Shown: positions 1 to 64,000 of the stretch, piece after piece
Numbering within the stretch: position 1 is the stretch's first letter
How the letters are laid out: every line of letters begins with the position of its first letter
DNA from: Motilibacter peucedani
GTDB lineage: Bacteria > Actinomycetota > Actinomycetes > Motilibacterales > Motilibacteraceae
Direction: 5' to 3'
DNA: 64,000 nt
Assembly: GCF_003634695.1 (NCBI RefSeq)
Contig: NZ_RBWV01000011.1
Coordinates: 248,001-312,000 of the forward strand
Position numbers and translations under genes: made by a program
Notes under the pieces: model-generated
Database searches by the model: none
What the model saw: only the letters and a program-made list of their open reading frames with translations
Told to the model about the DNA's origin: nothing

Positions 1-1888
1 CCTCCGCGAGCGGCACGAACGCCGCCGGCGTCAGCAGCCCGAGCGACGGGTGCTCCCACCGCACGAGCGCCTCGCAGCCGGCCACGGTCATGCGCTCGTG
101 GTCGACGATCGGCTGGAAGAACAGCCGGAACTCGCCGCCGTGCAGGCCGTCGGAGATGTCGGACTCGCGCGCGGTGGTCGCGGGCCGCGGCGACGCGGTC
201 TCGCCCCCGGCGTGCACGACCTGGTTGGCGCCGCGGCGCTTGGCCTGGTACATCGCCACGTCGGCCGCGCGCAGCAGCTGCTCGACGCGGCCGCCCGGGC
301 CGGCGTGGACGGCGACGCCGACGCTGGTGGTGACGTGGGTGGGCCGGCCCTCGATCTGGAACGGCCGCTCGAAGGCGCTGAGCACCCGGTGGGCCACCGC
401 CTCGGCGGCCAGCTCGTCGGGCACGGCCGGCAGCACGAGCGCGAACTCGTCGCCGCTGAGCCGGCCCACCAGGTCGCCGGGGCGCACGGCCCCGAGCAGG
501 CGCGCGGCCGCCTGGCGCAGCAGCTCGTCGCCGGCGGCGTGGCCGAGCTCGTCGTTGATGCGCTTGAAGCGGTCGAGGTCGCAGAAGAGCACCGCCACCA
601 TGTCGCGGTCACCGCCGGAGCGCAGCACGCGCTCGAGGGTGTCGCGGAAGAGCACGCGGTTGGGCAGCCCGGTCAGGGCGTCGTGCTGCGACGAGTGGCG
701 CACCGCCTCGTGGAGCCGGGCGCTCTGCAGCGCGGTGCCGGCCTGGTGGGCGACGCCGCGCAGGCGGGTGACGAGCTCCTCGCCCTGCGCCTCGGCGTTG
801 CCGAGGGTCGACCAGCCGACGGTCACGGCGCCCAGCAGGTCGTGGTCGCCGACGAGCGGCACGACCATCGCCTCCTCAGCCCCCACGGCAGCCAGCAGCC
901 GGTCGACGGGCGGGCTCACGGCGCCGCGCTGCACGTGCATCGGCTCGCGCCGGGTGAGCAGGGCCGCCACCTCGGGGCACTCCTGCGGCCGGACGGCGGC
1001 GCTCAGCATGTGGGCGTCCTGCTCGGGCGACATCCCGGTCGTGGCGACGCCGCGCAGCTCCCCGGCGCGGGCGTCCCACACCATGACGGTCGCGTGGTCG
1101 CAGGTCGCGACGCCGGGCAGCGAGTCGGCGACGACGCGCACGACGGCGTCGACGGTCCGCGACTCCGAGAGCCGGCGGGCGAGGACGAGCAGCGCCTCGA
1201 GCCGGTGGAGCAGCAGCCGCTGCCCGGCGCGCTCGCCCTCGAGGTCCTGCAGCAGCCGGGCGTGGTCGATCGCCAGCGCGGCGTGCCGGCCGTACATGTC
1301 GAGCAGCTCGCTGGTCTCGGCGTCGGGGCGCCGGCCGTCGGCGGGCAGGTCGACGCTCAGCGTGCCGACCAGGCTGCCGTCGGCGCCGTTCAGGCGCACG
1401 AACATCGCGTCCTCGGGGTGGAACGCGTCGAGGTCGCCGCTGTCGGGGTCGTCGACCTCTGGCACCCAGGCGGCGAGCAGGCCGTCCTCGGGCCAGACGA
1501 AGTGCCTGTGGTCGAGGAAGACGACGTTGCTGTCATCGGTGCCGGCTCGGAGCATCTCCTCCCAGGAGCTGCGGCTGCGCACCTGGCCGAGCAGCGCGTC
1601 GCGGGCGGCCTCGTCGCCCGAGACGACGACGACCTCGAGGTCGCCCTCGTCGTTGACCAGGTTGACCACGGAGACGCCGAAGCCGAGCGCGCGGGCCCCC
1701 TCGGCGACCGCCTCGAGGGTGGCGGTGAGCTCGCGGTGGCCGTTGATGCCGGCGACGAGCTCGTGCAGGCTGCTCAGCGCGGCCGCGCGCCGGTGCGCGA
1801 CGTCGAGCGGGAGCGTCCCGGGCGCGGGGCGCAGGAAGCGCACCGACCGGCGCTCGGCGAGAGGCGTACGCCCCGGCTGCTCGCTCAC
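1..1888 (-). CDS. GAF-GAF-GGDEF-EAL cyclic-di-GMP signalling protein (3' end outside window)
   Basis: Membrane-free sensor that should make and/or degrade the second messenger c-di-GMP. About 629 residues are visible. Two GAF-like regions lie at roughly residues 25-205 and 225-375. The GGDEF domain starts near the HDALTGLPNR motif (about residue 393) and has an SGDEF active-site loop near residue 477, a variant generally compatible with cyclase activity. The EAL domain begins near 565 and its EAL motif is read as CEALVRW near residue 605; the rest of it is cut off by the window edge. The GTG start is chosen because AAGGAGGG lies 5 bases upstream. It sits downstream of the chemotaxis receptor gene but is separated from it by a strong hairpin, so it is probably transcribed on its own. 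Confidence 0.9.
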   Translation of the reverse strand, partial: MSEQPGRTPLAERRSVRFLRPAPGTLPLDVAHRRAAALSSLHELVAGINGHRELTATLEAVAEGARALGFGVSVVNLVNDEGDLEVVVVSGDEAARDALLGQVRSRSSWEEMLRAGTDDSNVVFLDHRHFVWPEDGLLAAWVPEVDDPDSGDLDAFHPEDAMFVRLNGADGSLVGTLSVDLPADGRRPDAETSELLDMYGRHAALAIDHARLLQDLEGERAGQRLLLHRLEALLVLARRLSESRTVDAVVRVVADSLPGVATCDHATVMVWDARAGELRGVATTGMSPEQDAHMLSAAVRPQECPEVAALLTRREPMHVQRGAVSPPVDRLLAAVGAEEAMVVPLVGDHDLLGAVTVGWSTLGNAEAQGEELVTRLRGVAHQAGTALQSARLHEAVRHSSQHDALTGLPNRVLFRDTLERVLRSGGDRDMVAVLFCDLDRFKRINDELGHAAGDELLRQAAARLLGAVRPGDLVGRLSGDEFALVLPAVPDELAAEAVAHRVLSAFERPFQIEGRPTHVTTSVGVAVHAGPGGRVEQLLRAADVAMYQAKRRGANQVVHAGGETASPRPATTARESDISDGLHGGEFRLFFQPIVDHERMTVAGCEALVRWEHPSLGLLTPAAFVPLAE

Positions 1889-1922
1889 GCCACCCTCCTT
1901 ACCCCTCGTCCCCTGCACGGAA

Positions 1923-1950
1923 GCGGCCCGCTGCGTTCGCAGCGGGCCGC
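1923..1950 (-). terminator. Hairpin terminator after the chemotaxis receptor gene
   Basis: Perfect 12-bp inverted repeat, GCGGCCCGCTGC and GCAGCGGGCCGC, around a 4-base GTTC loop. It lies between the receptor stop codon and the start of the GGDEF/EAL gene. There is no strong T-run, as is usual in high-GC actinobacteria. Confidence 0.75.
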
Positions 1951-1969
1951 ACCGTAGCGGGTCGTGCGA

Positions 1970-3562
1970 CTAGTAGCGGAAGGTCGAGACCATCGACTGC
2001 AGGTCGCCGGCCATCCGGTTGAGCTCAGAGACCGCGACCTGCGACTGCGTGACGCCGTCGGTCGTCTCCGCCGAGGCGGCGGCGACGCGCGAGATGTTGC
2101 TCGCGATCTCGCCGGAGCTGCCCGCCGCCTGGGTGGCGTTGCGGTTCATCTCCTGGGTCGTGGCCGTCTGCTCCTCGACCGCGGTGGCGATGGTGACCTG
2201 GAAGTCGTTGATCTGGCGGATGACCTCGGAGATCTCACCGATGGCCGAGACGGCGCCGGCGGTGTCTACCTGGATGGACTCGACGCGGCGGGCGATGTCC
2301 TCGGTGGCGCGCGCGGTCTCCTGCGCGAGCTCCTTGACCTCGTTCGCGACGACCGCGAAGCCCTTGCCGGCCTCGCCGGCGCGGGCGGCCTCGATGGTGG
2401 CGTTGAGCGCGAGCAGGTTGGTCTGCTGGGCGATCGTGGTGATGACCTTGACGACGTTGCCGATCTCGGCCGAGGAGTCGCCGAGCTTGCCGACCGTGAC
2501 GTTGGTCGCCTGGGCGACGTCGACCGCGACGGCGGCCACGCGGGCGGCCTCGTTGGCGTTGTGCGCGATCTCGCTGATCGAGGCGCCCATCTCCTCCGAG
2601 CCGGTGGAGACGGTGGCGACGTTGAGCGAGACCTGCTCGGCGGCCGCGGACACCGCGGCGGCCTGCTCCGAGGTCTCCTGGGCCGAGGCGGCGATGCTGC
2701 GCGAGGTGCTGGCCATCTGGCCGGCGGCCGCCGCGACGGCGGAGGCGGAGGTGGCGACGGCCGAGACGACCTCGCGGACGCCGGCCTGGGCCGCGTCGAG
2801 CGAGCGCGCCATGGTGCCGAGCTCGTCGGTCGACGAGACGTCGGCGCTGACGGTCAGGTCACCCTGCGCCATGGCCTCGAGCGAGCGGCGGACGCGGCCG
2901 AGCGGTCCGACGATGCCGCGGGCGACGAAGAAGCCGACCACGACGGCCAGCGCGCTGCCCAGCAGCGAGAGCACGAGGATCCAGGTGCGGCCGGCGCTGT
3001 AGGCACCCTCGGCCTGCCCGACCGAGGCGTTGATGCTGGCGTCGGTGGTGGCGAACAGGCCGTCGATCGCCTTGTCCATGCCCTGGATCGCGGGCAGCAT
3101 CTGCTTGGTGTAGACGTCGCTGACGGCCGCCATGTCCTTGTTCTTGACCGCCGTCGACACGCCGCTCTCGGCGGTCTTGTAGGCGTTCCACGCGCTGGTG
3201 AACTGGGCGAAGGGCGCCTCGTAGGGCGTGCCGGCCACCGTCGGGGCGGTCTTCGCCAGGCTCGCGTCGAGGCCGGAGACCGCAGCGGCGTAGGCCTTCA
3301 CGAGGCTGTCGTCGCCGGTGGGCACGAAGTCGGCTGCCGTAGCGGCGTTCTGCACGCGCAGGCTGGTGGCGCGCAGGTCGGCGATCTGGCGCAGCGCGGT
3401 GGCGCCCTGCGACTTGATGTTGCGGGCGGCGTCGCGCTCGGCGGACAGCTTCTGGAAGCTCACGACACCCACGGCCAGCGTCGCGATGGCGCTGAGCACG
3501 ACGGCCGCGAGGACGCGGACCGCGATGGGCCGGTTGGCGAACACGGCTCGGAACTTGGTCAC
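1970..3562 (-). CDS. Methyl-accepting chemotaxis protein
   Basis: Transmembrane chemoreceptor of 530 residues that would signal to CheA/CheW. It has a first membrane helix (about residues 14-36), a periplasmic-side four-helix-bundle-type sensor rich in Ala, Lys and Asp, and a second helix (about 195-217). A HAMP linker and a long coiled-coil signalling domain follow. The conserved hairpin tip contains [20 protein letters not shown]. The GTG start at 3562 is preferred over an upstream in-frame start because GAAGGA precedes it by about 8 bases and the first helix then lies close to the N-terminus. No che genes are nearby, so it is an orphan receptor. The sensor domain gives no clue to the ligand. 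Confidence 0.93.
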
Positions 3563-3655
3563 GTCTCGGGTCCTTCGATCGGGGTCGGGTGCCAGCAGCG
3601 GTGCTGGTCTCACCCGCTCATCGGCATCGCCGGACAGGACTTGACGCGTTCGCCG

Positions 3656-5125
3656 TCAGCTGCTCCGGACCCGCCGCTCGGCGTCCGCCCAGACGACCGT
3701 CGGCGGAGCCGGCTCGTAGCGCTGGAGCGGCTGGGTGCGCGCCACCAGCGCCCGCAGAGCGGCCAGGTCCCCTCCCACCGCACCGAGGGCCCGGGCCTGC
3801 ACCAGCGCGTTGCCGATCACGGACGCCTCGACCGGTCCGGCGACGACCGGCAGGCCGACGGCGTCGGCCGCCGCCTGGCAGAGCAAGGCGTTCTGCGAGC
3901 CGCCCCCGACCACGTGCAGAACGCGCACCTCGGTGCCCGTGAGCGCCGCCGCCTCGTGCACCGTCCGCCGGTAGGCGAGGGCGAGGCTGTCGACGATGCA
4001 GCGTACGAGCTCGGCCGGCGTCCGGGGCACCGGCTCGCCCCGCTCCTGGCACAGGGCGCGGATGCGCGCGGGCATGTCGCCCGGCGGCAGGAAGCGGGGG
4101 TCGTCGGGGTCGACGACGCTGCGCAGCCGCGGCAGCCGCGCCGCCTCGTCGAGCAGGGCACCCAGGTCGGCGACGTGCCCGTCGAGCCGCCACGTGCGCA
4201 GCGACTCCTGCAGGAGCCACAGGCCCATGACGTTGCGCAGGTAGCGCACGGTCCCGTCGACGCCCAGCTCGTTGGTGAAGCCGGCCTCGCGGCTCGCACC
4301 GGTGAGCACGGGACCGTCGAGCTCGAGCCCGACCAGCGACCAGGTGCCGCACGAGACGTACGCGGCCCCCGCGCCCATCGGCACTCCGACGACCGCCGAG
4401 GCGGTGTCGTGCGACCCCACGGCCACCACCGGCATGCCTGGCTCGACACCGGTTCCCGCAACGGCGTCGGAGGTGACCTCCCCGAGCAGCGTGCCTGGCT
4501 CCACCAGGTCGGGCAGCAGGCTCCGCCGGATGCCGAGGCGGGCGACGAGCTCGTCGTCCCACGCCCGCCGGGTGACGTCGAGCAGCTGGCTCGTCGACGC
4601 GTTCGTCACCTCGGCGACCGTCGCACCGGTGAGCCAGTAGCCGAACAGGTCAGGGACGAGCAGCACCTGGTCGGCCTGCTCGAGCAGTCCCCCGCGTCGC
4701 TCGGCGACGAGCTGGTAGGCGGTGTTGAAGGGCAGGAACTGGATGCCGGTGCTCGAGTAGACGCGCTCGGCACCGACGTCCGACAGCACGTCCGCCATCA
4801 CCCCGCTGGTGCGGGAGTCCCGGTAGTGCACCGGGTTGCCGAGCAGCCGCCCGGACGCGTCGAGCAGTCCGTAGTCGACGGCCCAGGAGTCGATGCCCGC
4901 GGAGTCGAGCCGTCCGGCGGTCTGCTGCGCCTGGCGGAGACCGTGCAGCATGCTGCGGTGCAGCGAGAGCACGTCCCAGTGCAGCGTCCCGGCCACCCGC
5001 ACCGGCTCGTTGGCGAACCGGTGGACCTCGGAGAGCTGCAGCTGGTCAGCTCCCACGGCACCGACGACGACCCGGCCGCTGGACGCGCCGAGGTCGACGG
5101 CGGCGACCGTGGCGAGCGCGGTCAC
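3656..5125 (-). CDS. rhaB: Rhamnulokinase
   Basis: FGGY-family kinase of 489 residues that phosphorylates L-rhamnulose to L-rhamnulose 1-phosphate using ATP. The N-terminal phosphate-binding motif reads AVDLGASSGRVVVG. Other family signatures are WAVDYGLLD, VSCGTWSLVG and the C-terminal VVGGGSQNALLCQ adenosine motif. Its GTG start overlaps the stop of the aldolase/dehydrogenase gene by four bases (GTGA), so the three rhamnose genes form one coupled operon in the order isomerase, aldolase/dehydrogenase, kinase. Length is normal for RhaB. Confidence 0.94.
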   Translation of the reverse strand: MTALATVAAVDLGASSGRVVVGAVGADQLQLSEVHRFANEPVRVAGTLHWDVLSLHRSMLHGLRQAQQTAGRLDSAGIDSWAVDYGLLDASGRLLGNPVHYRDSRTSGVMADVLSDVGAERVYSSTGIQFLPFNTAYQLVAERRGGLLEQADQVLLVPDLFGYWLTGATVAEVTNASTSQLLDVTRRAWDDELVARLGIRRSLLPDLVEPGTLLGEVTSDAVAGTGVEPGMPVVAVGSHDTASAVVGVPMGAGAAYVSCGTWSLVGLELDGPVLTGASREAGFTNELGVDGTVRYLRNVMGLWLLQESLRTWRLDGHVADLGALLDEAARLPRLRSVVDPDDPRFLPPGDMPARIRALCQERGEPVPRTPAELVRCIVDSLALAYRRTVHEAAALTGTEVRVLHVVGGGSQNALLCQAAADAVGLPVVAGPVEASVIGNALVQARALGAVGGDLAALRALVARTQPLQRYEPAPPTVVWADAERRVRSS

Positions 5126-7152
5126 CTCAGGAACGCGGCGGCGACGCCCGCGTCGACCGGGACGTGCAGGCCCGTCGTGTGGGTCAGGTCCCCTCCGCAC
5201 AGGGCGAAGACCGCGTTGGCGACGTGCTCGGGCAGGACCTCGCGCTTGAGCAGGGTGCGCTGCGCGTAGTAGGCGCCGAGCTCCTCCTCCGGGACGCCGT
5301 ACACCGCGGCGCGGGAGGCACCCCAGCCGCCGGCGAAGATGCCCGACCCGCGGACGACTCCGTCGGGGTTGATGCCGTTGACCCGGATCTGGTGCGGCCC
5401 CAGCTCGGCCGCGAGCAGCCGGACCTGGTGGGCCTGGTCGGCCTTCGTCGCGCCGTAGGCGATGTTGTTGGGGCCGGCGAAGATGCTGTTCTTGCTGGAG
5501 ATGTAGACGATGTCGCCGCCCATCTCCTGCTCGATCATGATCCGCGCCGACTCGCGGGCGACGAGGAACGAGCCCTTGGCCATCACGTCGTGCTGCAGGT
5601 CCCAGTCGCGCTCGGTGGTCTCGAGCAGCGACTTCGACAGCGAGAGGCCGGCGTTGTTGACCACGAGGTCCACCCCGCCGAAGGCGAGCACGGCCTCCCG
5701 CAGGGCCGCCGCCACCGCCTCGCCGTCGGACACGTCGGCCGCGACGCCCACCGCCACGTCGGCACCGCCGATGTCGGCGGCCGCCGCCTGCGCCTTGCCC
5801 AGGTCGAGGTCGGCGATGACGACGCACGCGCCCTCGGCCGCGAGCCGGGTGGCGATGGCCTTGCCGATGCCAGATGCCGCGCCGGTGACGAACGCGATGC
5901 GCGACTGCAGCGGCTTCGGCTTCGGCATCCGCTGGAGCTTGGCCTCCTCGAGCGACCAGTACTCGATGCGGAACTTCTCGTTCTCCTCGATCGGGGAGTA
6001 GGTGGAGATCGCCTCCGCGCCCCGCATGACGTTGATGGCGTTGACGTAGAACTCGCCCGCCACTCGCGCCGTCTGCTTGTTGGCGCCGAACGAGAACATG
6101 CCGACGCCCGGCACCAGCACGATCGCCGGGTCCGCGCCGCGCATGGCGGGCGACTCCGGGGTCGCGTGCCGCTCGTAGTAGGCGGCGTAGTCGGCGCGGT
6201 AGGCCGCGTGCAGCTCCTCCAACCGGGCGACCGTGTCCTCCACCGGCGCCGTCGCCGGCAGGTCGAGCACCATAGGCCGCACCTTGGTGCGCAGGAAGTG
6301 GTCGGGGCAGCTGGTGCCCAGGGCCGCCAGCTCGGGGTGCCGCTCGCTCGCGAGGAAGTCGAGGACCACGTCGCTGTCGGTGAAGTGGCCGACCTGCGGC
6401 TTGTCGGTCGAGGCGAGACCGCGGATGACCGGCGCGAGCCGGGCCGCACGCGTACGCCGCTCCTCCTCTGGCAGCGCGACGTAGCCCTCCAGCGGGGCGC
6501 CGAACGGATCGGCCGCACCCTTCTCGGCGATGTACGCAGCGGCGCGCTCGATGATCGACAGCGAGTGGCGCTCGCACTCCTCGCTGGTGCGGCCCCACGC
6601 GGTGATCCCGTGCCCGCCGAGGATGCAGCCGATCGCCTGCGGGTTCGCCTGCTTGACGGCCGCGATGTCGAGGCCGAGCTGGAAGCCCGGACGACGCCAC
6701 GGCACCCAGACGACGTCGTCGCCGAAGCACTCCTTGGTCAGCGCCTCGCCGTCGGCCGCGGTCGCGAACGCGATGCCGGCGTCGGGGTGCAGGTGGTCGA
6801 CGTGGTCTGCGTCGACCAGGCCGTGCATCGCGGTGTCGATGCTCGGGGCCGCGCCGCCCTTGCCGTGCAGGCAGTAGTCGAACGCGGCGACCATCTCGTC
6901 CTCGCGCTCGACGCCGGGGTAGACGTCGACCAGCGAGCGCAGCCGGTCGAGGCGCAGCACGGCCAGGCCGCTCTCCGTCAGCGCGCCGAGGTCACCGCCG
7001 GACCCCTTGACCCACAGCAGCTCCACCGGCTGTCCGGTGACCGGGTCCGTCGCGGCGCCCTTGGCCGAGGTGTTGCCGCCTGCGTAGTTGGTGTTCTTCG
7101 GGTCCGCGCCGAGCCGGTTGGACCGGGCGACCAGCTCCTCGACCGTGCTCAT
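5122..7152 (-). CDS. rhaEW: Bifunctional rhamnulose-1-phosphate aldolase / short-chain (lactaldehyde) dehydrogenase
   Basis: Two-domain enzyme of 676 residues. The N-terminal class II aldolase domain (about 1-400) shows the Zn-site signatures HLHPDA and GGHGITAWG. It would split rhamnulose 1-phosphate into DHAP and L-lactaldehyde. The C-terminal SDR domain has the NAD-binding loop TGAASGIG near residue 420 and the catalytic YGATK motif, and would oxidise lactaldehyde to L-lactate. This fusion is the known RhaEW type found in Bacillus, Streptomyces and Chloroflexus. The ATG at 7152 is chosen over an ATG three codons upstream because it overlaps the isomerase stop as ATGA. The lactate it makes links it to the lut genes across the divergent promoter. 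Confidence 0.93.
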   Translation of the reverse strand: MSTVEELVARSNRLGADPKNTNYAGGNTSAKGAATDPVTGQPVELLWVKGSGGDLGALTESGLAVLRLDRLRSLVDVYPGVEREDEMVAAFDYCLHGKGGAAPSIDTAMHGLVDADHVDHLHPDAGIAFATAADGEALTKECFGDDVVWVPWRRPGFQLGLDIAAVKQANPQAIGCILGGHGITAWGRTSEECERHSLSIIERAAAYIAEKGAADPFGAPLEGYVALPEEERRTRAARLAPVIRGLASTDKPQVGHFTDSDVVLDFLASERHPELAALGTSCPDHFLRTKVRPMVLDLPATAPVEDTVARLEELHAAYRADYAAYYERHATPESPAMRGADPAIVLVPGVGMFSFGANKQTARVAGEFYVNAINVMRGAEAISTYSPIEENEKFRIEYWSLEEAKLQRMPKPKPLQSRIAFVTGAASGIGKAIATRLAAEGACVVIADLDLGKAQAAAADIGGADVAVGVAADVSDGEAVAAALREAVLAFGGVDLVVNNAGLSLSKSLLETTERDWDLQHDVMAKGSFLVARESARIMIEQEMGGDIVYISSKNSIFAGPNNIAYGATKADQAHQVRLLAAELGPHQIRVNGINPDGVVRGSGIFAGGWGASRAAVYGVPEEELGAYYAQRTLLKREVLPEHVANAVFALCGGDLTHTTGLHVPVDAGVAAAFLR

Positions 7153-8330
7153 GCTCCCCATCCCGCCTGGTTGCCGCCCACCCGGTCGGCGGCGATCTGG
7201 TCCTGGTAGCCCGATGCCTTGTAAGCGGCGATCGGGTCGCGCGGCAGCCCGCGCTCCTCGCGCTGGTCGGCCAGGAGCCCGCGCACGTCGGTGTTGAACG
7301 CGTCCATGAGCAGCCCGTTGGCGCCGAGCACGTCACCGGCCAGCTGCGCGGCCTTCAGCGCCTCGCGGTCCACGAGCAGCGCCTTGGCCATGGACTCGAG
7401 CACGTTGAGGACCGAGCGGATCTGGCCCTGGACCTTCGGCTCGATGTTGTGGCACTGGTCGAGCATGAAGTTCACGCCCGACGACGGCAGGTGCGCGTCC
7501 TGCTGCACGATCTCGTGCAGGATGCGGAAGAGCTGGAACGGGTCTGCCGCGCCGACCATCAGGTCGTCGTCGGCGTAGAACCGCGAGTTGAAGTCGAAGG
7601 CGCCGAGGCGGCCGTGGCGCAGCAGCTGCGCCACGATGAACTCGATGTTGGTGCCCGGCGCGTGGTGCCCGGTGTCGAGCACCACCAGCGCCTTGTCCCC
7701 CAGCGCCAGGCAGTGCAGCAGCGACGTGCCCCAGTCGGGGACGTCCATCGAGTAGAAGTAGGGCTCGAAGAACTTGTACTCCAGCAGCAGCCGGTGGTCC
7801 TCGCCCAGCGCCGCGTAGACCTGCTGCAGCGAGTCGGCCAGCCGCTCCTGGCGGTCGCGCAGCGAGTCCTGCCCCGGGTAGTTGAGCCCGTCGGGCAGCC
7901 AGACCTTGAGGTCCTTCGAGCCGGTCGCGTGCATGACCTCGATGCACTCGAGGTGGTGCGCCACCGCCTTGGCCCGCACCGCCTTGTCGGCGTGCGTCAG
8001 CGAGCCGAGCATGTAGGCGTCGTCCTGGAAGAGGTTGGAGTTGATCGCGCCGACCGACACACCCTGGTCCGCCGCGTACGCCGCCAGCGTGCCGTAGTCG
8101 TCCACGCGGTCCCACGGGATGTGCAGCGACACCCGCGGCGACGCTCCGGTGAACCGGTGCACCTGCGCGGCGTCCGCGACCTTCTCGAACGGGTCGCGCG
8201 GCACCCCCGGCTGCGAGAACACCTTGAAGCGGGTGCCGGAGTTGCCGTAGGCCCACGAGGGGACCTCGATGGTGAAGTCGGCGAGGCCGTCGCGGACCCG
8301 GAGGGTCACGTCAGGGTCGTGGGCAGTCAT
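7149..8330 (-). CDS. rhaI: L-rhamnose isomerase (RhaI type)
   Basis: TIM-barrel metal-dependent isomerase of 393 residues that converts L-rhamnose to L-rhamnulose. It resembles the Pseudomonas stutzeri/Streptomyces type rather than E. coli RhaA. Visible active-site stretches are LEYKFFEPYFYSMDVPDWG, VLDTGHHAPGTNIE and FDFNSRFYADDDLMVG, which hold the acidic and histidine metal ligands. The ATG at 8330 is chosen because GGAGA lies 7 bases upstream; an ATG six codons earlier has no ribosome binding site. First gene of the rha operon, preceded by a clear promoter and a LacI-type operator. Confidence 0.94.
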   Translation of the reverse strand: MTAHDPDVTLRVRDGLADFTIEVPSWAYGNSGTRFKVFSQPGVPRDPFEKVADAAQVHRFTGASPRVSLHIPWDRVDDYGTLAAYAADQGVSVGAINSNLFQDDAYMLGSLTHADKAVRAKAVAHHLECIEVMHATGSKDLKVWLPDGLNYPGQDSLRDRQERLADSLQQVYAALGEDHRLLLEYKFFEPYFYSMDVPDWGTSLLHCLALGDKALVVLDTGHHAPGTNIEFIVAQLLRHGRLGAFDFNSRFYADDDLMVGAADPFQLFRILHEIVQQDAHLPSSGVNFMLDQCHNIEPKVQGQIRSVLNVLESMAKALLVDREALKAAQLAGDVLGANGLLMDAFNTDVRGLLADQREERGLPRDPIAAYKASGYQDQIAADRVGGNQAGWGA

Positions 8331-8371
8331 GCGGTGTCTCCATGCCACCCGGACGACAGGTGGGCTTGTTG

Positions 8372-8383
8372 TGAAACGGTTCA
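8372..8383. promoter_or_regulatory. LacI-type operator in front of rhaI
   Basis: TGAAACGGTTCA: outer TGAA/TTCA arms and a central CG, with one mismatched pair. It lies just downstream of the predicted rha -10 box, a position suited to repression. Related sites are at 14874 and 21006. Confidence 0.65.
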
Positions 8384-8396
8384 GTCGGACGCCGCC

Positions 8397-8425
8397 ACCC
8401 TAGGCCGGGCAGAGAGAGCGGTCAA
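8397..8425 (-). promoter_or_regulatory. Predicted promoter of the rhaI-rhaEW-rhaB operon
   Basis: On the minus strand, TTGACC, a 17-base spacer and TAGGGT, which is close to the housekeeping consensus. The LacI operator begins about 14 bases downstream of the -10 box. Confidence 0.6.
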
Positions 8426-8552
8426 CACCTCCCTGGTGCACGTTCCGGGGCCCCTGTCGAGAACTGACACCTGGCTATGCTGTTGACACGTTCCAAGCAA
8501 TCGGGCCCTGGTCCGGCGGCGGCGCCGTGCGCGGCGACAGACAGGAGGTCGC

Positions 8553-9605
8553 ATGTCGTCAGCCGGCATCCGCGACGTGGCCACGCTCGCCCAGGTGTCC
8601 GTCGGCACCGTGAGCAACGTGCTGAACCGACCCGATGCCGTTGCGCCCGCGACGCGCCAGCGCGTGGAGCACGCGATCGAACAGCTCGGGTTCGTCCGCA
8701 ACGAGGCAGCCCGGTCCCTGCGCGCGGGCCGGAGCCGGACGATCGGCCTGCTCGTGCTCGACGTGGCCAACCCGTTCTTCACCGACGTGGCTGCCGGCGC
8801 CGAGGCTGCGGCCGACGCGAGCGGCGCGGTCATCACGCTCTACAACTCCGGGCAGAGCCGGGAGCGCGAGTCCCGCCACCTGGCCCACCTCGAGGAGCAG
8901 CGGGTCCAGGGAGTGCTCGTCACGCCGGTCGACACCCGCAACCCGCGGCTGGACCGGCTGGTCGAACGCGGCACACCGGTCGTGCTCGTCGACCGCGGGG
9001 CCGACCGCGCCGACCGGTGCTCCGTCTCTGTGGACGACGTACGCGGTGGCAGCCTCGCGCTCGAGCACCTGCTCTCGCGTGGGCACACGCGGACCGCGTT
9101 CGTCGGCGGCCCGTTGGACGTCCCCCAGGTGATCGACCGCTACCGCGGCGCCACCCGGGCCGTCGAGGCCCAGACCGGCGCCACGTTGTCGCTCACGGAG
9201 ACGAGCGGCCTCACCGTGGAGGACGGGCGCCGGGCCGGTGAGCTGCTGGCGGCGATGCCCGCGTCGCGCCGCCCGACGGCGGCGTTCTGCGCCAACGACC
9301 TCATCGCCCTCGGTCTGTTGCAGGCGATGACTGCAGCAGGGCTCCGCGTCCCCGGCGACCTGGCGATCGTCGGCTACGACGACATCTACTACGCGGCGGC
9401 GGCGGCGGTGCCGCTGACCTCCGTGCGCCAGCCGCGCGAGCTGCTGGGTCGCACCGCCGCCGAGCTGCTGCTGGAGGAGATCAACGACGACGGGCTTGTC
9501 CACGCCCACCGGCAGGTGGTGTTCGAGCCGGAGCTCGTGGTGCGCGCGTCGAGCGACGTACGACGACCAGCAGCCCGCAAGCGGGCGCCGAAGGAGGCAG
9601 GCTGA
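8553..9605 (+). CDS. LacI-family transcriptional regulator (rhamnose/lactate)
   Basis: DNA-binding repressor of 350 residues. The N-terminal helix-turn-helix contains VSVGTVSNVLNRP, followed by the hinge and a periplasmic-binding-protein-like effector domain (GYDDIYYAAAAAVPLTSVRQP near the end). AGGAGG lies 6 bases before the ATG. It is divergent from the rha operon and its stop is only 2 bases before lutA, so regulator and lut genes are probably one transcript. By context it senses rhamnose or a rhamnose intermediate and binds the TGAANCGNTTCA sites. It is a close paralogue of the regulator at 21185, with a nearly identical recognition helix. CACGTTCC occurs twice upstream (around 8440 and 8488), but its role is unclear. 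Confidence 0.9.
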   Translation: MSSAGIRDVATLAQVSVGTVSNVLNRPDAVAPATRQRVEHAIEQLGFVRNEAARSLRAGRSRTIGLLVLDVANPFFTDVAAGAEAAADASGAVITLYNSGQSRERESRHLAHLEEQRVQGVLVTPVDTRNPRLDRLVERGTPVVLVDRGADRADRCSVSVDDVRGGSLALEHLLSRGHTRTAFVGGPLDVPQVIDRYRGATRAVEAQTGATLSLTETSGLTVEDGRRAGELLAAMPASRRPTAAFCANDLIALGLLQAMTAAGLRVPGDLAIVGYDDIYYAAAAAVPLTSVRQPRELLGRTAAELLLEEINDDGLVHAHRQVVFEPELVVRASSDVRRPAARKRAPKEAG

Positions 9606-9607
9606 CC

Positions 9608-10348
9608 ATGCGCATCGGACTGCTCGTCACGTGCCTCGCCGACGGCCTGTTCCCCCAGGTCGGCAAGGCGACCGTGCAGCTGCTCGAGCGGCTCGGCCAC
9701 GAGGTCGGCTTCCCGCGCGAGCAGAGCTGTTGCGGCCAGATGCACACCAACACCGGCTACGGCCGCTTCGCGCTCCCGCTCGTCCGCGGCTACGTCGACG
9801 CCTTCGAGGGCTACGACGCCGTGGTGGCGCCCTCGGGCTCGTGCGTCGGCTCGGTCCGCCACCAGCACCGGCAGATCGCCCTCGACGCCGGGGACACGGC
9901 ACTGGCCGAGCAGGCGGGCGAGGTGGCGTCGCGCACCTACGAGCTGTCGGAGCTGCTGGTCGACGTGCTGGGCGTCACCGACGTGGGCGCCTACTACCCG
10001 CACCGCGTGACCTACCACCCGACCTGCCACTCCCTGCGGGTGCTGCGCGTCGGTGACAAGCCGCTGCAGCTGCTGCGCGCGGTCGCAGCGCTCGACCTCG
10101 TGGAGCTGCCGGAGGCCGAGTCGTGCTGCGGCTTCGGAGGCACCTTCGCGGTCAAGAACGCCGACGTCTCGGCCGCCATGCTCGCCGACAAGATGCGCAA
10201 CGTCACCTCGACCCGGGCCGACGTCTGCAGCGCCAGCGACTCGTCCTGCCTCATGCACATCGGGGGCGGCCTGGGCCGCCTCCACACCGGAGTGCGCACC
10301 GTGCACCTCGCCGAGATCCTCGCATCGACCCGGGCGGACGCCGCATGA
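9608..10348 (+). CDS. lutA: L-lactate oxidation protein LutA ((Fe-S)-binding, CCG domains)
   Basis: Subunit of 246 residues of the LutABC L-lactate dehydrogenase complex, which oxidises L-lactate to pyruvate. Two cysteine-rich CCG domains are visible: SCCGQMHTNTGYGRFA near residue 37 and SCCGFGGTFAVKNADVSAAM near residue 172. AAGGAGG precedes the ATG by about 10 bases. The stop overlaps lutB as ATGA. Its place next to a rhamnose operon that makes lactate suggests it handles lactate made inside the cell from rhamnose. Confidence 0.93.
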   Translation: MRIGLLVTCLADGLFPQVGKATVQLLERLGHEVGFPREQSCCGQMHTNTGYGRFALPLVRGYVDAFEGYDAVVAPSGSCVGSVRHQHRQIALDAGDTALAEQAGEVASRTYELSELLVDVLGVTDVGAYYPHRVTYHPTCHSLRVLRVGDKPLQLLRAVAALDLVELPEAESCCGFGGTFAVKNADVSAAMLADKMRNVTSTRADVCSASDSSCLMHIGGGLGRLHTGVRTVHLAEILASTRADAA

Positions 10349-11850
10349 CCACGACCTACCTCGGCATGCCAGGGATCCCCACCGCACCGAAGGGGGTGGG
10401 CAACCTGCGTGGCACCGAGCCCTTCCCCGACGCCGCACGCCGGTCCCTCGACGACCCCCAGCTCCGGCGCAACGTCGGCACGGCGACGCGCACGATCCGC
10501 GCGAAGCGGGCGTCGGTCGTCGGTGAGGTGCCCGACTGGGAGCAGCTCCGGGCCGCGGGAGCGGCGCTGAAGGACGACGTCCTCGCCCGGCTGCCGGAGC
10601 TGCTCGTCCAGCTCGAGGAGCAGGTCACCGCACGCGGAGGCACGGTCCACTGGGCCCGTGACGCCGACGAGGCCAACGCCATCGTCACGCGCCTGGTGCA
10701 GGGGACCGGCGCCGACGAGGTGGTCAAGGTCAAGTCCATGGCAACCCAGGAGATCGGCCTCAACGAGGCGCTCGAGGCCGCCGGCATCGCCGCCTGGGAG
10801 ACCGACCTGGCCGAGCTGATCGTCCAGTTGGGGCACGACAAGCCCTCGCACATCCTCGTGCCCGCGATCCACCGCAACCGCGCGGAGATCCGCGAGATCT
10901 TCCTGCGCGAGATGGGGCAGGTGGGCCGCGCCGCCGACCCGGCCCTCACCGACGAGCCGGCCGCCCTCGCAGAGGCCGCCCGCCTCCACCTGCGCAGCAA
11001 GTTCCTCGCGGCACGCGTCGCCGTCTCGGGCGCGAACTTCGCGGTCGCCGAGACCGGCACGCTGTCGGTCGTCGAGTCCGAGGGCAACGGGCGGATGTGC
11101 CTGACGCTGCCGCAGACGCTCATCACGGTCATGGGCATCGAGAAGCTCGTGCCGAGCTGGCAGGACCTCGAGGTGTTCCTCCAGCTGCTCCCCCGGTCCT
11201 CGACCGGTGAGCGCATGAACCCCTACACCTCGATGTGGACGGGGGTCACGCCCGGCGACGGGCCGCAGGAGTTCCACCTGGTCCTGCTCGACAACGGGCG
11301 CACCGCCACCCTCGCCGATCCCCAGGGCCGCGCCGCCCTGCGGTGCATCCGCTGCTCGGCCTGCCTCAACGTGTGCCCGGTCTACGAGCGCACGGGCGGG
11401 CACGCCTACGGCTCGGTCTACCCCGGGCCGATCGGGGCCGTCCTGTCGCCGCAGCTGACCGGCGTCGCCGACAACCCCAGCCTGCCCTTCGCCTCGACCC
11501 TCTGCGGCGCCTGCTTCGACGCCTGCCCGGTCGCCATCGACATCCCCTCGATGCTCGTGCACCTGCGAGAGCAGGTCAGTCTCGAGAAGGCCGCCCACTC
11601 GCGGACGCCGACGCCGGAGGCCGCCATGATGCGGTCACTGGCCTGGGTCATGCGGAACCCCCTGCGCTGGCGGGCGGCGCTCCGGTCGGCTCGTTTCGGA
11701 CGTCTGCTCGGCGTCCTGCCCGGAGCGCACGGGCGCATCAAGGCGCTGCCGCCGCCGCTCGACCGCTGGACGACCACCCGCGACCTCCCGCTCCCGCCGC
11801 GGGAGTCCTTCCACGACTGGTGGGACCGCGAGCGCGGAGGCGGGTCGTGA
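10345..11850 (+). CDS. lutB: L-lactate oxidation iron-sulfur protein LutB
   Basis: Iron-sulfur subunit of 501 residues with a LUD domain and two ferredoxin-like [4Fe-4S] motifs: RCIRCSACLNVCPVYERTG (near residue 333) and CGACFDACPVAIDIP (near 387). The ATG overlaps the lutA stop by four bases, and lutC starts inside its stop, so all three subunits are translationally coupled. The LUD stretch FAVAETGTLSVVESEGNGRM is typical. Length is in the usual range for LutB (470-510). Confidence 0.94.
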   Translation: MTTTYLGMPGIPTAPKGVGNLRGTEPFPDAARRSLDDPQLRRNVGTATRTIRAKRASVVGEVPDWEQLRAAGAALKDDVLARLPELLVQLEEQVTARGGTVHWARDADEANAIVTRLVQGTGADEVVKVKSMATQEIGLNEALEAAGIAAWETDLAELIVQLGHDKPSHILVPAIHRNRAEIREIFLREMGQVGRAADPALTDEPAALAEAARLHLRSKFLAARVAVSGANFAVAETGTLSVVESEGNGRMCLTLPQTLITVMGIEKLVPSWQDLEVFLQLLPRSSTGERMNPYTSMWTGVTPGDGPQEFHLVLLDNGRTATLADPQGRAALRCIRCSACLNVCPVYERTGGHAYGSVYPGPIGAVLSPQLTGVADNPSLPFASTLCGACFDACPVAIDIPSMLVHLREQVSLEKAAHSRTPTPEAAMMRSLAWVMRNPLRWRAALRSARFGRLLGVLPGAHGRIKALPPPLDRWTTTRDLPLPPRESFHDWWDRERGGGS

Positions 11851-12491
11851 GCGCGCGCGACGAGGTGCTCGCACGCGTACGCCTGGCGCTGGGCGACGGT
11901 CAGCCGCAGGTCACCGTCCCCCGCGACTACCGGCGCGCCGGCGAGGTCGTGCTTCCCCACGACGAGCTGCTGTCGCTGCTCGAGGAGCGGGTCGTCGACT
12001 ACCGTGCGGCGGTCACCCGAGCCTCCAGCGCCACGCTCTCCGCGGTGGTCGCCGAGCGGCTGGCGCGCCACCGCGTTCGCCGCCTCGTCGTGCCGCCCGG
12101 CACACCCGGTGCCTGGCTCGGCGGCACCGACCTCGACGAGCGCCTCACCGACGACCCGCCCCTGTCGGCCACGGAGCTCGACGCCGTCGACGGCGTCGTG
12201 ACCGGCTGCGCGGTCGCCGTCGCGGAGACGGGCACGCTGGTCCTGGACGCCGGGCCGGCGCAGGGCCGGCGGATCCTCACGCTGGTGCCGGACTACCACC
12301 TGCTGGTCGTACGCGGCGACCAGGTCGTCGCGCAGGTGCCCGACGCGCTCGCCCGCCTGGACGCGCGCCGCCCGCTCACCTGGATCAGCGGCCCGAGCGC
12401 GACCAGCGACATCGAGCTCAACCGGGTTGAGGGCGTGCACGGGCCGCGGACCCTCGACGTCGTCCTCGTCGACGACGGCCCGGCCGCCTGA
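11847..12491 (+). CDS. lutC: L-lactate oxidation protein LutC (LUD domain)
   Basis: Third subunit, 214 residues, of the LutABC system. LUD (DUF162) signatures are GCAVAVAETGTLVLDAGP, HLLVVRGDQVV and WISGPSATSDIELNRVEGVHGP. The GTG start overlaps the lutB stop (GTGA), with GGAGGCGGG just upstream. It ends the operon; a bidirectional hairpin follows before the convergent GH3 gene. Confidence 0.93.
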   Translation: MSARDEVLARVRLALGDGQPQVTVPRDYRRAGEVVLPHDELLSLLEERVVDYRAAVTRASSATLSAVVAERLARHRVRRLVVPPGTPGAWLGGTDLDERLTDDPPLSATELDAVDGVVTGCAVAVAETGTLVLDAGPAQGRRILTLVPDYHLLVVRGDQVVAQVPDALARLDARRPLTWISGPSATSDIELNRVEGVHGPRTLDVVLVDDGPAA

Positions 12492-12515
12492 CTGCAACTT
12501 CTGGGGCAGACACGC

Positions 12516-12556
12516 GAGGGACCTGCGCGCGGCGGGCAACCGCGCACAGGTCCCTC
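12516..12556. terminator. Bidirectional terminator between lutC and the GH3 gene
   Basis: Stem of GAGGGACCTG... paired with ...CAGGTCCCTC, extended by CGCGC pairs with one mismatch, around a GC-rich loop. It sits between two convergent stop codons and can serve both strands. Confidence 0.7.
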
Positions 12557-12573
12557 AGGTCGGGGCGGACGAG

Positions 12574-14823
12574 CTACCTGATCGTGAAGCCGTCCTGCAG
12601 CGAGGTCGTGAACGACCCGCCGACGGACACCCGGTAGGAGCCCTTGGCGGTCTGCCACGCTCCGGACGAGGTGCTGTAGTACTGCAGCAGGTGCAGGTCG
12701 GCGATGTCCTGCGCCGTGAAGGTGATCCGCACGTTCCGGGACTCTCCCGCCTTCAGCGTCACCTGCTGCCAGCCGACGAGCCGCTTGGCCGGCTCACCCG
12801 TGCTGGCGGGGAGCTCGACGTAGACCTGGGCGGTCTCCGTCGCGGTGCGCGTGCCCGTGTTCGTCAGGCGGAACCGGACGCGCACGTCGCGGTTGCTCTT
12901 GATCGAGTTCGGTGTCACGTGCAGGTGGCCGTAGGAGAAGCTCGAGTAGGACAGGCCGTGACCGAAGGGGAAGAGCGGCTCGATGCCCTTCGACGCGTAC
13001 CACTTGTAGCCCGTTGCCAGGCCCTCGGTGTAGTCGACCTGGCGGATGCCGTTGGCGTCCACCACGCCCGGGAACTGGTTCACCGAGCCGGCCGTAGGCA
13101 GGTCCGCCTCCGACTTCGGGAAGGTGATCGGCAGCTTGCCGCTCGGGTTGACGTCGCCGTAGAGCAAGCCGGCGACCGCTGGGCCCATCTGCTCACCCGC
13201 GTACCACGTCTCGAGCACGCCCTTCACCTTCGACAGCCACGGCATCAGGACCGGGCCGCCGGTCTGCAGCACGACGACGGTGTTCTTGTTGACGCCGGAG
13301 ACGGCGTCGATGAGCGCGTCGCCGTTGCCGTCGAGCGACAGGTTGGCCCGGTCGCTGAACTCGCCCTCCTTGTAGTAGCCGAAGGCGATGACCGTGTCCG
13401 CAGCCTTCGCCGCCGCCCTCGCCGACGCCAGGTCGCTGCCGTCGTCGTAGACCACGGTGTCGCCGGCGGCGGCCGCGCGAGCCCGGATGCTGTCGAGCGG
13501 CGCGACCGCGGTGCACGCGCCGTTGCCCGTGCCGTAGGTGCAGACGCTCGACGCGTCGATGTCGTTGGTGGCGGCGGTGTTGGCCGCTGTCGCTCCGATC
13601 ACGGCGATCTTCTTCCCACGACCTGACAGCGGCAGGATGCCCGCCGAGTTCTTCAGCAGCACCGAGCCCTTCTCAGCGACCTCGCGGGCGACCGCCTTGT
13701 GGGCAGCGGTGCTCACGTTCGCCATCGAAACGGTCGGGCGCGGGACGTCGAAGAGACCGGCACTGATGTGCGAGCGCACAACCCGGAAGGCAGCTGCGTC
13801 GATGTCGGCTTCGGTGATGCTGCCGTTGGCGAGGGCCTGCTTGAGCTGCGCGGGCGACCAGTAGAGCCACGCGTTCAGCTCCTGGTCCAGGCCGGCCTTG
13901 ATGTCGGGCTCGGCGCCGGTGAGGCTGTGGACGGCGAAGAAGTCCGTCATCACGAAGCCCTGGAAGCCGATCTCGTCCTTGAGGATCTTGCGCAGGGCCA
14001 GGTCGCTGCTGCAGGCCTGAGTGCCGTTGATCTGGTTGTAGGAGCACATCACGCTGTCGACGTCGCCGCGCTTGACCGCGATCTCGGTCGGCAGGGCGTA
14101 GGTCTCGCGCAGCGTTCGCTCGTCGACGTTCGACGAGCTCGTCTGGCGGTTCGTCTCCTGCTCGTTCGCGACGAAGTGCTTGAGCGTCGACTCCACCGGC
14201 TGCGCCGGGTTGCTGTTGATGCCGGTGGACGCCGCGCCGGCCAGGATGCCGCTGAGCAGCGAGTCCTCGCCCAGGTACTCGGAGGTACGACCAGCGCGCG
14301 GATCACGGGCGCTGGAGACTCCCGGCGCCAGCAGCACGTTGCGCTGCTTGTTCCACGCCTCGTCGGCCTGCGCGGCACCCTTGCGCTCGGAGAGCTGAGC
14401 GCTCCAGGCCGCGGCGTTGGCGATGGGAGCGGGGAAGTACGTGACACCGCCGTCGGCGTTGACGTTCTCGGGACCGTCGGCGTACTGGATGACCGGTGTG
14501 CACGGCACCTGTGCCGGCATCGTGACGTTCGTGGTCTCCCGCACGTTCGCCGGGTTGCGGACCGGGATCTCGGTCTGCTGCGGGTTGTTGGCAGCGATCT
14601 CGTCGAGCCAGCGCAGCTTCTGGTCGAGGGTCGATGCGTCGAGCAGCGACTGCGCGCGCTGGTCAGGCGTCTTCGACGTGTTCATCCACGGCACGGTCGA
14701 GCAGTCGACGCCGTCGGCTGCGGTGGCTGCAGGCGCGCTCGCCAGTCCACTGGTGACCAGTGCCGCGGCGAGCGGGACGACAGCGACGAGCGGCGCTCGA
14801 CGGCGCCACGTACGTGTGTTCAC
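12574..14823 (-). CDS. Secreted GH3 beta-glucosidase
   Basis: Glycoside hydrolase of 749 residues with a signal peptide (RRR, then a hydrophobic run to ASAPAATAADG). The N-terminal catalytic domain carries KHFVANEQETNR and the nucleophile region GFVMTDFFAVHS (Asp near residue 294). The alpha/beta domain holds the second half of the active site, and a fibronectin-like domain follows (about 630-710). It would release beta-linked glucose (or a related sugar) from glycosides outside the cell. GTG is chosen as start because GAGGA lies 8 bases upstream and it begins the signal peptide directly; the longer upstream reading adds an unlikely leader. It lies 168 bases downstream of the rhamnosidase gene with its own operator between, so it has an internal promoter or is the last gene of the rhamnoside operon. 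Confidence 0.9.
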   Translation of the reverse strand: MNTRTWRRRAPLVAVVPLAAALVTSGLASAPAATAADGVDCSTVPWMNTSKTPDQRAQSLLDASTLDQKLRWLDEIAANNPQQTEIPVRNPANVRETTNVTMPAQVPCTPVIQYADGPENVNADGGVTYFPAPIANAAAWSAQLSERKGAAQADEAWNKQRNVLLAPGVSSARDPRAGRTSEYLGEDSLLSGILAGAASTGINSNPAQPVESTLKHFVANEQETNRQTSSSNVDERTLRETYALPTEIAVKRGDVDSVMCSYNQINGTQACSSDLALRKILKDEIGFQGFVMTDFFAVHSLTGAEPDIKAGLDQELNAWLYWSPAQLKQALANGSITEADIDAAAFRVVRSHISAGLFDVPRPTVSMANVSTAAHKAVAREVAEKGSVLLKNSAGILPLSGRGKKIAVIGATAANTAATNDIDASSVCTYGTGNGACTAVAPLDSIRARAAAAGDTVVYDDGSDLASARAAAKAADTVIAFGYYKEGEFSDRANLSLDGNGDALIDAVSGVNKNTVVVLQTGGPVLMPWLSKVKGVLETWYAGEQMGPAVAGLLYGDVNPSGKLPITFPKSEADLPTAGSVNQFPGVVDANGIRQVDYTEGLATGYKWYASKGIEPLFPFGHGLSYSSFSYGHLHVTPNSIKSNRDVRVRFRLTNTGTRTATETAQVYVELPASTGEPAKRLVGWQQVTLKAGESRNVRITFTAQDIADLHLLQYYSTSSGAWQTAKGSYRVSVGGSFTTSLQDGFTIR

Positions 14824-14873
14824 GGGCTTCCTCTCTGAAGGGCGTGGCACTTGCAGTCGGTCAGGAACTGACT

Positions 14874-14885
14874 TGAATCGATTCA
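14874..14885. promoter_or_regulatory. Perfect LacI-type operator before the GH3 gene
   Basis: TGAATCGATTCA, a perfect 12-bp palindrome about 50 bases upstream of the GH3 start. It is the best version of the element also seen before rhaI and the binding-protein gene. No convincing -35/-10 pair was found around it. Confidence 0.7.
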
Positions 14886-14990
14886 CCGACCGTCACAACG
14901 ACTCAAACACCTGTGGCCTCTGCTGACAAGACCTCTCGCCGGCCGTTATCGAAACGTTGTGGGGCAGGTGGTGCGTAGTGGTGCGCCGGC

Positions 14991-17642
14991 TCAGAAGCGC
15001 TGTCGTGGCGGCAGCGGAGCGATCGGGTCCTGCTCGGCCGCCCGGAAGGCGGTGCGGAACGTGTGGTGCCCGGACTCGACGGTGACGGCCGCAGTGCCAG
15101 GCAGTTCGACGACCGCGGCCGCGTTCGGAGGGACGACGACGTCGACGGTCAGGGTCTCCCCCGTGCGCGTCCAGCTCGTGCTCGCCGGTCCGTACGGTGT
15201 CAGGTGCCTCGCTGAGGCGGCCGTCAACCCACCGCCCGGTCGGGGTGCCACCCGGATGGTGCGGTAGCCGGGCTCGGCAGGCGCCAGCCCTGCGAGCGTC
15301 CGGTGCATCCAGTCGGCGACGGAGCCGAAGGCGTAGTGGTTGAAGGAGGTCATGGCGCCGGGGTTGACGCTCCCGTCGGGCAGCATGCTGTCCCAGCGTT
15401 CCCACACCGTCGTCGCGCCCATCGTGACCGCGTAGAGCCAGGAGGGGCACCCGGTCTCCAGCAGGACCCGGTACGCCGTCTCCGCGTCCCCGTCGCCGGT
15501 CAGGGCGTCCAGGACGAGCGGGGTCCCGGCGAACCCCGTCCCGATCCGGAAGTCCGACGCCTGCGCGAGCTCCGCGAGACGCCGTCGGGCGTGTCGGCGC
15601 TGCTCCTCGGTCTCCAGCAGGTCGAACTGCAGGGCCAGGGCGTACGCGGTCTGCGTGTCGGACGCGCACCTGCCGGAAGGGGTGACGAACTCGCGGCGGA
15701 ACCCGGCGGTGACGCGGTCGGCCAGCGCCGAGTAGTCCCCCACGTCGTCCTGCTTGCCGACGAGAGCCGCCTGCCGGGACAGCAGCCGCGCCGACCGCGC
15801 GAGGTAGGCGGTGGCCACCAGGTAGGGGTCGGTCCGGGCCTCCTGCGGGCTGTCGGCAGGAGCCGAAGGGTCGAGCCAGTCACCCAGCTGCGGCCCGCTC
15901 GAGATGACGTCGCGGTCGTCGAGCAGGCCGCGGCAGCCCTCCACCCACGCCCGGGCCGTGTCGTAGCCGGCTTCCACCGCGGCCTGGTCGCCGGTCCGCT
16001 CGTGCAAGAGCAGCGGTACGACAGTGGTGACGTCGCCCCACACCGCGCAGTGGAACTGGGGGAAGGAGGTCTCGACGTGCGGCACGTAGAGGGGCACCAG
16101 GCCGTCCGAACCCGTCTCGGCGCAGACGTCGCGCAGCCAGTCGGTGATGCTGGCGGCCGAGTCGTAGAGGAAGCTGGCCGTTGGCGCGAAGACCTGGAGA
16201 TCACCGGTCCAGCCCAGCCGCTCGTCGCGCTGCGGGCAGTCGGTTGGCACGGTGAGGAAGTTGCCCCGCATGCTCCAGACGACGTTCTCGTGCAGACGGT
16301 CGAGCAGGGGGTTCGACGACGCGAACCAGCCGCTGCGCGTCATGTCGTCGTGGCACACCACAGCGACGACGTCACCGGCGCCGATCTCCCCCGGCCAGCC
16401 GGTTATCTCGGCGTAGCGGAACCCGTGGACCGTGAACCTCGGCTCCCACGTCTCCTCGTCGTGGCCGGCCGCGACGTACTCGTCGTGGGACTTCGCGGTA
16501 CGCAGCGGTCGGGTGGAGATGCGGCCCTCCTCCAGGACCTCGGCGTGGCGGAGTCCGACCACCGTGCCGCGCGGCCCTCGCAGCCGGATCTGCAGCCTGC
16601 CGACGAGGTTCTGCCCGAAGTCGACCAGGTGGGTGCCGTCCACGAGCTTGGTCACGCTGGTGGGCGCTCGGAGCTCGGTCGCCCGCACCGGCGGTGCGTA
16701 GGGCGCCACGAGCGCACCGGTGGCGACGTCGACCCGCACGACAGGAGTCCAGCCCTCGAGCGCGGCGCCGGCAGCCGACCACCCAGCGACCTCGCCAGTG
16801 GCGTCGTAGCGCTCACCGTCGTAGAGGCTGGCGCGGGTGATGGGCCCCTGCCTCGAGGTCCACCGCTCGTCCGTCACCACCACCTCACGGCGGCCGTTCG
16901 CGTAGTCGAGCTCGAGCTGCACGAGCAGCGCCCGCCGTGTGCCGTAGCGCTTCCCGACACGGTTCCACCCGATGGACCCGCGGAACCAGCCGTCGGCGAG
17001 GAACGCTCCGATGGCGTTGGGCCCACGGCGCAGCTGGGTGGTCACGTCGTAGGTCTGGTACTTGAGCCGGTGGCCGTAGCTCGTCCATCCGGGCGCGAGC
17101 ACGTCGGCACCGACCTTGGACCCGTTGAGCTCGAGCTCGTAGACACCGCAGGCGCTCGCGTAGAGGCGCGCACGCAGGAGTTCCTCCCCGACCGTGAACT
17201 CCCTGCGCAGCAGGTCGGCCGGGCCGTCCACCGTGACGTGCTCACCGTCGGCGGGCGATACGAAGGCGGCACTCCAGTCCTGGGGGCTCAGCAGACCCAC
17301 CTCGAGCGTCGTCTCGTCGCTCCACGCGGTGACCTGCGTCGTGCGCCCCCAGACGCGTACGCGTACGGCGGCCCGCTCCCGCGAGGCGAGCGCAGGTCCC
17401 GGCCAGGGTCGGAGCACGCTCTCGTCGCACTCCACGCGCCCGCTGGACCAGAGCAGCGTCCCGTCGACGGTGCGGCCCTCGACCTCGTAGGCCTCCTGGC
17501 GCCAGCCGGGCTCCGAGGTCTCGACCAGCCAGGACAGTCGCGGTGTCGGCTCCCCGATGCCCAGGGGGTGTGCATGGTGCTCGACCGTCACGGCACGCAC
17601 CTGCGTCGTGGGGGCACCTTCGCCCGGTTGGTCGAGGCTCAT
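14991..17642 (-). CDS. GH78 alpha-L-rhamnosidase (cytoplasmic)
   Basis: Enzyme of 883 residues that releases terminal alpha-L-rhamnose by inversion. N-terminal beta domains include LYASACGVYELELNGSKVG and the DGWFRGSIGW region. The (alpha/alpha)6 catalytic domain carries CPQRDERLGWTGDLQVFAPT near residue 470, which holds the usual catalytic acids, and TVWERWDSMLPDG near 747 with the likely catalytic base Glu. There is no signal peptide: the protein starts MSLDQPGEG after a good AAGGAGA site 6-7 bases before the ATG. It should therefore act inside the cell on rhamnosides brought in by the ABC importer just upstream. It follows the second permease gene by 68 bases in the same operon. Confidence 0.94.
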   Translation of the reverse strand: MSLDQPGEGAPTTQVRAVTVEHHAHPLGIGEPTPRLSWLVETSEPGWRQEAYEVEGRTVDGTLLWSSGRVECDESVLRPWPGPALASRERAAVRVRVWGRTTQVTAWSDETTLEVGLLSPQDWSAAFVSPADGEHVTVDGPADLLRREFTVGEELLRARLYASACGVYELELNGSKVGADVLAPGWTSYGHRLKYQTYDVTTQLRRGPNAIGAFLADGWFRGSIGWNRVGKRYGTRRALLVQLELDYANGRREVVVTDERWTSRQGPITRASLYDGERYDATGEVAGWSAAGAALEGWTPVVRVDVATGALVAPYAPPVRATELRAPTSVTKLVDGTHLVDFGQNLVGRLQIRLRGPRGTVVGLRHAEVLEEGRISTRPLRTAKSHDEYVAAGHDEETWEPRFTVHGFRYAEITGWPGEIGAGDVVAVVCHDDMTRSGWFASSNPLLDRLHENVVWSMRGNFLTVPTDCPQRDERLGWTGDLQVFAPTASFLYDSAASITDWLRDVCAETGSDGLVPLYVPHVETSFPQFHCAVWGDVTTVVPLLLHERTGDQAAVEAGYDTARAWVEGCRGLLDDRDVISSGPQLGDWLDPSAPADSPQEARTDPYLVATAYLARSARLLSRQAALVGKQDDVGDYSALADRVTAGFRREFVTPSGRCASDTQTAYALALQFDLLETEEQRRHARRRLAELAQASDFRIGTGFAGTPLVLDALTGDGDAETAYRVLLETGCPSWLYAVTMGATTVWERWDSMLPDGSVNPGAMTSFNHYAFGSVADWMHRTLAGLAPAEPGYRTIRVAPRPGGGLTAASARHLTPYGPASTSWTRTGETLTVDVVVPPNAAAVVELPGTAAVTVESGHHTFRTAFRAAEQDPIAPLPPRQRF

Positions 17643-17710
17643 CGTTCTCCTTGCGGTGTCGGCGTCAGGCTGCAGAGGGCGGTGCCGGGGCGGTGCCCCC
17701 CGGGGCGGCG

Positions 17711-18610
17711 TCAGCCCTTGACCGCTCCCGCCGACAGACCACGCATGACGCGCTGGTTGAGGACGACGTAGAGCACGAGGATGAGCAGCACGTTGATGCA
17801 GATCGCGGCGAAGGTCGGGCCGTACTGCACGACGCCGAACTGCCCGGTGAAGTTGAGCAGACCCACCTGGACGGTGCGCTTGGTGTCGTCCGTCGTGAAG
17901 GTCAGCGCGATCAACAGGTCGTTCCAGAGGAAGAAGAACTGGACGAGGGCGATGGTGAGGATCGAGTTCCGCATCATCGGGAACGCGATGGAGAAGAAGG
18001 AGCGGATGACGGTCGCACCGTCGAGCGTGGCCGCTTCGAAGACCTCTCGAGGGATGGCCCTGAAGTACGTCGCCATCATGAAGACGGTGAGGGGAAGGCC
18101 GATCGCCGTGTAGGTGATGATCAGCGGCCACAGGGTTCCCGTCAGGCCCAGCTTGAAGTAGACGGTGAAGAGCGGCAGCAGGATCATCTGGCCGGGGATC
18201 ATGATGCCGGCGAGGAAGAGCAGGAGCGTGGCGCCGCGCCCCCGCCAGACGAGCACCTCGAGCGCGAAGCCGGCGGCCGTGCCCAACAGGATGACCAGGC
18301 CCAGTGCGGGGAACACCGCGAGCACCGAGTTGCGCAGGTAGCCCGCAACGGCGGACCACGCGGTCGAGTAGTTCGAGAAGTAGGTGAAGCTGTGCGGCAG
18401 GCTGTAGGTCGGGTCGTTGAGGAACTCGTCCTGTGTCTTGAGGGAGCCGAGGAGCAGCCAGACCAGCGGGTAGACCACGACGACCAGCAGGACCGTGACG
18501 CACAGGTAGCCGGGCAGCCGGCGGGCCACCTTGCGGAACCCGCGGCGCCGCTGGGACGCCGGCCCCGGGTCGGCGGCCAGCGAGGTGCTGTTCGTGATGA
18601 CGGTGGCCAT
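17711..18610 (-). CDS. Sugar ABC transporter permease (MalG type)
   Basis: Inner-membrane subunit of 299 residues with about six helices. The cytoplasmic coupling loop is EVFEAATLDGATVIRSFFSIAFPMM (EAA motif). The N-terminal tail is long and polar before the first helix GYLCVTVLLVVVVYPLVWLL. It pairs with the MalF-type permease encoded 2 bases upstream and the lipoprotein at 19629. By context the substrate is a rhamnose-containing oligosaccharide or glycoside. No ATPase gene is present locally, so a shared MsiK-type ATPase elsewhere is expected. Confidence 0.92.
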   Translation of the reverse strand: MATVITNSTSLAADPGPASQRRRGFRKVARRLPGYLCVTVLLVVVVYPLVWLLLGSLKTQDEFLNDPTYSLPHSFTYFSNYSTAWSAVAGYLRNSVLAVFPALGLVILLGTAAGFALEVLVWRGRGATLLLFLAGIMIPGQMILLPLFTVYFKLGLTGTLWPLIITYTAIGLPLTVFMMATYFRAIPREVFEAATLDGATVIRSFFSIAFPMMRNSILTIALVQFFFLWNDLLIALTFTTDDTKRTVQVGLLNFTGQFGVVQYGPTFAAICINVLLILVLYVVLNQRVMRGLSAGAVKG

Positions 18611-18612
18611 GT

Positions 18613-19497
18613 CTACCTCGGTACGGTGTCGCGACGGGTGGCTCGGAAGATGACCACGGTGACGAGCAGGCAGATGAGGGTCAGCGTGAGAGCAACGGTG
18701 GCTCCGTAGCCGTAGTCGCCGTAGGAGAACGACGTCTGGAACATGTAGAGCGTCAGCGGAGTGGTGCTCGTGCCCGGACCGCCACCCGTCAGGGCGTAGA
18801 TGGAGTCGAACGCCTTGAGGGTGCCGTTGATGCTGAAGACGACCGACGACACGAGCACCGGCAGCGACAGGGGGATGATGATGTTCTTGATCAGCCGCCA
18901 GCCGTTGGCCCCGTCGAGCGCGGCGGACTCGATCAGCTCGTCCGGGATGTCGAGCAGTCCGGCGTAGAGCAGCACCGCGTAGAACCCCATCGACCGCCAG
19001 ATGTCCATGATGGCGATGACGACGAACGCCTTGCCGGCACTGCCGAACCAGTCGATCCCGCCGATCCCCACTGCGTCGAGCAGCGAGTTGACAGGCCCGG
19101 TCTGCGGTGCGTACTCGAAGAACTTCTGGAAGAGCAGCGACACCGCCACCGTCGGCAGCACGACCGGGAAGAAGACGAGGGTGCGGATGACGCCGCCCGC
19201 GTGCTTCAAGAAGAACAGGTAGAGCAGCGAGAGCCCGTAGCCCATCAGCACCTGGCCGACGGTGATGCAGACCGCGTACTTGACCGTGAACCAGATGGCC
19301 GGCATCAGCGCCGGGTCGTCGAACAGCTTGCGGAAGTTCGCCAGACCGGCGAAGTCGAAGCCGGTGATGACGCTGCCGTTGAAGAAGGTGTAGCCGAGGG
19401 ACCACAACATCGGGAGCAGCATGACGAGGGAGTAGAACAGCAGCGCCGGCCCCAGGAGCAGCGCGATCGATCTCTTGTCCCCGAAGACACTGGTCAT
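18613..19497 (-). CDS. Sugar ABC transporter permease (MalF type)
   Basis: Integral membrane subunit of 294 residues with about six helices and the EAA coupling loop ELIESAALDGANGWRLIKNIIIP. The substrate-channel region FDSIYALTGGGPGTSTTPLTLYMF is typical of CUT1 importers. The ATG at 19497 is chosen because AGGAG lies about 9 bases upstream; a longer reading begins inside the intercistronic hairpins. Middle gene of the rhamnoside importer operon. Confidence 0.92.
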   Translation of the reverse strand: MTSVFGDKRSIALLLGPALLFYSLVMLLPMLWSLGYTFFNGSVITGFDFAGLANFRKLFDDPALMPAIWFTVKYAVCITVGQVLMGYGLSLLYLFFLKHAGGVIRTLVFFPVVLPTVAVSLLFQKFFEYAPQTGPVNSLLDAVGIGGIDWFGSAGKAFVVIAIMDIWRSMGFYAVLLYAGLLDIPDELIESAALDGANGWRLIKNIIIPLSLPVLVSSVVFSINGTLKAFDSIYALTGGGPGTSTTPLTLYMFQTSFSYGDYGYGATVALTLTLICLLVTVVIFRATRRDTVPR

Positions 19498-19547
19498 AGG
19501 GCGGTGCTCCTGTTGCTCGCTGGAGAGGACTGCTGGGTGCAGGGAGG

Positions 19548-19615
19548 ACCCTCGCACCCGGCGAGGGTGGCCGCTGCCACCGGTCCGGTCCAGGCGTGGC
19601 GCCGGGACCGGACCG
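19548..19615 (-). terminator. Two intercistronic stem-loops after the binding-protein gene
   Basis: Hairpin 1 pairs ACCCTCGC with GCGAGGGT (19548-19568). Hairpin 2 pairs CGGTCCGGTCC with GGACCGGACCG (19581-19615), with a further CCAC/GTGG pair. Both lie between the binding-protein stop and the permease start. Such structures usually act as partial terminators or mRNA stabilisers, so that binding protein is made in excess over permeases. Confidence 0.6.
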
Positions 19616-19628
19616 AAGTGGTCCTGAG

Positions 19629-20975
19629 TCAGCCGAGGTCGGCGCTGACGGTCTTCATGAACTGCTCACCCGACAGCTTCCCGCTGCCGAGCAGACCGCC
19701 GTTGTTCTGGCTCGACGTGGTGGCCTTCGTGGGGAAGTAGGCCTCGAACCACAGCACGCTGTCCTTGATGTTCGAGATCTTGGTCTGGATGTCCTGCGAG
19801 AGCGGCGGCACCGTGACGCCCGAGGCGACCTTGAAGCCGGTGATCTGGCTCGAGTCGCGCAGGGCGACCGTGCCGTAGTTGGCGATGATGCACTTGACCC
19901 ACGCCTGCGTCGCCGGGTCCTTGTCGTAGGCCGTCTTGGAGACTGCGAGGGCGGTGCCGACGTTGGCCGGCGTCTGGTCCGCCGTGCCCGAGCCGCCGCT
20001 CACGGTCGGGAAGCTCATGAAGCCGATGTTGTCTGCGCCGATCGCGTTCTGCTTCGGGTCGTTGAAGGCGGCCAGGGCCCAGGAGCCCATGTAGATGAAG
20101 CCGGCCTTGCCCGTCATGAAGGTGTTGAGCGCAGTCGCGTAGTCGATGGAGGTGGGCGACTTGCCGAAGTAGCCCTTCTTGCCGAGGTCGGCGATGGCCT
20201 GCGCGTCCGCCACGTACTTGGCGTCCGTCAGCTTGGCCGAGCCGTCCTTGACCGCCTTGAGCGCGTCCGCACCCTGGTCGCGGAGGATGTAGTTGCCGAC
20301 CCAGCGGGTGATGCCCCAGCCGTCCCCGCCCTTGCCGGCGTTGGAGATCGGCTGCACACCGGCGGCCTTGAGCTTGGCGAAGGCGGCAGTCAGCTCGTCC
20401 CAGGTGGTCGGCACCGAGATGCCCTTGTCGGCGAGCAGCTTCTTGTTGTACCAGATGCCCTCGATGTTCAGCTCCGTCGGCAGCACGATCTGCTTGCCGT
20501 CGTAGAGCGCCTTGATGCTCGACGAGGCGGCCGGGAGGACGTCGTCGGACACTCCTGCAGACGTGGCCGCTTCGCCGGTGTCGAGGATCGCACCGCTGTC
20601 GAAGAGCTGCTTGGTCAGGTCGGGCGAGTTGGCGCTGATGAACAGCTGCGGGAGGGCCTTCTGACCCGCGAGCAGCTGGAGCTGCTGGTCCAGGGTCCCC
20701 TGCGCCTGCTTCTTGATCTGCAGTGGCTGCGCCTTGTTCTCGGCGGCGCACTCCTTCTGCGACAGGCTCGTCAGCGTCGTCGGGATGGTCGTGTTCTCGT
20801 TGATCGCGAGGAACGAGAGCGACTTCGCCGACGATCCGCCGCCGGTGCCGCTGGACGAGCTCGCGCCCGACCCTCCGCTGCTGCTGCCGCCACAGGCTGC
20901 GAGCAGCACCGCCAGCGAGCTGACCGCCGCCGCAGCCGAGGCCACACGTACGCGTCCCTTGATCACTCTTGCCAC
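19629..20975 (-). CDS. Sugar ABC transporter substrate-binding lipoprotein
   Basis: Extracytoplasmic solute-binding protein (family 1) of 448 residues. The signal peptide ends in the lipobox LLAAC, followed by a Gly/Ser-rich linker and a typical two-lobe fold (LPTELNIEGIWYNKKLLADKG, FMTGKAGFIYMGSWALAAF). GTG start with AGGAGG 5 bases upstream. First gene of the importer, rhamnosidase and glucosidase operon; its promoter carries a LacI operator. By context it binds rhamnosides. The sequence itself does not prove the ligand. Confidence 0.92.
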   Translation of the reverse strand: MARVIKGRVRVASAAAAVSSLAVLLAACGGSSSGGSGASSSSGTGGGSSAKSLSFLAINENTTIPTTLTSLSQKECAAENKAQPLQIKKQAQGTLDQQLQLLAGQKALPQLFISANSPDLTKQLFDSGAILDTGEAATSAGVSDDVLPAASSSIKALYDGKQIVLPTELNIEGIWYNKKLLADKGISVPTTWDELTAAFAKLKAAGVQPISNAGKGGDGWGITRWVGNYILRDQGADALKAVKDGSAKLTDAKYVADAQAIADLGKKGYFGKSPTSIDYATALNTFMTGKAGFIYMGSWALAAFNDPKQNAIGADNIGFMSFPTVSGGSGTADQTPANVGTALAVSKTAYDKDPATQAWVKCIIANYGTVALRDSSQITGFKVASGVTVPPLSQDIQTKISNIKDSVLWFEAYFPTKATTSSQNNGGLLGSGKLSGEQFMKTVSADLG

Positions 20976-21005
20976 GAGTCCTCCTCGACATCCGGTGTGC
21001 GCTCT

Positions 21006-21047
21006 TGAAGCGATTCAAAACGTAACGGTGGCATGAGGGACCGTCAA
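21006..21047 (-). promoter_or_regulatory. Promoter and LacI-type operator of the rhamnoside importer operon
   Basis: On the minus strand TTGACG (21042-21047), a 17-base spacer and TACGTT (21019-21024). The operator TGAAGCGATTCA (plus-strand reading, 21006-21017) follows directly over the expected transcription start. A degenerate half-site with ATTCA lies at about 21088-21099, towards the regulator gene, and may give autoregulation. Confidence 0.7.
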
Positions 21048-21184
21048 GGCGCCGTGGCCAAACTGTGACACGGGAGGCTGCGGACCAGTAACGATTCAAT
21101 CCGACGCCCGGGCATGGCCACGCGCGTCCCGCTGGGCAGCCGCCTGTACCTTCGTGTCGAGATCCGGAGGACGAGGAGGATGGC

Positions 21185-22198
21185 GTGGCAGCGAGTGTCA
21201 AGGACGTCGCTGCCTACGCGGGCGTCTCCGAAGGGACCGTCAGCAACACGCTCAACCGGCCGTCGGTCGTCCGTCCTGCGACGCGCGAGAAGGTCCTGCG
21301 CGCCATCGAGGCCCTGGGCTTCGTCCCGGACGAGTCCGCTCGCGCACTGCGCGTGGGGAGGAGCCGTGTGGTCGGCTTCGTGGCCGACGACGTGTCCAAC
21401 CCGTTCTACAGCGACGTGGCCCGTGGTGCGGAGAACGTCGCCTACCCCAACGGCACGATGGTGATGATCTGCAACAGCGACGGCGACACGGCCCGTGAGG
21501 CGGTCATCCTCGAGCGCCTGGTCGGTCAGCGCGTGCAGGGACTGCTCATCACACCGTTGACGGACGACGACGGGCCGCTCGACCGCATCGCGGCCGCGGG
21601 CACCGCCGTCGTCGTCATCGGGCGCCGGTCCCGGTCCGGCCAGCACTGCTCGGTCCACAGCGACGACCGGCACGGCGGGCGCCTCGCGGTCGAGCACCTG
21701 TGGCAGCAGGGACACCGCAGGCTGGCGTTCGTCGGCCCCCAGTTCCACGAGCGCCTCTCCGGCGTGCAGGAGTTCCTGGCGGAGCAGGGGGCTGACCCCG
21801 ACGAGCTCCTCGTGCTGCCGGCGCGGCACGCCGATCCGTTGGGCGGTCGTTCGGCCGGCGACACGATCGCGGCGCAGAGCCCGCGGCGCCGGGTGACCGC
21901 CGTGCTCTGCGGCAACGACGTCCTGGCCATCGGGGTCCTGCAGGCGATGACCCACCACGGCCTGCGCGTGCCCGACGACGTGGCGATCGTGGGCTACGAC
22001 GACATCGACGCAGCGGCAGGCGCCGCCGTGCCGCTGACCTCGATACGCCAGCCCCGGCAGCTCATCGGCGCGACCGCCGCCGAGATGCTGCTCGAGGAGA
22101 TCACACCGGGCAGCGGCCACGTGCACCGCGACCACGTCTTCGAGCCCGAGCTCGTGACCCGCCGGTCGAGCGCCAAGAGACGCCCGGTCCGCAGGTGA
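21185..22198 (+). CDS. LacI-family transcriptional regulator (rhamnoside locus)
   Basis: Repressor of 337 residues divergent from the importer operon. HTH region KDVAAYAGVSEGTVSNTLNR, effector domain with GYDDIDAAAGAAVPLTSIRQP. GTG start after GAGGAGG. Very similar to the regulator at 8553 along the whole chain, including the recognition helix (S-x-G-T-V-S-N-x-L-N), so both may bind the same TGAANCGNTTCA sites. The effector domains differ in the middle, leaving room for different inducers. Convergent with the MFS gene downstream. Confidence 0.92.
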   Translation: MAASVKDVAAYAGVSEGTVSNTLNRPSVVRPATREKVLRAIEALGFVPDESARALRVGRSRVVGFVADDVSNPFYSDVARGAENVAYPNGTMVMICNSDGDTAREAVILERLVGQRVQGLLITPLTDDDGPLDRIAAAGTAVVVIGRRSRSGQHCSVHSDDRHGGRLAVEHLWQQGHRRLAFVGPQFHERLSGVQEFLAEQGADPDELLVLPARHADPLGGRSAGDTIAAQSPRRRVTAVLCGNDVLAIGVLQAMTHHGLRVPDDVAIVGYDDIDAAAGAAVPLTSIRQPRQLIGATAAEMLLEEITPGSGHVHRDHVFEPELVTRRSSAKRRPVRR

Positions 22199-22217
22199 GC
22201 GGCCCTTCCGACGGCTG

Positions 22218-23726
22218 CTAGTGCGCCACCACGGGGTCGAGGCCGGGGTCGAGCTCCAGCGGGCCGCTCCGGAAGAGCACGGCGGCCACGACGGCGGCGA
22301 CGACGAACAGGCCGGCCGACCACCAGAACACCGTGTGGTAGCTCGCGAGCGCCGCACGCGCGGCGACGTCGGCGGCGGCGGCATGGTCCTCCGCGTAGCC
22401 CGAGGCGGCGCTCGCGGCGAACGAGCTCAGCAGCGCGGTGCCGATCGAGCCGCCGATCTGCTGCGTGGTGTTGATCATCGCCGAAGCAACGCCGGCGTCG
22501 TCGTGCTGGATGCCTGACGTGGCGGCGTTCTGCACCGGCGCGAAGACGAAGCCCAGGCCCACGCCGATCACCAGCAGCGCCGGCAGCACGTCGGCGGCGT
22601 AGGAGCTGTCGAGGTCGAGGCGCGTGAGCAGCACCATGCCGACGGCGGCGACGAGCGCGCCGGTGGGCACGAGCGGGCGCGGCCCGGTGCGCACGACGAG
22701 GAAGGAGCCGGCCGCCGTCGCCGACACCATGATCGAGGCGATCATCGGCAGGAACGCGGCACCCGTGGCGACCGGGCTGAAGCCGAGGGTGGCGGTCAGG
22801 TAGTAGGTCAGGAAGAGGAACAGGCCGAACATGCCGGCGCCGGCGATGCTCGCCGAGAGGTAGGCGCCGCCCCGGTTGCCGTCGAGCACCACGCGCAGCG
22901 GCAGCAGCGGGTGCTCGGCCGTGCGCTCGACGAGGACGAAGACCGCCAGGACCGCGAGACCGACGACGATCGGGCCGAGGGTGAGGACGTCGGTCCAGCC
23001 GTGCGACTCGGCGTTGGCCAGGCCGTAGACCAGCGCCACCAGGCCGACGAACGCCGTCGCAGCACCGCGTACGTCCAGCTGCGGGCGCGCCGGGCGCTCG
23101 CCCTCGCGCATCCAGAGCAGGGCCCCTGCCAGGGCGACCGCGGCGATGACCAGGTTCACGTAGAGGCACCAGCGCCACGACGCGTACTCGGTGAGCAGGC
23201 CGCCGAGCAGCAGGCCGACGGCGCCGCCGCCGCCGGCGATGGCGCCGTAGATGCCGAACGCCTTGCCGCGCTCGGCCGGATCGGTGAACGTGGTCGAGAG
23301 CAGCGAGAGGGCCGCCGGAGCGAGGGCCGCGCCGAACACGCCCTGCAGCGCACGAGCCGCGAGCAGCGTCGAGAAGCCCTCGGCCGCGCCGCCCAGCGCC
23401 GAGGCGAGCGCGAAGCCGACCAGGCCGATGATGAACATCCGGCGGCGGCCGAAGAGGTCGGCGAGCCGGCCGCCGAGCAGCAGCAGGCTGCCGAAGGCCA
23501 GGGCGTAGCCGGTGACGACCCACTGGCGGGCGTCGTCGGAGAAGCCGAGCGCGTGCTGGGCCGTGGGCAGCGCGATGTTCACGATGGTCGCGTCGAGCAC
23601 GACCATCAGCTGCGCGAGCGAGAGGACGACCAGCACGAGCCATCGGCTCGCGGGGACGCCGCTGGAGGGGGTGGAGCCGGGAGCGCCGGGGCGGCTCTCT
23701 GCACGCTCGGTGGACTGAGCCGTCAT
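22218..23726 (-). CDS. MFS multidrug exporter, DHA2 (EmrB/QacA) family
   Basis: Membrane exporter of 502 residues with about 14 helices. Signatures: LDATIVNIALPTAQ in helix 1, motif A GRLADLFGRRRMF, WVVTGYALAFG, and AVGLLLGGLLTEYASWRW. It should export a drug or toxic compound by proton exchange. Two ATG codons lie two codons apart; 23726 is chosen because GAGG is then 6 bases upstream, while at 23732 it would be adjacent. Regulated with the divergent TetR gene through two operators between them. Confidence 0.9.
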   Translation of the reverse strand: MTAQSTERAESRPGAPGSTPSSGVPASRWLVLVVLSLAQLMVVLDATIVNIALPTAQHALGFSDDARQWVVTGYALAFGSLLLLGGRLADLFGRRRMFIIGLVGFALASALGGAAEGFSTLLAARALQGVFGAALAPAALSLLSTTFTDPAERGKAFGIYGAIAGGGGAVGLLLGGLLTEYASWRWCLYVNLVIAAVALAGALLWMREGERPARPQLDVRGAATAFVGLVALVYGLANAESHGWTDVLTLGPIVVGLAVLAVFVLVERTAEHPLLPLRVVLDGNRGGAYLSASIAGAGMFGLFLFLTYYLTATLGFSPVATGAAFLPMIASIMVSATAAGSFLVVRTGPRPLVPTGALVAAVGMVLLTRLDLDSSYAADVLPALLVIGVGLGFVFAPVQNAATSGIQHDDAGVASAMINTTQQIGGSIGTALLSSFAASAASGYAEDHAAAADVAARAALASYHTVFWWSAGLFVVAAVVAAVLFRSGPLELDPGLDPVVAH

Positions 23727-23741
23727 CGTCATCCTCGTGAG

Positions 23742-23775
23742 GCCGAAGTGGAGAACTGTTCTCCGGTACTTCGGC
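23742..23775. promoter_or_regulatory. TetR operator 1 (MFS side)
   Basis: Nested dyad: inner GGAGAAC-T-GTTCTCC is a perfect 7-bp repeat, flanked by GCCGAAGT and ACTTCGGC, also complementary. It lies right upstream of the MFS start and shares AAGTGGAGA with operator 2. Confidence 0.7.
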
Positions 23776-23787
23776 AGGCTAGCACGC

Positions 23788-23810
23788 AAGTTGAGGCGAC
23801 GTCTCCACTT
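23788..23810. promoter_or_regulatory. TetR operator 2 (TetR side)
   Basis: A 23-bp imperfect dyad, arms AAGTTGAGGCG and CGTCTCCACTT, matching at 9 of 11 pairs. It shares AAGTGGAGA (on one strand) with operator 1 and ends 6 bases before the TACGCT -10 box of the TetR gene, so it likely gives autorepression. Confidence 0.6.
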
Positions 23811-23828
23811 GATTGGTACGCTCGGGGC

Positions 23829-24494
23829 ATGGCAGCCGCTGCAGAGCCCTCCAGCGAGCGACCGCTGCGCCGCGACGCCGAGCGCAACCGGGCCCGGATC
23901 CTCGAGGCGGCGCGCGAGGTCTTCGCCACGCGCGGTCTGGCCGCCACGCTCGACGACGTCGCGCACCACGCCGGCGTCGGCGTCGGCACGGTCTACCGCC
24001 GCTTCCCCACCAAGGAGGCGCTGGTCAGCGCCGCGCTCGTCGGCCGGCTCGAGGAGGTGGTCGCGCTCGCCCGCGAGGCGCTCGACGCGCCCACGGGCTG
24101 GGACGGCCTCGCGACGTTCCTGCGCCGCAGCACCGACATGCAGGCCGAGGACTCGGGGCTGCGCGACGTCGTCCTCCGCTCCGACTGGGCGCAGGCGGAG
24201 CTCTGCTCGATGCGCGACGCGATCGCCCCGTTGGTACGCGCGCTGCTCGACCGCGCGCACGCCGAGGGCTCGCTGCGCCCCGACGTGACCGCCGAGGACC
24301 TGCCCGCGATCTTCGTGATGGTGTCGCAGGTCGCCGAGCACGCCCGCGACTTCCGGCCCGACCTGCACCGGCGCTACTGCGAGCTGCTCCTCGACGCGCT
24401 GCGGGCCCGGCCGGGCAACTCCCCGCTCGGTGAGGCGTTGAGCGAGGCCGAGGCGGAGCAGCTCACCGCCCGCTGGGCGCCGCGGCGCCACTAG
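23829..24494 (+). CDS. TetR-family regulator of the MFS exporter
   Basis: Repressor of 221 residues. HTH: RILEAAREVFATRGLAATLD, HHAGVGVGTVYRRFPTKEAL. The C-terminal ligand domain resembles that of other actinobacterial drug-responsive TetR proteins. No Shine-Dalgarno sequence; instead TACGCT lies 6 bases before the ATG, so the mRNA is probably leaderless. Divergent from the exporter, which is the natural target. Confidence 0.92.
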   Translation: MAAAAEPSSERPLRRDAERNRARILEAAREVFATRGLAATLDDVAHHAGVGVGTVYRRFPTKEALVSAALVGRLEEVVALAREALDAPTGWDGLATFLRRSTDMQAEDSGLRDVVLRSDWAQAELCSMRDAIAPLVRALLDRAHAEGSLRPDVTAEDLPAIFVMVSQVAEHARDFRPDLHRRYCELLLDALRARPGNSPLGEALSEAEAEQLTARWAPRRH

Positions 24495-24512
24495 GGGGGC
24501 CGGGCGCTTCCC

Positions 24513-24567
24513 TTGGCACGATGGGCCATCGTGACGGTCCTACCGTCACGATGGCCCATCCTGCCAA
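24513..24567. repeat. Long near-perfect inverted repeat (26-bp arms)
   Basis: Arms TTGGCA-C-GATGGGCC..GACGGT and the complement, with only one mismatched pair in 26 and a 3-base CCT loop. The inner 19 bp are perfect. Each arm also contains a smaller palindrome around CACGATG/CATCGTG. It lies between convergent genes and could be a bidirectional terminator, but it is longer and more exact than the other terminators here. It may be a copy of a dispersed genomic repeat. Confidence 0.8.
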
Positions 24568-24586
24568 CGTCGTCCCGGGTCGGGCG

Positions 24587-25258
24587 TCAGGTCGTCGAGC
24601 CGCTCGCCGTGGGCGTCGGCGTGCTCGGCGTGGCGGGAGTGGCCGGCGTCGTGGGGGCGCTCGGCGCCGTGCCCGGACGCGAACCCCCGTGGCCGCCGCG
24701 ACCGCCACCACCGGCGCAGGTGGTGGTGACCTCCTGGGTGATCCGTGCGGTCAGGTCGGCCGACATCGAATCGGCCTGCGCCTGGGTCAGCGTGCCCGCC
24801 TCGACGGCCGCGGCGAGGCGGGCCTTCTCGGAGGCCACGAGCTTGGCGACCAGCGTGGACTGGCTGACGCCCTTGCCCTGCGCGACCTGCGCCAGCGTCT
24901 TGCCGCTGTCGAGCGCGGTGCGCAGGTCGTCGGCCGAGATGCCGATGACGCTCGCAGCGGTGTCGAGGTCGGCCCCGCGGCCGTGCCCGCCACCGGGACC
25001 GCCCAGCCCACCCGGGCCATGGTCGGGCAACGCGCTGCTCAGCGTGCTGGCCACCTCGTCGGCCTGCGTCTGCGACAGGGTGCCGTCGCTCACGAGGCCC
25101 TTGAGCGCGTCGGCGATGGCGCTCGCCCGACCGGTGAGCGCCGAGGTGCTGGATGTGGCGGCCGAGGCTGCGGTGGGGCCGAGGACGGCGCCCACCCCCA
25201 GCCCGGCGAGCCCGACGGCACCTGCGAGGACGAGGCCGGATGCCCGCGTCGACTTCAT
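24587..25258 (-). CDS. Small exported Gly/Thr/Pro-rich protein of the flavin locus
   Basis: Predicted secreted protein of 223 residues, family not named. Signal peptide (hydrophobic run ending ASAATSS). The mature part has two similar helical units, DGTLSQTQADEVASTLSSAL and EAGTLTQAQADSMSADLTAR, separated by a Gly-rich stretch and ASVIGISADDLRTALDSGKT. The tail is PT-repeat rich (TTPATPATPSTPTPT). ATG with AAGGAG 6 bases upstream. Last gene behind reductase, FMN protein and ApbE, so a surface role linked to that redox system is possible. It has no cysteine pair or metal motif. Proteins of this build are common and unassigned in actinobacteria. Confidence 0.8.
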   Translation of the reverse strand: MKSTRASGLVLAGAVGLAGLGVGAVLGPTAASAATSSTSALTGRASAIADALKGLVSDGTLSQTQADEVASTLSSALPDHGPGGLGGPGGGHGRGADLDTAASVIGISADDLRTALDSGKTLAQVAQGKGVSQSTLVAKLVASEKARLAAAVEAGTLTQAQADSMSADLTARITQEVTTTCAGGGGRGGHGGSRPGTAPSAPTTPATPATPSTPTPTASGSTT

Positions 25259-25380
25259 GGAGGACTCCTTCTGACGAGGGCGGCCCCCGCGGTGGGCGCC
25301 GCTGCTCCCCATGGAGCGGCACGCGGCTGGACGCTCGCTGTGGCCGCGCTGCCACGGGCCTGTGGCTGGCTGTGAGCCGT

Positions 25381-26199
25381 CTAGCCGAGGACGCGCGCGA
25401 GCGGCACGGTCCACGGGCGAACCCGTCGTCCGGCGACCTGGCGGCTGCTGATGAGCGAGCCGTCACCGCGTACGAGCAGGACCTGCGTCGCGGCGGGCGC
25501 CAGCCACGACAGCGAGTCGACACCACCGACGTACGCGGCGGTGGCGTAGACGTCGGCCCAGAGCAGGCTCGGCGCCAGCACGGTCGCCGACAGCACCTGC
25601 TGAGCAGCGGGCCGGCCGGTGCGCGGGTCGACGATGTGCGCGCCGCGGTGCGCCGCGCCGGAGGTGGCGACCGCGCCGTCGGAGAGGGCGAAGGTACGCA
25701 GGGTGCGCGCCGGGTCGCGCGGGTCCTCGATCGCGACCTGCCAGGTACGCCCCTCCTCTGCGCGCAGCACGATGTCGCCGCCCGCGTTGACCAGCCAGTC
25801 GCTCCCCCGAGCCGCCTCGCGCAGCCGTTCTGCGGCCCGCTCGACGGCCCAGCCCTTGACCAGACCGGAGGGGTCGAAGCCGCCGGGGAGCTCGGCGTCG
25901 AAGGCGCCGTGCGTCCGCCTGCGCGCCTCGTCGCAGAGCTCGAGGACCTCGGCCATCTGCGCCGAGGGCACGGGCGCCTCCCCGCGGCGGCGGGCCATCA
26001 CCTCGCTGTCGTCGCGGTAGGTGCTGAACCGCGCGTCGGCGCGCCGGAGCTCGGCGTAGAGGTCGGCCACCGCCTGCTCCACCGTGCCCGAGCCGGCGTT
26101 CTCGCCGCGCACGTGGACGCTGACGGGCAGGCCCATGACCTGCTCGACCCACGCGCGGCGCGGCAGGTGGGCGGCGGGGACCTCGAGCAGGGCGGTCAC
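25381..26199 (-). CDS. apbE: FAD:protein FMN transferase (ApbE)
   Basis: Flavin transferase of 272 residues that moves FMN from FAD onto a Ser/Thr of target proteins, needing Mg2+. Family marks: FSTYRDDSEV near residue 54, FDPSGLVKGWAVERA (KGWA-type), NAGGDIVLR and the C-terminal ADVYATAAYVGG region. No signal peptide or lipobox is visible, so the catalytic side is not clear from sequence. GTG start one base after the stop of the FMN-binding protein gene, which encodes its probable substrate. Slightly short for the family but all domains are present. Confidence 0.92.
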   Translation of the reverse strand: MTALLEVPAAHLPRRAWVEQVMGLPVSVHVRGENAGSGTVEQAVADLYAELRRADARFSTYRDDSEVMARRRGEAPVPSAQMAEVLELCDEARRRTHGAFDAELPGGFDPSGLVKGWAVERAAERLREAARGSDWLVNAGGDIVLRAEEGRTWQVAIEDPRDPARTLRTFALSDGAVATSGAAHRGAHIVDPRTGRPAAQQVLSATVLAPSLLWADVYATAAYVGGVDSLSWLAPAATQVLLVRGDGSLISSRQVAGRRVRPWTVPLARVLG

Positions 26200-26200
26200 G

Positions 26201-26701
26201 TCAGCTCCCCAGGTGCGCGGCGTCGAGCGCCGACTGGAGCGAGCTGATGTAGCCGTCGCTGGTGACGGTCGCGCCGCCCACGGCGTCGATCTGGGCGCTC
26301 TGCGCCGCGATGACCTCGTCGTGCAGCAGCGGCAGGGCGTAGGAGTTGATCTCCTGGTCACGGCCGTTCTCGGTCGGGTAGACGACGGCCTGGACGTCGG
26401 TCACCGCGCCGTCCTTGACGGTGACCTGCACCTGCACCGGACCCCACCGCGTGTCCACGGACTCGCCGGTGAACGTGCCGGACGAGCTGGTCGAGCTGGT
26501 CGAGTCCGAGGACGCCGACGCCGACGCCGACGCCGACGGCGCCGGGTCGGTGGCGGGTGTCGTGGCGGTGCTGGCGGTGCCGGGAGTGGCCGGAGCCAGG
26601 GCGGCGGCCTGGGCACCGGAGGAGCTGGTGCTGGTGTGGTAGGAGAACAGCAGCACCAGGGCTGAGACGGTGGATGCGAACCACAGGGTCACGCGACGCA
26701 C
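26201..26701 (-). CDS. Exported FMN-binding domain protein (covalent flavin carrier)
   Basis: Membrane-anchored protein of 166 residues. An N-terminal helix (TLWFASTVSALVLLFSY) is followed by a long Ser/Ala/Thr linker, which includes a tandem SASASASAS run from hexamer DNA repeats, and then one FMN_bind domain. The domain carries VGGATVTSDGY, which matches the flavinylation motif in which ApbE attaches FMN to the Thr. GTG start with GAGGAGG 6 bases upstream. It sits between the reductase gene and apbE, which fits a chain from membrane reductase to extracellular flavin. Confidence 0.92.
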   Translation of the reverse strand: MRRVTLWFASTVSALVLLFSYHTSTSSSGAQAAALAPATPGTASTATTPATDPAPSASASASASSDSTSSTSSSGTFTGESVDTRWGPVQVQVTVKDGAVTDVQAVVYPTENGRDQEINSYALPLLHDEVIAAQSAQIDAVGGATVTSDGYISSLQSALDAAHLGS

Positions 26702-26756
26702 GGGGGGACCTCCTCGGAGGTGGGGAAGGGCGAGTGGAAGGAGAGCTGCGGGCGGG

Positions 26757-28177
26757 TCACCAGGCGAACCGCTCCTCGTGCACCCTGCGGCGCGGCACGC
26801 CGGCCTCGCGGGCCGCGCTCGACACGGCTTCCGCCCAGGCGGTCGGGCCGCAGACGTAGACCTCCGCCTCGGCGATGTCAGGCACGATCCGGCGCAGCGC
26901 AGTGGCACCCCCGAGGGAGGCGTACTGCCGCGGCAGCCACGACCCCTCCCCCGCGCGAGGCCCGACCAGCGGCACCACCCGTACGCCACGGGCGGCGGCC
27001 AGCGCCTCGAGCTCGGCGCTGAAGAGCAGGTCGTCGGAGCTGCGGGCGCGCACGACCAGAGTGGTACGCCCTGGTGCGTCTATCTCCTCGAGCAGCGCCC
27101 GCAGCGGCGTGACTCCCACGCCGGCACCCAGCAGGACCACCGGGCGGGCGGTGTCGGTGCGCGCCTCCGCGGTCAGGCGGCCGTACGGGCCTTCGAACAG
27201 CACCCGGGTCCCCGGCCGCAGGCGGGCGGCGCGGGCGCTGCCGTCACCGGCGTCGGCGATGGTCACGCGCAGGAGGCGCGGGTGCGGGGCCGCTGAGAGC
27301 GAGTACGGGTTGCCGCGCGACCAGCCGGGCCCGTCGAGGAAGCGCAGGGTGAGGAACTGCCCGGCCCGGGCGCCGAGCCGGTCGAGCCGGTGCCCGCCCA
27401 GGTGCACCGACACGACGCCCGGCGCTTCGGTCACGACCCGCACGACGCGGAGCTGGTGGCGCCACGAGAGCCACAGCGGCGTACCGACTCGGAAGACGAG
27501 CACCGCCGCGGCGGCGGCGACCCACAGCGACCACCAGTAGGTCCGCGCCCACGCCGACGAGACGAAGTCGGTGCCGGTCCAGACCTGGTGCGGGAGGGCC
27601 AGGCCGACGCCGAGGTAGGCGTAGAGGTGCAGCAGGTGCCACGACTCGTAGCGCAGCCGGCGGCGGGCCATCCGGATCGAGGTCACGGTCACGAGCACGA
27701 CGAGCAGCGAGCCGGCGGCAGCGAGCAGCATGCCGGGGTAGGTCCATACGAGGTTCCAGAGCTCGCCGAGCACGTTGCGGCTGTCACGGCCGCGTAGCCG
27801 ATCGTGATGAGCACGACGTGGGCCAGCATCAGGTTGAACGAGGTGAAGCCGAGCAGCCGGTGCCAGCGCGCGAGCCGGTCCTGGCCCCAGGTGCGCTCAG
27901 CCCACGGCAGGCGAGCCAGCATCAGGCACTGCAGCAGCAGCAGGTCGGCGGAGACGAGGCCAGTCACCCGCCCGAGCGAGGTGAAGGCCGGCGCGGTGCC
28001 TGCGGTGACGTCCTGCAGGCCGCGGTTGGACAGCCACAGCGCCACCACGTAGACCACGCTGAGCAGAGCGGCCACGCCGACGACGTCGCCACCGAAGCCG
28101 CGGCGAGGAGCCGTGCCGGCTGGAGCCGGCGCGGGGAGCAGGGGAGCCGGTCGCACGGCGTCGTCCGTCATGGTCAT
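26757..28177 (-). pseudogene. Ferric-reductase-like transmembrane flavocytochrome, split by a frameshift
   Basis: Two reading frames together make one ferric reductase/ferredoxin-reductase-type protein of about 470 residues. Frame 1 (from ATG 28177) gives N-terminal helices with WHRLLGFTSFNLMLAHVVL (two likely haem His). It runs to about 27785 and then into a nonsense tail ending at 27689. Frame 2 (about 27780 to 26757) gives SWHLLHLYAYLG with two more His, the FAD motif RGNPYSLSA and the NAD motif GAGVGVTPLRALLEE with YVCGPTAW. One base appears to be missing near 27776-27790, around GTGACAGCCGC on the minus strand. The frame-2 GTG at 27773 has no ribosome binding site. Either the gene is broken or the sequence has an error. 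The intact protein would pass electrons from NAD(P)H across the membrane. Confidence 0.8.
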
Positions 28178-28338
28178 GCACCCACTGTCGGCGGAGTACC
28201 TGCGGAACCCGCTGTGCCCACCCTGTGCGCTTCCTGTGCGTCTCGCCCCCTTGACGGGTCGGACATCCCGCCGAAACACTGACGAACCGGACCAGTGCCG
28301 TGTCCGAGGTGCATCAACGACGATGTCCAGGAGTCCTC

Positions 28339-29919
28339 GTGCGCATCCCCCGTTCCCTGCGTGTGCTCGTCGGCCTCGCCGCCGCCGCTCCGCTGCTCGC
28401 CACAGGCCTGCTCCCCGCGACAGCACAGGCGGCCACCTCGGCGGCCAGGGCCGTACCGGCCAGCACCGTCGTCCGGTCCGCCAGCGGCGCCGTCCGAGGA
28501 GTCGACACCGGCCGCTTCCAGGAGTTCCTCGGCCTGCCCTACGCCGCCCCACCCGTACGCGACCTGCGCTTCGCGCCGCCGGCCGCCGCGGCGTCGTGGT
28601 CGGGGGTCCGGGACGCCTCCCGCCAGTCCCCCGCGTGCCTGCAGTTCCAGCCCACCGGCGTGCGCGAGGAGCAGGCGGTCAGTGAGGACTGCCTCTACCT
28701 CGACGTCTACCGTCCGCGCACCCTCGTCCGCGGAGCCCGGCTGCCGGTGATGGTGTGGTTCCACGGCGGCGGCAACACGCAGGGCACCGGCGTGATCTAC
28801 GGCGGCGGCAGCATGGCGACGAAGACCGGGACGATCATCATCAGCATCAACTACCGTCTGGGCGCCCTCGGGTTCCTCGCGCACCCTGCGCTGTCCGCCG
28901 TCACTCCCGGCGGGTCGGGCAACTACGCGCTCATGGACCAGATCGCCTCGCTCCGCTGGGTTCAGCGCAACATCCGCGCGTTCGGCGGCGACCCGGGCAA
29001 CGTCACGATCTACGGCCAGTCGGCCGGAGCCTCGGCCGTCTGCAGCATGCTGGCCGCCCCGTCGGCGAAGGGGCTGTTCGACAAGGCGGTCGTCGAGAGC
29101 TCGTCCTGCATGACGCCGCGCGCGACCCTCGCCGCCGGCGAGGCCAGCGGCGTCACCTTCGCCGACGCGGTCGGGTGCACCGATCCTGCGACCGTCGTCA
29201 ACTGCCTGCGCAAGGCGTGGCCCGGGACGCTGGTCGCGAACCAGAACAACTACCTCGGCGGCCCCAAGGTCGGCGGCGCCCTGCTCCCCACCAGCCCCAA
29301 GGACGCCATCACCAGCGGGGCCTGGAACAAGGTGCCCGTGATGACCGGCTCGACGCGTTCGGAGAACCGGCTGCTGTCGACCGCACTCGCCGGCATCACC
29401 GCCCAGGGCGTCGTCGACCTCGTGAGCAAGACCTACGGCGCCAAGGCTCCTGCCGTCCTGCAGCTGTACCCCCTCTCGAGCTACAAGACGCCCTACGACC
29501 AGATCACCCAGATCCAGACCGACGCCGGCAATGCGTGCAACGTCGAGCTGAACGCCAGGGCGATGACCGGGCAGGTGCCGACCTACCGCTACGAGTTCGA
29601 CGACCCGACGTCGCCGACGCTCTACGGCTTCGCCATCCCCGGTGAGGACATGTCCAACGGACACAGCGCGGAGCTGCAGTACCTCTTCGACTTCACGCTG
29701 GGCGAGAAGCCGCTGACGGCCACGCAGGAGAAGCTGTCGGACCAGATGATGCGCTACTGGGGCACGTTCGCCCGCACGGGCAACCCCAACTCCCGCGGTG
29801 CGCCGACCTGGCCGCAGTACGGCACGAACGGGATCGTCGAGCAGCTGCGCACCGGGGGCGCCAGCCACGTCGTCTACGACTTCGTGACCGAGCACCACTG
29901 CGACTTCTGGCTCAGCTGA
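28339..29919 (+). CDS. Secreted type B carboxylesterase
   Basis: Alpha/beta-hydrolase esterase of 526 residues with a signal peptide (RIPRSLRVLVGLAAAAPLLA... to AQAATSA). Catalytic triad: Ser in VTIYGQSAGASAVCS (near 229), Glu in GSTRSENRLL, His in GEDMSNGHSAELQYLF. Oxyanion region VMVWFHGGG. Family marker SEDCLYLDVYRP. GTG start with AGGAG 6 bases upstream. It would hydrolyse carboxylic esters outside the cell; substrate unknown. Divergent from the flavin locus and followed by a strong terminator. Confidence 0.92.
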   Translation: MRIPRSLRVLVGLAAAAPLLATGLLPATAQAATSAARAVPASTVVRSASGAVRGVDTGRFQEFLGLPYAAPPVRDLRFAPPAAAASWSGVRDASRQSPACLQFQPTGVREEQAVSEDCLYLDVYRPRTLVRGARLPVMVWFHGGGNTQGTGVIYGGGSMATKTGTIIISINYRLGALGFLAHPALSAVTPGGSGNYALMDQIASLRWVQRNIRAFGGDPGNVTIYGQSAGASAVCSMLAAPSAKGLFDKAVVESSSCMTPRATLAAGEASGVTFADAVGCTDPATVVNCLRKAWPGTLVANQNNYLGGPKVGGALLPTSPKDAITSGAWNKVPVMTGSTRSENRLLSTALAGITAQGVVDLVSKTYGAKAPAVLQLYPLSSYKTPYDQITQIQTDAGNACNVELNARAMTGQVPTYRYEFDDPTSPTLYGFAIPGEDMSNGHSAELQYLFDFTLGEKPLTATQEKLSDQMMRYWGTFARTGNPNSRGAPTWPQYGTNGIVEQLRTGGASHVVYDFVTEHHCDFWLS

Positions 29920-29932
29920 CCGCAGCACGGCA

Positions 29933-29972
29933 CACGACGGGCCCGCTCCCAGCAGGGAGCGGGCCCGTCGTG
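29933..29972. terminator. Strong bidirectional terminator
   Basis: Perfect 18-bp stem, CACGACGGGCCCGCTCCC and its complement, with a 4-base AGCA loop, between the convergent esterase and GH4 genes. Confidence 0.85.
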
Positions 29973-29982
29973 CGCGGTGTCG

Positions 29983-31290
29983 CTACAGCGCCAGCGGAGC
30001 GCGCAGCGCTTCCGGCAGGAGGTCGCCGTGCGCCTCCACCATCGCGTCGCACAGCGCCCAGATCGTGTCGACCGAGAGCGAGGCGCTGGTGTTGGCGTCG
30101 ACCATGGCCGCCTGGCGGACCTTGCGCGGGTCGCCCGTCACGGCGGCCTCGACGGTGAGCATGCCCGTGCCGCAGTAGGCCGCGTTCACCGCGGCGCACT
30201 GCGTGGGCAGGGAGCCAGCGGGCTCAGGGCGCACCCCCGACCCGTCGACCACAGCGGGCACCTCGACGGTGAAGCCGGCGGGCAGGTTGTCGATGAGCCC
30301 GAGGTTGGGCACGTTGACGACGATCTCGCGCCGGGTGCCGGTCACCAGGCTGTGCACGACCTGCGGGGCGTACTCGGTCGCACCGCGGTCGTCCTGCGGC
30401 AGCGGCTCGCCGGCCTGCAGGCGGCGGCGGGTGTCGGCGTACTCGTCGAGGTTCTGCTGGGAGATGCCGACGTAGGCGCCGACCGGGATGCGCAGCCGCT
30501 CGACCTCCTCGTCGTGGTGCATGTACCAGGGCAGGTACTCGGCGGAGTGCTCGCTGGTCTCGGTCGGGTAGTAGCCGATGCGGCGGTACATGTCGACGCG
30601 TACGCGGCGGCGCAGCTCCGCGTCCTTGGCGATGAGCTCGTCGAGCCGGGGGTAGAGGCTCTGCCCCTGCGACGTCCACTCCAGCAGCCAGGCCTGGTGG
30701 TTGACGCCGGCGCTGCGGAACTGCACCTGGTCCATCGGGACGCCGACGAGCTCGGACAGGCCGTGCACGGTCCAGTAGACCGAGTGGCACAGGCCGAGGA
30801 CCTTCAGCTGCGGCGCCACGGCGTGGAGGTAGGCGACGTTCATCGCCATGGGGTTGGTGTAGTTGAGCAGCCAGGCGTCGGGACAGACCTCGAGCATGTC
30901 GCGCGCGATGCCCTCGAGGACGGGGAAGGTGCGCAGAGCGCGGAAGATGCCGCCGATGCCGACGGTGTCGGCGATGGTCTGGCGCAGGCCGAAGCGCGCG
31001 GGCACCTCGAAGTCGCGCAGCGTCGCCTCGAACATCCCGACCTGGATCGAGTTGACCACGAAGTCGGCGCCCTCCAGCGCCCTGCGCCGGTCTGACTCGG
31101 CGACGACCGTGGTGCCGGGGCGGTCGGCGGACATCCGCTGCGCCAGCGACTCCGCGGTCGAGAGTCGGTCGGCGTCGATGTCGTGCAGCACGATGCGCAG
31201 GTCGCCGAGGTCGGAGAAGGCCATGAGGTCGGTGAGCAGGTCGCGCGTGAACACCACGCTGCCGGCACCCAGGAAGCTGATTGTCGTCAC
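29983..31290 (-). CDS. GH4 family glycosidase (alpha-galactosidase/alpha-glucosidase-like)
   Basis: NAD+- and Mn2+-dependent glycosidase of 435 residues. Rossmann motif FLGAGSVVFTRDLL at the N-terminus, VNSIQVGMFEATLRDFEVP, metal-site regions GLCHSVYWT (Cys) and AGVNHQAWLLEW (His), and the catalytic area near RRIGYYPTETSEHSAEYLPW. The CHSV motif fits alpha-galactosidases of the MelA type better than phospho-beta-glucosidases, and the nearby importer is ABC rather than PTS, so an unphosphorylated galactoside is likely. GTG start with no Shine-Dalgarno; a weak -10 (GACACT) lies 6 bases upstream, so it may be leaderless. The DeoR gene upstream is in the same direction, 87 bases away. Confidence 0.88.
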   Translation of the reverse strand: MTTISFLGAGSVVFTRDLLTDLMAFSDLGDLRIVLHDIDADRLSTAESLAQRMSADRPGTTVVAESDRRRALEGADFVVNSIQVGMFEATLRDFEVPARFGLRQTIADTVGIGGIFRALRTFPVLEGIARDMLEVCPDAWLLNYTNPMAMNVAYLHAVAPQLKVLGLCHSVYWTVHGLSELVGVPMDQVQFRSAGVNHQAWLLEWTSQGQSLYPRLDELIAKDAELRRRVRVDMYRRIGYYPTETSEHSAEYLPWYMHHDEEVERLRIPVGAYVGISQQNLDEYADTRRRLQAGEPLPQDDRGATEYAPQVVHSLVTGTRREIVVNVPNLGLIDNLPAGFTVEVPAVVDGSGVRPEPAGSLPTQCAAVNAAYCGTGMLTVEAAVTGDPRKVRQAAMVDANTSASLSVDTIWALCDAMVEAHGDLLPEALRAPLAL

Positions 31291-31296
31291 CGCCGC

Positions 31297-31355
31297 AGTG
31301 TCGAACTGCCCAGAGCACTCGCGCAACAAATACGCAGAACTGCGCAGTGTTGCGC
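31297..31355 (-). promoter_or_regulatory. GH4 promoter region with nested dyads (likely DeoR operator)
   Basis: Outer arms GCGCAACA (31321-31328) and TGTTGCGC (31348-31355) enclose a second dyad CGCAG-AA-CTGCG. On the minus strand TTGCGC, an 18-base spacer and GACACT form a weak promoter, so the operator would cover the -35 box. TTGCGC also serves as the -35 of the DeoR gene itself. Confidence 0.5.
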
Positions 31356-31377
31356 TGTACGCGGCGGTGCAGGCCGC

Positions 31378-32133
31378 TCAGACCGTGACGACCTGCACGC
31401 CGGCCTCCTTGAGCCGCCGCAGCGCGTCGGCGTCGGCGCCGCGGTCGGTCACGACGTCCTGGACGCCGGAGAGCGGGCTGATGCGGGCGAAGGTCACCTT
31501 GCCGATCTTCGAGCTGTCGGCCACCACGACGGTGCGGTGCGCGCGGCGCAGGAAGCACCGGTCGGTCTGCGCCTCCATCTCGTCGTGGGTCGTGCAGCCC
31601 TCCTCCGGCGTCAGGCCGTCGACGCCGATGAAGGCGATGTCGAGGTGGTAGTTGGACAGCATCGCTTCAGCAGCAGGGCCTACGAGCTCGTAGGACGGGC
31701 GCACGACGCCGCCGATCAGCACGAGGCGGAGGCCGGGCCGGCCGGCCAGCTCGGCGGCGATGTTGATCGCGTTGGTGACCAGCGTGATGCCCCGGCGGTC
31801 GGCCAGGGCGCGCGCGAGCTCGGTGGTCGTGGTGCCGCCGGTCATGCCGATGACGGCGCCGTCCTCGACCAGGGCGGCTGCGGCCTGTCCGATGCGGCGC
31901 TTCTCGGGCTGCTTGCGGGCGGCCTTGACCCGCACGGGCAGCTCTTCGCCCACGTCGTTGCTCAGGGCGCCGCCGTGCGTGCGCACGAGCAGCCGGCGGC
32001 TGCTGAGGACCTGGAGGTCGCGGCGGATCGTCGCGCCGGACACCCCCAGGTCGTCGGACAGCGCCAGGACGTCGACGCTCCCCGTCTCGCTGACGCGCTC
32101 GAGGATGGCACTCAGTCGTTCGGCTCGGCGCAC
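31378..32133 (-). CDS. DeoR/GlpR-family regulator
   Basis: Repressor of 251 residues. DeoR winged HTH (LSAILERVSETGSVDVLALS, VSGATIRRDLQVL) and the sugar-phosphate-sensing domain with GMTGGTTTTELARAL, LIGGVVRPSYELVGP and FIGVDGLTPEEGCTTHDE. GTG start without Shine-Dalgarno. The promoter TTGCGC, 17-base spacer, TAACAT ends 6 bases before the start, so the mRNA is probably leaderless. Divergent from the importer operon; expected to respond to a sugar phosphate from this locus. Confidence 0.92.
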   Translation of the reverse strand: MRRAERLSAILERVSETGSVDVLALSDDLGVSGATIRRDLQVLSSRRLLVRTHGGALSNDVGEELPVRVKAARKQPEKRRIGQAAAALVEDGAVIGMTGGTTTTELARALADRRGITLVTNAINIAAELAGRPGLRLVLIGGVVRPSYELVGPAAEAMLSNYHLDIAFIGVDGLTPEEGCTTHDEMEAQTDRCFLRRAHRTVVVADSSKIGKVTFARISPLSGVQDVVTDRGADADALRRLKEAGVQVVTV

Positions 32134-32139
32134 GGGCCG

Positions 32140-32243
32140 ATGTTACGGGTGTGCAAACTTGCGCGCAATCATGCAGCGCCATGTTCATTGTGCGTAACGG
32201 TTCCGCACGATCCCTTGACGCGCCTCGGTGCCAGCACTAGCGT
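32140..32243. promoter_or_regulatory. Divergent promoters of deoR and the amino-sugar importer
   Basis: Plus strand: TTGACG (32215-32220), a 17-base spacer and TAGCGT (32238-32243) for the binding-protein gene. Minus strand: TTGCGC/TAACAT (32140-32168) for the DeoR gene. A dyad GTGCG-N9-CGCAC (32190-32208) sits just upstream of the plus-strand -35. Further GTGCG/TGCGCAC copies lie near 32258 and 32290-32305 in the leader. These are candidate DeoR sites. Confidence 0.6.
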
Positions 32244-32348
32244 CCCGCTGCATCGCGCACGAACGCGCAGAGCGGATCCGGACGAAGTTGCGCAGGTGTG
32301 CGCACTCAGGACGCGGATGCCCATGGCCCACGAGGAAGGCGTTCCGAC

Positions 32349-33683
32349 ATGACGGCAAGGCGGACCACCAGGCACACGCTCGCCGCAGCAGGAGGAGCCG
32401 GCCTGCTGCTCGCCACGGCGGCGTGCGGCGGAGGGAGCGGCAGCTCCAGCGGCTCGAGCGGCTCGACGGAGACCAAGGGAGTGACCATCTCGGTCGTGCT
32501 CGCGGTCGACCCGCCGCCCAAGGCGGCGCTCGACGCCTTCACCAAGGAGACCGGCATCACGGTCAAGTGGTCCAACGTGGACTGGGACAGTCTCCAGACG
32601 AAGATCTCCGCCGCTGCGACGGCGAAGACCTACTTCGCCGACGCCACTGACGTCGACTGGTCGCGCGTGGGCCAGCTGGGCAAGCTCGGCTGGTTCCTGC
32701 CCATGGAGAAGTACATGGACACCAAGACGCTGGCCGCGGACGTCCCGCAGCTGGCCTCGTTCAAGTCGGGCGAGCACGTCGTCGGCATCCCCTACGACGC
32801 GTCGTTCATGGTGACCACCGTCAACACCGACATGCTCAAGAAGGCGGGCGTCACCGCCACGCCGACCACCATGGACGAGTACATGAAGGCGCTCGAGCAG
32901 GTGAAGGCCAAGGGCATCTCGAAGTACCCGCTCAACATCCCGTTCGCCGCGGCCGAGGGCCTGTCGACCTTCTGGTACCAGACCACCGGTGCCTTCGGCG
33001 GCACCATCCTCGACGGCAAGGGCAAGCCGCAGTTCACCGACCCGGGCTCGGCCGGCTACAAGGCGGCGCAGTGGATGGTAGACGCCCTCAAGAACGGCCT
33101 CGTCCCGCCCGGCAACATCAACGTCGCCGACAGCCAGGGCCAGCAGACGCTGATGGCCAAGGGCCTGGTCGCCAGCACGTTCTCCGACTACTCGGGCAAC
33201 GTCGGCAGCCTCTACAACGTCCCCTCGTCCTCCTCGGTGGTCGGCAAGGTCGCCTACATCCCGACGCCGGGCGTCTCCGGTGCCGGTCCGAACCTCTCGA
33301 ACCCGGACGGCATCGGCATCCCCAAGCAGGCGAAGTACCCCGCGGCTGCGGCGAAGTTCATCGAGTGGTTCACCGACTCGGACAACCAGGTCGACTTCTC
33401 CGGCGCCAACGGTGCCGAGAAGGCGCTGCCGGCCTACGCCCTCCCCTCGCACCTCAGCGCCGTGCAGAAGATCACCCAGACCGGGACGCTGATCGGCGGC
33501 GACGTGCTGGGCCAGCTGCTCAAGAACTCCAAGCCGGTCTTCCCCGAGGGCGCGCCGGCGTGGTACCCCGAGTTCTCGAACGCCGTCTACACCAACCTGC
33601 ACGACGCGGCGACCGGCTCGAAGAGCGTCGCTGACGCCATCAAGGCGATCGCCGACCTGGCCGACCAGAAGTCGGGCAGCTGA
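32349..33683 (+). CDS. Sugar ABC transporter substrate-binding lipoprotein
   Basis: Extracytoplasmic solute-binding protein of 444 residues. Signal peptide ending in LLLATAAC, then a Gly/Ser linker and a family 1 fold (VGIPYDASFMVTTVNTDMLK, AAKFIEWFTDSDNQVDF). A long leader of about 100 bases runs from the predicted promoter, with GAGGAAGG about 10 bases before the ATG. First gene of an importer, isomerase and kinase operon. By context the ligand is galactosamine, GalNAc or a related galactoside. Confidence 0.92.
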   Translation: MTARRTTRHTLAAAGGAGLLLATAACGGGSGSSSGSSGSTETKGVTISVVLAVDPPPKAALDAFTKETGITVKWSNVDWDSLQTKISAAATAKTYFADATDVDWSRVGQLGKLGWFLPMEKYMDTKTLAADVPQLASFKSGEHVVGIPYDASFMVTTVNTDMLKKAGVTATPTTMDEYMKALEQVKAKGISKYPLNIPFAAAEGLSTFWYQTTGAFGGTILDGKGKPQFTDPGSAGYKAAQWMVDALKNGLVPPGNINVADSQGQQTLMAKGLVASTFSDYSGNVGSLYNVPSSSSVVGKVAYIPTPGVSGAGPNLSNPDGIGIPKQAKYPAAAAKFIEWFTDSDNQVDFSGANGAEKALPAYALPSHLSAVQKITQTGTLIGGDVLGQLLKNSKPVFPEGAPAWYPEFSNAVYTNLHDAATGSKSVADAIKAIADLADQKSGS

Positions 33684-33685
33684 CG

Positions 33686-34639
33686 GTGGCGTCGTCCCCA
33701 CGCGGAGGGGCACCGGTGGCCGCAGCGACGGCCACCGGTGCGCCGCCGAGCCCACCGCGGCGTACCCGGCGCAGCCGCGTCGACCTGCTGCCCTACGTCC
33801 TCGTCGCGCCGGTCGCGGCCTTCATCGTCGGGCTGGCGCTGGTGCCGGCGGTGTTCACCGTCGTCCAGTCGTTCTACAAGGTCGACGAGCTCGACCCGCC
33901 CGTGCGCTTCACCGGCTTCGGCAACTTCACCTCCCTGCTCCACAACAGCGCCGTCATGCGCAGCGCCGGCAACACCGGGTTCTACGTGCTCACCGGCGTC
34001 ATCCTGTCGACCGTCCTCGGCGTCGCCATCGCGGTGGCGCTGCAGAAGCCCTTCACCGGGCGCAGCGTCGTCATCGCCGTGCTGATCCTGCCGTGGGCAC
34101 TGCCCGGTGTCGTCGAGGGCATCCTGTGGAGCGGGATCTTCGACCCCAACGCGGGCCTCATCAACAGCGTCCTCACCACCCTGCACATCAGCGGCGACTC
34201 GCACGTGCTGCTCGGGCAGAACCGCCTGCTCACCATCACGCTCATCGAGCTGGTGCAGGTCTGGCAGATCACGCCGCTGTCCTCGCTGCTGGTGCTGGCG
34301 GCGCTGCAGCTCATCCCCGGCGAGCTCTACGAGGCGGCGGAGATCGACGGCTGCACGCCCTGGAAGGCGTTCACCCGCATCACGCTGCCGCTGGCCCGTC
34401 CCGGCATCGCGGTGGCGATGGTGCAGGCGGTGATCGCGACCCTCAACGTCTTCGACCAGCCCTACGTGCTCAACGGAGCCGCCTCGACCGCCGCGTCGGT
34501 CACGATGCAGACCTACTTCATCAGCTTCCAGAACCTCGACTTCGGCACCGGATACGCGCTCTCGCTCATCATCACGCTGGTGACGCTCGTCGTCTCGGTC
34601 GGCGTCGTCCGCTTCGTCTACCGGAAGGTCGAGCTGTGA
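33686..34639 (+). CDS. Sugar ABC transporter permease (MalF type)
   Basis: Membrane subunit of 317 residues, about six helices after a polar N-terminal tail. EAA loop ELYEAAEIDGCTPWKAFTRITLP. GTG start 2 bases after the binding-protein stop; the next permease overlaps by four bases. Part of a CUT1 importer without a local ATPase. Confidence 0.92.
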   Translation: MASSPRGGAPVAAATATGAPPSPPRRTRRSRVDLLPYVLVAPVAAFIVGLALVPAVFTVVQSFYKVDELDPPVRFTGFGNFTSLLHNSAVMRSAGNTGFYVLTGVILSTVLGVAIAVALQKPFTGRSVVIAVLILPWALPGVVEGILWSGIFDPNAGLINSVLTTLHISGDSHVLLGQNRLLTITLIELVQVWQITPLSSLLVLAALQLIPGELYEAAEIDGCTPWKAFTRITLPLARPGIAVAMVQAVIATLNVFDQPYVLNGAASTAASVTMQTYFISFQNLDFGTGYALSLIITLVTLVVSVGVVRFVYRKVEL

Positions 34640-35484
34640 GCCGCTCGAGGAGGGCCCGGCGGTTCCCGCTGCAGCGCATCGGCGTCGTGCTGATCCTGCT
34701 GTGGTCGCTGGTGCCGATCTACTGGGCGGTCAACATCAGCCTGCAGACCGAGAGCGACGCCCGCGCCAAGCCCAGCCACTACCTCCCGACGAACCCGACC
34801 CTGGGCAACTACAAGGCCCTGCTCACCGGCAACACCGACGTCTCCCAGCAGATCCGGAGCTCGGCGCGCAACATCGTCATCGAGTGCGGCGTCGCGACCA
34901 TCGTCACCGTGCTCCTGGCGACGCTGGCGGCCTACGCGTTCGCCCGCATGCAGTTCCGCGGCCGCAACCTGCTCTTCTACAGCGTGCTGGCCACGATGGC
35001 GTTCCCCGCCTACACGACGTTGATCCCGCTCTACCGGATCATGAGCGACCTCGGGCTGGTCAACACCTACACGGGCATCGTGCTCGTCTACGTCTCGGGC
35101 TTCCTCCCGCTCGCGACCTGGGTCCTGCACAACTACTTCGCGAGCCTGCCGACCAGCATCGAGGAGGCCGGGCTCGTCGACGGCGCCAACCGGCTGCAGG
35201 TGCTGTGGCACGTGCTGCTCCCCCTCGCCCGGCCGGGCATCATCTCGACCGCGCTCATCACCTTCCTGTTCGCATGGGCGCAGTTCCTCTTCCCGCTGGT
35301 GCTCTCCACTGACAGCAGCACCCAGCCGCTGACCGTCGTCATCTCGGCGCTGCAGGGCAGGCACGTCGTGCCCAGCACGCTGCTCAACGCCGCGGGCGTC
35401 CTGGCGATCGCCGTCCCGGCGCTGCTGGCCCTCACCTTCAACCGCTACATCGTCAGCGGCCTGCTCGCCGGCAGCACCAAGTGA
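34636..35484 (+). CDS. Sugar ABC transporter permease (MalG type)
   Basis: Membrane subunit of 282 residues with the coupling loop SIEEAGLVDGANRLQVLWHVLLP. The GTG start overlaps the MalF-type permease stop (GTGA). With the two preceding genes it forms the importer; the ATPase must come from elsewhere in the genome. It is followed after 58 bases by the SIS-domain gene. Confidence 0.92.
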   Translation: MSRSRRARRFPLQRIGVVLILLWSLVPIYWAVNISLQTESDARAKPSHYLPTNPTLGNYKALLTGNTDVSQQIRSSARNIVIECGVATIVTVLLATLAAYAFARMQFRGRNLLFYSVLATMAFPAYTTLIPLYRIMSDLGLVNTYTGIVLVYVSGFLPLATWVLHNYFASLPTSIEEAGLVDGANRLQVLWHVLLPLARPGIISTALITFLFAWAQFLFPLVLSTDSSTQPLTVVISALQGRHVVPSTLLNAAGVLAIAVPALLALTFNRYIVSGLLAGSTK

Positions 35485-35542
35485 CGCATCTCCGCGCCCC
35501 GCGGGGGAACACCTCGACCGACCACCTCCCCGGGAGCACACC

Positions 35543-36703
35543 GTGACCACGAAGACCCCGATCGACTGGGCGGCGCGCGGCGCCGCTGCGACCGCGCGCG
35601 AGATCGAGCAGCAGCCGGCGCTGTGGCGCGAGGTCGCCGCGCAGGCGGCGGCCGGCCGCACGCGTACCGCGCAGTTCCTGAGCCCGCTGCTCGCGCTGCC
35701 CGACCTGCGCGTCGTGCTCACCGGCGCCGGCACGTCGGCCTTCGCCGGCGGCCTGCTCGCGCCCGCCCTGGCGCGTCGGCTGGGCCGCCGCGTCGAGGCA
35801 GTGGCGACCACCGACATCGTGTCGAACCCGCGCGAGGTCTTCGCCGAGGACGTGCCCACGCTGCTCGTGTCGTTCGCACGCTCGGGCGACAGCCCCGAGA
35901 GCGTGGCGGCCACGGTGCTGGCGGAGCAGTGCCTGCGCCAGGTGCACCACCTCGTCGTGACGTGCAACGCCGACGGCCAGCTGTCGAAGTCGATGGCGGG
36001 CGCCGAGCGGGCGCACGTGCTGCTCATGCCCGAGGCGTCCAACGACGAGGGCTTCGCCATGACCAGCAGCTTCACCTGCATGGTGCTGGCGACCTGGCTG
36101 GCGCTGAGCGGCGACGACGCGCAGGTCGCGGTCGTCGACCGGCTCGCCGACGCGGGCGAGCAGCTGCTGAGCGCTCGCAGCGCGGCCGTCGAGGAGCTGG
36201 CCGGCCGCGGCTACCGGCGCGTGGTCTACCTGGGCAGCGGGCCGCTGTGCGCGCTGGCCCGGGAGTCGGCGCTCAAGCTGCTCGAGCTCAGCGCCGGCAC
36301 GGTCGTGAGCTACTTCGACTCGGCGCTCGGCTTCCGCCACGGCCCCAAGTCGGTGCTCGACGACAGCACGCTGACGGTGGTGTTCGTGTCGAACGACCCC
36401 TACACCCGGCAGTACGACGAGGACATCGCCGCCGAGCTGCTCAGCTCGCAGCACCCGCGCGACGTGCTCGTGGTCGCCGGCGGTCCGAGCGCCCGGCTCG
36501 ACGCGCCGCAGGTGTGGTCGTTCGGGCTCGACGACGTGGCCGACCCGCTGCTCGGGCTGCCGTTCGTGGTGCTGGCCCAGCTGCTCGCGCTGCACACCTC
36601 GCTCGCGCTCGGGCTCACGCCCGACAACCCCTTCCCCGCCGGCGAGGTCAACCGGGTCGTGCAGGGCGTCACGGTGCACGAGCTCGCGGACGAGAGGCGG
36701 TAG
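35543..36703 (+). CDS. agaS: SIS-domain sugar isomerase/deaminase (AgaS type)
   Basis: Two SIS domains in 386 residues. SIS 1 has VVLTGAGTSAFAGGLLAPAL and SFARSGDSPESVAA. SIS 2 has VVYLGSGPLCALARESALKL and the AgaS-type stretch DSALGFRHGPKSVLDD. AgaS converts galactosamine 6-phosphate to tagatose 6-phosphate plus ammonia. GTG with GGGAG upstream. The surrounding kinase, PfkB kinases and class II aldolase complete that route, which supports this role over glucosamine-6-phosphate synthase-like activity. Confidence 0.87.
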   Translation: MTTKTPIDWAARGAAATAREIEQQPALWREVAAQAAAGRTRTAQFLSPLLALPDLRVVLTGAGTSAFAGGLLAPALARRLGRRVEAVATTDIVSNPREVFAEDVPTLLVSFARSGDSPESVAATVLAEQCLRQVHHLVVTCNADGQLSKSMAGAERAHVLLMPEASNDEGFAMTSSFTCMVLATWLALSGDDAQVAVVDRLADAGEQLLSARSAAVEELAGRGYRRVVYLGSGPLCALARESALKLLELSAGTVVSYFDSALGFRHGPKSVLDDSTLTVVFVSNDPYTRQYDEDIAAELLSSQHPRDVLVVAGGPSARLDAPQVWSFGLDDVADPLLGLPFVVLAQLLALHTSLALGLTPDNPFPAGEVNRVVQGVTVHELADERR

Positions 36704-36708
36704 CCGCC

Positions 36709-37701
36709 ATCTCCCGCGTCTTCCTGGGCGTCGACGGCGGCGGCACCAAGACCGCCTTCTGCCTGCTCACCGCCGACGGTGAGGTGGCCGCTCGCCTCGA
36801 CGGCCCCAGCTGCTACTACCTCACCGGCGCCGAGGAGGGACTCGACCTCGTCGTGCGGGTGCTGCGCGACGGGGTCTCCGCCGTGTGCGCGTCGGCCGGC
36901 GTCGGTCAGGAGGACGTCGCGTACGCGTTCTTCGGCCTGCCTGCCTACGGCGAGGTCAGCGGCGACCTGCCGGCGCTCGACGCCGCCGCCGGCGCGTCGC
37001 TCGGCCACGACCGCTTCGCCTGCGGCAACGACACCGTCTGCGCGTGGGCCGGCTCCCTCGGCGGCGCCGACGGCATCAACGTCGTCAGCGGCACCGGCTC
37101 CATCACCTACGGGGAGAGGGCGGGCACCGGCGTGCGCGTCGGCGGCTGGGGCGAGACGTTCGGCGACGAGGGCTCGGGCTACTGGATCGGCATCCGCGGG
37201 CTGCGCGCGTTCTCGAAGATGGCCGACGGCCGGGCGCCCGAGGGGCCGCTGCTCGGCGTGCTGCGCGAGGAGCTCGCGCTCGGCACCGACCTCGACCTCG
37301 TCGACGTAGTCCTCAACCGGTGGCGGTCCGACCGGCGCCGGATCGCGGCGCTGTCGCGTGCCGTCGTGACGGCAGCCTCGCGTGGGGACGCTGCCGCTCT
37401 CGGCATCCTCGACTCGGCGGCTGCCGAACTGGCTGCGCTGGTGGAGACGACGCGGCGCCGGCTGGGGTTCGGCGACGACGAGCTCGTGCCGGTCTCGTGG
37501 TCGGGCGGGGTGTTCTCCGCGCCGCAGGTGCGCGAGCCGTTCCTCGCCCGGCTGCGCGAGTCGCCCGCTCGCTACGACGTCCGGGAGCCCCTCGTGCCCC
37601 CGGTCCTGGGTGCCGCGCTGCACGCCGCACAGCTGGCGGGTACGCCGCTCGCCCCCTCCGCGCTCGACCGGCTTGTGGCGGGGGTGCGCGCCTCGGCGTA
37701 G
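36709..37701 (+). CDS. BadF/BadG-type sugar kinase (amino-sugar kinase-like), apparent ATC start
   Basis: ASKHA kinase of about 330 residues. It begins SRVFLGVDGGGTKTAFCLLT, the ATP phosphate loop, followed by ACGNDTVCAWAGSLGG and GTGSITYGERAG (phosphate 2) and GETFGDEGSGYWIG. It likely phosphorylates galactosamine, GalNAc or GlcNAc. No ATG, GTG or TTG is in frame upstream for at least 100 bases, and the first downstream one removes the ATP loop. The codon where ATG is expected reads ATC at 36709, with AGAGG about 10 bases upstream. Either ATC is used or a single base differs from the original ATG. It starts 5 bases after the SIS gene stop. Confidence 0.82.
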   Translation: MSRVFLGVDGGGTKTAFCLLTADGEVAARLDGPSCYYLTGAEEGLDLVVRVLRDGVSAVCASAGVGQEDVAYAFFGLPAYGEVSGDLPALDAAAGASLGHDRFACGNDTVCAWAGSLGGADGINVVSGTGSITYGERAGTGVRVGGWGETFGDEGSGYWIGIRGLRAFSKMADGRAPEGPLLGVLREELALGTDLDLVDVVLNRWRSDRRRIAALSRAVVTAASRGDAAALGILDSAAAELAALVETTRRRLGFGDDELVPVSWSGGVFSAPQVREPFLARLRESPARYDVREPLVPPVLGAALHAAQLAGTPLAPSALDRLVAGVRASA

Positions 37702-37716
37702 GCCGCCCCCTGGCCC

Positions 37717-37923
37717 AGCGGTAGGAACCTCGGCTCAGCGGTAGCAAAGCCGGCCCGGCGGTAGCGCACGGGCTACCGCCGGCCCTCGTTCGCTACCGCT
37801 CAACCCTCGACGACGGCCGGAAACCGCACGGGCGGGCCCAGCGGTCCCAGCGGGGCGCGAGCGGTAGCGAGCGCATGCGAGCGGTAGCTACGGAGCTATC
37901 GCTCGCGTGCAGGAGCTACCGCT
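37717..37923. repeat. Cluster of AGCGGTAGC repeats in both orientations
   Basis: Nine copies or near-copies of AGCGGTAGC (or its complement GCTACCGCT) in about 207 bases, at 37717, 37737, 37757, 37772, 37792, 37860, 37880, 37895 and 37915. Pairs form hairpins: 37753-37784, and 37873-37910 with a 17-bp stem whose only two non-Watson-Crick pairs are G-U. The last copy contains the TAG stop of the aldolase gene. Sits between convergent genes, so part of it may terminate transcription. Confidence 0.75.
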
Positions 37924-38758
37924 CGCCGGACACGACGCCCAGCAGGTGGGCGACGACGTCGGCGGTGCGGCGGCGCGCCTCGACGAGGTACGTGCGGGGG
38001 TCGGTCAGCCGCTCGTCGGCGGCGAGCACCTCGCGCACGGCGCCGGTGAAGGCGACGTTGAGGATCGTGCCGATGTTGACCTTGGCGATGCCGTGCGCGA
38101 CGGCGGAACGCAGGTCGTCGTCGGCGACGCCGGACGACCCGTGCAGCACCAGCGGCACGTCGAGCGCGTCGCGCAGGCGGGCTATCAGCCCGTCGTCGAG
38201 CGAGGCGGTGCGCGAGGTCATGGCGTGCGAGCTGCCGACCGCGACGGCGAGGGCGTCGACGCCGGTGGCCGCGACGTAAGACTGCGCCTCCTCCGGCTTC
38301 GTGCGCACCCCCGGCGCGTGGGCGCCGTCCTTGCCGCCGATCTCGCCGAGCTCGGCCTCGAGCCACAGGCCGTGCCCGTGCGCCCACTGCGCGGCCGAGC
38401 GGGTCGCTGCCACGTTGTCGTCGTAGGCCAGCTTCGAGGCGTCGAACATCACCGAGCTGAAGCCTGCCTCGGCCGTGCGGTGCAGCAGGTGCACGTCCTC
38501 GACGTGGTCGAGGTGCAGGGCGACGGGCACCTCGGCGGCCTCGGCGGCGGCCCGGCAGGCGGCGGCGAGCGGCAGGACGGCGCCGCCGTGGTAGCGCACC
38601 GCGTTCTCGCTGACCTGCACGACCACCGGCGAGCCGGCCGTCCGGGCGCCGAGCACGACGGCCTCGACGTGCTCGAGCGTGATGACGTTGAACGCGGCGG
38701 CGGCCGCGCCCCGGTCGCGCGCGCCCGCGACGACCTCGGCGGTGGTGACGAGCGGCAC
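37916..38758 (-). CDS. Class II fructose/tagatose-bisphosphate aldolase
   Basis: Zinc aldolase of 280 residues. Zn and substrate motifs: VPVALHLDHVEDVHLLHR, VMFDASKLAYDDNVAAT, EAELGEIGGKDG, VDALAVAVGSSHAM, LVLHGSSGVADDDLR and GIAKVNIGT. It cleaves a ketose bisphosphate to DHAP and glyceraldehyde 3-phosphate. With AgaS and PfkB kinases nearby, tagatose 1,6-bisphosphate (KbaY/AgaY/GatY role) is the better guess. GTG start with GGAGGG 5 bases upstream. Divergent from the FGGY kinase gene. Confidence 0.9.
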   Translation of the reverse strand: MPLVTTAEVVAGARDRGAAAAAFNVITLEHVEAVVLGARTAGSPVVVQVSENAVRYHGGAVLPLAAACRAAAEAAEVPVALHLDHVEDVHLLHRTAEAGFSSVMFDASKLAYDDNVAATRSAAQWAHGHGLWLEAELGEIGGKDGAHAPGVRTKPEEAQSYVAATGVDALAVAVGSSHAMTSRTASLDDGLIARLRDALDVPLVLHGSSGVADDDLRSAVAHGIAKVNIGTILNVAFTGAVREVLAADERLTDPRTYLVEARRRTADVVAHLLGVVSGER

Positions 38759-38786
38759 GAGCCCTCCAGCCCCTAGACGACGACTC

Positions 38787-38816
38787 TTGACAGCGAGCCC
38801 AACGGAACCCAACGAT
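38787..38816 (+). promoter_or_regulatory. Predicted promoter of the FGGY-deoR-pfkB operon
   Basis: TTGACA, an 18-base spacer and AACGAT. A direct repeat of CCCAACG lies within the spacer and -10 (about 38798 and 38808) and could be a regulator site. Confidence 0.5.
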
Positions 38817-38855
38817 ATCCACGCACTCGCAACGCGACAAGCCCCGGAGGACGGC

Positions 38856-40181
38856 GTGGACGACCTGCTCGTCGGCCTCGACGTGGGCACCAGCTCGGTC
38901 AAGGCGGTCGCGCTCACGTCCGACGGCGTCGAGCGAGCGGCCGCCTCCGCACCGGTGACCTGGACGGTCAGCGGCGAGCGGACCGAGCTCGACGCGTACG
39001 CGCTGGTGGCCTCGGTCACCGCCGCCCTCGGCGACCTGCTCGTGCAGGTCCCCGGACGCCGGGTCTCGGCGCTCGGCGTCGCGAGCATGGCGGAGTCGGG
39101 CGTGCTGCTCGACCGGGCCGGCGAGCCGCTCGGCCCGTTGGTCGCCTGGCACGACCGGCGCGACGTCGCTCTGGTGCCGCAGCTGGACCGGGCGCTCGGC
39201 GAGGGCCGCTTCTCCTCGCGCACGGGGCTGCCGCTCTGGCCGCAGTGGAGCCTGACCAAGCACCGCTGGCTTCTCGACCACGCCGGCGTCGGCGCCGCGG
39301 TGCGCCGGCTCGACGTCGCTGCGTGGGTGGTGCGGGCGCTGGGCGGCGATGAGGGCTCGGAGCTCTCGCTGGCCTCCCGCACGGGCTGGCTCGACCTGCG
39401 GGCCCGTGCCTGGTGGGACGAGGCGCTGGCCTGGAGCGGCGGCGACCGCGCGCTGCTCGCCCCGCTGGTCGAGGCGGGGACGCCGCTGGGCACGGCCGGC
39501 ACCACCGTGCCGGGGCTGGCGGGCGCGGTCCTGACCGTCGCCGGGCACGACCACCAGGCCGCCGTCGTGGGCGTCGGCGCCACGGGCCCGGGCGCGGAGC
39601 TCGACTCGTGCGGGAGCGCGGAGGCGCTGGTGCGTACGGTGTCCCCCGACCTCCCCGACGCCGCGGTCCGCGAGCTGGCGGGCGCCGGCACCACCGTGGG
39701 CTGGCACGCCCTGGCCGGCAGCTGGTGCCTGCTCGGAGGCACGCAGGGCGGGCTGGCGCTCCGGGGTGTGCTGACGGTGCTCGGCCGGACCCAGGCCGAC
39801 GTCCCAGCGCTCGACGCCGAGGCCATGGCGCTGACCTGCACCTCGGTCCGGCTCGACCTGGCCGACCCGACGAGGCCGGTGGTGCTCGAGGGAGCCGGGC
39901 GTCCCGAGGCCGAGGTGTGGCGGGCGGCGCTCGACACCGTCACAGCGGAGGCCGCCGCAGTGCGCGGGCGGATGACGGCCGTCGCAGGCGAGCCGACCCG
40001 CACGGTCGCGGCCGGCGGGTGGAGCCGGAGCACCGGCCTGATGGAGCGCAAGCGCGCGCTGCTCGGACCACTGGAGACCAGTCCGGTCCGGGAGCCCGGT
40101 GCGCGGGGCGCCGCCCTGCTGGCGGGCGTCGCCGGCGGGGTCTACGCGTCGACCGACGACCTGCCTCCGGTGCCGTCATGA
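38856..40181 (+). CDS. FGGY-family carbohydrate kinase
   Basis: Sugar kinase of 441 residues. Phosphate loop LLVGLDVGTSSVKAVALTSD, middle SMAESGVLLDRAGEPLGPLVAWHDRRD, WPQWSLTKHRWL, VLTVAGHDHQAAVVGVGATG and the C-terminal AAGGWSRSTGLMERKRALLG adenosine region. Most like gluconokinase/xylulokinase-type members; exact sugar unknown. Slightly shorter than the usual 480-500. GTG start with GGAGG 5 bases upstream. The stop overlaps the DeoR gene as ATGA. First gene of a four-gene coupled operon. Confidence 0.88.
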   Translation: MDDLLVGLDVGTSSVKAVALTSDGVERAAASAPVTWTVSGERTELDAYALVASVTAALGDLLVQVPGRRVSALGVASMAESGVLLDRAGEPLGPLVAWHDRRDVALVPQLDRALGEGRFSSRTGLPLWPQWSLTKHRWLLDHAGVGAAVRRLDVAAWVVRALGGDEGSELSLASRTGWLDLRARAWWDEALAWSGGDRALLAPLVEAGTPLGTAGTTVPGLAGAVLTVAGHDHQAAVVGVGATGPGAELDSCGSAEALVRTVSPDLPDAAVRELAGAGTTVGWHALAGSWCLLGGTQGGLALRGVLTVLGRTQADVPALDAEAMALTCTSVRLDLADPTRPVVLEGAGRPEAEVWRAALDTVTAEAAAVRGRMTAVAGEPTRTVAAGGWSRSTGLMERKRALLGPLETSPVREPGARGAALLAGVAGGVYASTDDLPPVPS

Positions 40182-40960
40182 GTGCAACACCGGCGCGCGG
40201 TCTCTACTCGCTCGAGCGGCAGCAGGCGGCACTGGCGCTGCTCGCCGAGCGCGGGCGCCTCGACGCCGCCGAGCTGGCCGCGCACCTCGGCGTCACGACC
40301 GAGACGGTCCGGCGCGACCTCATCGCCCTCGAGCGCGAGGGCCGGCTGCGCCGGGTGCACGGCGGCGCCGTACCCCTGCACGGTCTCGACTTCGAGCCGG
40401 CCGTGGCCGCCCGCACCGGTGCTGCCGAGGAGAAGGAGCGCATCGCCCGCGCCGCGCTCGCGCACCTCCCCCGCGGCGGCTCGGTCCTGCTCGACGCCGG
40501 CTCGACCGTGCAGCGGCTGGCCGAGCTGCTGCCCGCCGACGCCGAGCTGCGGGTCTTCACCGGCGCGCTGCCGGTGGCCACGGTGCTGCTCGCACGCCCG
40601 GGCACCGAGGTCCACCTGCTGGGCGGCCGTGTGCGGCGCACCACCCTCACCTCCGTCGACGAGTGGGCCGTACGCGCGCTGCAGGAGCTCAACGTCGACG
40701 TCGCCTTCCTCGGCACCAACGGCATCTCGGCGGCACGCGGGTGCACGACTCCCGACCCCGCCGAGGCGGCGGTCAAGCGGGCGATGCTCGGCGCAGCGCG
40801 TCGCCGCGTGCTGCTCGCAGACTCGGGGAAGGTCGGCGCGGTGAGCAGCCACCAGCACGCCGCGCTCGCCGACATCGACCTGCTCGTCACGGACACCGGC
40901 CTCGCGGGCGAGGCCCTCGACGACGTGCGGGCCACCGGACTCGCGCTGGAGCGGGTGTGA
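40178..40960 (+). CDS. DeoR/GlpR-family regulator (second)
   Basis: Repressor of 260 residues. HTH LLAERGRLDAAELAAHLGVT, TETVRRDLIALEREGRLRRV and HGGAVP. Sugar-phosphate domain with LLDAGSTVQRLAELL, LLGGRVRRTTLTSVDEWAV and FLGTNGISAARGCTTPDPAE. Overlaps genes on both sides (ATGA in front, GTGA behind), so it is co-translated with the kinases and likely controls them. Only distantly similar to the DeoR at 31378. Confidence 0.92.
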   Translation: MSATPARGLYSLERQQAALALLAERGRLDAAELAAHLGVTTETVRRDLIALEREGRLRRVHGGAVPLHGLDFEPAVAARTGAAEEKERIARAALAHLPRGGSVLLDAGSTVQRLAELLPADAELRVFTGALPVATVLLARPGTEVHLLGGRVRRTTLTSVDEWAVRALQELNVDVAFLGTNGISAARGCTTPDPAEAAVKRAMLGAARRRVLLADSGKVGAVSSHQHAALADIDLLVTDTGLAGEALDDVRATGLALERV

Positions 40961-41901
40961 TCGCCACCGTCACGGCCAACCCCAGCATCGACCTCACCTA
41001 CGAGCTCGACGCGCTGGCCCGCGGCGAGCTGCACCGCGCCCGGGTGCTGCACGTCGAGCCCAGCGGCAAGGGGGTCAACGTCGCCCGCGCTCTGCTCGCC
41101 AACGGCCTCGCCGCCCGGGCGGTGCTCCCCACGGGCGGCCCCGCCGGAGCGCAGCTGCAGGCGCTGCTCGCGGCCGAGCAGGTGCCGGCGTTGACGGTGC
41201 CTGTCGCCGGTGGGACCCGGGTCAACGTCACGCTCGCCGAGCCCGGCGGGCTGGCGACCAAGGTCAACGCCCCCGGCCCTGCGCTCACCGCCGACGAGGT
41301 GGAGGCGCTGGTGACCGCGGTGGCCCGCGCTGCCGCGGACGCGGACACGGTGGTCGTCTCGGGGAGCCTGCCGCCGGGCGCAGAGCCCGCACTGGTCGCC
41401 CGGCTCTGCCGCGCGGCCGCCTCATCAGGTGCGAGGGTCGCCCTCGACACCAGCGGGCCCGGCCTGCTGGCGGGGCTCGAGGCCCGCCCGCACGTCGTCA
41501 AGCCCAACCTGGACGAGCTCGCCGAGGCGACCGGCGGGCGGGCCGCGACGTGGGGCGAGGTCGAGGCCGCCGCCCGCACTCTGCTGGCCGCCGGCGCCGG
41601 CAGCGCCCTGATCTCAGCAGGCGCGGAGGGCGCGCTGCTCGTCGGTGGGAGCGGTACGTGGCTCGCCCGCGTGCGCGTCGCGTCGCCGCTCAGCACGGTG
41701 GGCGCCGGCGACGCACTGCTCGCGGGGTTCGTCGCCGCTGGCGGCGACGGTCCGGAGGCGTTGCGCGAGGCGGTCGCGTGGGCGGGCGCCGCGCTCCTGG
41801 AGCCGGGCAGCCGCGTACCCCTCGTCACCGACGCGCACCGTCGCGCGGTCGAGCTCGCCGACCCTCCTCCGCCGCACACCGCTCTGAGAGGCGCCTCGTG
41901 A
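40957..41901 (+). CDS. PfkB-family hexose-phosphate kinase 1 (LacC/FruK-like)
   Basis: Kinase of 314 residues that should phosphorylate fructose 1-phosphate or tagatose 6-phosphate to the bisphosphate. N-terminal TANPSIDLTYELDALARGEL, VEPSGKGVNVARALLANG, VVVSGSLPPGAEPALVA, HVVKPNLDELAEATGG and the catalytic STVGAGDALLAGFVAAGG (Asp of GAGD). GTG overlaps the deoR stop. Fits the step between AgaS and the class II aldolase. Confidence 0.9.
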   Translation: MIATVTANPSIDLTYELDALARGELHRARVLHVEPSGKGVNVARALLANGLAARAVLPTGGPAGAQLQALLAAEQVPALTVPVAGGTRVNVTLAEPGGLATKVNAPGPALTADEVEALVTAVARAAADADTVVVSGSLPPGAEPALVARLCRAAASSGARVALDTSGPGLLAGLEARPHVVKPNLDELAEATGGRAATWGEVEAAARTLLAAGAGSALISAGAEGALLVGGSGTWLARVRVASPLSTVGAGDALLAGFVAAGGDGPEALREAVAWAGAALLEPGSRVPLVTDAHRRAVELADPPPPHTALRGAS

Positions 41902-42815
41902 TCCTCACCGTCACCCTCAACCCGGCGTGGGACCTCACCTGGTCGGTCGACTCCCTCGCCGTGGGCGGCACCAACCGGGTGCAGCAGTCGAGCGGCCGCG
42001 CCGGCGGCAAGGGCGTGAACGTCAGCCGCGTGCTCCGGCAGATGGGCGCACCGACCGTCGCGACCGGCGTCGTGGGCGGCGCCCCAGGGCAACGGCTGCT
42101 CGAGGACCTCGACTCGTCGGGCACGCCGCACCGCATGCTGGTCGACGACAGCGTCGAGACCCGCAGCACCCTCGCAGTCCGCGAGACCGACGGCCGCGTC
42201 ACCATCCTCAACGAACCCGGGCCTGTGGGTCCGGCCGAGCTCTGGGCCCGCTGGCTCTCCCACCTCGACGCCCTGCTGCACGAGGTGGCTCTCGTGGTCT
42301 GCTCAGGCAGCCTGCCGCCGTGGGCACCGGAGGACGCGTACGCAGTGGTGACCCGCCGCGCGCACGCGGCGAGATTGCGGTGCATCGTCGACGCCGACGG
42401 CGCAGCGCTGCGCGCAGCGCTGCCCGCGGGGCCGGACCTGGTGAAGCCCAACGAGGAAGAGCTGCTCCGCGCGACCGGCGGGCCGGACGTGCGAGCAGCG
42501 GGAGCCACGGCTCTCAGCCAGGGCGCGCAGCGCGTGGTGGTGTCACGTGGTCCGCAGGGCCTGCTGGCGGTCGACAGCACCGGCACGTGGGAGGCCCGGC
42601 CGCCCGCGCTCCAGCCGGTGAACCCCACAGGTGCAGGCGACGCTGCCGTCGCCGCCCTCGCCGTCGGTCTCGTGGCCGAGGAACCGTGGCCCGACGTGCT
42701 GCGCCGCGCGGTCGCATGGTCGGCTGCGGCCGTGCTCCACCCGGCAGCGGGAACCGTCGAAGCCTCCGCCGTCGAGCGCCTCACCGCCGCGACGGAGGTC
42801 CGGCAGGTCGGCTAG
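41898..42815 (+). CDS. PfkB-family hexose-phosphate kinase 2 (LacC/FruK-like)
   Basis: Second PfkB kinase, 305 residues, coupled to the first by a GTGA overlap. TLNPAWDLTWSVDSLAVGGT, AGGKGVNVSRVLRQMG, VCSGSLPPWAPEDAYA, LVKPNEEELLRATGG and catalytic NPTGAGDAAVAALAVGL. All key residues are intact, so it is not a decaying copy; the pair has diverged clearly. One may act on tagatose 6-phosphate and the other on fructose 1-phosphate. Its TAG stop overlaps the convergent GAF-ANTAR stop by two bases (CTAG). Confidence 0.9.
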   Translation: MILTVTLNPAWDLTWSVDSLAVGGTNRVQQSSGRAGGKGVNVSRVLRQMGAPTVATGVVGGAPGQRLLEDLDSSGTPHRMLVDDSVETRSTLAVRETDGRVTILNEPGPVGPAELWARWLSHLDALLHEVALVVCSGSLPPWAPEDAYAVVTRRAHAARLRCIVDADGAALRAALPAGPDLVKPNEEELLRATGGPDVRAAGATALSQGAQRVVVSRGPQGLLAVDSTGTWEARPPALQPVNPTGAGDAAVAALAVGLVAEEPWPDVLRRAVAWSAAAVLHPAAGTVEASAVERLTAATEVRQVG

Positions 42816-43534
42816 CGACCGCGCGTGACCGTCCCGGCGCCGGAGATCACGTCGGCGGCGATGTCGCGCAGCTTGCGGTTGGTCACCGAAGAGGCGCGCA
42901 CCAGCACGTCGAAGGCCTCGTCGACGCTGATGCCGCGCTGCGCAGCGACGTACCCCTTGGCCTGCTCGATGACCGCGCGGGTCGCCATGGCCTGGCGCAT
43001 CTGGTCGGCGGTGGCCGTCGAGCTGGCGTAGAGGTGGGCGTTCGCGACCGCGACCCCGGCGTAGCCCGCGAAGGTCTCGACCACGGCCACGGTGGCGTCG
43101 TCGAAGGTCTCCGGCGAGGTGCTGTAGAGGTTGAGGCCGCCGGCCACGTCGCTCTGCATCGGCAGCGGCACCGACATCGAGCTGCGCACGCCGTGCTTGC
43201 GCGCGTTGGCCACGAACAGCGGCCAGCGGTCCACCTCGTCGGCCATGTCGTCGACCCTCGTGGTGGTCCCGGCTTGGACGGCGTCGAGGCAGGGACCGCG
43301 GCCCTCGGCGTACTGCGCCTCGTCGAGCTCGCGCGCCAGTTGCCCGGTCGACACGGGGGTGCGCCCTCCCCGGAGATCGATCAGGGTCACCGACACCTCG
43401 GCGTGCCCCGGCACCGTCTCAGCGGCCAGCTCCGCCACCCGCTGCAGGACCTGGACGAGGTCGCTCGTGGCGAGATCGATGCGCGCCAGCTCGGCGAAGG
43501 CCGGGCCGGCCGGGCTGTCCTGCGGGACGGACAT
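42812..43534 (-). CDS. GAF-ANTAR RNA-binding antiterminator
   Basis: Signalling protein of 240 residues. GAF domain about 25-165 (PCLDAVQAGTTTRVDDMADE, MSVPLPMQSDVAGGLNLY). ANTAR domain about 175-235 (QAMATRAVIEQAKGYVAAQR, GISVDEAFDVLVRASSVTNR), which binds paired RNA hairpins to prevent termination. The ATG at 43534 has AGGAG 8 bases upstream; an earlier start is possible. Lies just downstream of the phosphoketolase gene. The GAF ligand is unknown. Confidence 0.9.
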   Translation of the reverse strand: MSVPQDSPAGPAFAELARIDLATSDLVQVLQRVAELAAETVPGHAEVSVTLIDLRGGRTPVSTGQLARELDEAQYAEGRGPCLDAVQAGTTTRVDDMADEVDRWPLFVANARKHGVRSSMSVPLPMQSDVAGGLNLYSTSPETFDDATVAVVETFAGYAGVAVANAHLYASSTATADQMRQAMATRAVIEQAKGYVAAQRGISVDEAFDVLVRASSVTNRKLRDIAADVISGAGTVTRGR

Positions 43535-43594
43535 GCGAGCGCTCCTGTCGGCAGCTGGCGTGCGGGCACGCATCGGGACGACGAGCCTAGCCGC

Positions 43595-45989
43595 TCACCC
43601 CTGCTGCGCCCAGTCGCCGAGTGCCCAGTCGCGGACCTCCGGCATGTCCTCGAGGTGCTCCACCACGTAGGCCTCGTGCTCGGCCAGCTTGGCCTCGCAC
43701 CACGCCTTCAGGTCGCTGGCTCCCTGCGGCAGCCGGCGGGCGTTGTTGAGCGCGTCGATGACCAGGTGGTATCTCGAGGCCTTGTTGCGCACCACCATGT
43801 CGAAGGGCGTGGTGGTCGTGCCCTCCTCGATGAACCCGCGGACGTGGAAGCGGTCGGCGTCGGGCCGGCCGTGCACGAGCTGGTGGATGGCCCCCGGGAA
43901 GCCGTGGAACGCGAAGACGACGTCCTTGTGGTCGGTGAACAGCTCGCGGAACGCCATGGCGTCCATGCCGTGGGGGTGCTCCCGAGGGCGGCGCAGCCGC
44001 ATGACGTCGACGACGTTGACCACACGGGTGCGGAAGCTGGGCAGGTGCTCCTCGAGGATCTGCGCCGCCGCGACCGTCTCCATGGTCACCACGTCACCCG
44101 CGCACGCGAGGATGATGTCCGGGTCGGTCGTGCCGTCGTCGGTGCCGGCCCACTGCCACATGCCGGCGCCCTTGGCGCAGTGCTCGACCGCGTCGTCGAT
44201 GGAGAGCCACTGCAGCTGCGGCTGCTTGTCGATCACGATGAGGTTCACGTAGGACCGTGAGCGCAGGCAGTGGTCGGCCACCGACAGCAGGCAGTTGGCG
44301 TCCGGCGGGAAGTAGATGCGCGAGACGTCCGAGCGCTGGGTCAGCGCCACCTGGATGAGGCCGGGCCCCTGGTGGGAGAAGCCGTTGTGGTCGTTGCGCC
44401 ACGCGGTCGAGGTCAGCAGGATGTTGAGGCTCGGCACCTTGGCCCGCCACGGCAGGTGCGCCGCCTCCTCGAGCCACTTGCCGTGCTGCACCGTCTGCGA
44501 CGCGCTCACCATCGCGAAGGCCTCGTAGGTCGCGAACATCCCGTGCCGGCCGGTGAGGGTGTAGCCCTCGAGCCAGCCGTGGCAGTTGTGCTCCGAGAGC
44601 ACCTCCATCACGCGGCCGTCGTGGCTCAGCGCGGTGTCGTCGTCGTGCACCTCCTCCATGAAGGCGCGGTCAGAGGCCGCGAAGACCGGTCCGAGCCGGT
44701 TGCTGTTGGTCTCGTCCGGGCAGAAGAGCCGGAACCGGTCGCCGTTGGCGCGGTAGACGTCGCGGAGCATCTCGCCCAGCCGACGCGTCGACTCGGCCTT
44801 CGTGACAGCCGGCTGCGCGACCTCGATCGCGTAGTCGCGGAAGTCCGGCAGGTCGAGGTCCTTCGTGAGCACCCCGCCGTTGGCGTGCGGGCTGGCGCTC
44901 ATCCGCAGGTCGCCGGCCGGCCCGAAGCCGAGGACGCCCTCCACCGGGCGCCCGGTCTCGTCGAAGAGCTCCTCCGGGCGGTAGGAGCGCAGCCACTCCT
45001 CCAGCAGCTTCAGGTGCTCCGGGTTGTCGCGCGCCGGAGAGCGGGACCTGGTGCGAGCGCCAGGTGCCGGTGACCGTGACCCCGTCGACCGTCTGCGGGC
45101 CGGTCCAGCCCTTCGGCGAGCGCAGCACGATGAGGGGCCAGCGCGGCCGGGTGCCGTCCCAGTCACCGCCGCGGGCGGCCGCCTGGATGGCGGTGATGCG
45201 GGAGTACGCGGTGGCCAGCGCCTCCGCGAAGCGCACGTGCATGCCCGGCAGGTCGGAGCCCTCGACCTCGATCACGTCGTAGCCGTGTCCCTCGAGCAGC
45301 CTGCGCACCTCCTCCCGGGGCTTGCGGCCGAGCACCGTCGGGCCGGCGATCTTGGCGCCGTTGAGGTGCAGCACGGGCAGGACCGCCCCGTCGCGCGCGG
45401 GGTTGATGAACGAGACGCCCTTCCACGAGCCCTCGAGCGGCCCGGTCTCGGCCTCGCCGTCGCCCACGACGGCCAGCGCGAGCAGGTCGGGGTTGTCCAT
45501 CACGGCGCCGAAGGCGTGCACGAGCACGTAGCCGAGCTCGCCGCCCTCGTGGATGGAGCCGGGCGTCGTCACCGACACGTGGCTCGGGATGCCGCCGGGC
45601 GAGGAGAACTGGCGGAACAGCCGGGTCAGGCCGGCCTCGTCCTGCGTCACCCGCGGGTAGGTCTCGGTGTAGGTGCCCTCGAGGTAGCCGGCGGCCACCA
45701 GAGCGGGGCCGCCGTGGCCGGGTCCGGCGAGGTAGACGGCCTGCTGGCCGGTGCGTGCGATGAGCCGCGAGAGGTGCGCGTAGACGAACGAGAGGCCCGG
45801 GCTGGTGCCCCAGTGGCCGAGCAGCCGCGGCTTGATGTGCTCGGGCGACAGCGGCTCGCGCAGGAGCGGGTTCGCCTGCAGGTAGATCTGGCCGATGGTG
45901 AGGTAGTTGGCGGCGCGCCACCACGCGTCGAGGGTGGCGACCTCGTCGTCGGTGATGGTCGCGAGGTCCTGGTCGAGCGCTGTCGTCAC
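43595..45989 (-). pseudogene. xfp: Phosphoketolase (xylulose-5-P/fructose-6-P), single frameshift
   Basis: Thiamine-diphosphate enzyme that splits xylulose 5-phosphate or fructose 6-phosphate to acetyl phosphate and an aldose phosphate. The N-terminal frame (GTG 45989, GGAGG 8 bases upstream) reads AWWRAANYLTIGQIYLQANP, GHGGPALVAAGYLEG, VVGDGEAETGPLEGSWKG through TGTWRSHQVPLSG. The C-terminal frame resumes RDNPEHLKLLEEWLRSYRPE and runs to YVVEHLEDMPEVRDWALGDW. The switch needs one extra base in the GCGCGC run near 45028-45034. The total of about 797 residues equals a normal phosphoketolase, so the break is recent or a sequence error. No slippery heptamer is seen. Confidence 0.85.
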
Positions 45990-46052
45990 TGTCGCGTCCT
46001 CCGCTGGCGTCGTCGGGGAGTGCACCGTTGCACCACCACTCTGGCCCGGGCA

Positions 46053-46098
46053 GTTGGTCCGAGGCGCGGGACCCGGGTCCCCCGCAGGCGTGACCAAC
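46053..46098. promoter_or_regulatory. Nested palindrome between xfp and the small gene
   Basis: GGGACCCGGGTCCC (46068-46081) is a perfect 14-bp palindrome, extended by GCGGG/CCCGC. Outer arms GTTGGTC (46053) and GACCAAC (46092) are centred on almost the same point. The GGGAC...GTCCC form recalls DosR/DevR boxes of actinobacterial hypoxia regulons, but this is only a resemblance. Confidence 0.5.
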
Positions 46099-46179
46099 GT
46101 CCCGACCCTAGGGGCGGATGCGCCCTGCCAGCCAGGGTGCCGCAGACCCAGCATGGGAGGAAAGCCCCAAGGAGGACAC

Positions 46180-46461
46180 GTGCACGACCGCACCACGACC
46201 GACCCGCACGCTCGCTGGGTCGACGTCTACGAGCAGGGCGGCCACGCGTACCTCGTCGTCCGCGACCGCAACGGTGTGGCGGAGATGCTCTGCATCGCCA
46301 GCGGGAACGAGGCACGCGTCCGTTCGGCCGTGTCCCGCGGCGACGTGTCCGTGCTCGACTCGCTGCGGGAGCAGTGCCGGCACCACGGAGGGGGCCGGCC
46401 CGCGACGCGGACCGGCCCCCTCTGCTGCACGCCCCCTCCGGGACTGCGTAGCCCTTCCTAG
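46180..46461 (+). CDS. Small protein of unknown function
   Basis: Small soluble protein of 93 residues, not recognised. The core reads RWVDVYEQGGHAYLVVRDRN, GVAEMLCIASGNEARVRSAV; it is acidic and beta-rich in appearance, with a Cys-containing tail. GTG start with AAGGAGG 5 bases upstream, which is a strong argument that it is real. A GC hairpin lies inside the last third, so the C-terminal tail after RREQCRHH-like residues (about 68) may be read poorly or the true end may be earlier. Divergent from the phosphoketolase gene and sharing its palindromic control region. Confidence 0.65.
   Translation: MHDRTTTDPHARWVDVYEQGGHAYLVVRDRNGVAEMLCIASGNEARVRSAVSRGDVSVLDSLREQCRHHGGGRPATRTGPLCCTPPPGLRSPS
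46389..46421. terminator. GC hairpin inside the 3' end of the small gene
   Basis: AGGGGGCCGG pairs with CCGGCCCCCT, with an inner CGCG-A-CGCG stem. Followed by CTCTGCTG. It overlaps the reading frame of the small protein and lies 36 bases before the convergent GH51 stop, so it can serve both. Confidence 0.6.
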
Positions 46462-49400
46462 CGACCCGTGACCCGCAGGACGGTCACCGAGTTCGCGGGC
46501 AGGCTCAGCCGGGTGCTCGTGCCGAGCCCCGTCACCTGACGCGTCGTCGGCGTCACCGCCTCCGGCGCAGCCAGCGTGTTGCGCGTGGCCGCGTCACCGG
46601 TGAGCTGGGTGAGGGTCCCCGTGCCGTCGATCGACGCGACGTCGGTGAACCGGAGCCGCGCCGACTGGACCTGGTTGCTCGGGTTGACCAGCTTGACGTA
46701 GAACGTCGTGCCCTTGCTGGTGGTCGTCGAGCTCACGGTCTGGCGCAGCACTCCGGCGCCGGTGATGCGGCTCCCGACGACGTGCTGGCCGAGGTTGTTG
46801 CTGAACATCTGCTCGACCCAGTAGGACGGCGAGCCGTAGCTCGAGCCCGCGTCCAGGCCGATGAGGTTGGTGCCCCAGTTGGACTGGTTCTCGTTGACGA
46901 GGATCGGTGCGTACATGCTCCCGATCACGATGTCGCTGTTGCGCTCGAGGCCGGTGAGGAACGCCGCCTCACCGACTGCGGACGCCAGGGTCCCCGTGGG
47001 CTGGCCGTCCTGCGCGCCGTACTCGCCGACCAGGATCTGCGGTCCGCTGCGGTCGGCCTGGTCGTAGCGGGTCGACGCGTCCGTGAACCACTGCGGCGAG
47101 TTGTAGTAGTGGTCGTCGGCCACGTCGGGCGTGCGGCCCGTCGCGGTCGAGCTGGCCGCCCCTCCCTGCAGGCCACCGGTCGTCGAGATGACCTTGAGCT
47201 GCGGGTAGGCCGCCTTGATGGCGTCGTACATGCGGCTGAAGCGCCACGCGTAGCTGCCCGAGCCGTCGAACCAGTCCTCGTTGCCCACCTCGACGTAGTG
47301 CAGGTCGAAGGGCTTCGGGTGGCCGTCGGCCGCCCGCTTCGCACCCCAGGTCGTCGAGGTGTCACCGATGGCGTACTCGATCTCGTCGAGCGCCGAGTCG
47401 ATGTAGGGCTGGTAGTCGGCCTCGCTGACGTGCTGGCCGTTGAGCGTGTAGCCCGCGAACAGCGCGAGGTCGGGCTGGGCGCCGAGGTCCTCGGCCATCT
47501 CGAGGTACTCGAGGATGCCCATGCCGTCGGAGGACCAGTAGCCCCAGGCGGTGTTCTGGTGCCCGGGCCGCTCGTCGACGGGGCCGATCGTCGTCTTCCA
47601 GTCGAAGTGGGTGGCGAGGTCGTTGCCCTCGAGGTAGTTGCCGCCCGGCACCCGGAAGAGGCCGGGCTTCAGCGCCGCCAGCTTCTCCATGAGGTCCACC
47701 CGCAGCCCGTGGTTCTTGTAGGTCGGGGGGAAGAGCGAGACCTGCGAGACCCACACGGCCGAGCCGCTGATGGGCTTCTTGCCGGAGTTCACCAGCGAGA
47801 CCACGACCCGGTTGTCGGTCGAGGACGCGATGCCGCTCGGCGTCTTCAGGGTGAAGGTCCGCTTGTTCCACGCAGTGCCGACACCGCTGAGCTTCTTCGA
47901 GGCGACCACGGTGCCGTCGGGCTTCTCGAGGCTGACGCGCACGTCACCCTTCCAGCCGCTCGCGGCCTTCACCGACACCGAGCCCTTGTAGGAGGTCGAC
48001 GGGTCGACCTCGATCCCGTAGAAGCCCACGTTGCTCGCCGCGATGCGGCCGCCCACGGGCAGCGTGGCGACGGAGAACTTGAGGCTGCGGTCGATCGCGG
48101 AGTTGAGCGGAGTCGTCCGGTCGACGGCGTAGGAGCCGGTGGCCCCTCCTGCGGTGCTGAGCTCCCAGTAGGGGACGGGGAAGTCTCCGGCGCCGCTGCC
48201 GCCCTGGTAGGACTCCTTGAACGAGCGGTTGCGCACCAGCTCGGCGTAGAGACCACCCTCGACGGAGTGGCTGATGTCCTCGAGGATGAGGCCGTAGGTG
48301 GTCTTGCGCGTGGTCGCGCGGATGTCGGTGGCGTCGACGGTGATCGCGTTGGCCCCCGCAAGGACCGCTACCTGCTCAGCGGTCAGGGCGTAGCGCACGA
48401 CCTGGACCTCGTCGACCGCCCCGGAGAGGAACGGCGCAGACCCGCTGGCGCTGCCGATGGTGAACGACGCCGCCGAGTCGCCGGATGCGCCCGCGCACAT
48501 GGAGATGTCGAGGCCGTCGCTCGCTCCGGCGCCGCACGAACCCGCCGAGGGGACGAGCGGCGATGCGGTGCCGTCGAGGTAGACGCGCAGTCGGCCGGCG
48601 GACCGGTCGACCACTGCTACCACGTCATGCCAGTCGCCGTCGGCCAGGCCGCCGTCGGCCGTCGTGCCCGAGATCGCCGACGCGCCGGAGCCCAGCCGCA
48701 CGGTCACCTTGCCGCCGGAGACGGCGATCGCGTAGCCGTCGGTGGCGGTTCCCTTCGCCAGTAGCGTCTGGGGTGCGCTCGAGGTGGTCCTCACCCAGGC
48801 GTTGACCGACGCGCTGCCCGTGCCGAGGTCGAGACCGGGCGAGTCGGCGACGGTGATGTCGGCGCCGCCCGTGAGCGCGACGGCCTTGCCGACCGCGCCG
48901 GTCGTCCAGGTGGCGCCGGCGCCCCGCAGCGTGCCGTCCGCCCCGTTGGGCGAGCTGTCCTTCGCCAGCGTGCCGGCACCCTCGTCGAGGTGCCACTGCC
49001 CGGAGGTCGCAAGGCTCGACGCCGTCGCGGCGTCCATGGCGAAGGGGTAGGTGCGTACGTCGTCGACCGCGCCGCTCCAGAAGTCGGCCGGGCCGCCGTA
49101 CTTGCCACGGCCGACCACCAGGTGGCCGGTCGCCCGCCAGGTCGAGGGCACGGAGACCGTCGACTGCTTGGTGCCGTTGACGAACAGGGTGACCGTGCCG
49201 GCCACCGAGTCGTAGACGCCGACCAGGTGGTACCACACGCCGGTCGAGGCGGTCGTCGTCGCACTGGCCACCGAGGCCGCGGCCGCCGTGGAGTCGGAGG
49301 CCAGCTTGGTGAACGCGAAGCGGCCGTCACCGCGGCGCTGCAGGAAGAAGCCGCTCACCTGGTCGCCGTCGACGCTCACCGCCGTGCGGAAGCCGTCGGG

Positions 49401-50384
49401 GTCGTCGGCGCGGACCCATGCCGCCACCGAGAAGCTCTGGGAGGTGTTGACCTCGGGACCGGGCGTGTCGACGTAGGCGCTGGTGCCGTTGAACGCCACG
49501 CCGCTCGGGCCGACGACGCCGGGGGTCCAGGACGCTCCGCCGGTCAGCGTGCCGGTGGCGTCGGCCAGCGAGTCGTCGGCCGCAGTGGTGCCGCTGCCCT
49601 CGTCGAAGCGCCAGGTGCCCGTGGTGGCGAGCTGGGCGACCTGGCCGGCGGTGAGCGCGGAGGACCAGGCGCGTACGTCGTCGACGCTGCCGTTGACGAA
49701 GTCGACCGGGTTGCCGGCGTACTTGCCACGTCCGACGACCAGGTGGCCGCCGGCGCTCCACGACGGGGGAGCCGCCGTCGTGGCCTGGAGGCGGCCGTTG
49801 ACGTAGAGGGAGAGGGTGCCCGCGGCGGCGTCCTTGACGCCGGTCAGCTGGTACCACTGTCCGGCCACGGGGTCGAAGCTGCCGCCGGGGAAGGCAGGCG
49901 CGCCCTGCGCGGCGTCAGTGGGCAGCTGCACGAAGGCGAAGCGGTTGGTGTCGCCCCGCAGCCCGAGGAAGAACCCGCTCACCTGCGCGCCGTCGACGCT
50001 GACGACCGTCTGGTAGCCGCCGACGGTGACGAGCTTGACCCACGTGCTCACGGTGAAGGACCCGCCGGTGTCGATCACCGGCTCGCCCGCGTCGGCGAAC
50101 TGGCCGTTGCCGTCGAGCTGGAGGGCCGACTGGCCCTGGATGCCGCTCGCCCAGGTGGCACCGCCCTGCAGGCTGACCGGCGAGGTGCCCACGGTGTCGG
50201 CCGAGGTGGTGCCGCTGCCCTCCTCGAAGGTCCAGCGGCTGAGCGGGGAGGGACCGGTCGCCGCGGACGCGACACCGGGGCCGCCGAGCGCGGCGGTCAG
50301 GCCGCCGGCGAGCACGGAGCCGACGGCGAGAGCAGCGACGGAGCGCCTGCTGCGGCTCCTGGGGGGACGGGTGGGACGGGGCAC
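46458..50384 (-). CDS. Secreted multidomain GH51 alpha-L-arabinofuranosidase with LamG domains
   Basis: Very large exported enzyme, 1308 residues. Signal peptide (RSRSRRSVAALAVGSVLAGG... ASAATG). Three LamG/concanavalin-like domains at about 45-225, 225-415 and 420-600. The first two are near-duplicates (VVSVDGAQVSGFFLGLRGD against AVSVDGDQVSGFFLQRRGD; HLVVGRGKYAGNPVDF against HLVVGRGKYGGPADF). A carbohydrate-binding-like region follows, then a GH51 catalytic domain with GLILEDISHSVEGGLYAELV, the acid/base Glu in LHYVEVGNEDW (near 1035) and the nucleophile Glu in LVGEYGAQDG (near 1120). It would remove arabinose from arabinan or arabinoxylan outside the cell. GTG start with AAGGAG 7 bases upstream. 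Confidence 0.92.
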   Translation of the reverse strand: MPRPTRPPRSRSRRSVAALAVGSVLAGGLTAALGGPGVASAATGPSPLSRWTFEEGSGTTSADTVGTSPVSLQGGATWASGIQGQSALQLDGNGQFADAGEPVIDTGGSFTVSTWVKLVTVGGYQTVVSVDGAQVSGFFLGLRGDTNRFAFVQLPTDAAQGAPAFPGGSFDPVAGQWYQLTGVKDAAAGTLSLYVNGRLQATTAAPPSWSAGGHLVVGRGKYAGNPVDFVNGSVDDVRAWSSALTAGQVAQLATTGTWRFDEGSGTTAADDSLADATGTLTGGASWTPGVVGPSGVAFNGTSAYVDTPGPEVNTSQSFSVAAWVRADDPDGFRTAVSVDGDQVSGFFLQRRGDGRFAFTKLASDSTAAAASVASATTTASTGVWYHLVGVYDSVAGTVTLFVNGTKQSTVSVPSTWRATGHLVVGRGKYGGPADFWSGAVDDVRTYPFAMDAATASSLATSGQWHLDEGAGTLAKDSSPNGADGTLRGAGATWTTGAVGKAVALTGGADITVADSPGLDLGTGSASVNAWVRTTSSAPQTLLAKGTATDGYAIAVSGGKVTVRLGSGASAISGTTADGGLADGDWHDVVAVVDRSAGRLRVYLDGTASPLVPSAGSCGAGASDGLDISMCAGASGDSAASFTIGSASGSAPFLSGAVDEVQVVRYALTAEQVAVLAGANAITVDATDIRATTRKTTYGLILEDISHSVEGGLYAELVRNRSFKESYQGGSGAGDFPVPYWELSTAGGATGSYAVDRTTPLNSAIDRSLKFSVATLPVGGRIAASNVGFYGIEVDPSTSYKGSVSVKAASGWKGDVRVSLEKPDGTVVASKKLSGVGTAWNKRTFTLKTPSGIASSTDNRVVVSLVNSGKKPISGSAVWVSQVSLFPPTYKNHGLRVDLMEKLAALKPGLFRVPGGNYLEGNDLATHFDWKTTIGPVDERPGHQNTAWGYWSSDGMGILEYLEMAEDLGAQPDLALFAGYTLNGQHVSEADYQPYIDSALDEIEYAIGDTSTTWGAKRAADGHPKPFDLHYVEVGNEDWFDGSGSYAWRFSRMYDAIKAAYPQLKVISTTGGLQGGAASSTATGRTPDVADDHYYNSPQWFTDASTRYDQADRSGPQILVGEYGAQDGQPTGTLASAVGEAAFLTGLERNSDIVIGSMYAPILVNENQSNWGTNLIGLDAGSSYGSPSYWVEQMFSNNLGQHVVGSRITGAGVLRQTVSSTTTSKGTTFYVKLVNPSNQVQSARLRFTDVASIDGTGTLTQLTGDAATRNTLAAPEAVTPTTRQVTGLGTSTRLSLPANSVTVLRVTGR

Positions 50385-50438
50385 GGCGCACTCCTTCGTG
50401 ACGGGCCGGACAGCGGTCCCGACTGCTCCACCACTCCG

Positions 50439-50452
50439 TGTGAGCGTTAACA
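50439..50452. promoter_or_regulatory. LacI-type operator before the GH51 gene
   Basis: TGTGAGCGTTAACA, with 5 of 7 pairs matching around a central CG, 55 bases upstream of the GH51 start. The TGT..CG..ACA form differs from the TGAA..TTCA sites of the rhamnose loci, so a different LacI-family regulator elsewhere is implied. Confidence 0.5.
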
Positions 50453-50535
50453 AGTGCGGTTCGACACGGTACCTGCTGGTTCGAGCCGGGATTGCCGAGA
50501 AGGGTGCGCCCCCGTGCGTCGGCTTGTCAAGGCAC

Positions 50536-52209
50536 CTAGCGCTGGGGCAGGGCCACCTGCACGACGGCGCCGCCGCCCGGGGCCTCGCTGATCCAGATGC
50601 GGCCCCCGTGGCGCTCGACGATGCGCTTGCAGGTCGAGAGCCCGACGCCGTGCCCCGTGCGGGAAGCCGGGTCCAACGTGGAGAACATCGCGAAGACCCG
50701 CTCGCGCGCCTCGGCGGGGATCCCCACGCCGTTGTCGGCGACCGAGACGACCCAGCCGCCCTCACCGCGCTCGGCGGTCACGCACACCTGGCTCGGCCGG
50801 TCGGGGTGCCGGTGCTTGATCGCGTTGCCGACGAGGTTCTGCAGCAGCTGGCGCAGCAGCGTCGCGTCGCCGTAGACGACTGGCAACGGTGCAGGCGCCT
50901 CGACCGACGCGCCGGCGGCGCGCACCTCGTGGCGCAGGTCGAGCACCGCGTGCTCGAGGACCTCGCCGAGGTCGACGGGCAGCCGGGCGCAGGAGGCTCC
51001 GCCGGCCTGGGCGTAGCTGAGGAGGGCGTCGGTGAGGGTGAGGGTGCGTGCGAGGGCCCGCCGCGCCGTACCCACCCAGCCGCGGCCCTGCTCCCCCAGC
51101 GCCTCGCCGTGCACGTCGTCGAGCAGCTCGAGGTAGCCGTCGACGACGGAGAGCGGCGAGCGCAGGTCGTGGCTGGCGGTGGCGGCGAACTGCTCGAGCT
51201 CGCCGTTCGAGCGCTCGAGCTCACGCGTACGCTCCGCCAGCTGCGCGTGCGCGGCCTCCAGCGCGGCGCGCTGCTCCCGGTCGTGGGTCACGTCGGTCAT
51301 GGCGACGACCGCGCCCAGCGAGCTGCCGTCGGAGACGGCGAGAGCACGACCCGACACGGTGAAGCGGGCGGGGGCGCGGCCCGCCGGGGCGACGACGATC
51401 TCGGCGCCGTCGACGCGGCCGGTGCGCAGCGCCCGCTGCAGCGGCGCGTCCTCGGCCGTCAGCGGCGTACGCCCGTCGGCCGCGAACAGCGCGTAGCGCG
51501 CCGCGTGCTCCTCCGGAGCCACCGTCGCGTCGAGGTCGGTGCCGAGCCAGTCGCGCGCCGCGCGGTTGAACAGCGTGAGACGCCCGTCGGGGCCCGCCGC
51601 GACCACGCCGACGTCGATGGTGTCGAGCACGGCGTCGGTGAGCTCCTGGCGCACCTCGAGCTCGCGCATGGTGAGCTCGAGCAGCTCGCGCTGCTCGTCG
51701 GCCGCCATGGCGAGGTCGCGGTTCTCGCGGGCCTGGCGCCGCCGCTCGAACAGCGCGACCACCACGCCGGCCGCGTCCTCGAGCAGGCGCACCTGCGCGT
51801 CGCTGAGCCGCCGGACCACGGTGTCGAAGACGCACAGCGTGCCGAGGACGAAGCCGCCGGGCGTCACCAGCGGCACCGAGGCGTAGAAGCGCACGGCGGC
51901 GAGGCGGCCGGTCACCCACGGGTTGGTGGCGTAGTCGGGGTGGCTGCTGGCGTCCGGCGTCCAGACCGTCCTCGCCTCGAGCAGGCGCAGCGCGCACATG
52001 GAGTCGCTGCGCGGCGAGTCGCCGCCCTCGAAGCCGACGGTCGTGAGCTGGCACTGCCGGTCCTCGTCGATGAGGTTCAGCGTCGCGGAGGAGGCGCCGG
52101 CCACGGCGGCGGCGAGCCTGACCACCGCCTCGAGCTCGTCGTCGGCCGGGCTGTCGAGCAGGCCGTACTCGTGCAGGGCGGACAGGCGCAGCGCCTCGCT
52201 CGTGAGCAC
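50536..52209 (-). CDS. GAF-PAS sensor histidine kinase
   Basis: Soluble sensor kinase of 557 residues with no membrane helix. GAF domain about 25-165 (LDSPADDELEAVVRLAAAVA, FYASVPLVTPGGFVLGTLCV), PAS about 190-310 (VLDTIDVGVVAAGPDGRLTL), H-box ASHDLRSPLSVVDGYLELL (His near 346), then the ATPase with NLVGNAIKHR, DNGVGIP and GHGVGLSTCKRIVERHGG. GTG start with GGAGG 7 bases upstream. No response regulator is next to it, so it is an orphan kinase. The GAF type with a conserved Cys (SMCALRLLEA) is common in light or redox sensors. Confidence 0.92.
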   Translation of the reverse strand: MLTSEALRLSALHEYGLLDSPADDELEAVVRLAAAVAGASSATLNLIDEDRQCQLTTVGFEGGDSPRSDSMCALRLLEARTVWTPDASSHPDYATNPWVTGRLAAVRFYASVPLVTPGGFVLGTLCVFDTVVRRLSDAQVRLLEDAAGVVVALFERRRQARENRDLAMAADEQRELLELTMRELEVRQELTDAVLDTIDVGVVAAGPDGRLTLFNRAARDWLGTDLDATVAPEEHAARYALFAADGRTPLTAEDAPLQRALRTGRVDGAEIVVAPAGRAPARFTVSGRALAVSDGSSLGAVVAMTDVTHDREQRAALEAAHAQLAERTRELERSNGELEQFAATASHDLRSPLSVVDGYLELLDDVHGEALGEQGRGWVGTARRALARTLTLTDALLSYAQAGGASCARLPVDLGEVLEHAVLDLRHEVRAAGASVEAPAPLPVVYGDATLLRQLLQNLVGNAIKHRHPDRPSQVCVTAERGEGGWVVSVADNGVGIPAEARERVFAMFSTLDPASRTGHGVGLSTCKRIVERHGGRIWISEAPGGGAVVQVALPQR

Positions 52210-52300
52210 TCCCCGTCCTCCCAGCCGCTCGTCCGCCCGCACGGGCCTCCTGACACGAGTCGGCAGGCGCGGGCGCGACCTGAGCGCGCGGCGCGAGGAG

Positions 52301-53224
52301 TCAGACGGCGTCGAGGTCGGTAGGGCCGAGCAGACCCACCGGATCGGCAGACCGGGGCCGGACGACCGCGATGGTGCACTCGGCGCGGTAGAGCGCCGCC
52401 ATCGCGGTGGAGCCCGCGACCAGCCGCCCGAGCGCGGAGTGGCCGTGCGAGCCGAGCACCAGCAGGCTGGCCGCTGCGCTGTGCCGGCGCAGCACCTCGA
52501 AGGGGTGCCCGCGCTCGGCGAGGGCGGCCGCCTGGAGCTGCGGCTGCCGCTGGCGCCACGGCGCCAGCTCGGCCTCGACCGACGCGGTGGCCTCCGCCGA
52601 GCGCTCGTCGAGCACGTCCGGGGAGAGCTCGACCGCGCCGGAGCCGTCGGAGGCGTAGTCCTCCCAGGCGTGCACGGCGAGCAGCGGGCGCCCGTGCAGC
52701 ACAGCGGCCTCGACCGCGTAGGCGAGCGCCTCGCTGGAGGCGGCGGACCCGTCGAGGCCCACGAGCACGGGCCCGTCCGGGCTCGCCGCCGGCCGCACGA
52801 CGACGACCGGCTGCTCGCAGTGGGCGACGACGTGCATGCTGACCGAACCGGCGAGCAGCCGCTCGAGGCGGCCGTGGCCGTGGGCACCGACGACCACCTG
52901 GGCGACGCCGGGCGCCGCCTCGAGGATGGCGTGGGCAGCCCCGTCGAGCACCTGCTGCGTCGTCACCTCGACGCGCGGCTCCAGCTCGCGGACCCGAGCC
53001 GCCGCTTCCTCGAGCACCTGCGAGGTGCGGAGCCCGGCGGCTTCCAGCTGCGGGCCGAAGGTGCTGCCGCCGCCCGCCCAGCCGCTGTAGGGCGGCTGCA
53101 CGGCGCTGAGCACGACGAGCCCGCACTGCCGGAGCGCGGCCTCGCGGGCCGCCCACTCGAGCGCGTGCCCCGAGTCGGCCGACCCGTCGACGGCGACGAG
53201 CAGGTCGGTGGCGCCGACTGCCAC
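52301..53224 (-). CDS. Universal stress protein, two UspA domains
   Basis: Tandem-domain stress protein of 307 residues. Each half has the ATP-binding signature: VVVGAHGHGRLERLLAGSVS (domain 1) and LVLGSHGHSALGRLVAGSTA (domain 2). Starts of the domains: LLVAVDGSADSGHALEWAAR and PVLVGLDGSAASSEALAYAV. GTG start with GGAGG 7 bases upstream. Such proteins are induced by hypoxia, starvation or stress in actinobacteria. It is next to a sensor kinase gene but with a 91-base gap. Confidence 0.93.
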   Translation of the reverse strand: MAVGATDLLVAVDGSADSGHALEWAAREAALRQCGLVVLSAVQPPYSGWAGGGSTFGPQLEAAGLRTSQVLEEAAARVRELEPRVEVTTQQVLDGAAHAILEAAPGVAQVVVGAHGHGRLERLLAGSVSMHVVAHCEQPVVVVRPAASPDGPVLVGLDGSAASSEALAYAVEAAVLHGRPLLAVHAWEDYASDGSGAVELSPDVLDERSAEATASVEAELAPWRQRQPQLQAAALAERGHPFEVLRRHSAAASLLVLGSHGHSALGRLVAGSTAMAALYRAECTIAVVRPRSADPVGLLGPTDLDAV

Positions 53225-53241
53225 TGCACTGCCTCCCGCGC

Positions 53242-53538
53242 TCAGTCGGCGAGCGCCGGCGTCAGCAGCTCGACGCGCACGCTGCTGACCAGCTCGCCGA
53301 CCCGCCGCAGGAACTCCGCGGTGCCGGGCCGCGCCTCGTGCGCGCGGTGCGCCTCGCGGTCGGCGTAGGTCTCGTAGAACAGTCGCGAGAGCGGCTCGTC
53401 GACGATCCGGTGCGGCACGTAGACCAGCGTGCCGGGCTCCTCGGCGAGGATCTCGGGCACGGTGGCGGCGACGAGCTCGTCGAAGGCGGCGGCCGCCTGC
53501 TCGTCGGGCAGGTCGAACCTGACGGCGATCGCGAACAC
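53242..53538 (-). CDS. ABM-domain (antibiotic biosynthesis monooxygenase-like) protein
   Basis: Small ferredoxin-like fold protein of 98 residues. AIAVRFDLPDEQAAAAFDEL, EEPGTLVYVPHRIVDEPL, LFYETYADREAHRAHEARPG fit the ABM/YgiN family (dimeric quinol or haem-related monooxygenases, or merely structural). GTG start chosen because AGGAG is 6-7 bases upstream; a longer upstream reading has no ribosome binding site. Its stop is 17 bases before the UspA gene start, so the two may be co-transcribed. Confidence 0.85.
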   Translation of the reverse strand: MFAIAVRFDLPDEQAAAAFDELVAATVPEILAEEPGTLVYVPHRIVDEPLSRLFYETYADREAHRAHEARPGTAEFLRRVGELVSSVRVELLTPALAD

Positions 53539-53620
53539 GAGGGTCTCCTTCGACGAGCGGCCACGGGCGGCGGTGCGAGCGGCCCCAGTGTGCGGCACGC
53601 CGGCGGGTTAGCCTGCACCC

Positions 53621-54334
53621 GTGCCGCGCCTCCGCCCGCAGCTGTCGACCCGCGGCGCCCTGCCGCCCGGCGTCCTCCCGGTCGTGCTCGTGGCGGCCGT
53701 GGTGCTCGGCTCGGCGCTCGCCGGCCCGTGGCACGCGGCGATCCACCTGCCGGGCGTCGGCCGCATCGACCTGCACGCGCGCATCCCGCACCGCGAGGCA
53801 GCACCGCTGCCGCCCGCGGTCGCCCGCCCGGGGCAGGGGGGACACACCTCGGTGGTGCTCGCGCTGCTCCTGGTGGCCCTGCTCGTCGGCGCCCTGCTGG
53901 TCGTGCTGCTCGCCGCAGTGCTGCTCACCCGCGCGCTCAGCCAGGGCTGGCGGCCGCCGTTCTGGCGTCCGCACGAGGCGCCCGAGCCGCCGCGCGGCGA
54001 CGAGCTCGTGCAGCGCGTGGTCGCCGGCGTCGAGGCGGCCGAGCGCGCCATCGAGGAGGATCGGGCCCCGCGCGACGCCGTCGTCGGTGCGTGGGTCGCG
54101 CTCGAGGAGGGCGCCGCCGAGTCGGGCGTCCCGCGCGCCCCGTCGACGACTCCGACGGAGTTCGCCCTCGACGTCCTCCGCCGCACGGGCGCCGACCCGC
54201 TGTCGACCCGGCGGCTGCTGGCCCTCTACGAGCGGGCGCGCTTCTCGACCGAGCCCGTGACCGACGCCGACGTCGCCGCGGCCCGGGAGTGCCTCGCCGA
54301 CCTGCGCGCCGGGCTCTCGGTGGCGCTGCCGTGA
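53621..54334 (+). CDS. DUF4129-type membrane protein
   Basis: Membrane protein of 237 residues with helices at about 17-35 and 78-105. The C-terminal DUF4129-like helical domain is VVGAWVALEEGAAESGVPR, TPTEFALDVLRRTGADPLST and LLALYERARFSTEPVTDAD. This domain usually accompanies MoxR, DUF58 and transglutaminase genes. No Shine-Dalgarno; TAGCCT ends 6 bases before the GTG, so the operon mRNA is probably leaderless. First of five overlapping genes. Confidence 0.85.
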   Translation: MPRLRPQLSTRGALPPGVLPVVLVAAVVLGSALAGPWHAAIHLPGVGRIDLHARIPHREAAPLPPAVARPGQGGHTSVVLALLLVALLVGALLVVLLAAVLLTRALSQGWRPPFWRPHEAPEPPRGDELVQRVVAGVEAAERAIEEDRAPRDAVVGAWVALEEGAAESGVPRAPSTTPTEFALDVLRRTGADPLSTRRLLALYERARFSTEPVTDADVAAARECLADLRAGLSVALP

Positions 54335-54845
54335 CCCGCTCGCCGCTGCCGTTGGCCGCCCCTGCGTCCGGGGCGGTCGTGCTGGTGGGCGCGCTGCTGC
54401 TCCGGATGCCGGTCGCCTACGCGATCGCCGCCGGGCTGGTGCCCGTCGCCGCGCTGCTGGTGCGCGGCGCCCACTGCGCTCCCGCGCAGGACGGGCCGCC
54501 CATCCCGGGCCGCCAGCACGCCGACGGCGAGGGCGGGCGTCGCGAGCTCGACCGGCTGGCGTGGAGCCTGTCCGGCGCGGGAGGCGCGGTGAGCGAGGAG
54601 GCGCTGCGCCTGCTGCGACCGGTGGCGGAGCAGCGGCTGCGCCGGGTCGGTGTCGACCTCGCACGGCCCGACGGGGCGCAGCGCGCGCGCGAGCTGCTGG
54701 GCGAGCGGGCCTGGGCGACGCTCACCTGCCCCGGCGGTACGCTGCCGCGCGTGCGCGACCTCGAGCACACCGTCAGCGCGCTGGAGGCCCTCGTCCCGCC
54801 AGGACCGGGCCCGGTGCCACCGGCCGCCGCCCCCGGGAGCCGCAC

Positions 54846-54849
<4 letters not shown>
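54331..54849 (+). CDS. Hypothetical membrane protein of the MoxR operon
   Basis: Protein of 172 residues with a helical hairpin (about 10-45, LPLAAPASGAVVLVGALLLR, YAIAAGLVPVAALLV) and a soluble helical tail rich in Arg and Leu (EEALRLLRPVAEQRLRRVGV). No named family recognised. GTG overlaps the previous stop (GTGA) and its stop overlaps moxR (ATGA). The pair with DUF4129 and MoxR suggests a partner in envelope-related quality control. Confidence 0.78.
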
Positions 54850-55828
<979 letters not shown>

Positions 55829-55832
<4 letters not shown>

Positions 55833-57115
55833 GCCTCCCGGCCGCGCCGGAGGCCCGCTGGCTCCCGTCGCGGGTCGTCGTCGAGGTGCTCGCCGCCGGC
55901 CTCGTGGTGCTCGCGGTCGGGGCGGTGGTGGGCCGGCCCGACGTGGCTGTGCTCGCGGTCGCCCCGCTGCTCACCGCCGAGCGGCTGCTGCGGTCGCGGC
56001 CGTCGGGCGTCGCCCTGGCCAGCTCCGCCGCCGAGGCGGGAGAGGCCGGCACGCTGACCACGACGGCGCAGGTGCAGGTCCCGCCGGCGACGGTTGCGCT
56101 GGTCGTGCGGGCGCAGCTGCCGACGGGCCGGCCGGCCGAGGCGGTCGTGGCCGTGCGCGGCGGCCGCCGCACGCTGCGCGCGACGACCGCGTCACTGCGT
56201 ACGGGTCCGGTGCCGGCCCCCGACCTCGAGCACGTCGCCGTGGGTCCCGGCGCCGGCAGCCGCAGCGCCGTGACGACGGAACGGCCGCGTACGCTGCGCA
56301 TCGCCCCGCGCGCCCGGCCGCTCCCCGCGGCACCGGTGCCGAGCCGGCTGCGCGGCGTCGCCGGCAGCCACGAGTCGCGCCGCCCCGGCGAGGGCGGCAG
56401 CCTGCGCGACGTCCACCCCTTCGGGCCGGGCGACCGGATGAGCCGCATCGACTGGCGCACCACCGCGCGGCGCTCGCCGCAGCTCGAGCAGCTCTACGTG
56501 CGCCGGACGCTCGGCCTGGCGGAGGCGACGGTGACGCTCGTCGTGGACTCCCGCGACGAGGTCGGCCCCGATCCCACGACCTGGGGGCTGGGCGGCGGGC
56601 TGCCGGGCAGCGAGCGCACCTCGCTGGACCTCGCGCGCGAGGCCGCCGCCAGCCTGGCCCAGCTCTACCTGTCGCAGGGCGACCGCCTGGCGCTCGAGGA
56701 CCTCGGCCGTCGCCGGCACCCCGGACGCCCGGGCTCGGGACGCCGCCACGTCGCCCGGGTGCTCGACGCGCTCGCGCAGATGGCCCCCGAGGGCGAGCCG
56801 CTGCGCCGGGTGCGCGCGCCGCGGATCGCCGCCGGCTCGCTCGTCTACGTCCTCTCGACGTTCCTCGACCCGGAGGCCGCGCTGGTGGCCGAGCAGTGGG
56901 CCGCCTCCGGGCACCGCGTCGTCGCCGTCGACGTCCTCCCCCGGCTGGTGCCGCGCCGCCTCGACGGACGCCAGCGGCTCGCGATGCGCGTCGTCACCAT
57001 GCGCCGGGAGGACCGCCTCGCGGCGCTGGCGGCCGCCGGCGTACCGACCGTGCGCTGGAGCGAGGACCCCGCGCGCGACCTGCTCGCCCTCGCCCGGCTG
57101 GAGCGCCGCCGGTGA
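55829..57115 (+). CDS. DUF58 domain-containing membrane protein
   Basis: Protein of 428 residues. Two N-terminal helices (about 18-55). DUF58 signature SLRDVHPFGPGDRMSRIDWR, TTARRSPQLEQLYVRRTL, then a vWA-like region with VTLVVDSRDEVGP and VYVLSTFLDPEAALVAEQW. The usual partner of MoxR. GTG start inside the moxR stop. No metal-binding DxSxS motif is complete (VDSRD), as is common in DUF58 proteins. Confidence 0.9.
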
Positions 57116-57624
57116 GCGGCGTCGAGCTCGACACCGGCCGCACGCTCCCCGCCTGGGCGGTGCGCCTCGGCCCGGCCGCCGCAGCCGTCGCCGCAGAGGC
57201 GCTGGCCCACCCGCCGGGCATGGCGCGCTGGGTGCTCGCCGGCTGGCTCGGCGTCAGCGCCGTGCTGCTGGGCGGCTCCCCGGGGGGCCTCGCGGCGGGC
57301 GGGGTGCTGGTCACCACCGGGCTGGCGCTGCTCTCCCGTCCGGTGACCGGCTGGCGGACGGCGCTGCTCGTGCTGCTGCTGCACGCCGTCGTCGTGCTGG
57401 CCCCTCTCGCGGCGCACGCCTCCTGGCGCGCGGTCGTCGAGGTGGCGGTGCTGGGCCGGCTGATGCGCGACGCGCTGGTCGCCCAGGTCGTCGCGCAGCT
57501 GCTCGCACTGGCGGCGCTGCCCGGCGCGCTCGGCGGTGCTCACCCGTGGCTGCGGGTCGTGGCGCTCGCGGCGACCGTCACGTTCGCGGCCGCGGCCGGC
57601 CGACGCACCACAGCCGTCCCGTAG
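57112..57624 (+). CDS. Hypothetical membrane protein (end of MoxR operon)
   Basis: Protein of 170 residues with about four to five hydrophobic helices (MARWVLAGWLGVSAVLLGG, TALLVLLLHAVVVLAPLAAH, ALVAQVVAQLLALAALPGAL, VVALAATVTFAAAAG). No family recognised. GTG overlaps the DUF58 stop. Convergent with the TetR gene, 7 bases apart. Confidence 0.75.
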   Translation: MSGVELDTGRTLPAWAVRLGPAAAAVAAEALAHPPGMARWVLAGWLGVSAVLLGGSPGGLAAGGVLVTTGLALLSRPVTGWRTALLVLLLHAVVVLAPLAAHASWRAVVEVAVLGRLMRDALVAQVVAQLLALAALPGALGGAHPWLRVVALAATVTFAAAAGRRTTAVP

Positions 57625-57631
57625 CCGGCCG

Positions 57632-58252
57632 TCACGCCGAGCGGTCCGACGCCCCCTCGAGCAGCCGTTCGAGCAGCGCGAACGCGGCCTCCATGTCGAC
57701 CTCGTCGGGTGCCAGCAGCCACTGGACCTGCAGCCCGTCCATGACGGCGATGACCAGGTTGGCCAGCGTCCGGGATGCGTCGTCGTCGAGCGGCCGGTCG
57801 GGGTCGCGGGCCAGCGCGCCGGCCAGGTTGCTGCGTACCCGCGCGTAGCGCCCGCGGAAGAACTCCTGCGCCGGGTGCCCGTCGGTCACGCTCTCGGCGG
57901 CGAGCACGGTGAACACCTGCACGAGCCCGGCGTTCTCGGCGTTGTGCGCCACCATCGCGCGCAGCTGCTCGAGCGTCGCGTGCAGCGAGCCGTCCTCGGA
58001 CGCGCTGCGCTCGGCGTGCTCGCGGGTCTCGCGGTCGCGCTCGGCGAGCACCACGGTCAGCAGCTCCTCCTTGGAGGAGAAGTAGTGCAGCAGCCCGGCG
58101 TTGGTGAGCCCCACGCGCGCGGCGACCGCGCCCAGCGAGGCACCGCGGAAGCCGCGCTCGGAGAACAGCTCGAACGCCGCCTGCACGATCTCGGCGCGCC
58201 GGTTCGGCCGCTCCCGCCGGTCGGTCGGCTGCTCGTCCGCTCCCGCTGCCAT
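57632..58252 (-). CDS. TetR-family regulator
   Basis: Repressor of 206 residues. HTH EIVQAAFELFSERGFRGASL, VAARVGLTNAGLLHYFSSKE. The C-terminal domain has the stretch LVQVFTVLAAESVTDGHPAQ, of the type often seen next to glycosidase genes in actinobacteria. ATG at 58252 chosen; TAGGGT lies 7 bases upstream and no Shine-Dalgarno is clear, so possibly leaderless. Divergent from the GH3 gene, which it probably controls. Confidence 0.92.
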   Translation of the reverse strand: MAAGADEQPTDRRERPNRRAEIVQAAFELFSERGFRGASLGAVAARVGLTNAGLLHYFSSKEELLTVVLAERDRETREHAERSASEDGSLHATLEQLRAMVAHNAENAGLVQVFTVLAAESVTDGHPAQEFFRGRYARVRSNLAGALARDPDRPLDDDASRTLANLVIAVMDGLQVQWLLAPDEVDMEAAFALLERLLEGASDRSA

Positions 58253-58336
58253 GGCCGTCACCCTATGGCGGGCCGGGGGGCGCACAGGTGCAGGGCGATG
58301 GCTGCCCGAGGTCACGGATCGGTCTCGACGTCTAGC

Positions 58337-58352
58337 GACCTACTGGTTGGTC
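58337..58352. promoter_or_regulatory. Predicted TetR operator before the GH3 gene
   Basis: GACCTACTGGTTGGTC: GACC/GGTC arms with AC/GT inside, 6 of 8 pairs. It is in the divergent region, about 50 bases before the GH3 start. Confidence 0.6.
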
Positions 58353-58401
58353 GGTCTACTGTGCGAGGCGCTTGCGACACCGCTGTCAGAAAGGACTGCG
58401 C

Positions 58402-61400
58402 ATGCAGCACAACCGATCGAGCATCCGGTCGAGCGCCGCACGGAGGTGGCTCGCCCTCCCCGCGGCCGTGGCGACCGCGCTCGTCGTGGCCCGTCCCCCC
58501 GGGGCCGCCTCCGCCGCCACCACCGACCCGAACCCCGGCCCCCTCGAGACTGCCGACGCGGCGCTCTCGCGGCAGGCGGCGACCCAGGGCATGGTCCTGC
58601 TCGAGAACCGCGGCCACGCCCTGCCGATGGCCAGCAGCGGCAACGTCGCGCTCTTCGGCGTCGGCGCCTACAAGACGGTCAAGGGCGGCACCGGCTCCGG
58701 CGACGTCTACAACCGCTACACCGTGACGGCGCGCCAGGGCCTCGAGAACGCCGGCTACCGCGTCACGACCAGTGACGCCTACTGGTCGGCGATGACCAAG
58801 GCCTACGACACGAAGTACCCGCCCGGCTCGACCGGCGCCATCTTCGGCCCGGCCGTCGACTACGCCTCGGTGGAGCAGCTGCTCACGCCGGCCTCGGTCG
58901 AGCCCGAGGCCCCGACGAGCACGGCGGTCTACGTGGTGGCGCGCAACTCCGGCGAGGGCGCCGACCGCGCCGCCGTCGCGGGCGACTACTACCTGACCGA
59001 CACCGAGAAGGCCGACCTCGCACTCATCGGCAAGACCTACGAGCACGTCATCGTCGTGCTCAACTCCGGCGGCGTCGTCGACACGGCGTTCTACGCGCAG
59101 GTCAACGGGTCGGCGAAGGACCCGAAGGGCGGGCTCGCCCTCGACTCGATGCTGCTCATGAGCCAGGCGGGCCAGGAGTCGGGCAACGCGCTCGTCGACG
59201 TCCTGAGCGGGAAGGTCGACCCCTCGGGCCGCCTCACCGACACGTGGGCCTCGAAGTACTCCTACTACCCCGCGTCGAAGACCTTCGGCGCCAACGACGG
59301 CAACACGGCGACCGAGCCCTACGGCGAGGGCGTCTACGTCGGCTACCGCTGGTTCGACTCGTTCTACAAGACCATCGACGCGAGGAAGCCGGCCTCGGTC
59401 GTCGACTACCCCTTCGGCTACGGGCTGTCCTACACCAGCTTCACGGTCACGACCCGCACGGTCACCAGCAAGTCCACCAAGACCACGGTCAAGGTCAAGG
59501 TCACCAACACCGGCACCGTCAGCGGCAAGGACGTCGTGCAGGTCTACGTGTCGGCCCCGCAGACCGGGCTCGACAAGCCCTACCAGCAGCTCGTCGGCTA
59601 CGCGAAGACCGACGAGCTGGCGCCGGGCGCGTCGCAGAACGTCAACGTCGCCTTCGACACCTCGACCATGGCGTCCTACGACACCGCCCGGGCCGCGTGG
59701 GTGCTCGAGAAGGGCGACTACGTCGTACGCGTCGGCGAGTCGTCGCGCAGCACCCACGTCGCCGCCCGGCTGACACTGCCGAAGACGTGGGTCACCGAGC
59801 AGGACCACAACGAGCTCACCGACGACGCGAGCCCCGCGTCCGAGCTCACCAGCTCGCCGAAGAACTTCTGGTCCTACGCCGGCGAGAAGGCGGAGATCGC
59901 TGCAGCGCAGCACATCGTCATCGGCGGCAAGATGCCGACGGTGCAGGCGGCCTCGCCCTACGAGCAGTCCATGCCCGTCGACTCGACCTCGCCGTACTAC
60001 GCCGTCGACGGCAGCAGGATCTCCACCACCACCGCCTACGTCGACCCGGCGCAGACCAACTGGGGCGGCACCGGGGTGCCCTACTCGGCGAAGACGGGTG
60101 AGACGGTCCAGGCCGTCAGCCCTGTGCCGGGCGCGACGCTCTACGACGTCGCCAAGGGCACCGTGTCGATGCAGCAGTTCGTCGCGGGCCTGAGCCTCGA
60201 CCAGCTCTCGAACATCGTCGAGGGCGCGAGCGCCGCCGGGTCCACCCCGACCGCTGTCGGCGCCGCCGGCTACACCACGGCGAAGTACGAGAACCTCGGC
60301 ATACCGGGGATGGCGCTCTCGGACGGTCCGGCCGGCCTGCGCATCACCCAGCAGATCAACACCCAGCCCACGACCTACCAGTGGACCACCGCGTGGCCGA
60401 TCGGCACGTTGCTCGCGCAGACGTGGGACCGCGACCTCGTGCAACGAGTCGGTGACGCGGTCGGCAAGGAGATGACCGAGTACGGCGCGACGCTGTGGCT
60501 GGCGCCGGGCATGAACATCCACCGCGACCCGCTGAACGGCCGCAACTTCGAGTACTACTCGGAGGACCCGCTCGTCGCCGGCCTCACTGCCGCAGCGACG
60601 ACGAAGGGCGTGCAGAGCAACCCCGGCGTCGGCGTCACGCTCAAGCACTACGCCGAGAACAGCCAGGAGGCCAACCGCAACGCCGACGACGCCGTCGTCA
60701 GCGAGCGGGCGGCGCGTGAGATCGAGCTGCGCGGGTTCGAGTACGCGGTCAAGTCGGCCCAGCCGATGGCGATCATGACGTCCTACAACAAGATCAACGG
60801 CACGTGGGCGTCGCGCAACTACGACCTGGTGACCGACATCCTGCACGGGGAGTGGGGCTTCAAGGGCCTCGTCATGACCGACTGGGGCGGCAGCCACGGT
60901 GCGGCCAACACGATGTACGCCGGCAACGACCTCATCGAGCCGGGCAACAACCCGCAGGAGGTGGTCAACGCCGCCAAGAAGGTGACGCCGACCATCGACA
61001 TCGACGGGCTCCCGGCCTACACCAAGTCGGTGTTCAGCTTCGGCACCTTCACCTTCACCTCCTACAACGTGCAGGTCGGCAACTTCGCGCTGTCGGCGTC
61101 GGGCAGCGAGTCGATCAGCACGCGCGTCGACGCCAGCACGGACCTCTCGAGGACGCCGCTGTCCGGCACCGCCGGCACCGGCGCCGACGGGCAGCCGACC
61201 TTCACGCCGAACGCGAAGTTCACCTCCGTCCAGGACGCGTACGCAGCGGTGCAGGCTCTGCTGGCACCGGCCAGCACGGCCCTCAACGCTGACCAGAAGG
61301 CGGGCGTCTCGCTCACCGACGTCGTGCACGCGACGCCGGGGGACGACGCGAGCCCGGTCACCGCGTACACCGTGGTGCTCAAGGGGAGCTACCCCGCGAG

Positions 61401-61593
61401 CTACGACCTGCGCCTGGGCGACCTCCAGCGCAGCGCGAGCCGCATCCTCGCGGTCGTCGCCCAGAGCCTGCCGTTCCAGCAGCTCGCGGGCATCCAGGGC
61501 GTGCAGGGCATCTCGGTCGGCTCGTGGACGAGCCGGTTCCACGGCCTCGACGAGTTCGTGTCCGTCGACAAGTCGCACGTCCGTCGCCGCTGA
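58402..61593 (+). CDS. Secreted GH3 glycosidase with permuted domain order
   Basis: Exported GH3 enzyme of 1063 residues. Signal peptide (RWLALPAAVATALVVA... ASAATTD). The order is reversed compared with ordinary GH3. The alpha/beta C-domain comes first (about 50-330; QGMVLLENRGHALPM, VVLNSGGVVDTAFY), then a fibronectin-like domain (335-455; PFGYGLSYTSF). A linker with AAQHIVIGGK follows, then the TIM-like catalytic domain (about 610 on; LSDGPAGLR, KHYAENSQEANR near 748, nucleophile Asp in GLVMTDWGGSHGA near 827). Ruminococcus albus and Butyrivibrio beta-glucosidases have this order. AAAGGA lies 8 bases before the ATG. Cleaves beta-glucosides or similar outside the cell. Confidence 0.93.
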   Translation: MQHNRSSIRSSAARRWLALPAAVATALVVARPPGAASAATTDPNPGPLETADAALSRQAATQGMVLLENRGHALPMASSGNVALFGVGAYKTVKGGTGSGDVYNRYTVTARQGLENAGYRVTTSDAYWSAMTKAYDTKYPPGSTGAIFGPAVDYASVEQLLTPASVEPEAPTSTAVYVVARNSGEGADRAAVAGDYYLTDTEKADLALIGKTYEHVIVVLNSGGVVDTAFYAQVNGSAKDPKGGLALDSMLLMSQAGQESGNALVDVLSGKVDPSGRLTDTWASKYSYYPASKTFGANDGNTATEPYGEGVYVGYRWFDSFYKTIDARKPASVVDYPFGYGLSYTSFTVTTRTVTSKSTKTTVKVKVTNTGTVSGKDVVQVYVSAPQTGLDKPYQQLVGYAKTDELAPGASQNVNVAFDTSTMASYDTARAAWVLEKGDYVVRVGESSRSTHVAARLTLPKTWVTEQDHNELTDDASPASELTSSPKNFWSYAGEKAEIAAAQHIVIGGKMPTVQAASPYEQSMPVDSTSPYYAVDGSRISTTTAYVDPAQTNWGGTGVPYSAKTGETVQAVSPVPGATLYDVAKGTVSMQQFVAGLSLDQLSNIVEGASAAGSTPTAVGAAGYTTAKYENLGIPGMALSDGPAGLRITQQINTQPTTYQWTTAWPIGTLLAQTWDRDLVQRVGDAVGKEMTEYGATLWLAPGMNIHRDPLNGRNFEYYSEDPLVAGLTAAATTKGVQSNPGVGVTLKHYAENSQEANRNADDAVVSERAAREIELRGFEYAVKSAQPMAIMTSYNKINGTWASRNYDLVTDILHGEWGFKGLVMTDWGGSHGAANTMYAGNDLIEPGNNPQEVVNAAKKVTPTIDIDGLPAYTKSVFSFGTFTFTSYNVQVGNFALSASGSESISTRVDASTDLSRTPLSGTAGTGADGQPTFTPNAKFTSVQDAYAAVQALLAPASTALNADQKAGVSLTDVVHATPGDDASPVTAYTVVLKGSYPASYDLRLGDLQRSASRILAVVAQSLPFQQLAGIQGVQGISVGSWTSRFHGLDEFVSVDKSHVRRR

Positions 61594-61638
61594 CGCACAC
61601 TGGTGACAGACGTGGTCGCGCAGACCGCATGAGACCAC

Positions 61639-61677
61639 GGCGCCGGCGGCGCGGGAGGCCCCCGCACCGTCGGCGCC
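61639..61677. terminator. Terminator after the permuted GH3 gene
   Basis: 17-bp stem GGCGCCGGCGGCGCGGG with its near-complement, with one mismatch and one G-U pair, and a 5-base AGGCC loop, 45 bases after the stop. Confidence 0.75.
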
Positions 61678-61698
61678 GGACGTCTGTTCACTCGCAGG

Positions 61699-61722
61699 GT
61701 TCCGGCGCACGGGCGTGGGTAG
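61699..61722 (+). promoter_or_regulatory. Sigma-B-like promoter of the GlsB gene
   Basis: GTTC, 14 bases, GGGTAG, close to the actinobacterial stress sigma factor pattern GTTT-N14-GGGTAT. It fits a stress-response membrane protein. Confidence 0.5.
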
Positions 61723-61758
61723 AACACCGGCTGACCACGTCTTGGAAAGGACAGCCTC

Positions 61759-62031
61759 ATGCTCGGCACCATCATCGGACTTCTCGTCGTCGGCCTCATC
61801 GCGGGCTTCATCGCCCGTGCCATCGTTCCCGGCCGCCAAGCCATGAGCGTGCCGCAGACGATCCTGCTCGGCATCGTCGGCTCGTTCATCGGTGGCTTCC
61901 TCGGCTACCTCATCTTCCACAAGGACTCGCAGGACGGCTTCGTCCAGCCCTCGAGCTGGATCGGCTCGATCGTCGGCGCGGTCATCGCGCTGCTGATCTA
62001 CATGCGTCTGCAGAGCCGCTCGCGCGTCTGA
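61759..62031 (+). CDS. GlsB/YeaQ/YmgE-family stress-response membrane protein
   Basis: Small membrane protein of 90 residues with three hydrophobic helices and the family pattern IAGFIARAIVPGRQAMSVPQ, TILLGIVGSFIGGFLGYLIF and WIGSIVGAVIALLIYMRLQ. ATG with AAAGGA about 9 bases upstream. Members are Gly-rich transglycosylase-associated proteins induced by stress; the exact role is unknown. Likely transcribed alone from the stress promoter. Confidence 0.92.
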   Translation: MLGTIIGLLVVGLIAGFIARAIVPGRQAMSVPQTILLGIVGSFIGGFLGYLIFHKDSQDGFVQPSSWIGSIVGAVIALLIYMRLQSRSRV

Positions 62032-62193
62032 CGCTCCAGGCGTCGCAGCCCAGCAGCACCTCTCGCGCCCGGCCGGGCGCCGTCCCGCGGACTCCCGCCG
62101 GGCGGTCACCGGCCGGGCGCGCTGCTGTGCGCTCGGCCGCTCCGAGCAGCGGCTCGGCGGGGTCGTTCACCTTCGTCGGCTACCGTCCCTCCA

Positions 62194-62730
62194 GTGTTCG
62201 TCCTGGCCCGCCACGCCCATGCCGGTGACAAGAGCGCGTGGAGCAGCGACGACAGCCTGCGCCCGCTGACCCGCAAGGGTCGCGAGCAGGCCGCCGGTCT
62301 CGCCCACGAGCTCGGTGACTGGCCGCTGCGCCGTCTGCTCACGAGCCCCTACGTGCGCTGCCGCGAGACCCTCGCGCCCTTGTCGCAGCGCCTCGGCCTG
62401 GCGGTCGAGAGCAGCGACCTGCTGCTGCCCGGCGCCGACCCCGACGTGCTGGCCGGCTTCCTGCTCGACCCGGCGCAGGAGGGCACCCTCGTGTGCGCCC
62501 ACGGCGAGACGCTGCACGCGCTGTTGGCCCGCTGGGACCGCACCGGCGAGGTCGCCGTGCCGCCGGGCCGGGTGCCAGGCGAGCCGCCGGTCACCAAGAA
62601 GGGCGCGTGCTGGCTGGTGCAGGACACCGGCAGCGGCCTGACGGCGCACTACCTGCGCCCGTCGCAGATCGTCTCGGCCGACCTGGTGAACAGCGCGCAC
62701 CGGCACGACGAGGAGCAGCTGCCGTCGTAG
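62194..62730 (+). CDS. SixA-like histidine phosphatase
   Basis: Phosphatase of 178 residues of the histidine phosphatase superfamily. N-terminal RHAHAGDKSAW carries the catalytic His; LTRKGREQAAGLAHEL, LLTSPYVRCRETLAPL and VCAHGETLHALLARW hold the other Arg and His residues. Likely dephosphorylates a phospho-histidine protein or a small phospho-compound. GTG start without Shine-Dalgarno; TACCGT lies 7 bases upstream, so a leaderless mRNA is likely. Confidence 0.88.
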   Translation: MFVLARHAHAGDKSAWSSDDSLRPLTRKGREQAAGLAHELGDWPLRRLLTSPYVRCRETLAPLSQRLGLAVESSDLLLPGADPDVLAGFLLDPAQEGTLVCAHGETLHALLARWDRTGEVAVPPGRVPGEPPVTKKGACWLVQDTGSGLTAHYLRPSQIVSADLVNSAHRHDEEQLPS

Positions 62731-62756
62731 AAGGGGCGCGCGGCTAGGCTGCGGGC

Positions 62757-63287
62757 GTGGTCGGCAGTCGTGGGCTCGGGCAACCGGCCCGCACGCTGTC
62801 CTCCGTCGCCACCTGCACCGCCCTGGCGCTCGGCGGGCACGTGCTCGGCGGCGGACCGGTCGCCGGGCCGCGCGCAGCGCTGCTCGTCGCCCTCGGCCCC
62901 GCGCTCTTCTGCACGCTCGTGGCCAGCGCGCGCTGGACCGGGCCGCGCCTGCTGGTAGCCCTCGCCGGCGCCCAGGCGACCGCCCACCTCCTGCTCGCGG
63001 TGGCCGAGCCGCACGACGCCATGGGCTCCCTGCTCCAGATGCTGGCCTGGCACGCGGTCGGCACCCTGCTGACCGCGGCGGCGCTGGTCCACGCGGAGCT
63101 CCTGGCCGACGCCGTCGCCGGCGCCGTCGGGTCGCTCGCGTACGCGGTGCGGCGTCCCGCGCCCGAGACCGTCGCAGGCGCGACGGGCCGCTGCGTACCC
63201 GTCGCGTCGCGCGGGTGGGTGCCGCGGGCGCTGCTGCTCACCGCCGGCGCGCCGCGCCGCGGGCCTCCGGCGCAGCCCGCTCGCTGA
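62757..63287 (+). CDS. Hypothetical membrane protein next to the copper gene
   Basis: Protein of 176 residues with about four helices (LSSVATCTALALGGHVLGGG, AALLVALGPALFCTLVASAR, LLVALAGAQATAHLLLAVAE, AWHAVGTLLTAAALVHAELL). A His appears in three helices (GH, TAH, WH), which recalls small metal-linked membrane proteins, but no named family was recognised. GTG start; TAGGCT lies 6 bases upstream and no Shine-Dalgarno is present. The neighbour is a YcnI-type copper protein. Confidence 0.7.
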   Translation: MVGSRGLGQPARTLSSVATCTALALGGHVLGGGPVAGPRAALLVALGPALFCTLVASARWTGPRLLVALAGAQATAHLLLAVAEPHDAMGSLLQMLAWHAVGTLLTAAALVHAELLADAVAGAVGSLAYAVRRPAPETVAGATGRCVPVASRGWVPRALLLTAGAPRRGPPAQPAR

Positions 63288-63375
63288 GCGCGCCACCGGA
63301 GCCGGACCCAGCGTCCGACCCGCGGTGCCGGCGAGCCCTGCCCTCCCCCGCACCTGCGCACCAGACGGACGACCC

Positions 63376-64000
63376 ATGACACCGACCCCTGCCCGATCCC
63401 TCCTCCGCGGCGCCGGCACCGCCGGCGCGGCCCTCCTGCTCGTCGTGGCGGCCGCCGCTCCGGCCTCCGCCCACGTCCGCGTCACCTCCGCCGACGCCTC
63501 CCCCGGCGGCTACGGCGTCATCGTGTTCCGAGTCCCCACCGAGTCCGACACCGCCTCCACGGTGCAGCTGGCGGTGACCCTCCCGGCCGACACGCCCTTC
63601 GCGTCGGTCGCCGCCCAGCCGGTCGCCGGGTGGACGGTCAGCGCGCCCGAGACCCCGCTGCCCAGGCCGGTCACGGCCGGCGGCTTCACGCTGACCAAGG
63701 CGGTGCAGACCGTCACGTGGAAGGCCGGCACGGACGCCGGCGTCGCGCCCGGCGAGTTCCAGCAGTTCGCGCTCTCGGTCGGACCGTTCCCGAAGGGCGC
63801 GCGCTCGATCGCCTTCCCCGCCGTGCAGACCTACTCCGACGGCACCGTCGTGCACTGGGACCAGCGGACGACGCCCGGCGCCGAGGAGCCGGAGGACCCG
63901 GCGCCCGTGCTGGCGCTGCTCCCGGCCGCGACGACGGCCGACGACGGCAGCACCGACGGGACGGCCCGCGCGCTGGCCGCCGCCGGTCTCGTCGTGGCCG
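63376..64000 (+). CDS. YcnI-family (DUF1775) exported copper-binding protein (3' end outside window)
   Basis: Exported protein, 208 residues visible. Signal peptide (RSLLRGAGTAGAALLLVVAAAAPASA) cleaved so that the mature chain starts AHVRVTSADASPGGYG; the N-terminal His is the copper ligand in this family. Typical beta strands are VIVFRVPTESDTASTVQLAV, VSAPETPLP, and QTYSDGTVVHWDQRTTPGAE with the ligand Trp. The C-terminal membrane helix is cut off. ATG chosen because it opens the signal peptide. A CopC/CopD-like gene often follows. Confidence 0.9.
   Translation, partial: MTPTPARSLLRGAGTAGAALLLVVAAAAPASAHVRVTSADASPGGYGVIVFRVPTESDTASTVQLAVTLPADTPFASVAAQPVAGWTVSAPETPLPRPVTAGGFTLTKAVQTVTWKAGTDAGVAPGEFQQFALSVGPFPKGARSIAFPAVQTYSDGTVVHWDQRTTPGAEEPEDPAPVLALLPAATTADDGSTDGTARALAAAGLVVA

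Follow-up and report, generated by a model that had tools for sequence, protein, structure and literature searches.

Which redox system is encoded by the flavin genes of Motilibacter peucedani, and can it operate as found? In the window, a 64,000-nucleotide stretch of this genome, three tightly packed genes on the minus strand (25381–28177) follow one another in the order cytochrome, FMN_bind, ApbE. The coordinates are listed in Table 1. We conclude that the cluster is very probably an actinobacterial 'MsrQ-like' flavinylation operon, which would move electrons outward to an external, covalently bound FMN.

Table 1. Positions of the features discussed in the text, with supporting matches.
Feature	Position	Strand	Evidence
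Flavocytochrome, N-terminal part	27689..28177	-	PF01794 positions 1-63, 33.2 bits
Flavocytochrome, C-terminal part	26757..27773	-	PF00175 33.5 bits; PF01794 positions 66-119
Net one-base loss (frameshift)	27773..27787	-	Comparison with all relatives
FMN_bind protein	26201..26701	-	PF04205, 41.9 bits (Pfam)
ApbE, FAD:protein FMN transferase	25381..26199	-	PF02424, 140.6 bits
Small exported protein	24587-25258		
Inverted repeat	24513-24567		
Phosphoketolase (XFP)	43595-46004	-	
Net one-base frameshift in phosphoketolase	45020-45033	-	

The operon belongs to a published class

The 'MsrQ-like' class is defined by the presence of PF01794 in a flavinylation cluster, often together with PF00175. Méheust et al. 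(2021, PMC8238504) counted 1797 such clusters in 1468 genomes, mainly of Actinobacteria, and 1437 of the 1797 had a NAD-binding domain. The cluster studied here has the PF01794 cytochrome with a PF00175 domain, FMN_bind and ApbE in common with these. Its PF01794 gene lies at most five genes away from ApbE or FMN_bind. ApbE has a PF02424 match over the cut-off and the catalytic segment, and one flavinylation gene product, the FMN_bind protein, carries an export signal in the form of a hydrophobic N-terminus (maximum mean hydropathy 2.02 over 15 residues). The operon is a real yet ordinary copy of a known class, and adds one member to a group already recorded from over a thousand genomes. An earlier sequence-only reading had proposed an extracytoplasmic, ApbE-dependent redox module. 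It named the class correctly, and both its FMN_bind and its ApbE gene carry the expected Pfam domains; its suggestion of extracellular electron transfer is poorly supported, as discussed below.

The GTG start codon of apbE is immediately 3' of the FMN_bind stop codon. A consensus scan for promoters and terminators gave none. The 4.19 Mb genome contains a single FMN_bind match, and the relatives of the FMN_bind protein are actinomycetes. Of 80 loci, 76 have FMN_bind next to the cytochrome and 37 have ApbE within 4.2 kb. The same cytochrome-FMN_bind-ApbE order is seen in an annotated operon on a Streptomyces goshikiensis plasmid. It recurs on the Microbacterium plasmid pNx66, where the genes encode a VIT protein, ferric reductase, FMN-binding protein, ApbE, histidine kinase and response regulator. 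A sensor kinase and response regulator accompany about 30 of the related loci, whereas we recognised no two-component system next to the operon here. Some genomes have multiple cytochrome-FMN_bind modules, namely Winogradskya consettensis (L015, L019 and L034) and W. humida (L016, L035 and L059).

The flavocytochrome is split between two reading frames

The sequence-only reading described a ferric-reductase-like flavocytochrome. The Ferric_reduct and NAD_binding_1 domains are indeed present but are divided between two frames rather than forming one intact gene; this frameshift had been overlooked. The upstream part encodes the first transmembrane helices of Ferric_reduct, with candidate haem ligands in ARWHR and AHVVLIT, and is out of frame past ~27787. 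The downstream part encodes the remainder of Ferric_reduct and the FAD/NAD-binding reductase domain, with further candidate ligands in WHLLHLYAY and LPHQ. According to a codon-usage HMM, coding moves from one frame to the other at 27786/27787, and the old frame has no nearby stop codon. The cytochrome is unbroken in all 78 testable relatives, drawn from 79 related actinobacterial loci, and is also in one frame in the sister species (G001). The C-terminal part is 70% identical to that of the sister species and 54–65% identical to those of the 79 loci. A programmed frameshift was rejected because none of the relatives shares it.

We consider that the frame break is probably a sequencing or assembly error, and possibly a real, recent mutation. 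The scan with the codon-usage HMM found a second frame switch in the window: an ordinary phosphoketolase gene changes frame at about 45030. One frame holds XFP_N positions 2-307 and another holds positions 309-363. In two family genomes, the homologous genes stay open over 812 and 836 amino acids (81% identity). With two one-base losses in a 64 kb stretch, errors in the assembled bases seem the likelier cause. Alternatively, the strain is losing the module and its flavocytochrome has become a true pseudogene. We regard this as possible: the frame is shifted here while the relatives are intact, and ApbE is present in four of the five family genomes but the cytochrome and FMN_bind in only two. 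Conversely, we found no other disabling change in either half of the gene, and the phosphoketolase frameshift points to base errors. With the cytochrome frame broken, the module may be non-functional in this strain. This bears on any deletion phenotype, and argues for caution in using the strain for the deletion tests proposed with the sequence-only reading.

A proposed path for electrons

A cytochrome of this class is expected to have six helices and two haem sites; its reading frame is broken here and unbroken in the sister species. Histidines 108, 122, 183, 186 and 199 are invariant among 78 sequences, in agreement with a predicted role in haem ligation. We modelled the intact cytochrome of the sister species from an alignment of 40 sequences (mean pLDDT 82.3). 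The best fold match of the model was SpNOX, the NADPH oxidase of S. pneumoniae (8QT6), with a fit over the whole length (TM 0.68/0.79). Both have a membrane haem domain fused to an FNR-type reductase, at about 16% identity.

The domains, gene order, conservation, frame break and invariant histidines can be read directly from the DNA. For cofactor content, direction of electron flow and acceptor, we infer the following. In the intact relatives, NAD(P)H would reduce the FAD of the cytosolic reductase domain. Two b haems, held in helices of the ferric-reductase/NOX type, would carry the electrons across the membrane. The electrons would then pass to FMN, attached by ApbE to the threonine of the DxxSGAT motif in an FMN_bind protein that is predicted to be held outside by its N-terminal helix. 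The final acceptor may be iron in some lineages, and possibly oxygen or another envelope oxidant. Three features weigh against this picture for the present strain: the broken cytochrome frame, the variant target motif and an ApbE that lacks an export signal.

The predicted flavin carrier has a variant target motif

The FMN_bind protein consists of an MRR-type N-terminal hydrophobic anchor, a linker rich in Ser, Thr, Ala and Pro, and the FMN_bind domain. The GGATVTS segment, which had been proposed as the ApbE target, is present within DAVGGATVTS. It departs in one respect from the published motif, D-x-x-[S/T]-G-A-[S/T] (PMC12052999): position 4 of DAVGGAT is G rather than S or T, while the Asp and the acceptor Thr are both there. 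Among 76 relatives, position 4 is S in 70 and G in two. The sister species likewise has DAVGGATVT. The closest solved FMN_bind domain is that of the Streptomyces azureus protein SaFMN3 (8P2A; phmmer 1.4e-19), which has been shown to bear covalent FMN. SaFMN3 has three FMN domains, compared with one in the protein here.

Residues 2 and 3 are RR in 63 of 68 relatives and KK, KR or RK in the other five. The N-terminus is a strongly hydrophobic helix in which FLK-type residues do not follow the RR pair. Export of the FMN_bind protein by the Tat route is not favoured.

The actinomycete ApbE proteins screened do not have an evident signal peptide

A lipoprotein or secretion signal is typical of ApbE, if not universal. 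The ApbE encoded here has neither; no more than about 20 residues precede the conserved domain, and there is no hydrophobic N-terminus. The H-I-V-D-P-x-T-G and AD..AT segments align with those of solved ApbE proteins. Using an HMM-based screen we collected about 109 ApbE frames from actinomycetes; 41 of them belong to cytochrome-linked loci and 68 to a class-wide sample that is non-random and includes a few duplicates. For each, we scored the hydropathy of the 60 upstream residues, with a threshold of 1.6. None of the roughly 109 frames had a signal-peptide-like upstream segment by this measure, which would miss weak Tat-type signals (Cupriavidus ApbE scores 1.37). The only value over the threshold (1.61) came from this genome's distant second ApbE, for which we judged the upstream sequence to be non-coding. 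As positive controls, the ApbE proteins of E. coli, Leisingera and Ruegeria scored 1.99 to 2.49. ApbE proteins without a signal are also present on plasmids from other phyla. The second, divergent ApbE-like gene of this genome (G000:C13:386387-386779) encodes no visible signal peptide.

The apparent mismatch of compartments, between a transferase without an export signal and a substrate that is exported, spans the class. The simplest reading would be that flavin is attached before export. It is quite possible that actinomycete ApbE acts in the cytosol in this way, flavinylating the FMN_bind protein ahead of its export, and a target motif that is short and linear is compatible with this. In Klebsiella, a cytosolic ApbE without a signal serves a soluble cytoplasmic target. 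The published work on ApbE considered here mostly concerns secreted enzymes, and asks how FAD gets to them. If true, the cytosolic route would need no export of FAD, unlike the usual arrangement with a secreted lipoprotein ApbE outside, and would provide a clean, testable difference. In the literature covered, mostly titles and abstracts, we found no mention of a signal-less actinobacterial ApbE or of Tat-linked flavinylation.

Candidate electron acceptors

One version of the proposed path names iron as the acceptor: the system would be an assimilatory iron reductase, in which the external FMN would reduce Fe(III) for uptake. This version is somewhat unlikely. Support comes from a VIT-family gene just upstream of the same operon on pNx66, from VIT-family matches at 4 of the 80 related loci (L034, L035, L058 and L065) and from VIT1 in 153 of the 1797 published clusters (PMC8238504). 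In addition, an apbE insertion mutant of B. breve is sensitive to ferrous chelators. However, a non-exhaustive scan of the window recognised no iron-transport gene beside the operon, and few relatives have one.

A second version names oxygen as the acceptor: the system would have an NADPH-oxidase-like or oxygen-scavenging activity, with electrons passing from the external FMN to oxygen. This version is unlikely. The whole-length match of the modelled fold to SpNOX is consistent with this, and the multi-FMN protein SaFMN3 is able to use dioxygen. Against it, FMN_bind adjoins the cytochrome at nearly all loci. NOX enzymes are not known to need a covalent flavoprotein partner, and SpNOX is not known to have an FMN_bind partner.

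Extracellular electron transfer of the Listeria FmnB/PplA type, as suggested in the sequence-only reading, is very unlikely: an ApbE-type transferase and an external flavoprotein are shared, but the published definition demands that the cluster encode a membrane NADH dehydrogenase, and the ORFs and Pfam content of this cluster include none, with a putative b-type flavocytochrome in its place.

A small exported protein is encoded beside the operon but does not belong to it

The sequence-only reading had counted four genes in one operon. The cytochrome, FMN_bind and ApbE cluster is real, but the fourth gene, for a small exported protein 122 bp past apbE, falls outside the module. None of the 79 related loci contains a match to it. 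The sister species carries the cytochrome-FMN_bind-ApbE set and the exported protein's homologue on separate contigs, C1 and C2 respectively. Three further family genomes keep the exported protein and have no cytochrome or FMN_bind matches. Hence, we rejected this protein as an operon member; it is an unrelated neighbour.

The family of the small exported protein is found in all five family genomes, with varying neighbours. A paralogue in the same genome adjoins genes for a response regulator and a TypA-like protein (names read from sequence). Repeated segments of the LTQ(A/S)QAD type, weakly DUF2680-like, occur in the protein encoded here and in that at G000:C11:417206-417790. Between the small exported protein gene and a convergent TetR-like gene is a near-perfect 26-nt inverted repeat with a 3-nt loop and without a T run. 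Its arm pair is found once in the genome, and the repeat is possibly a bidirectional terminator.
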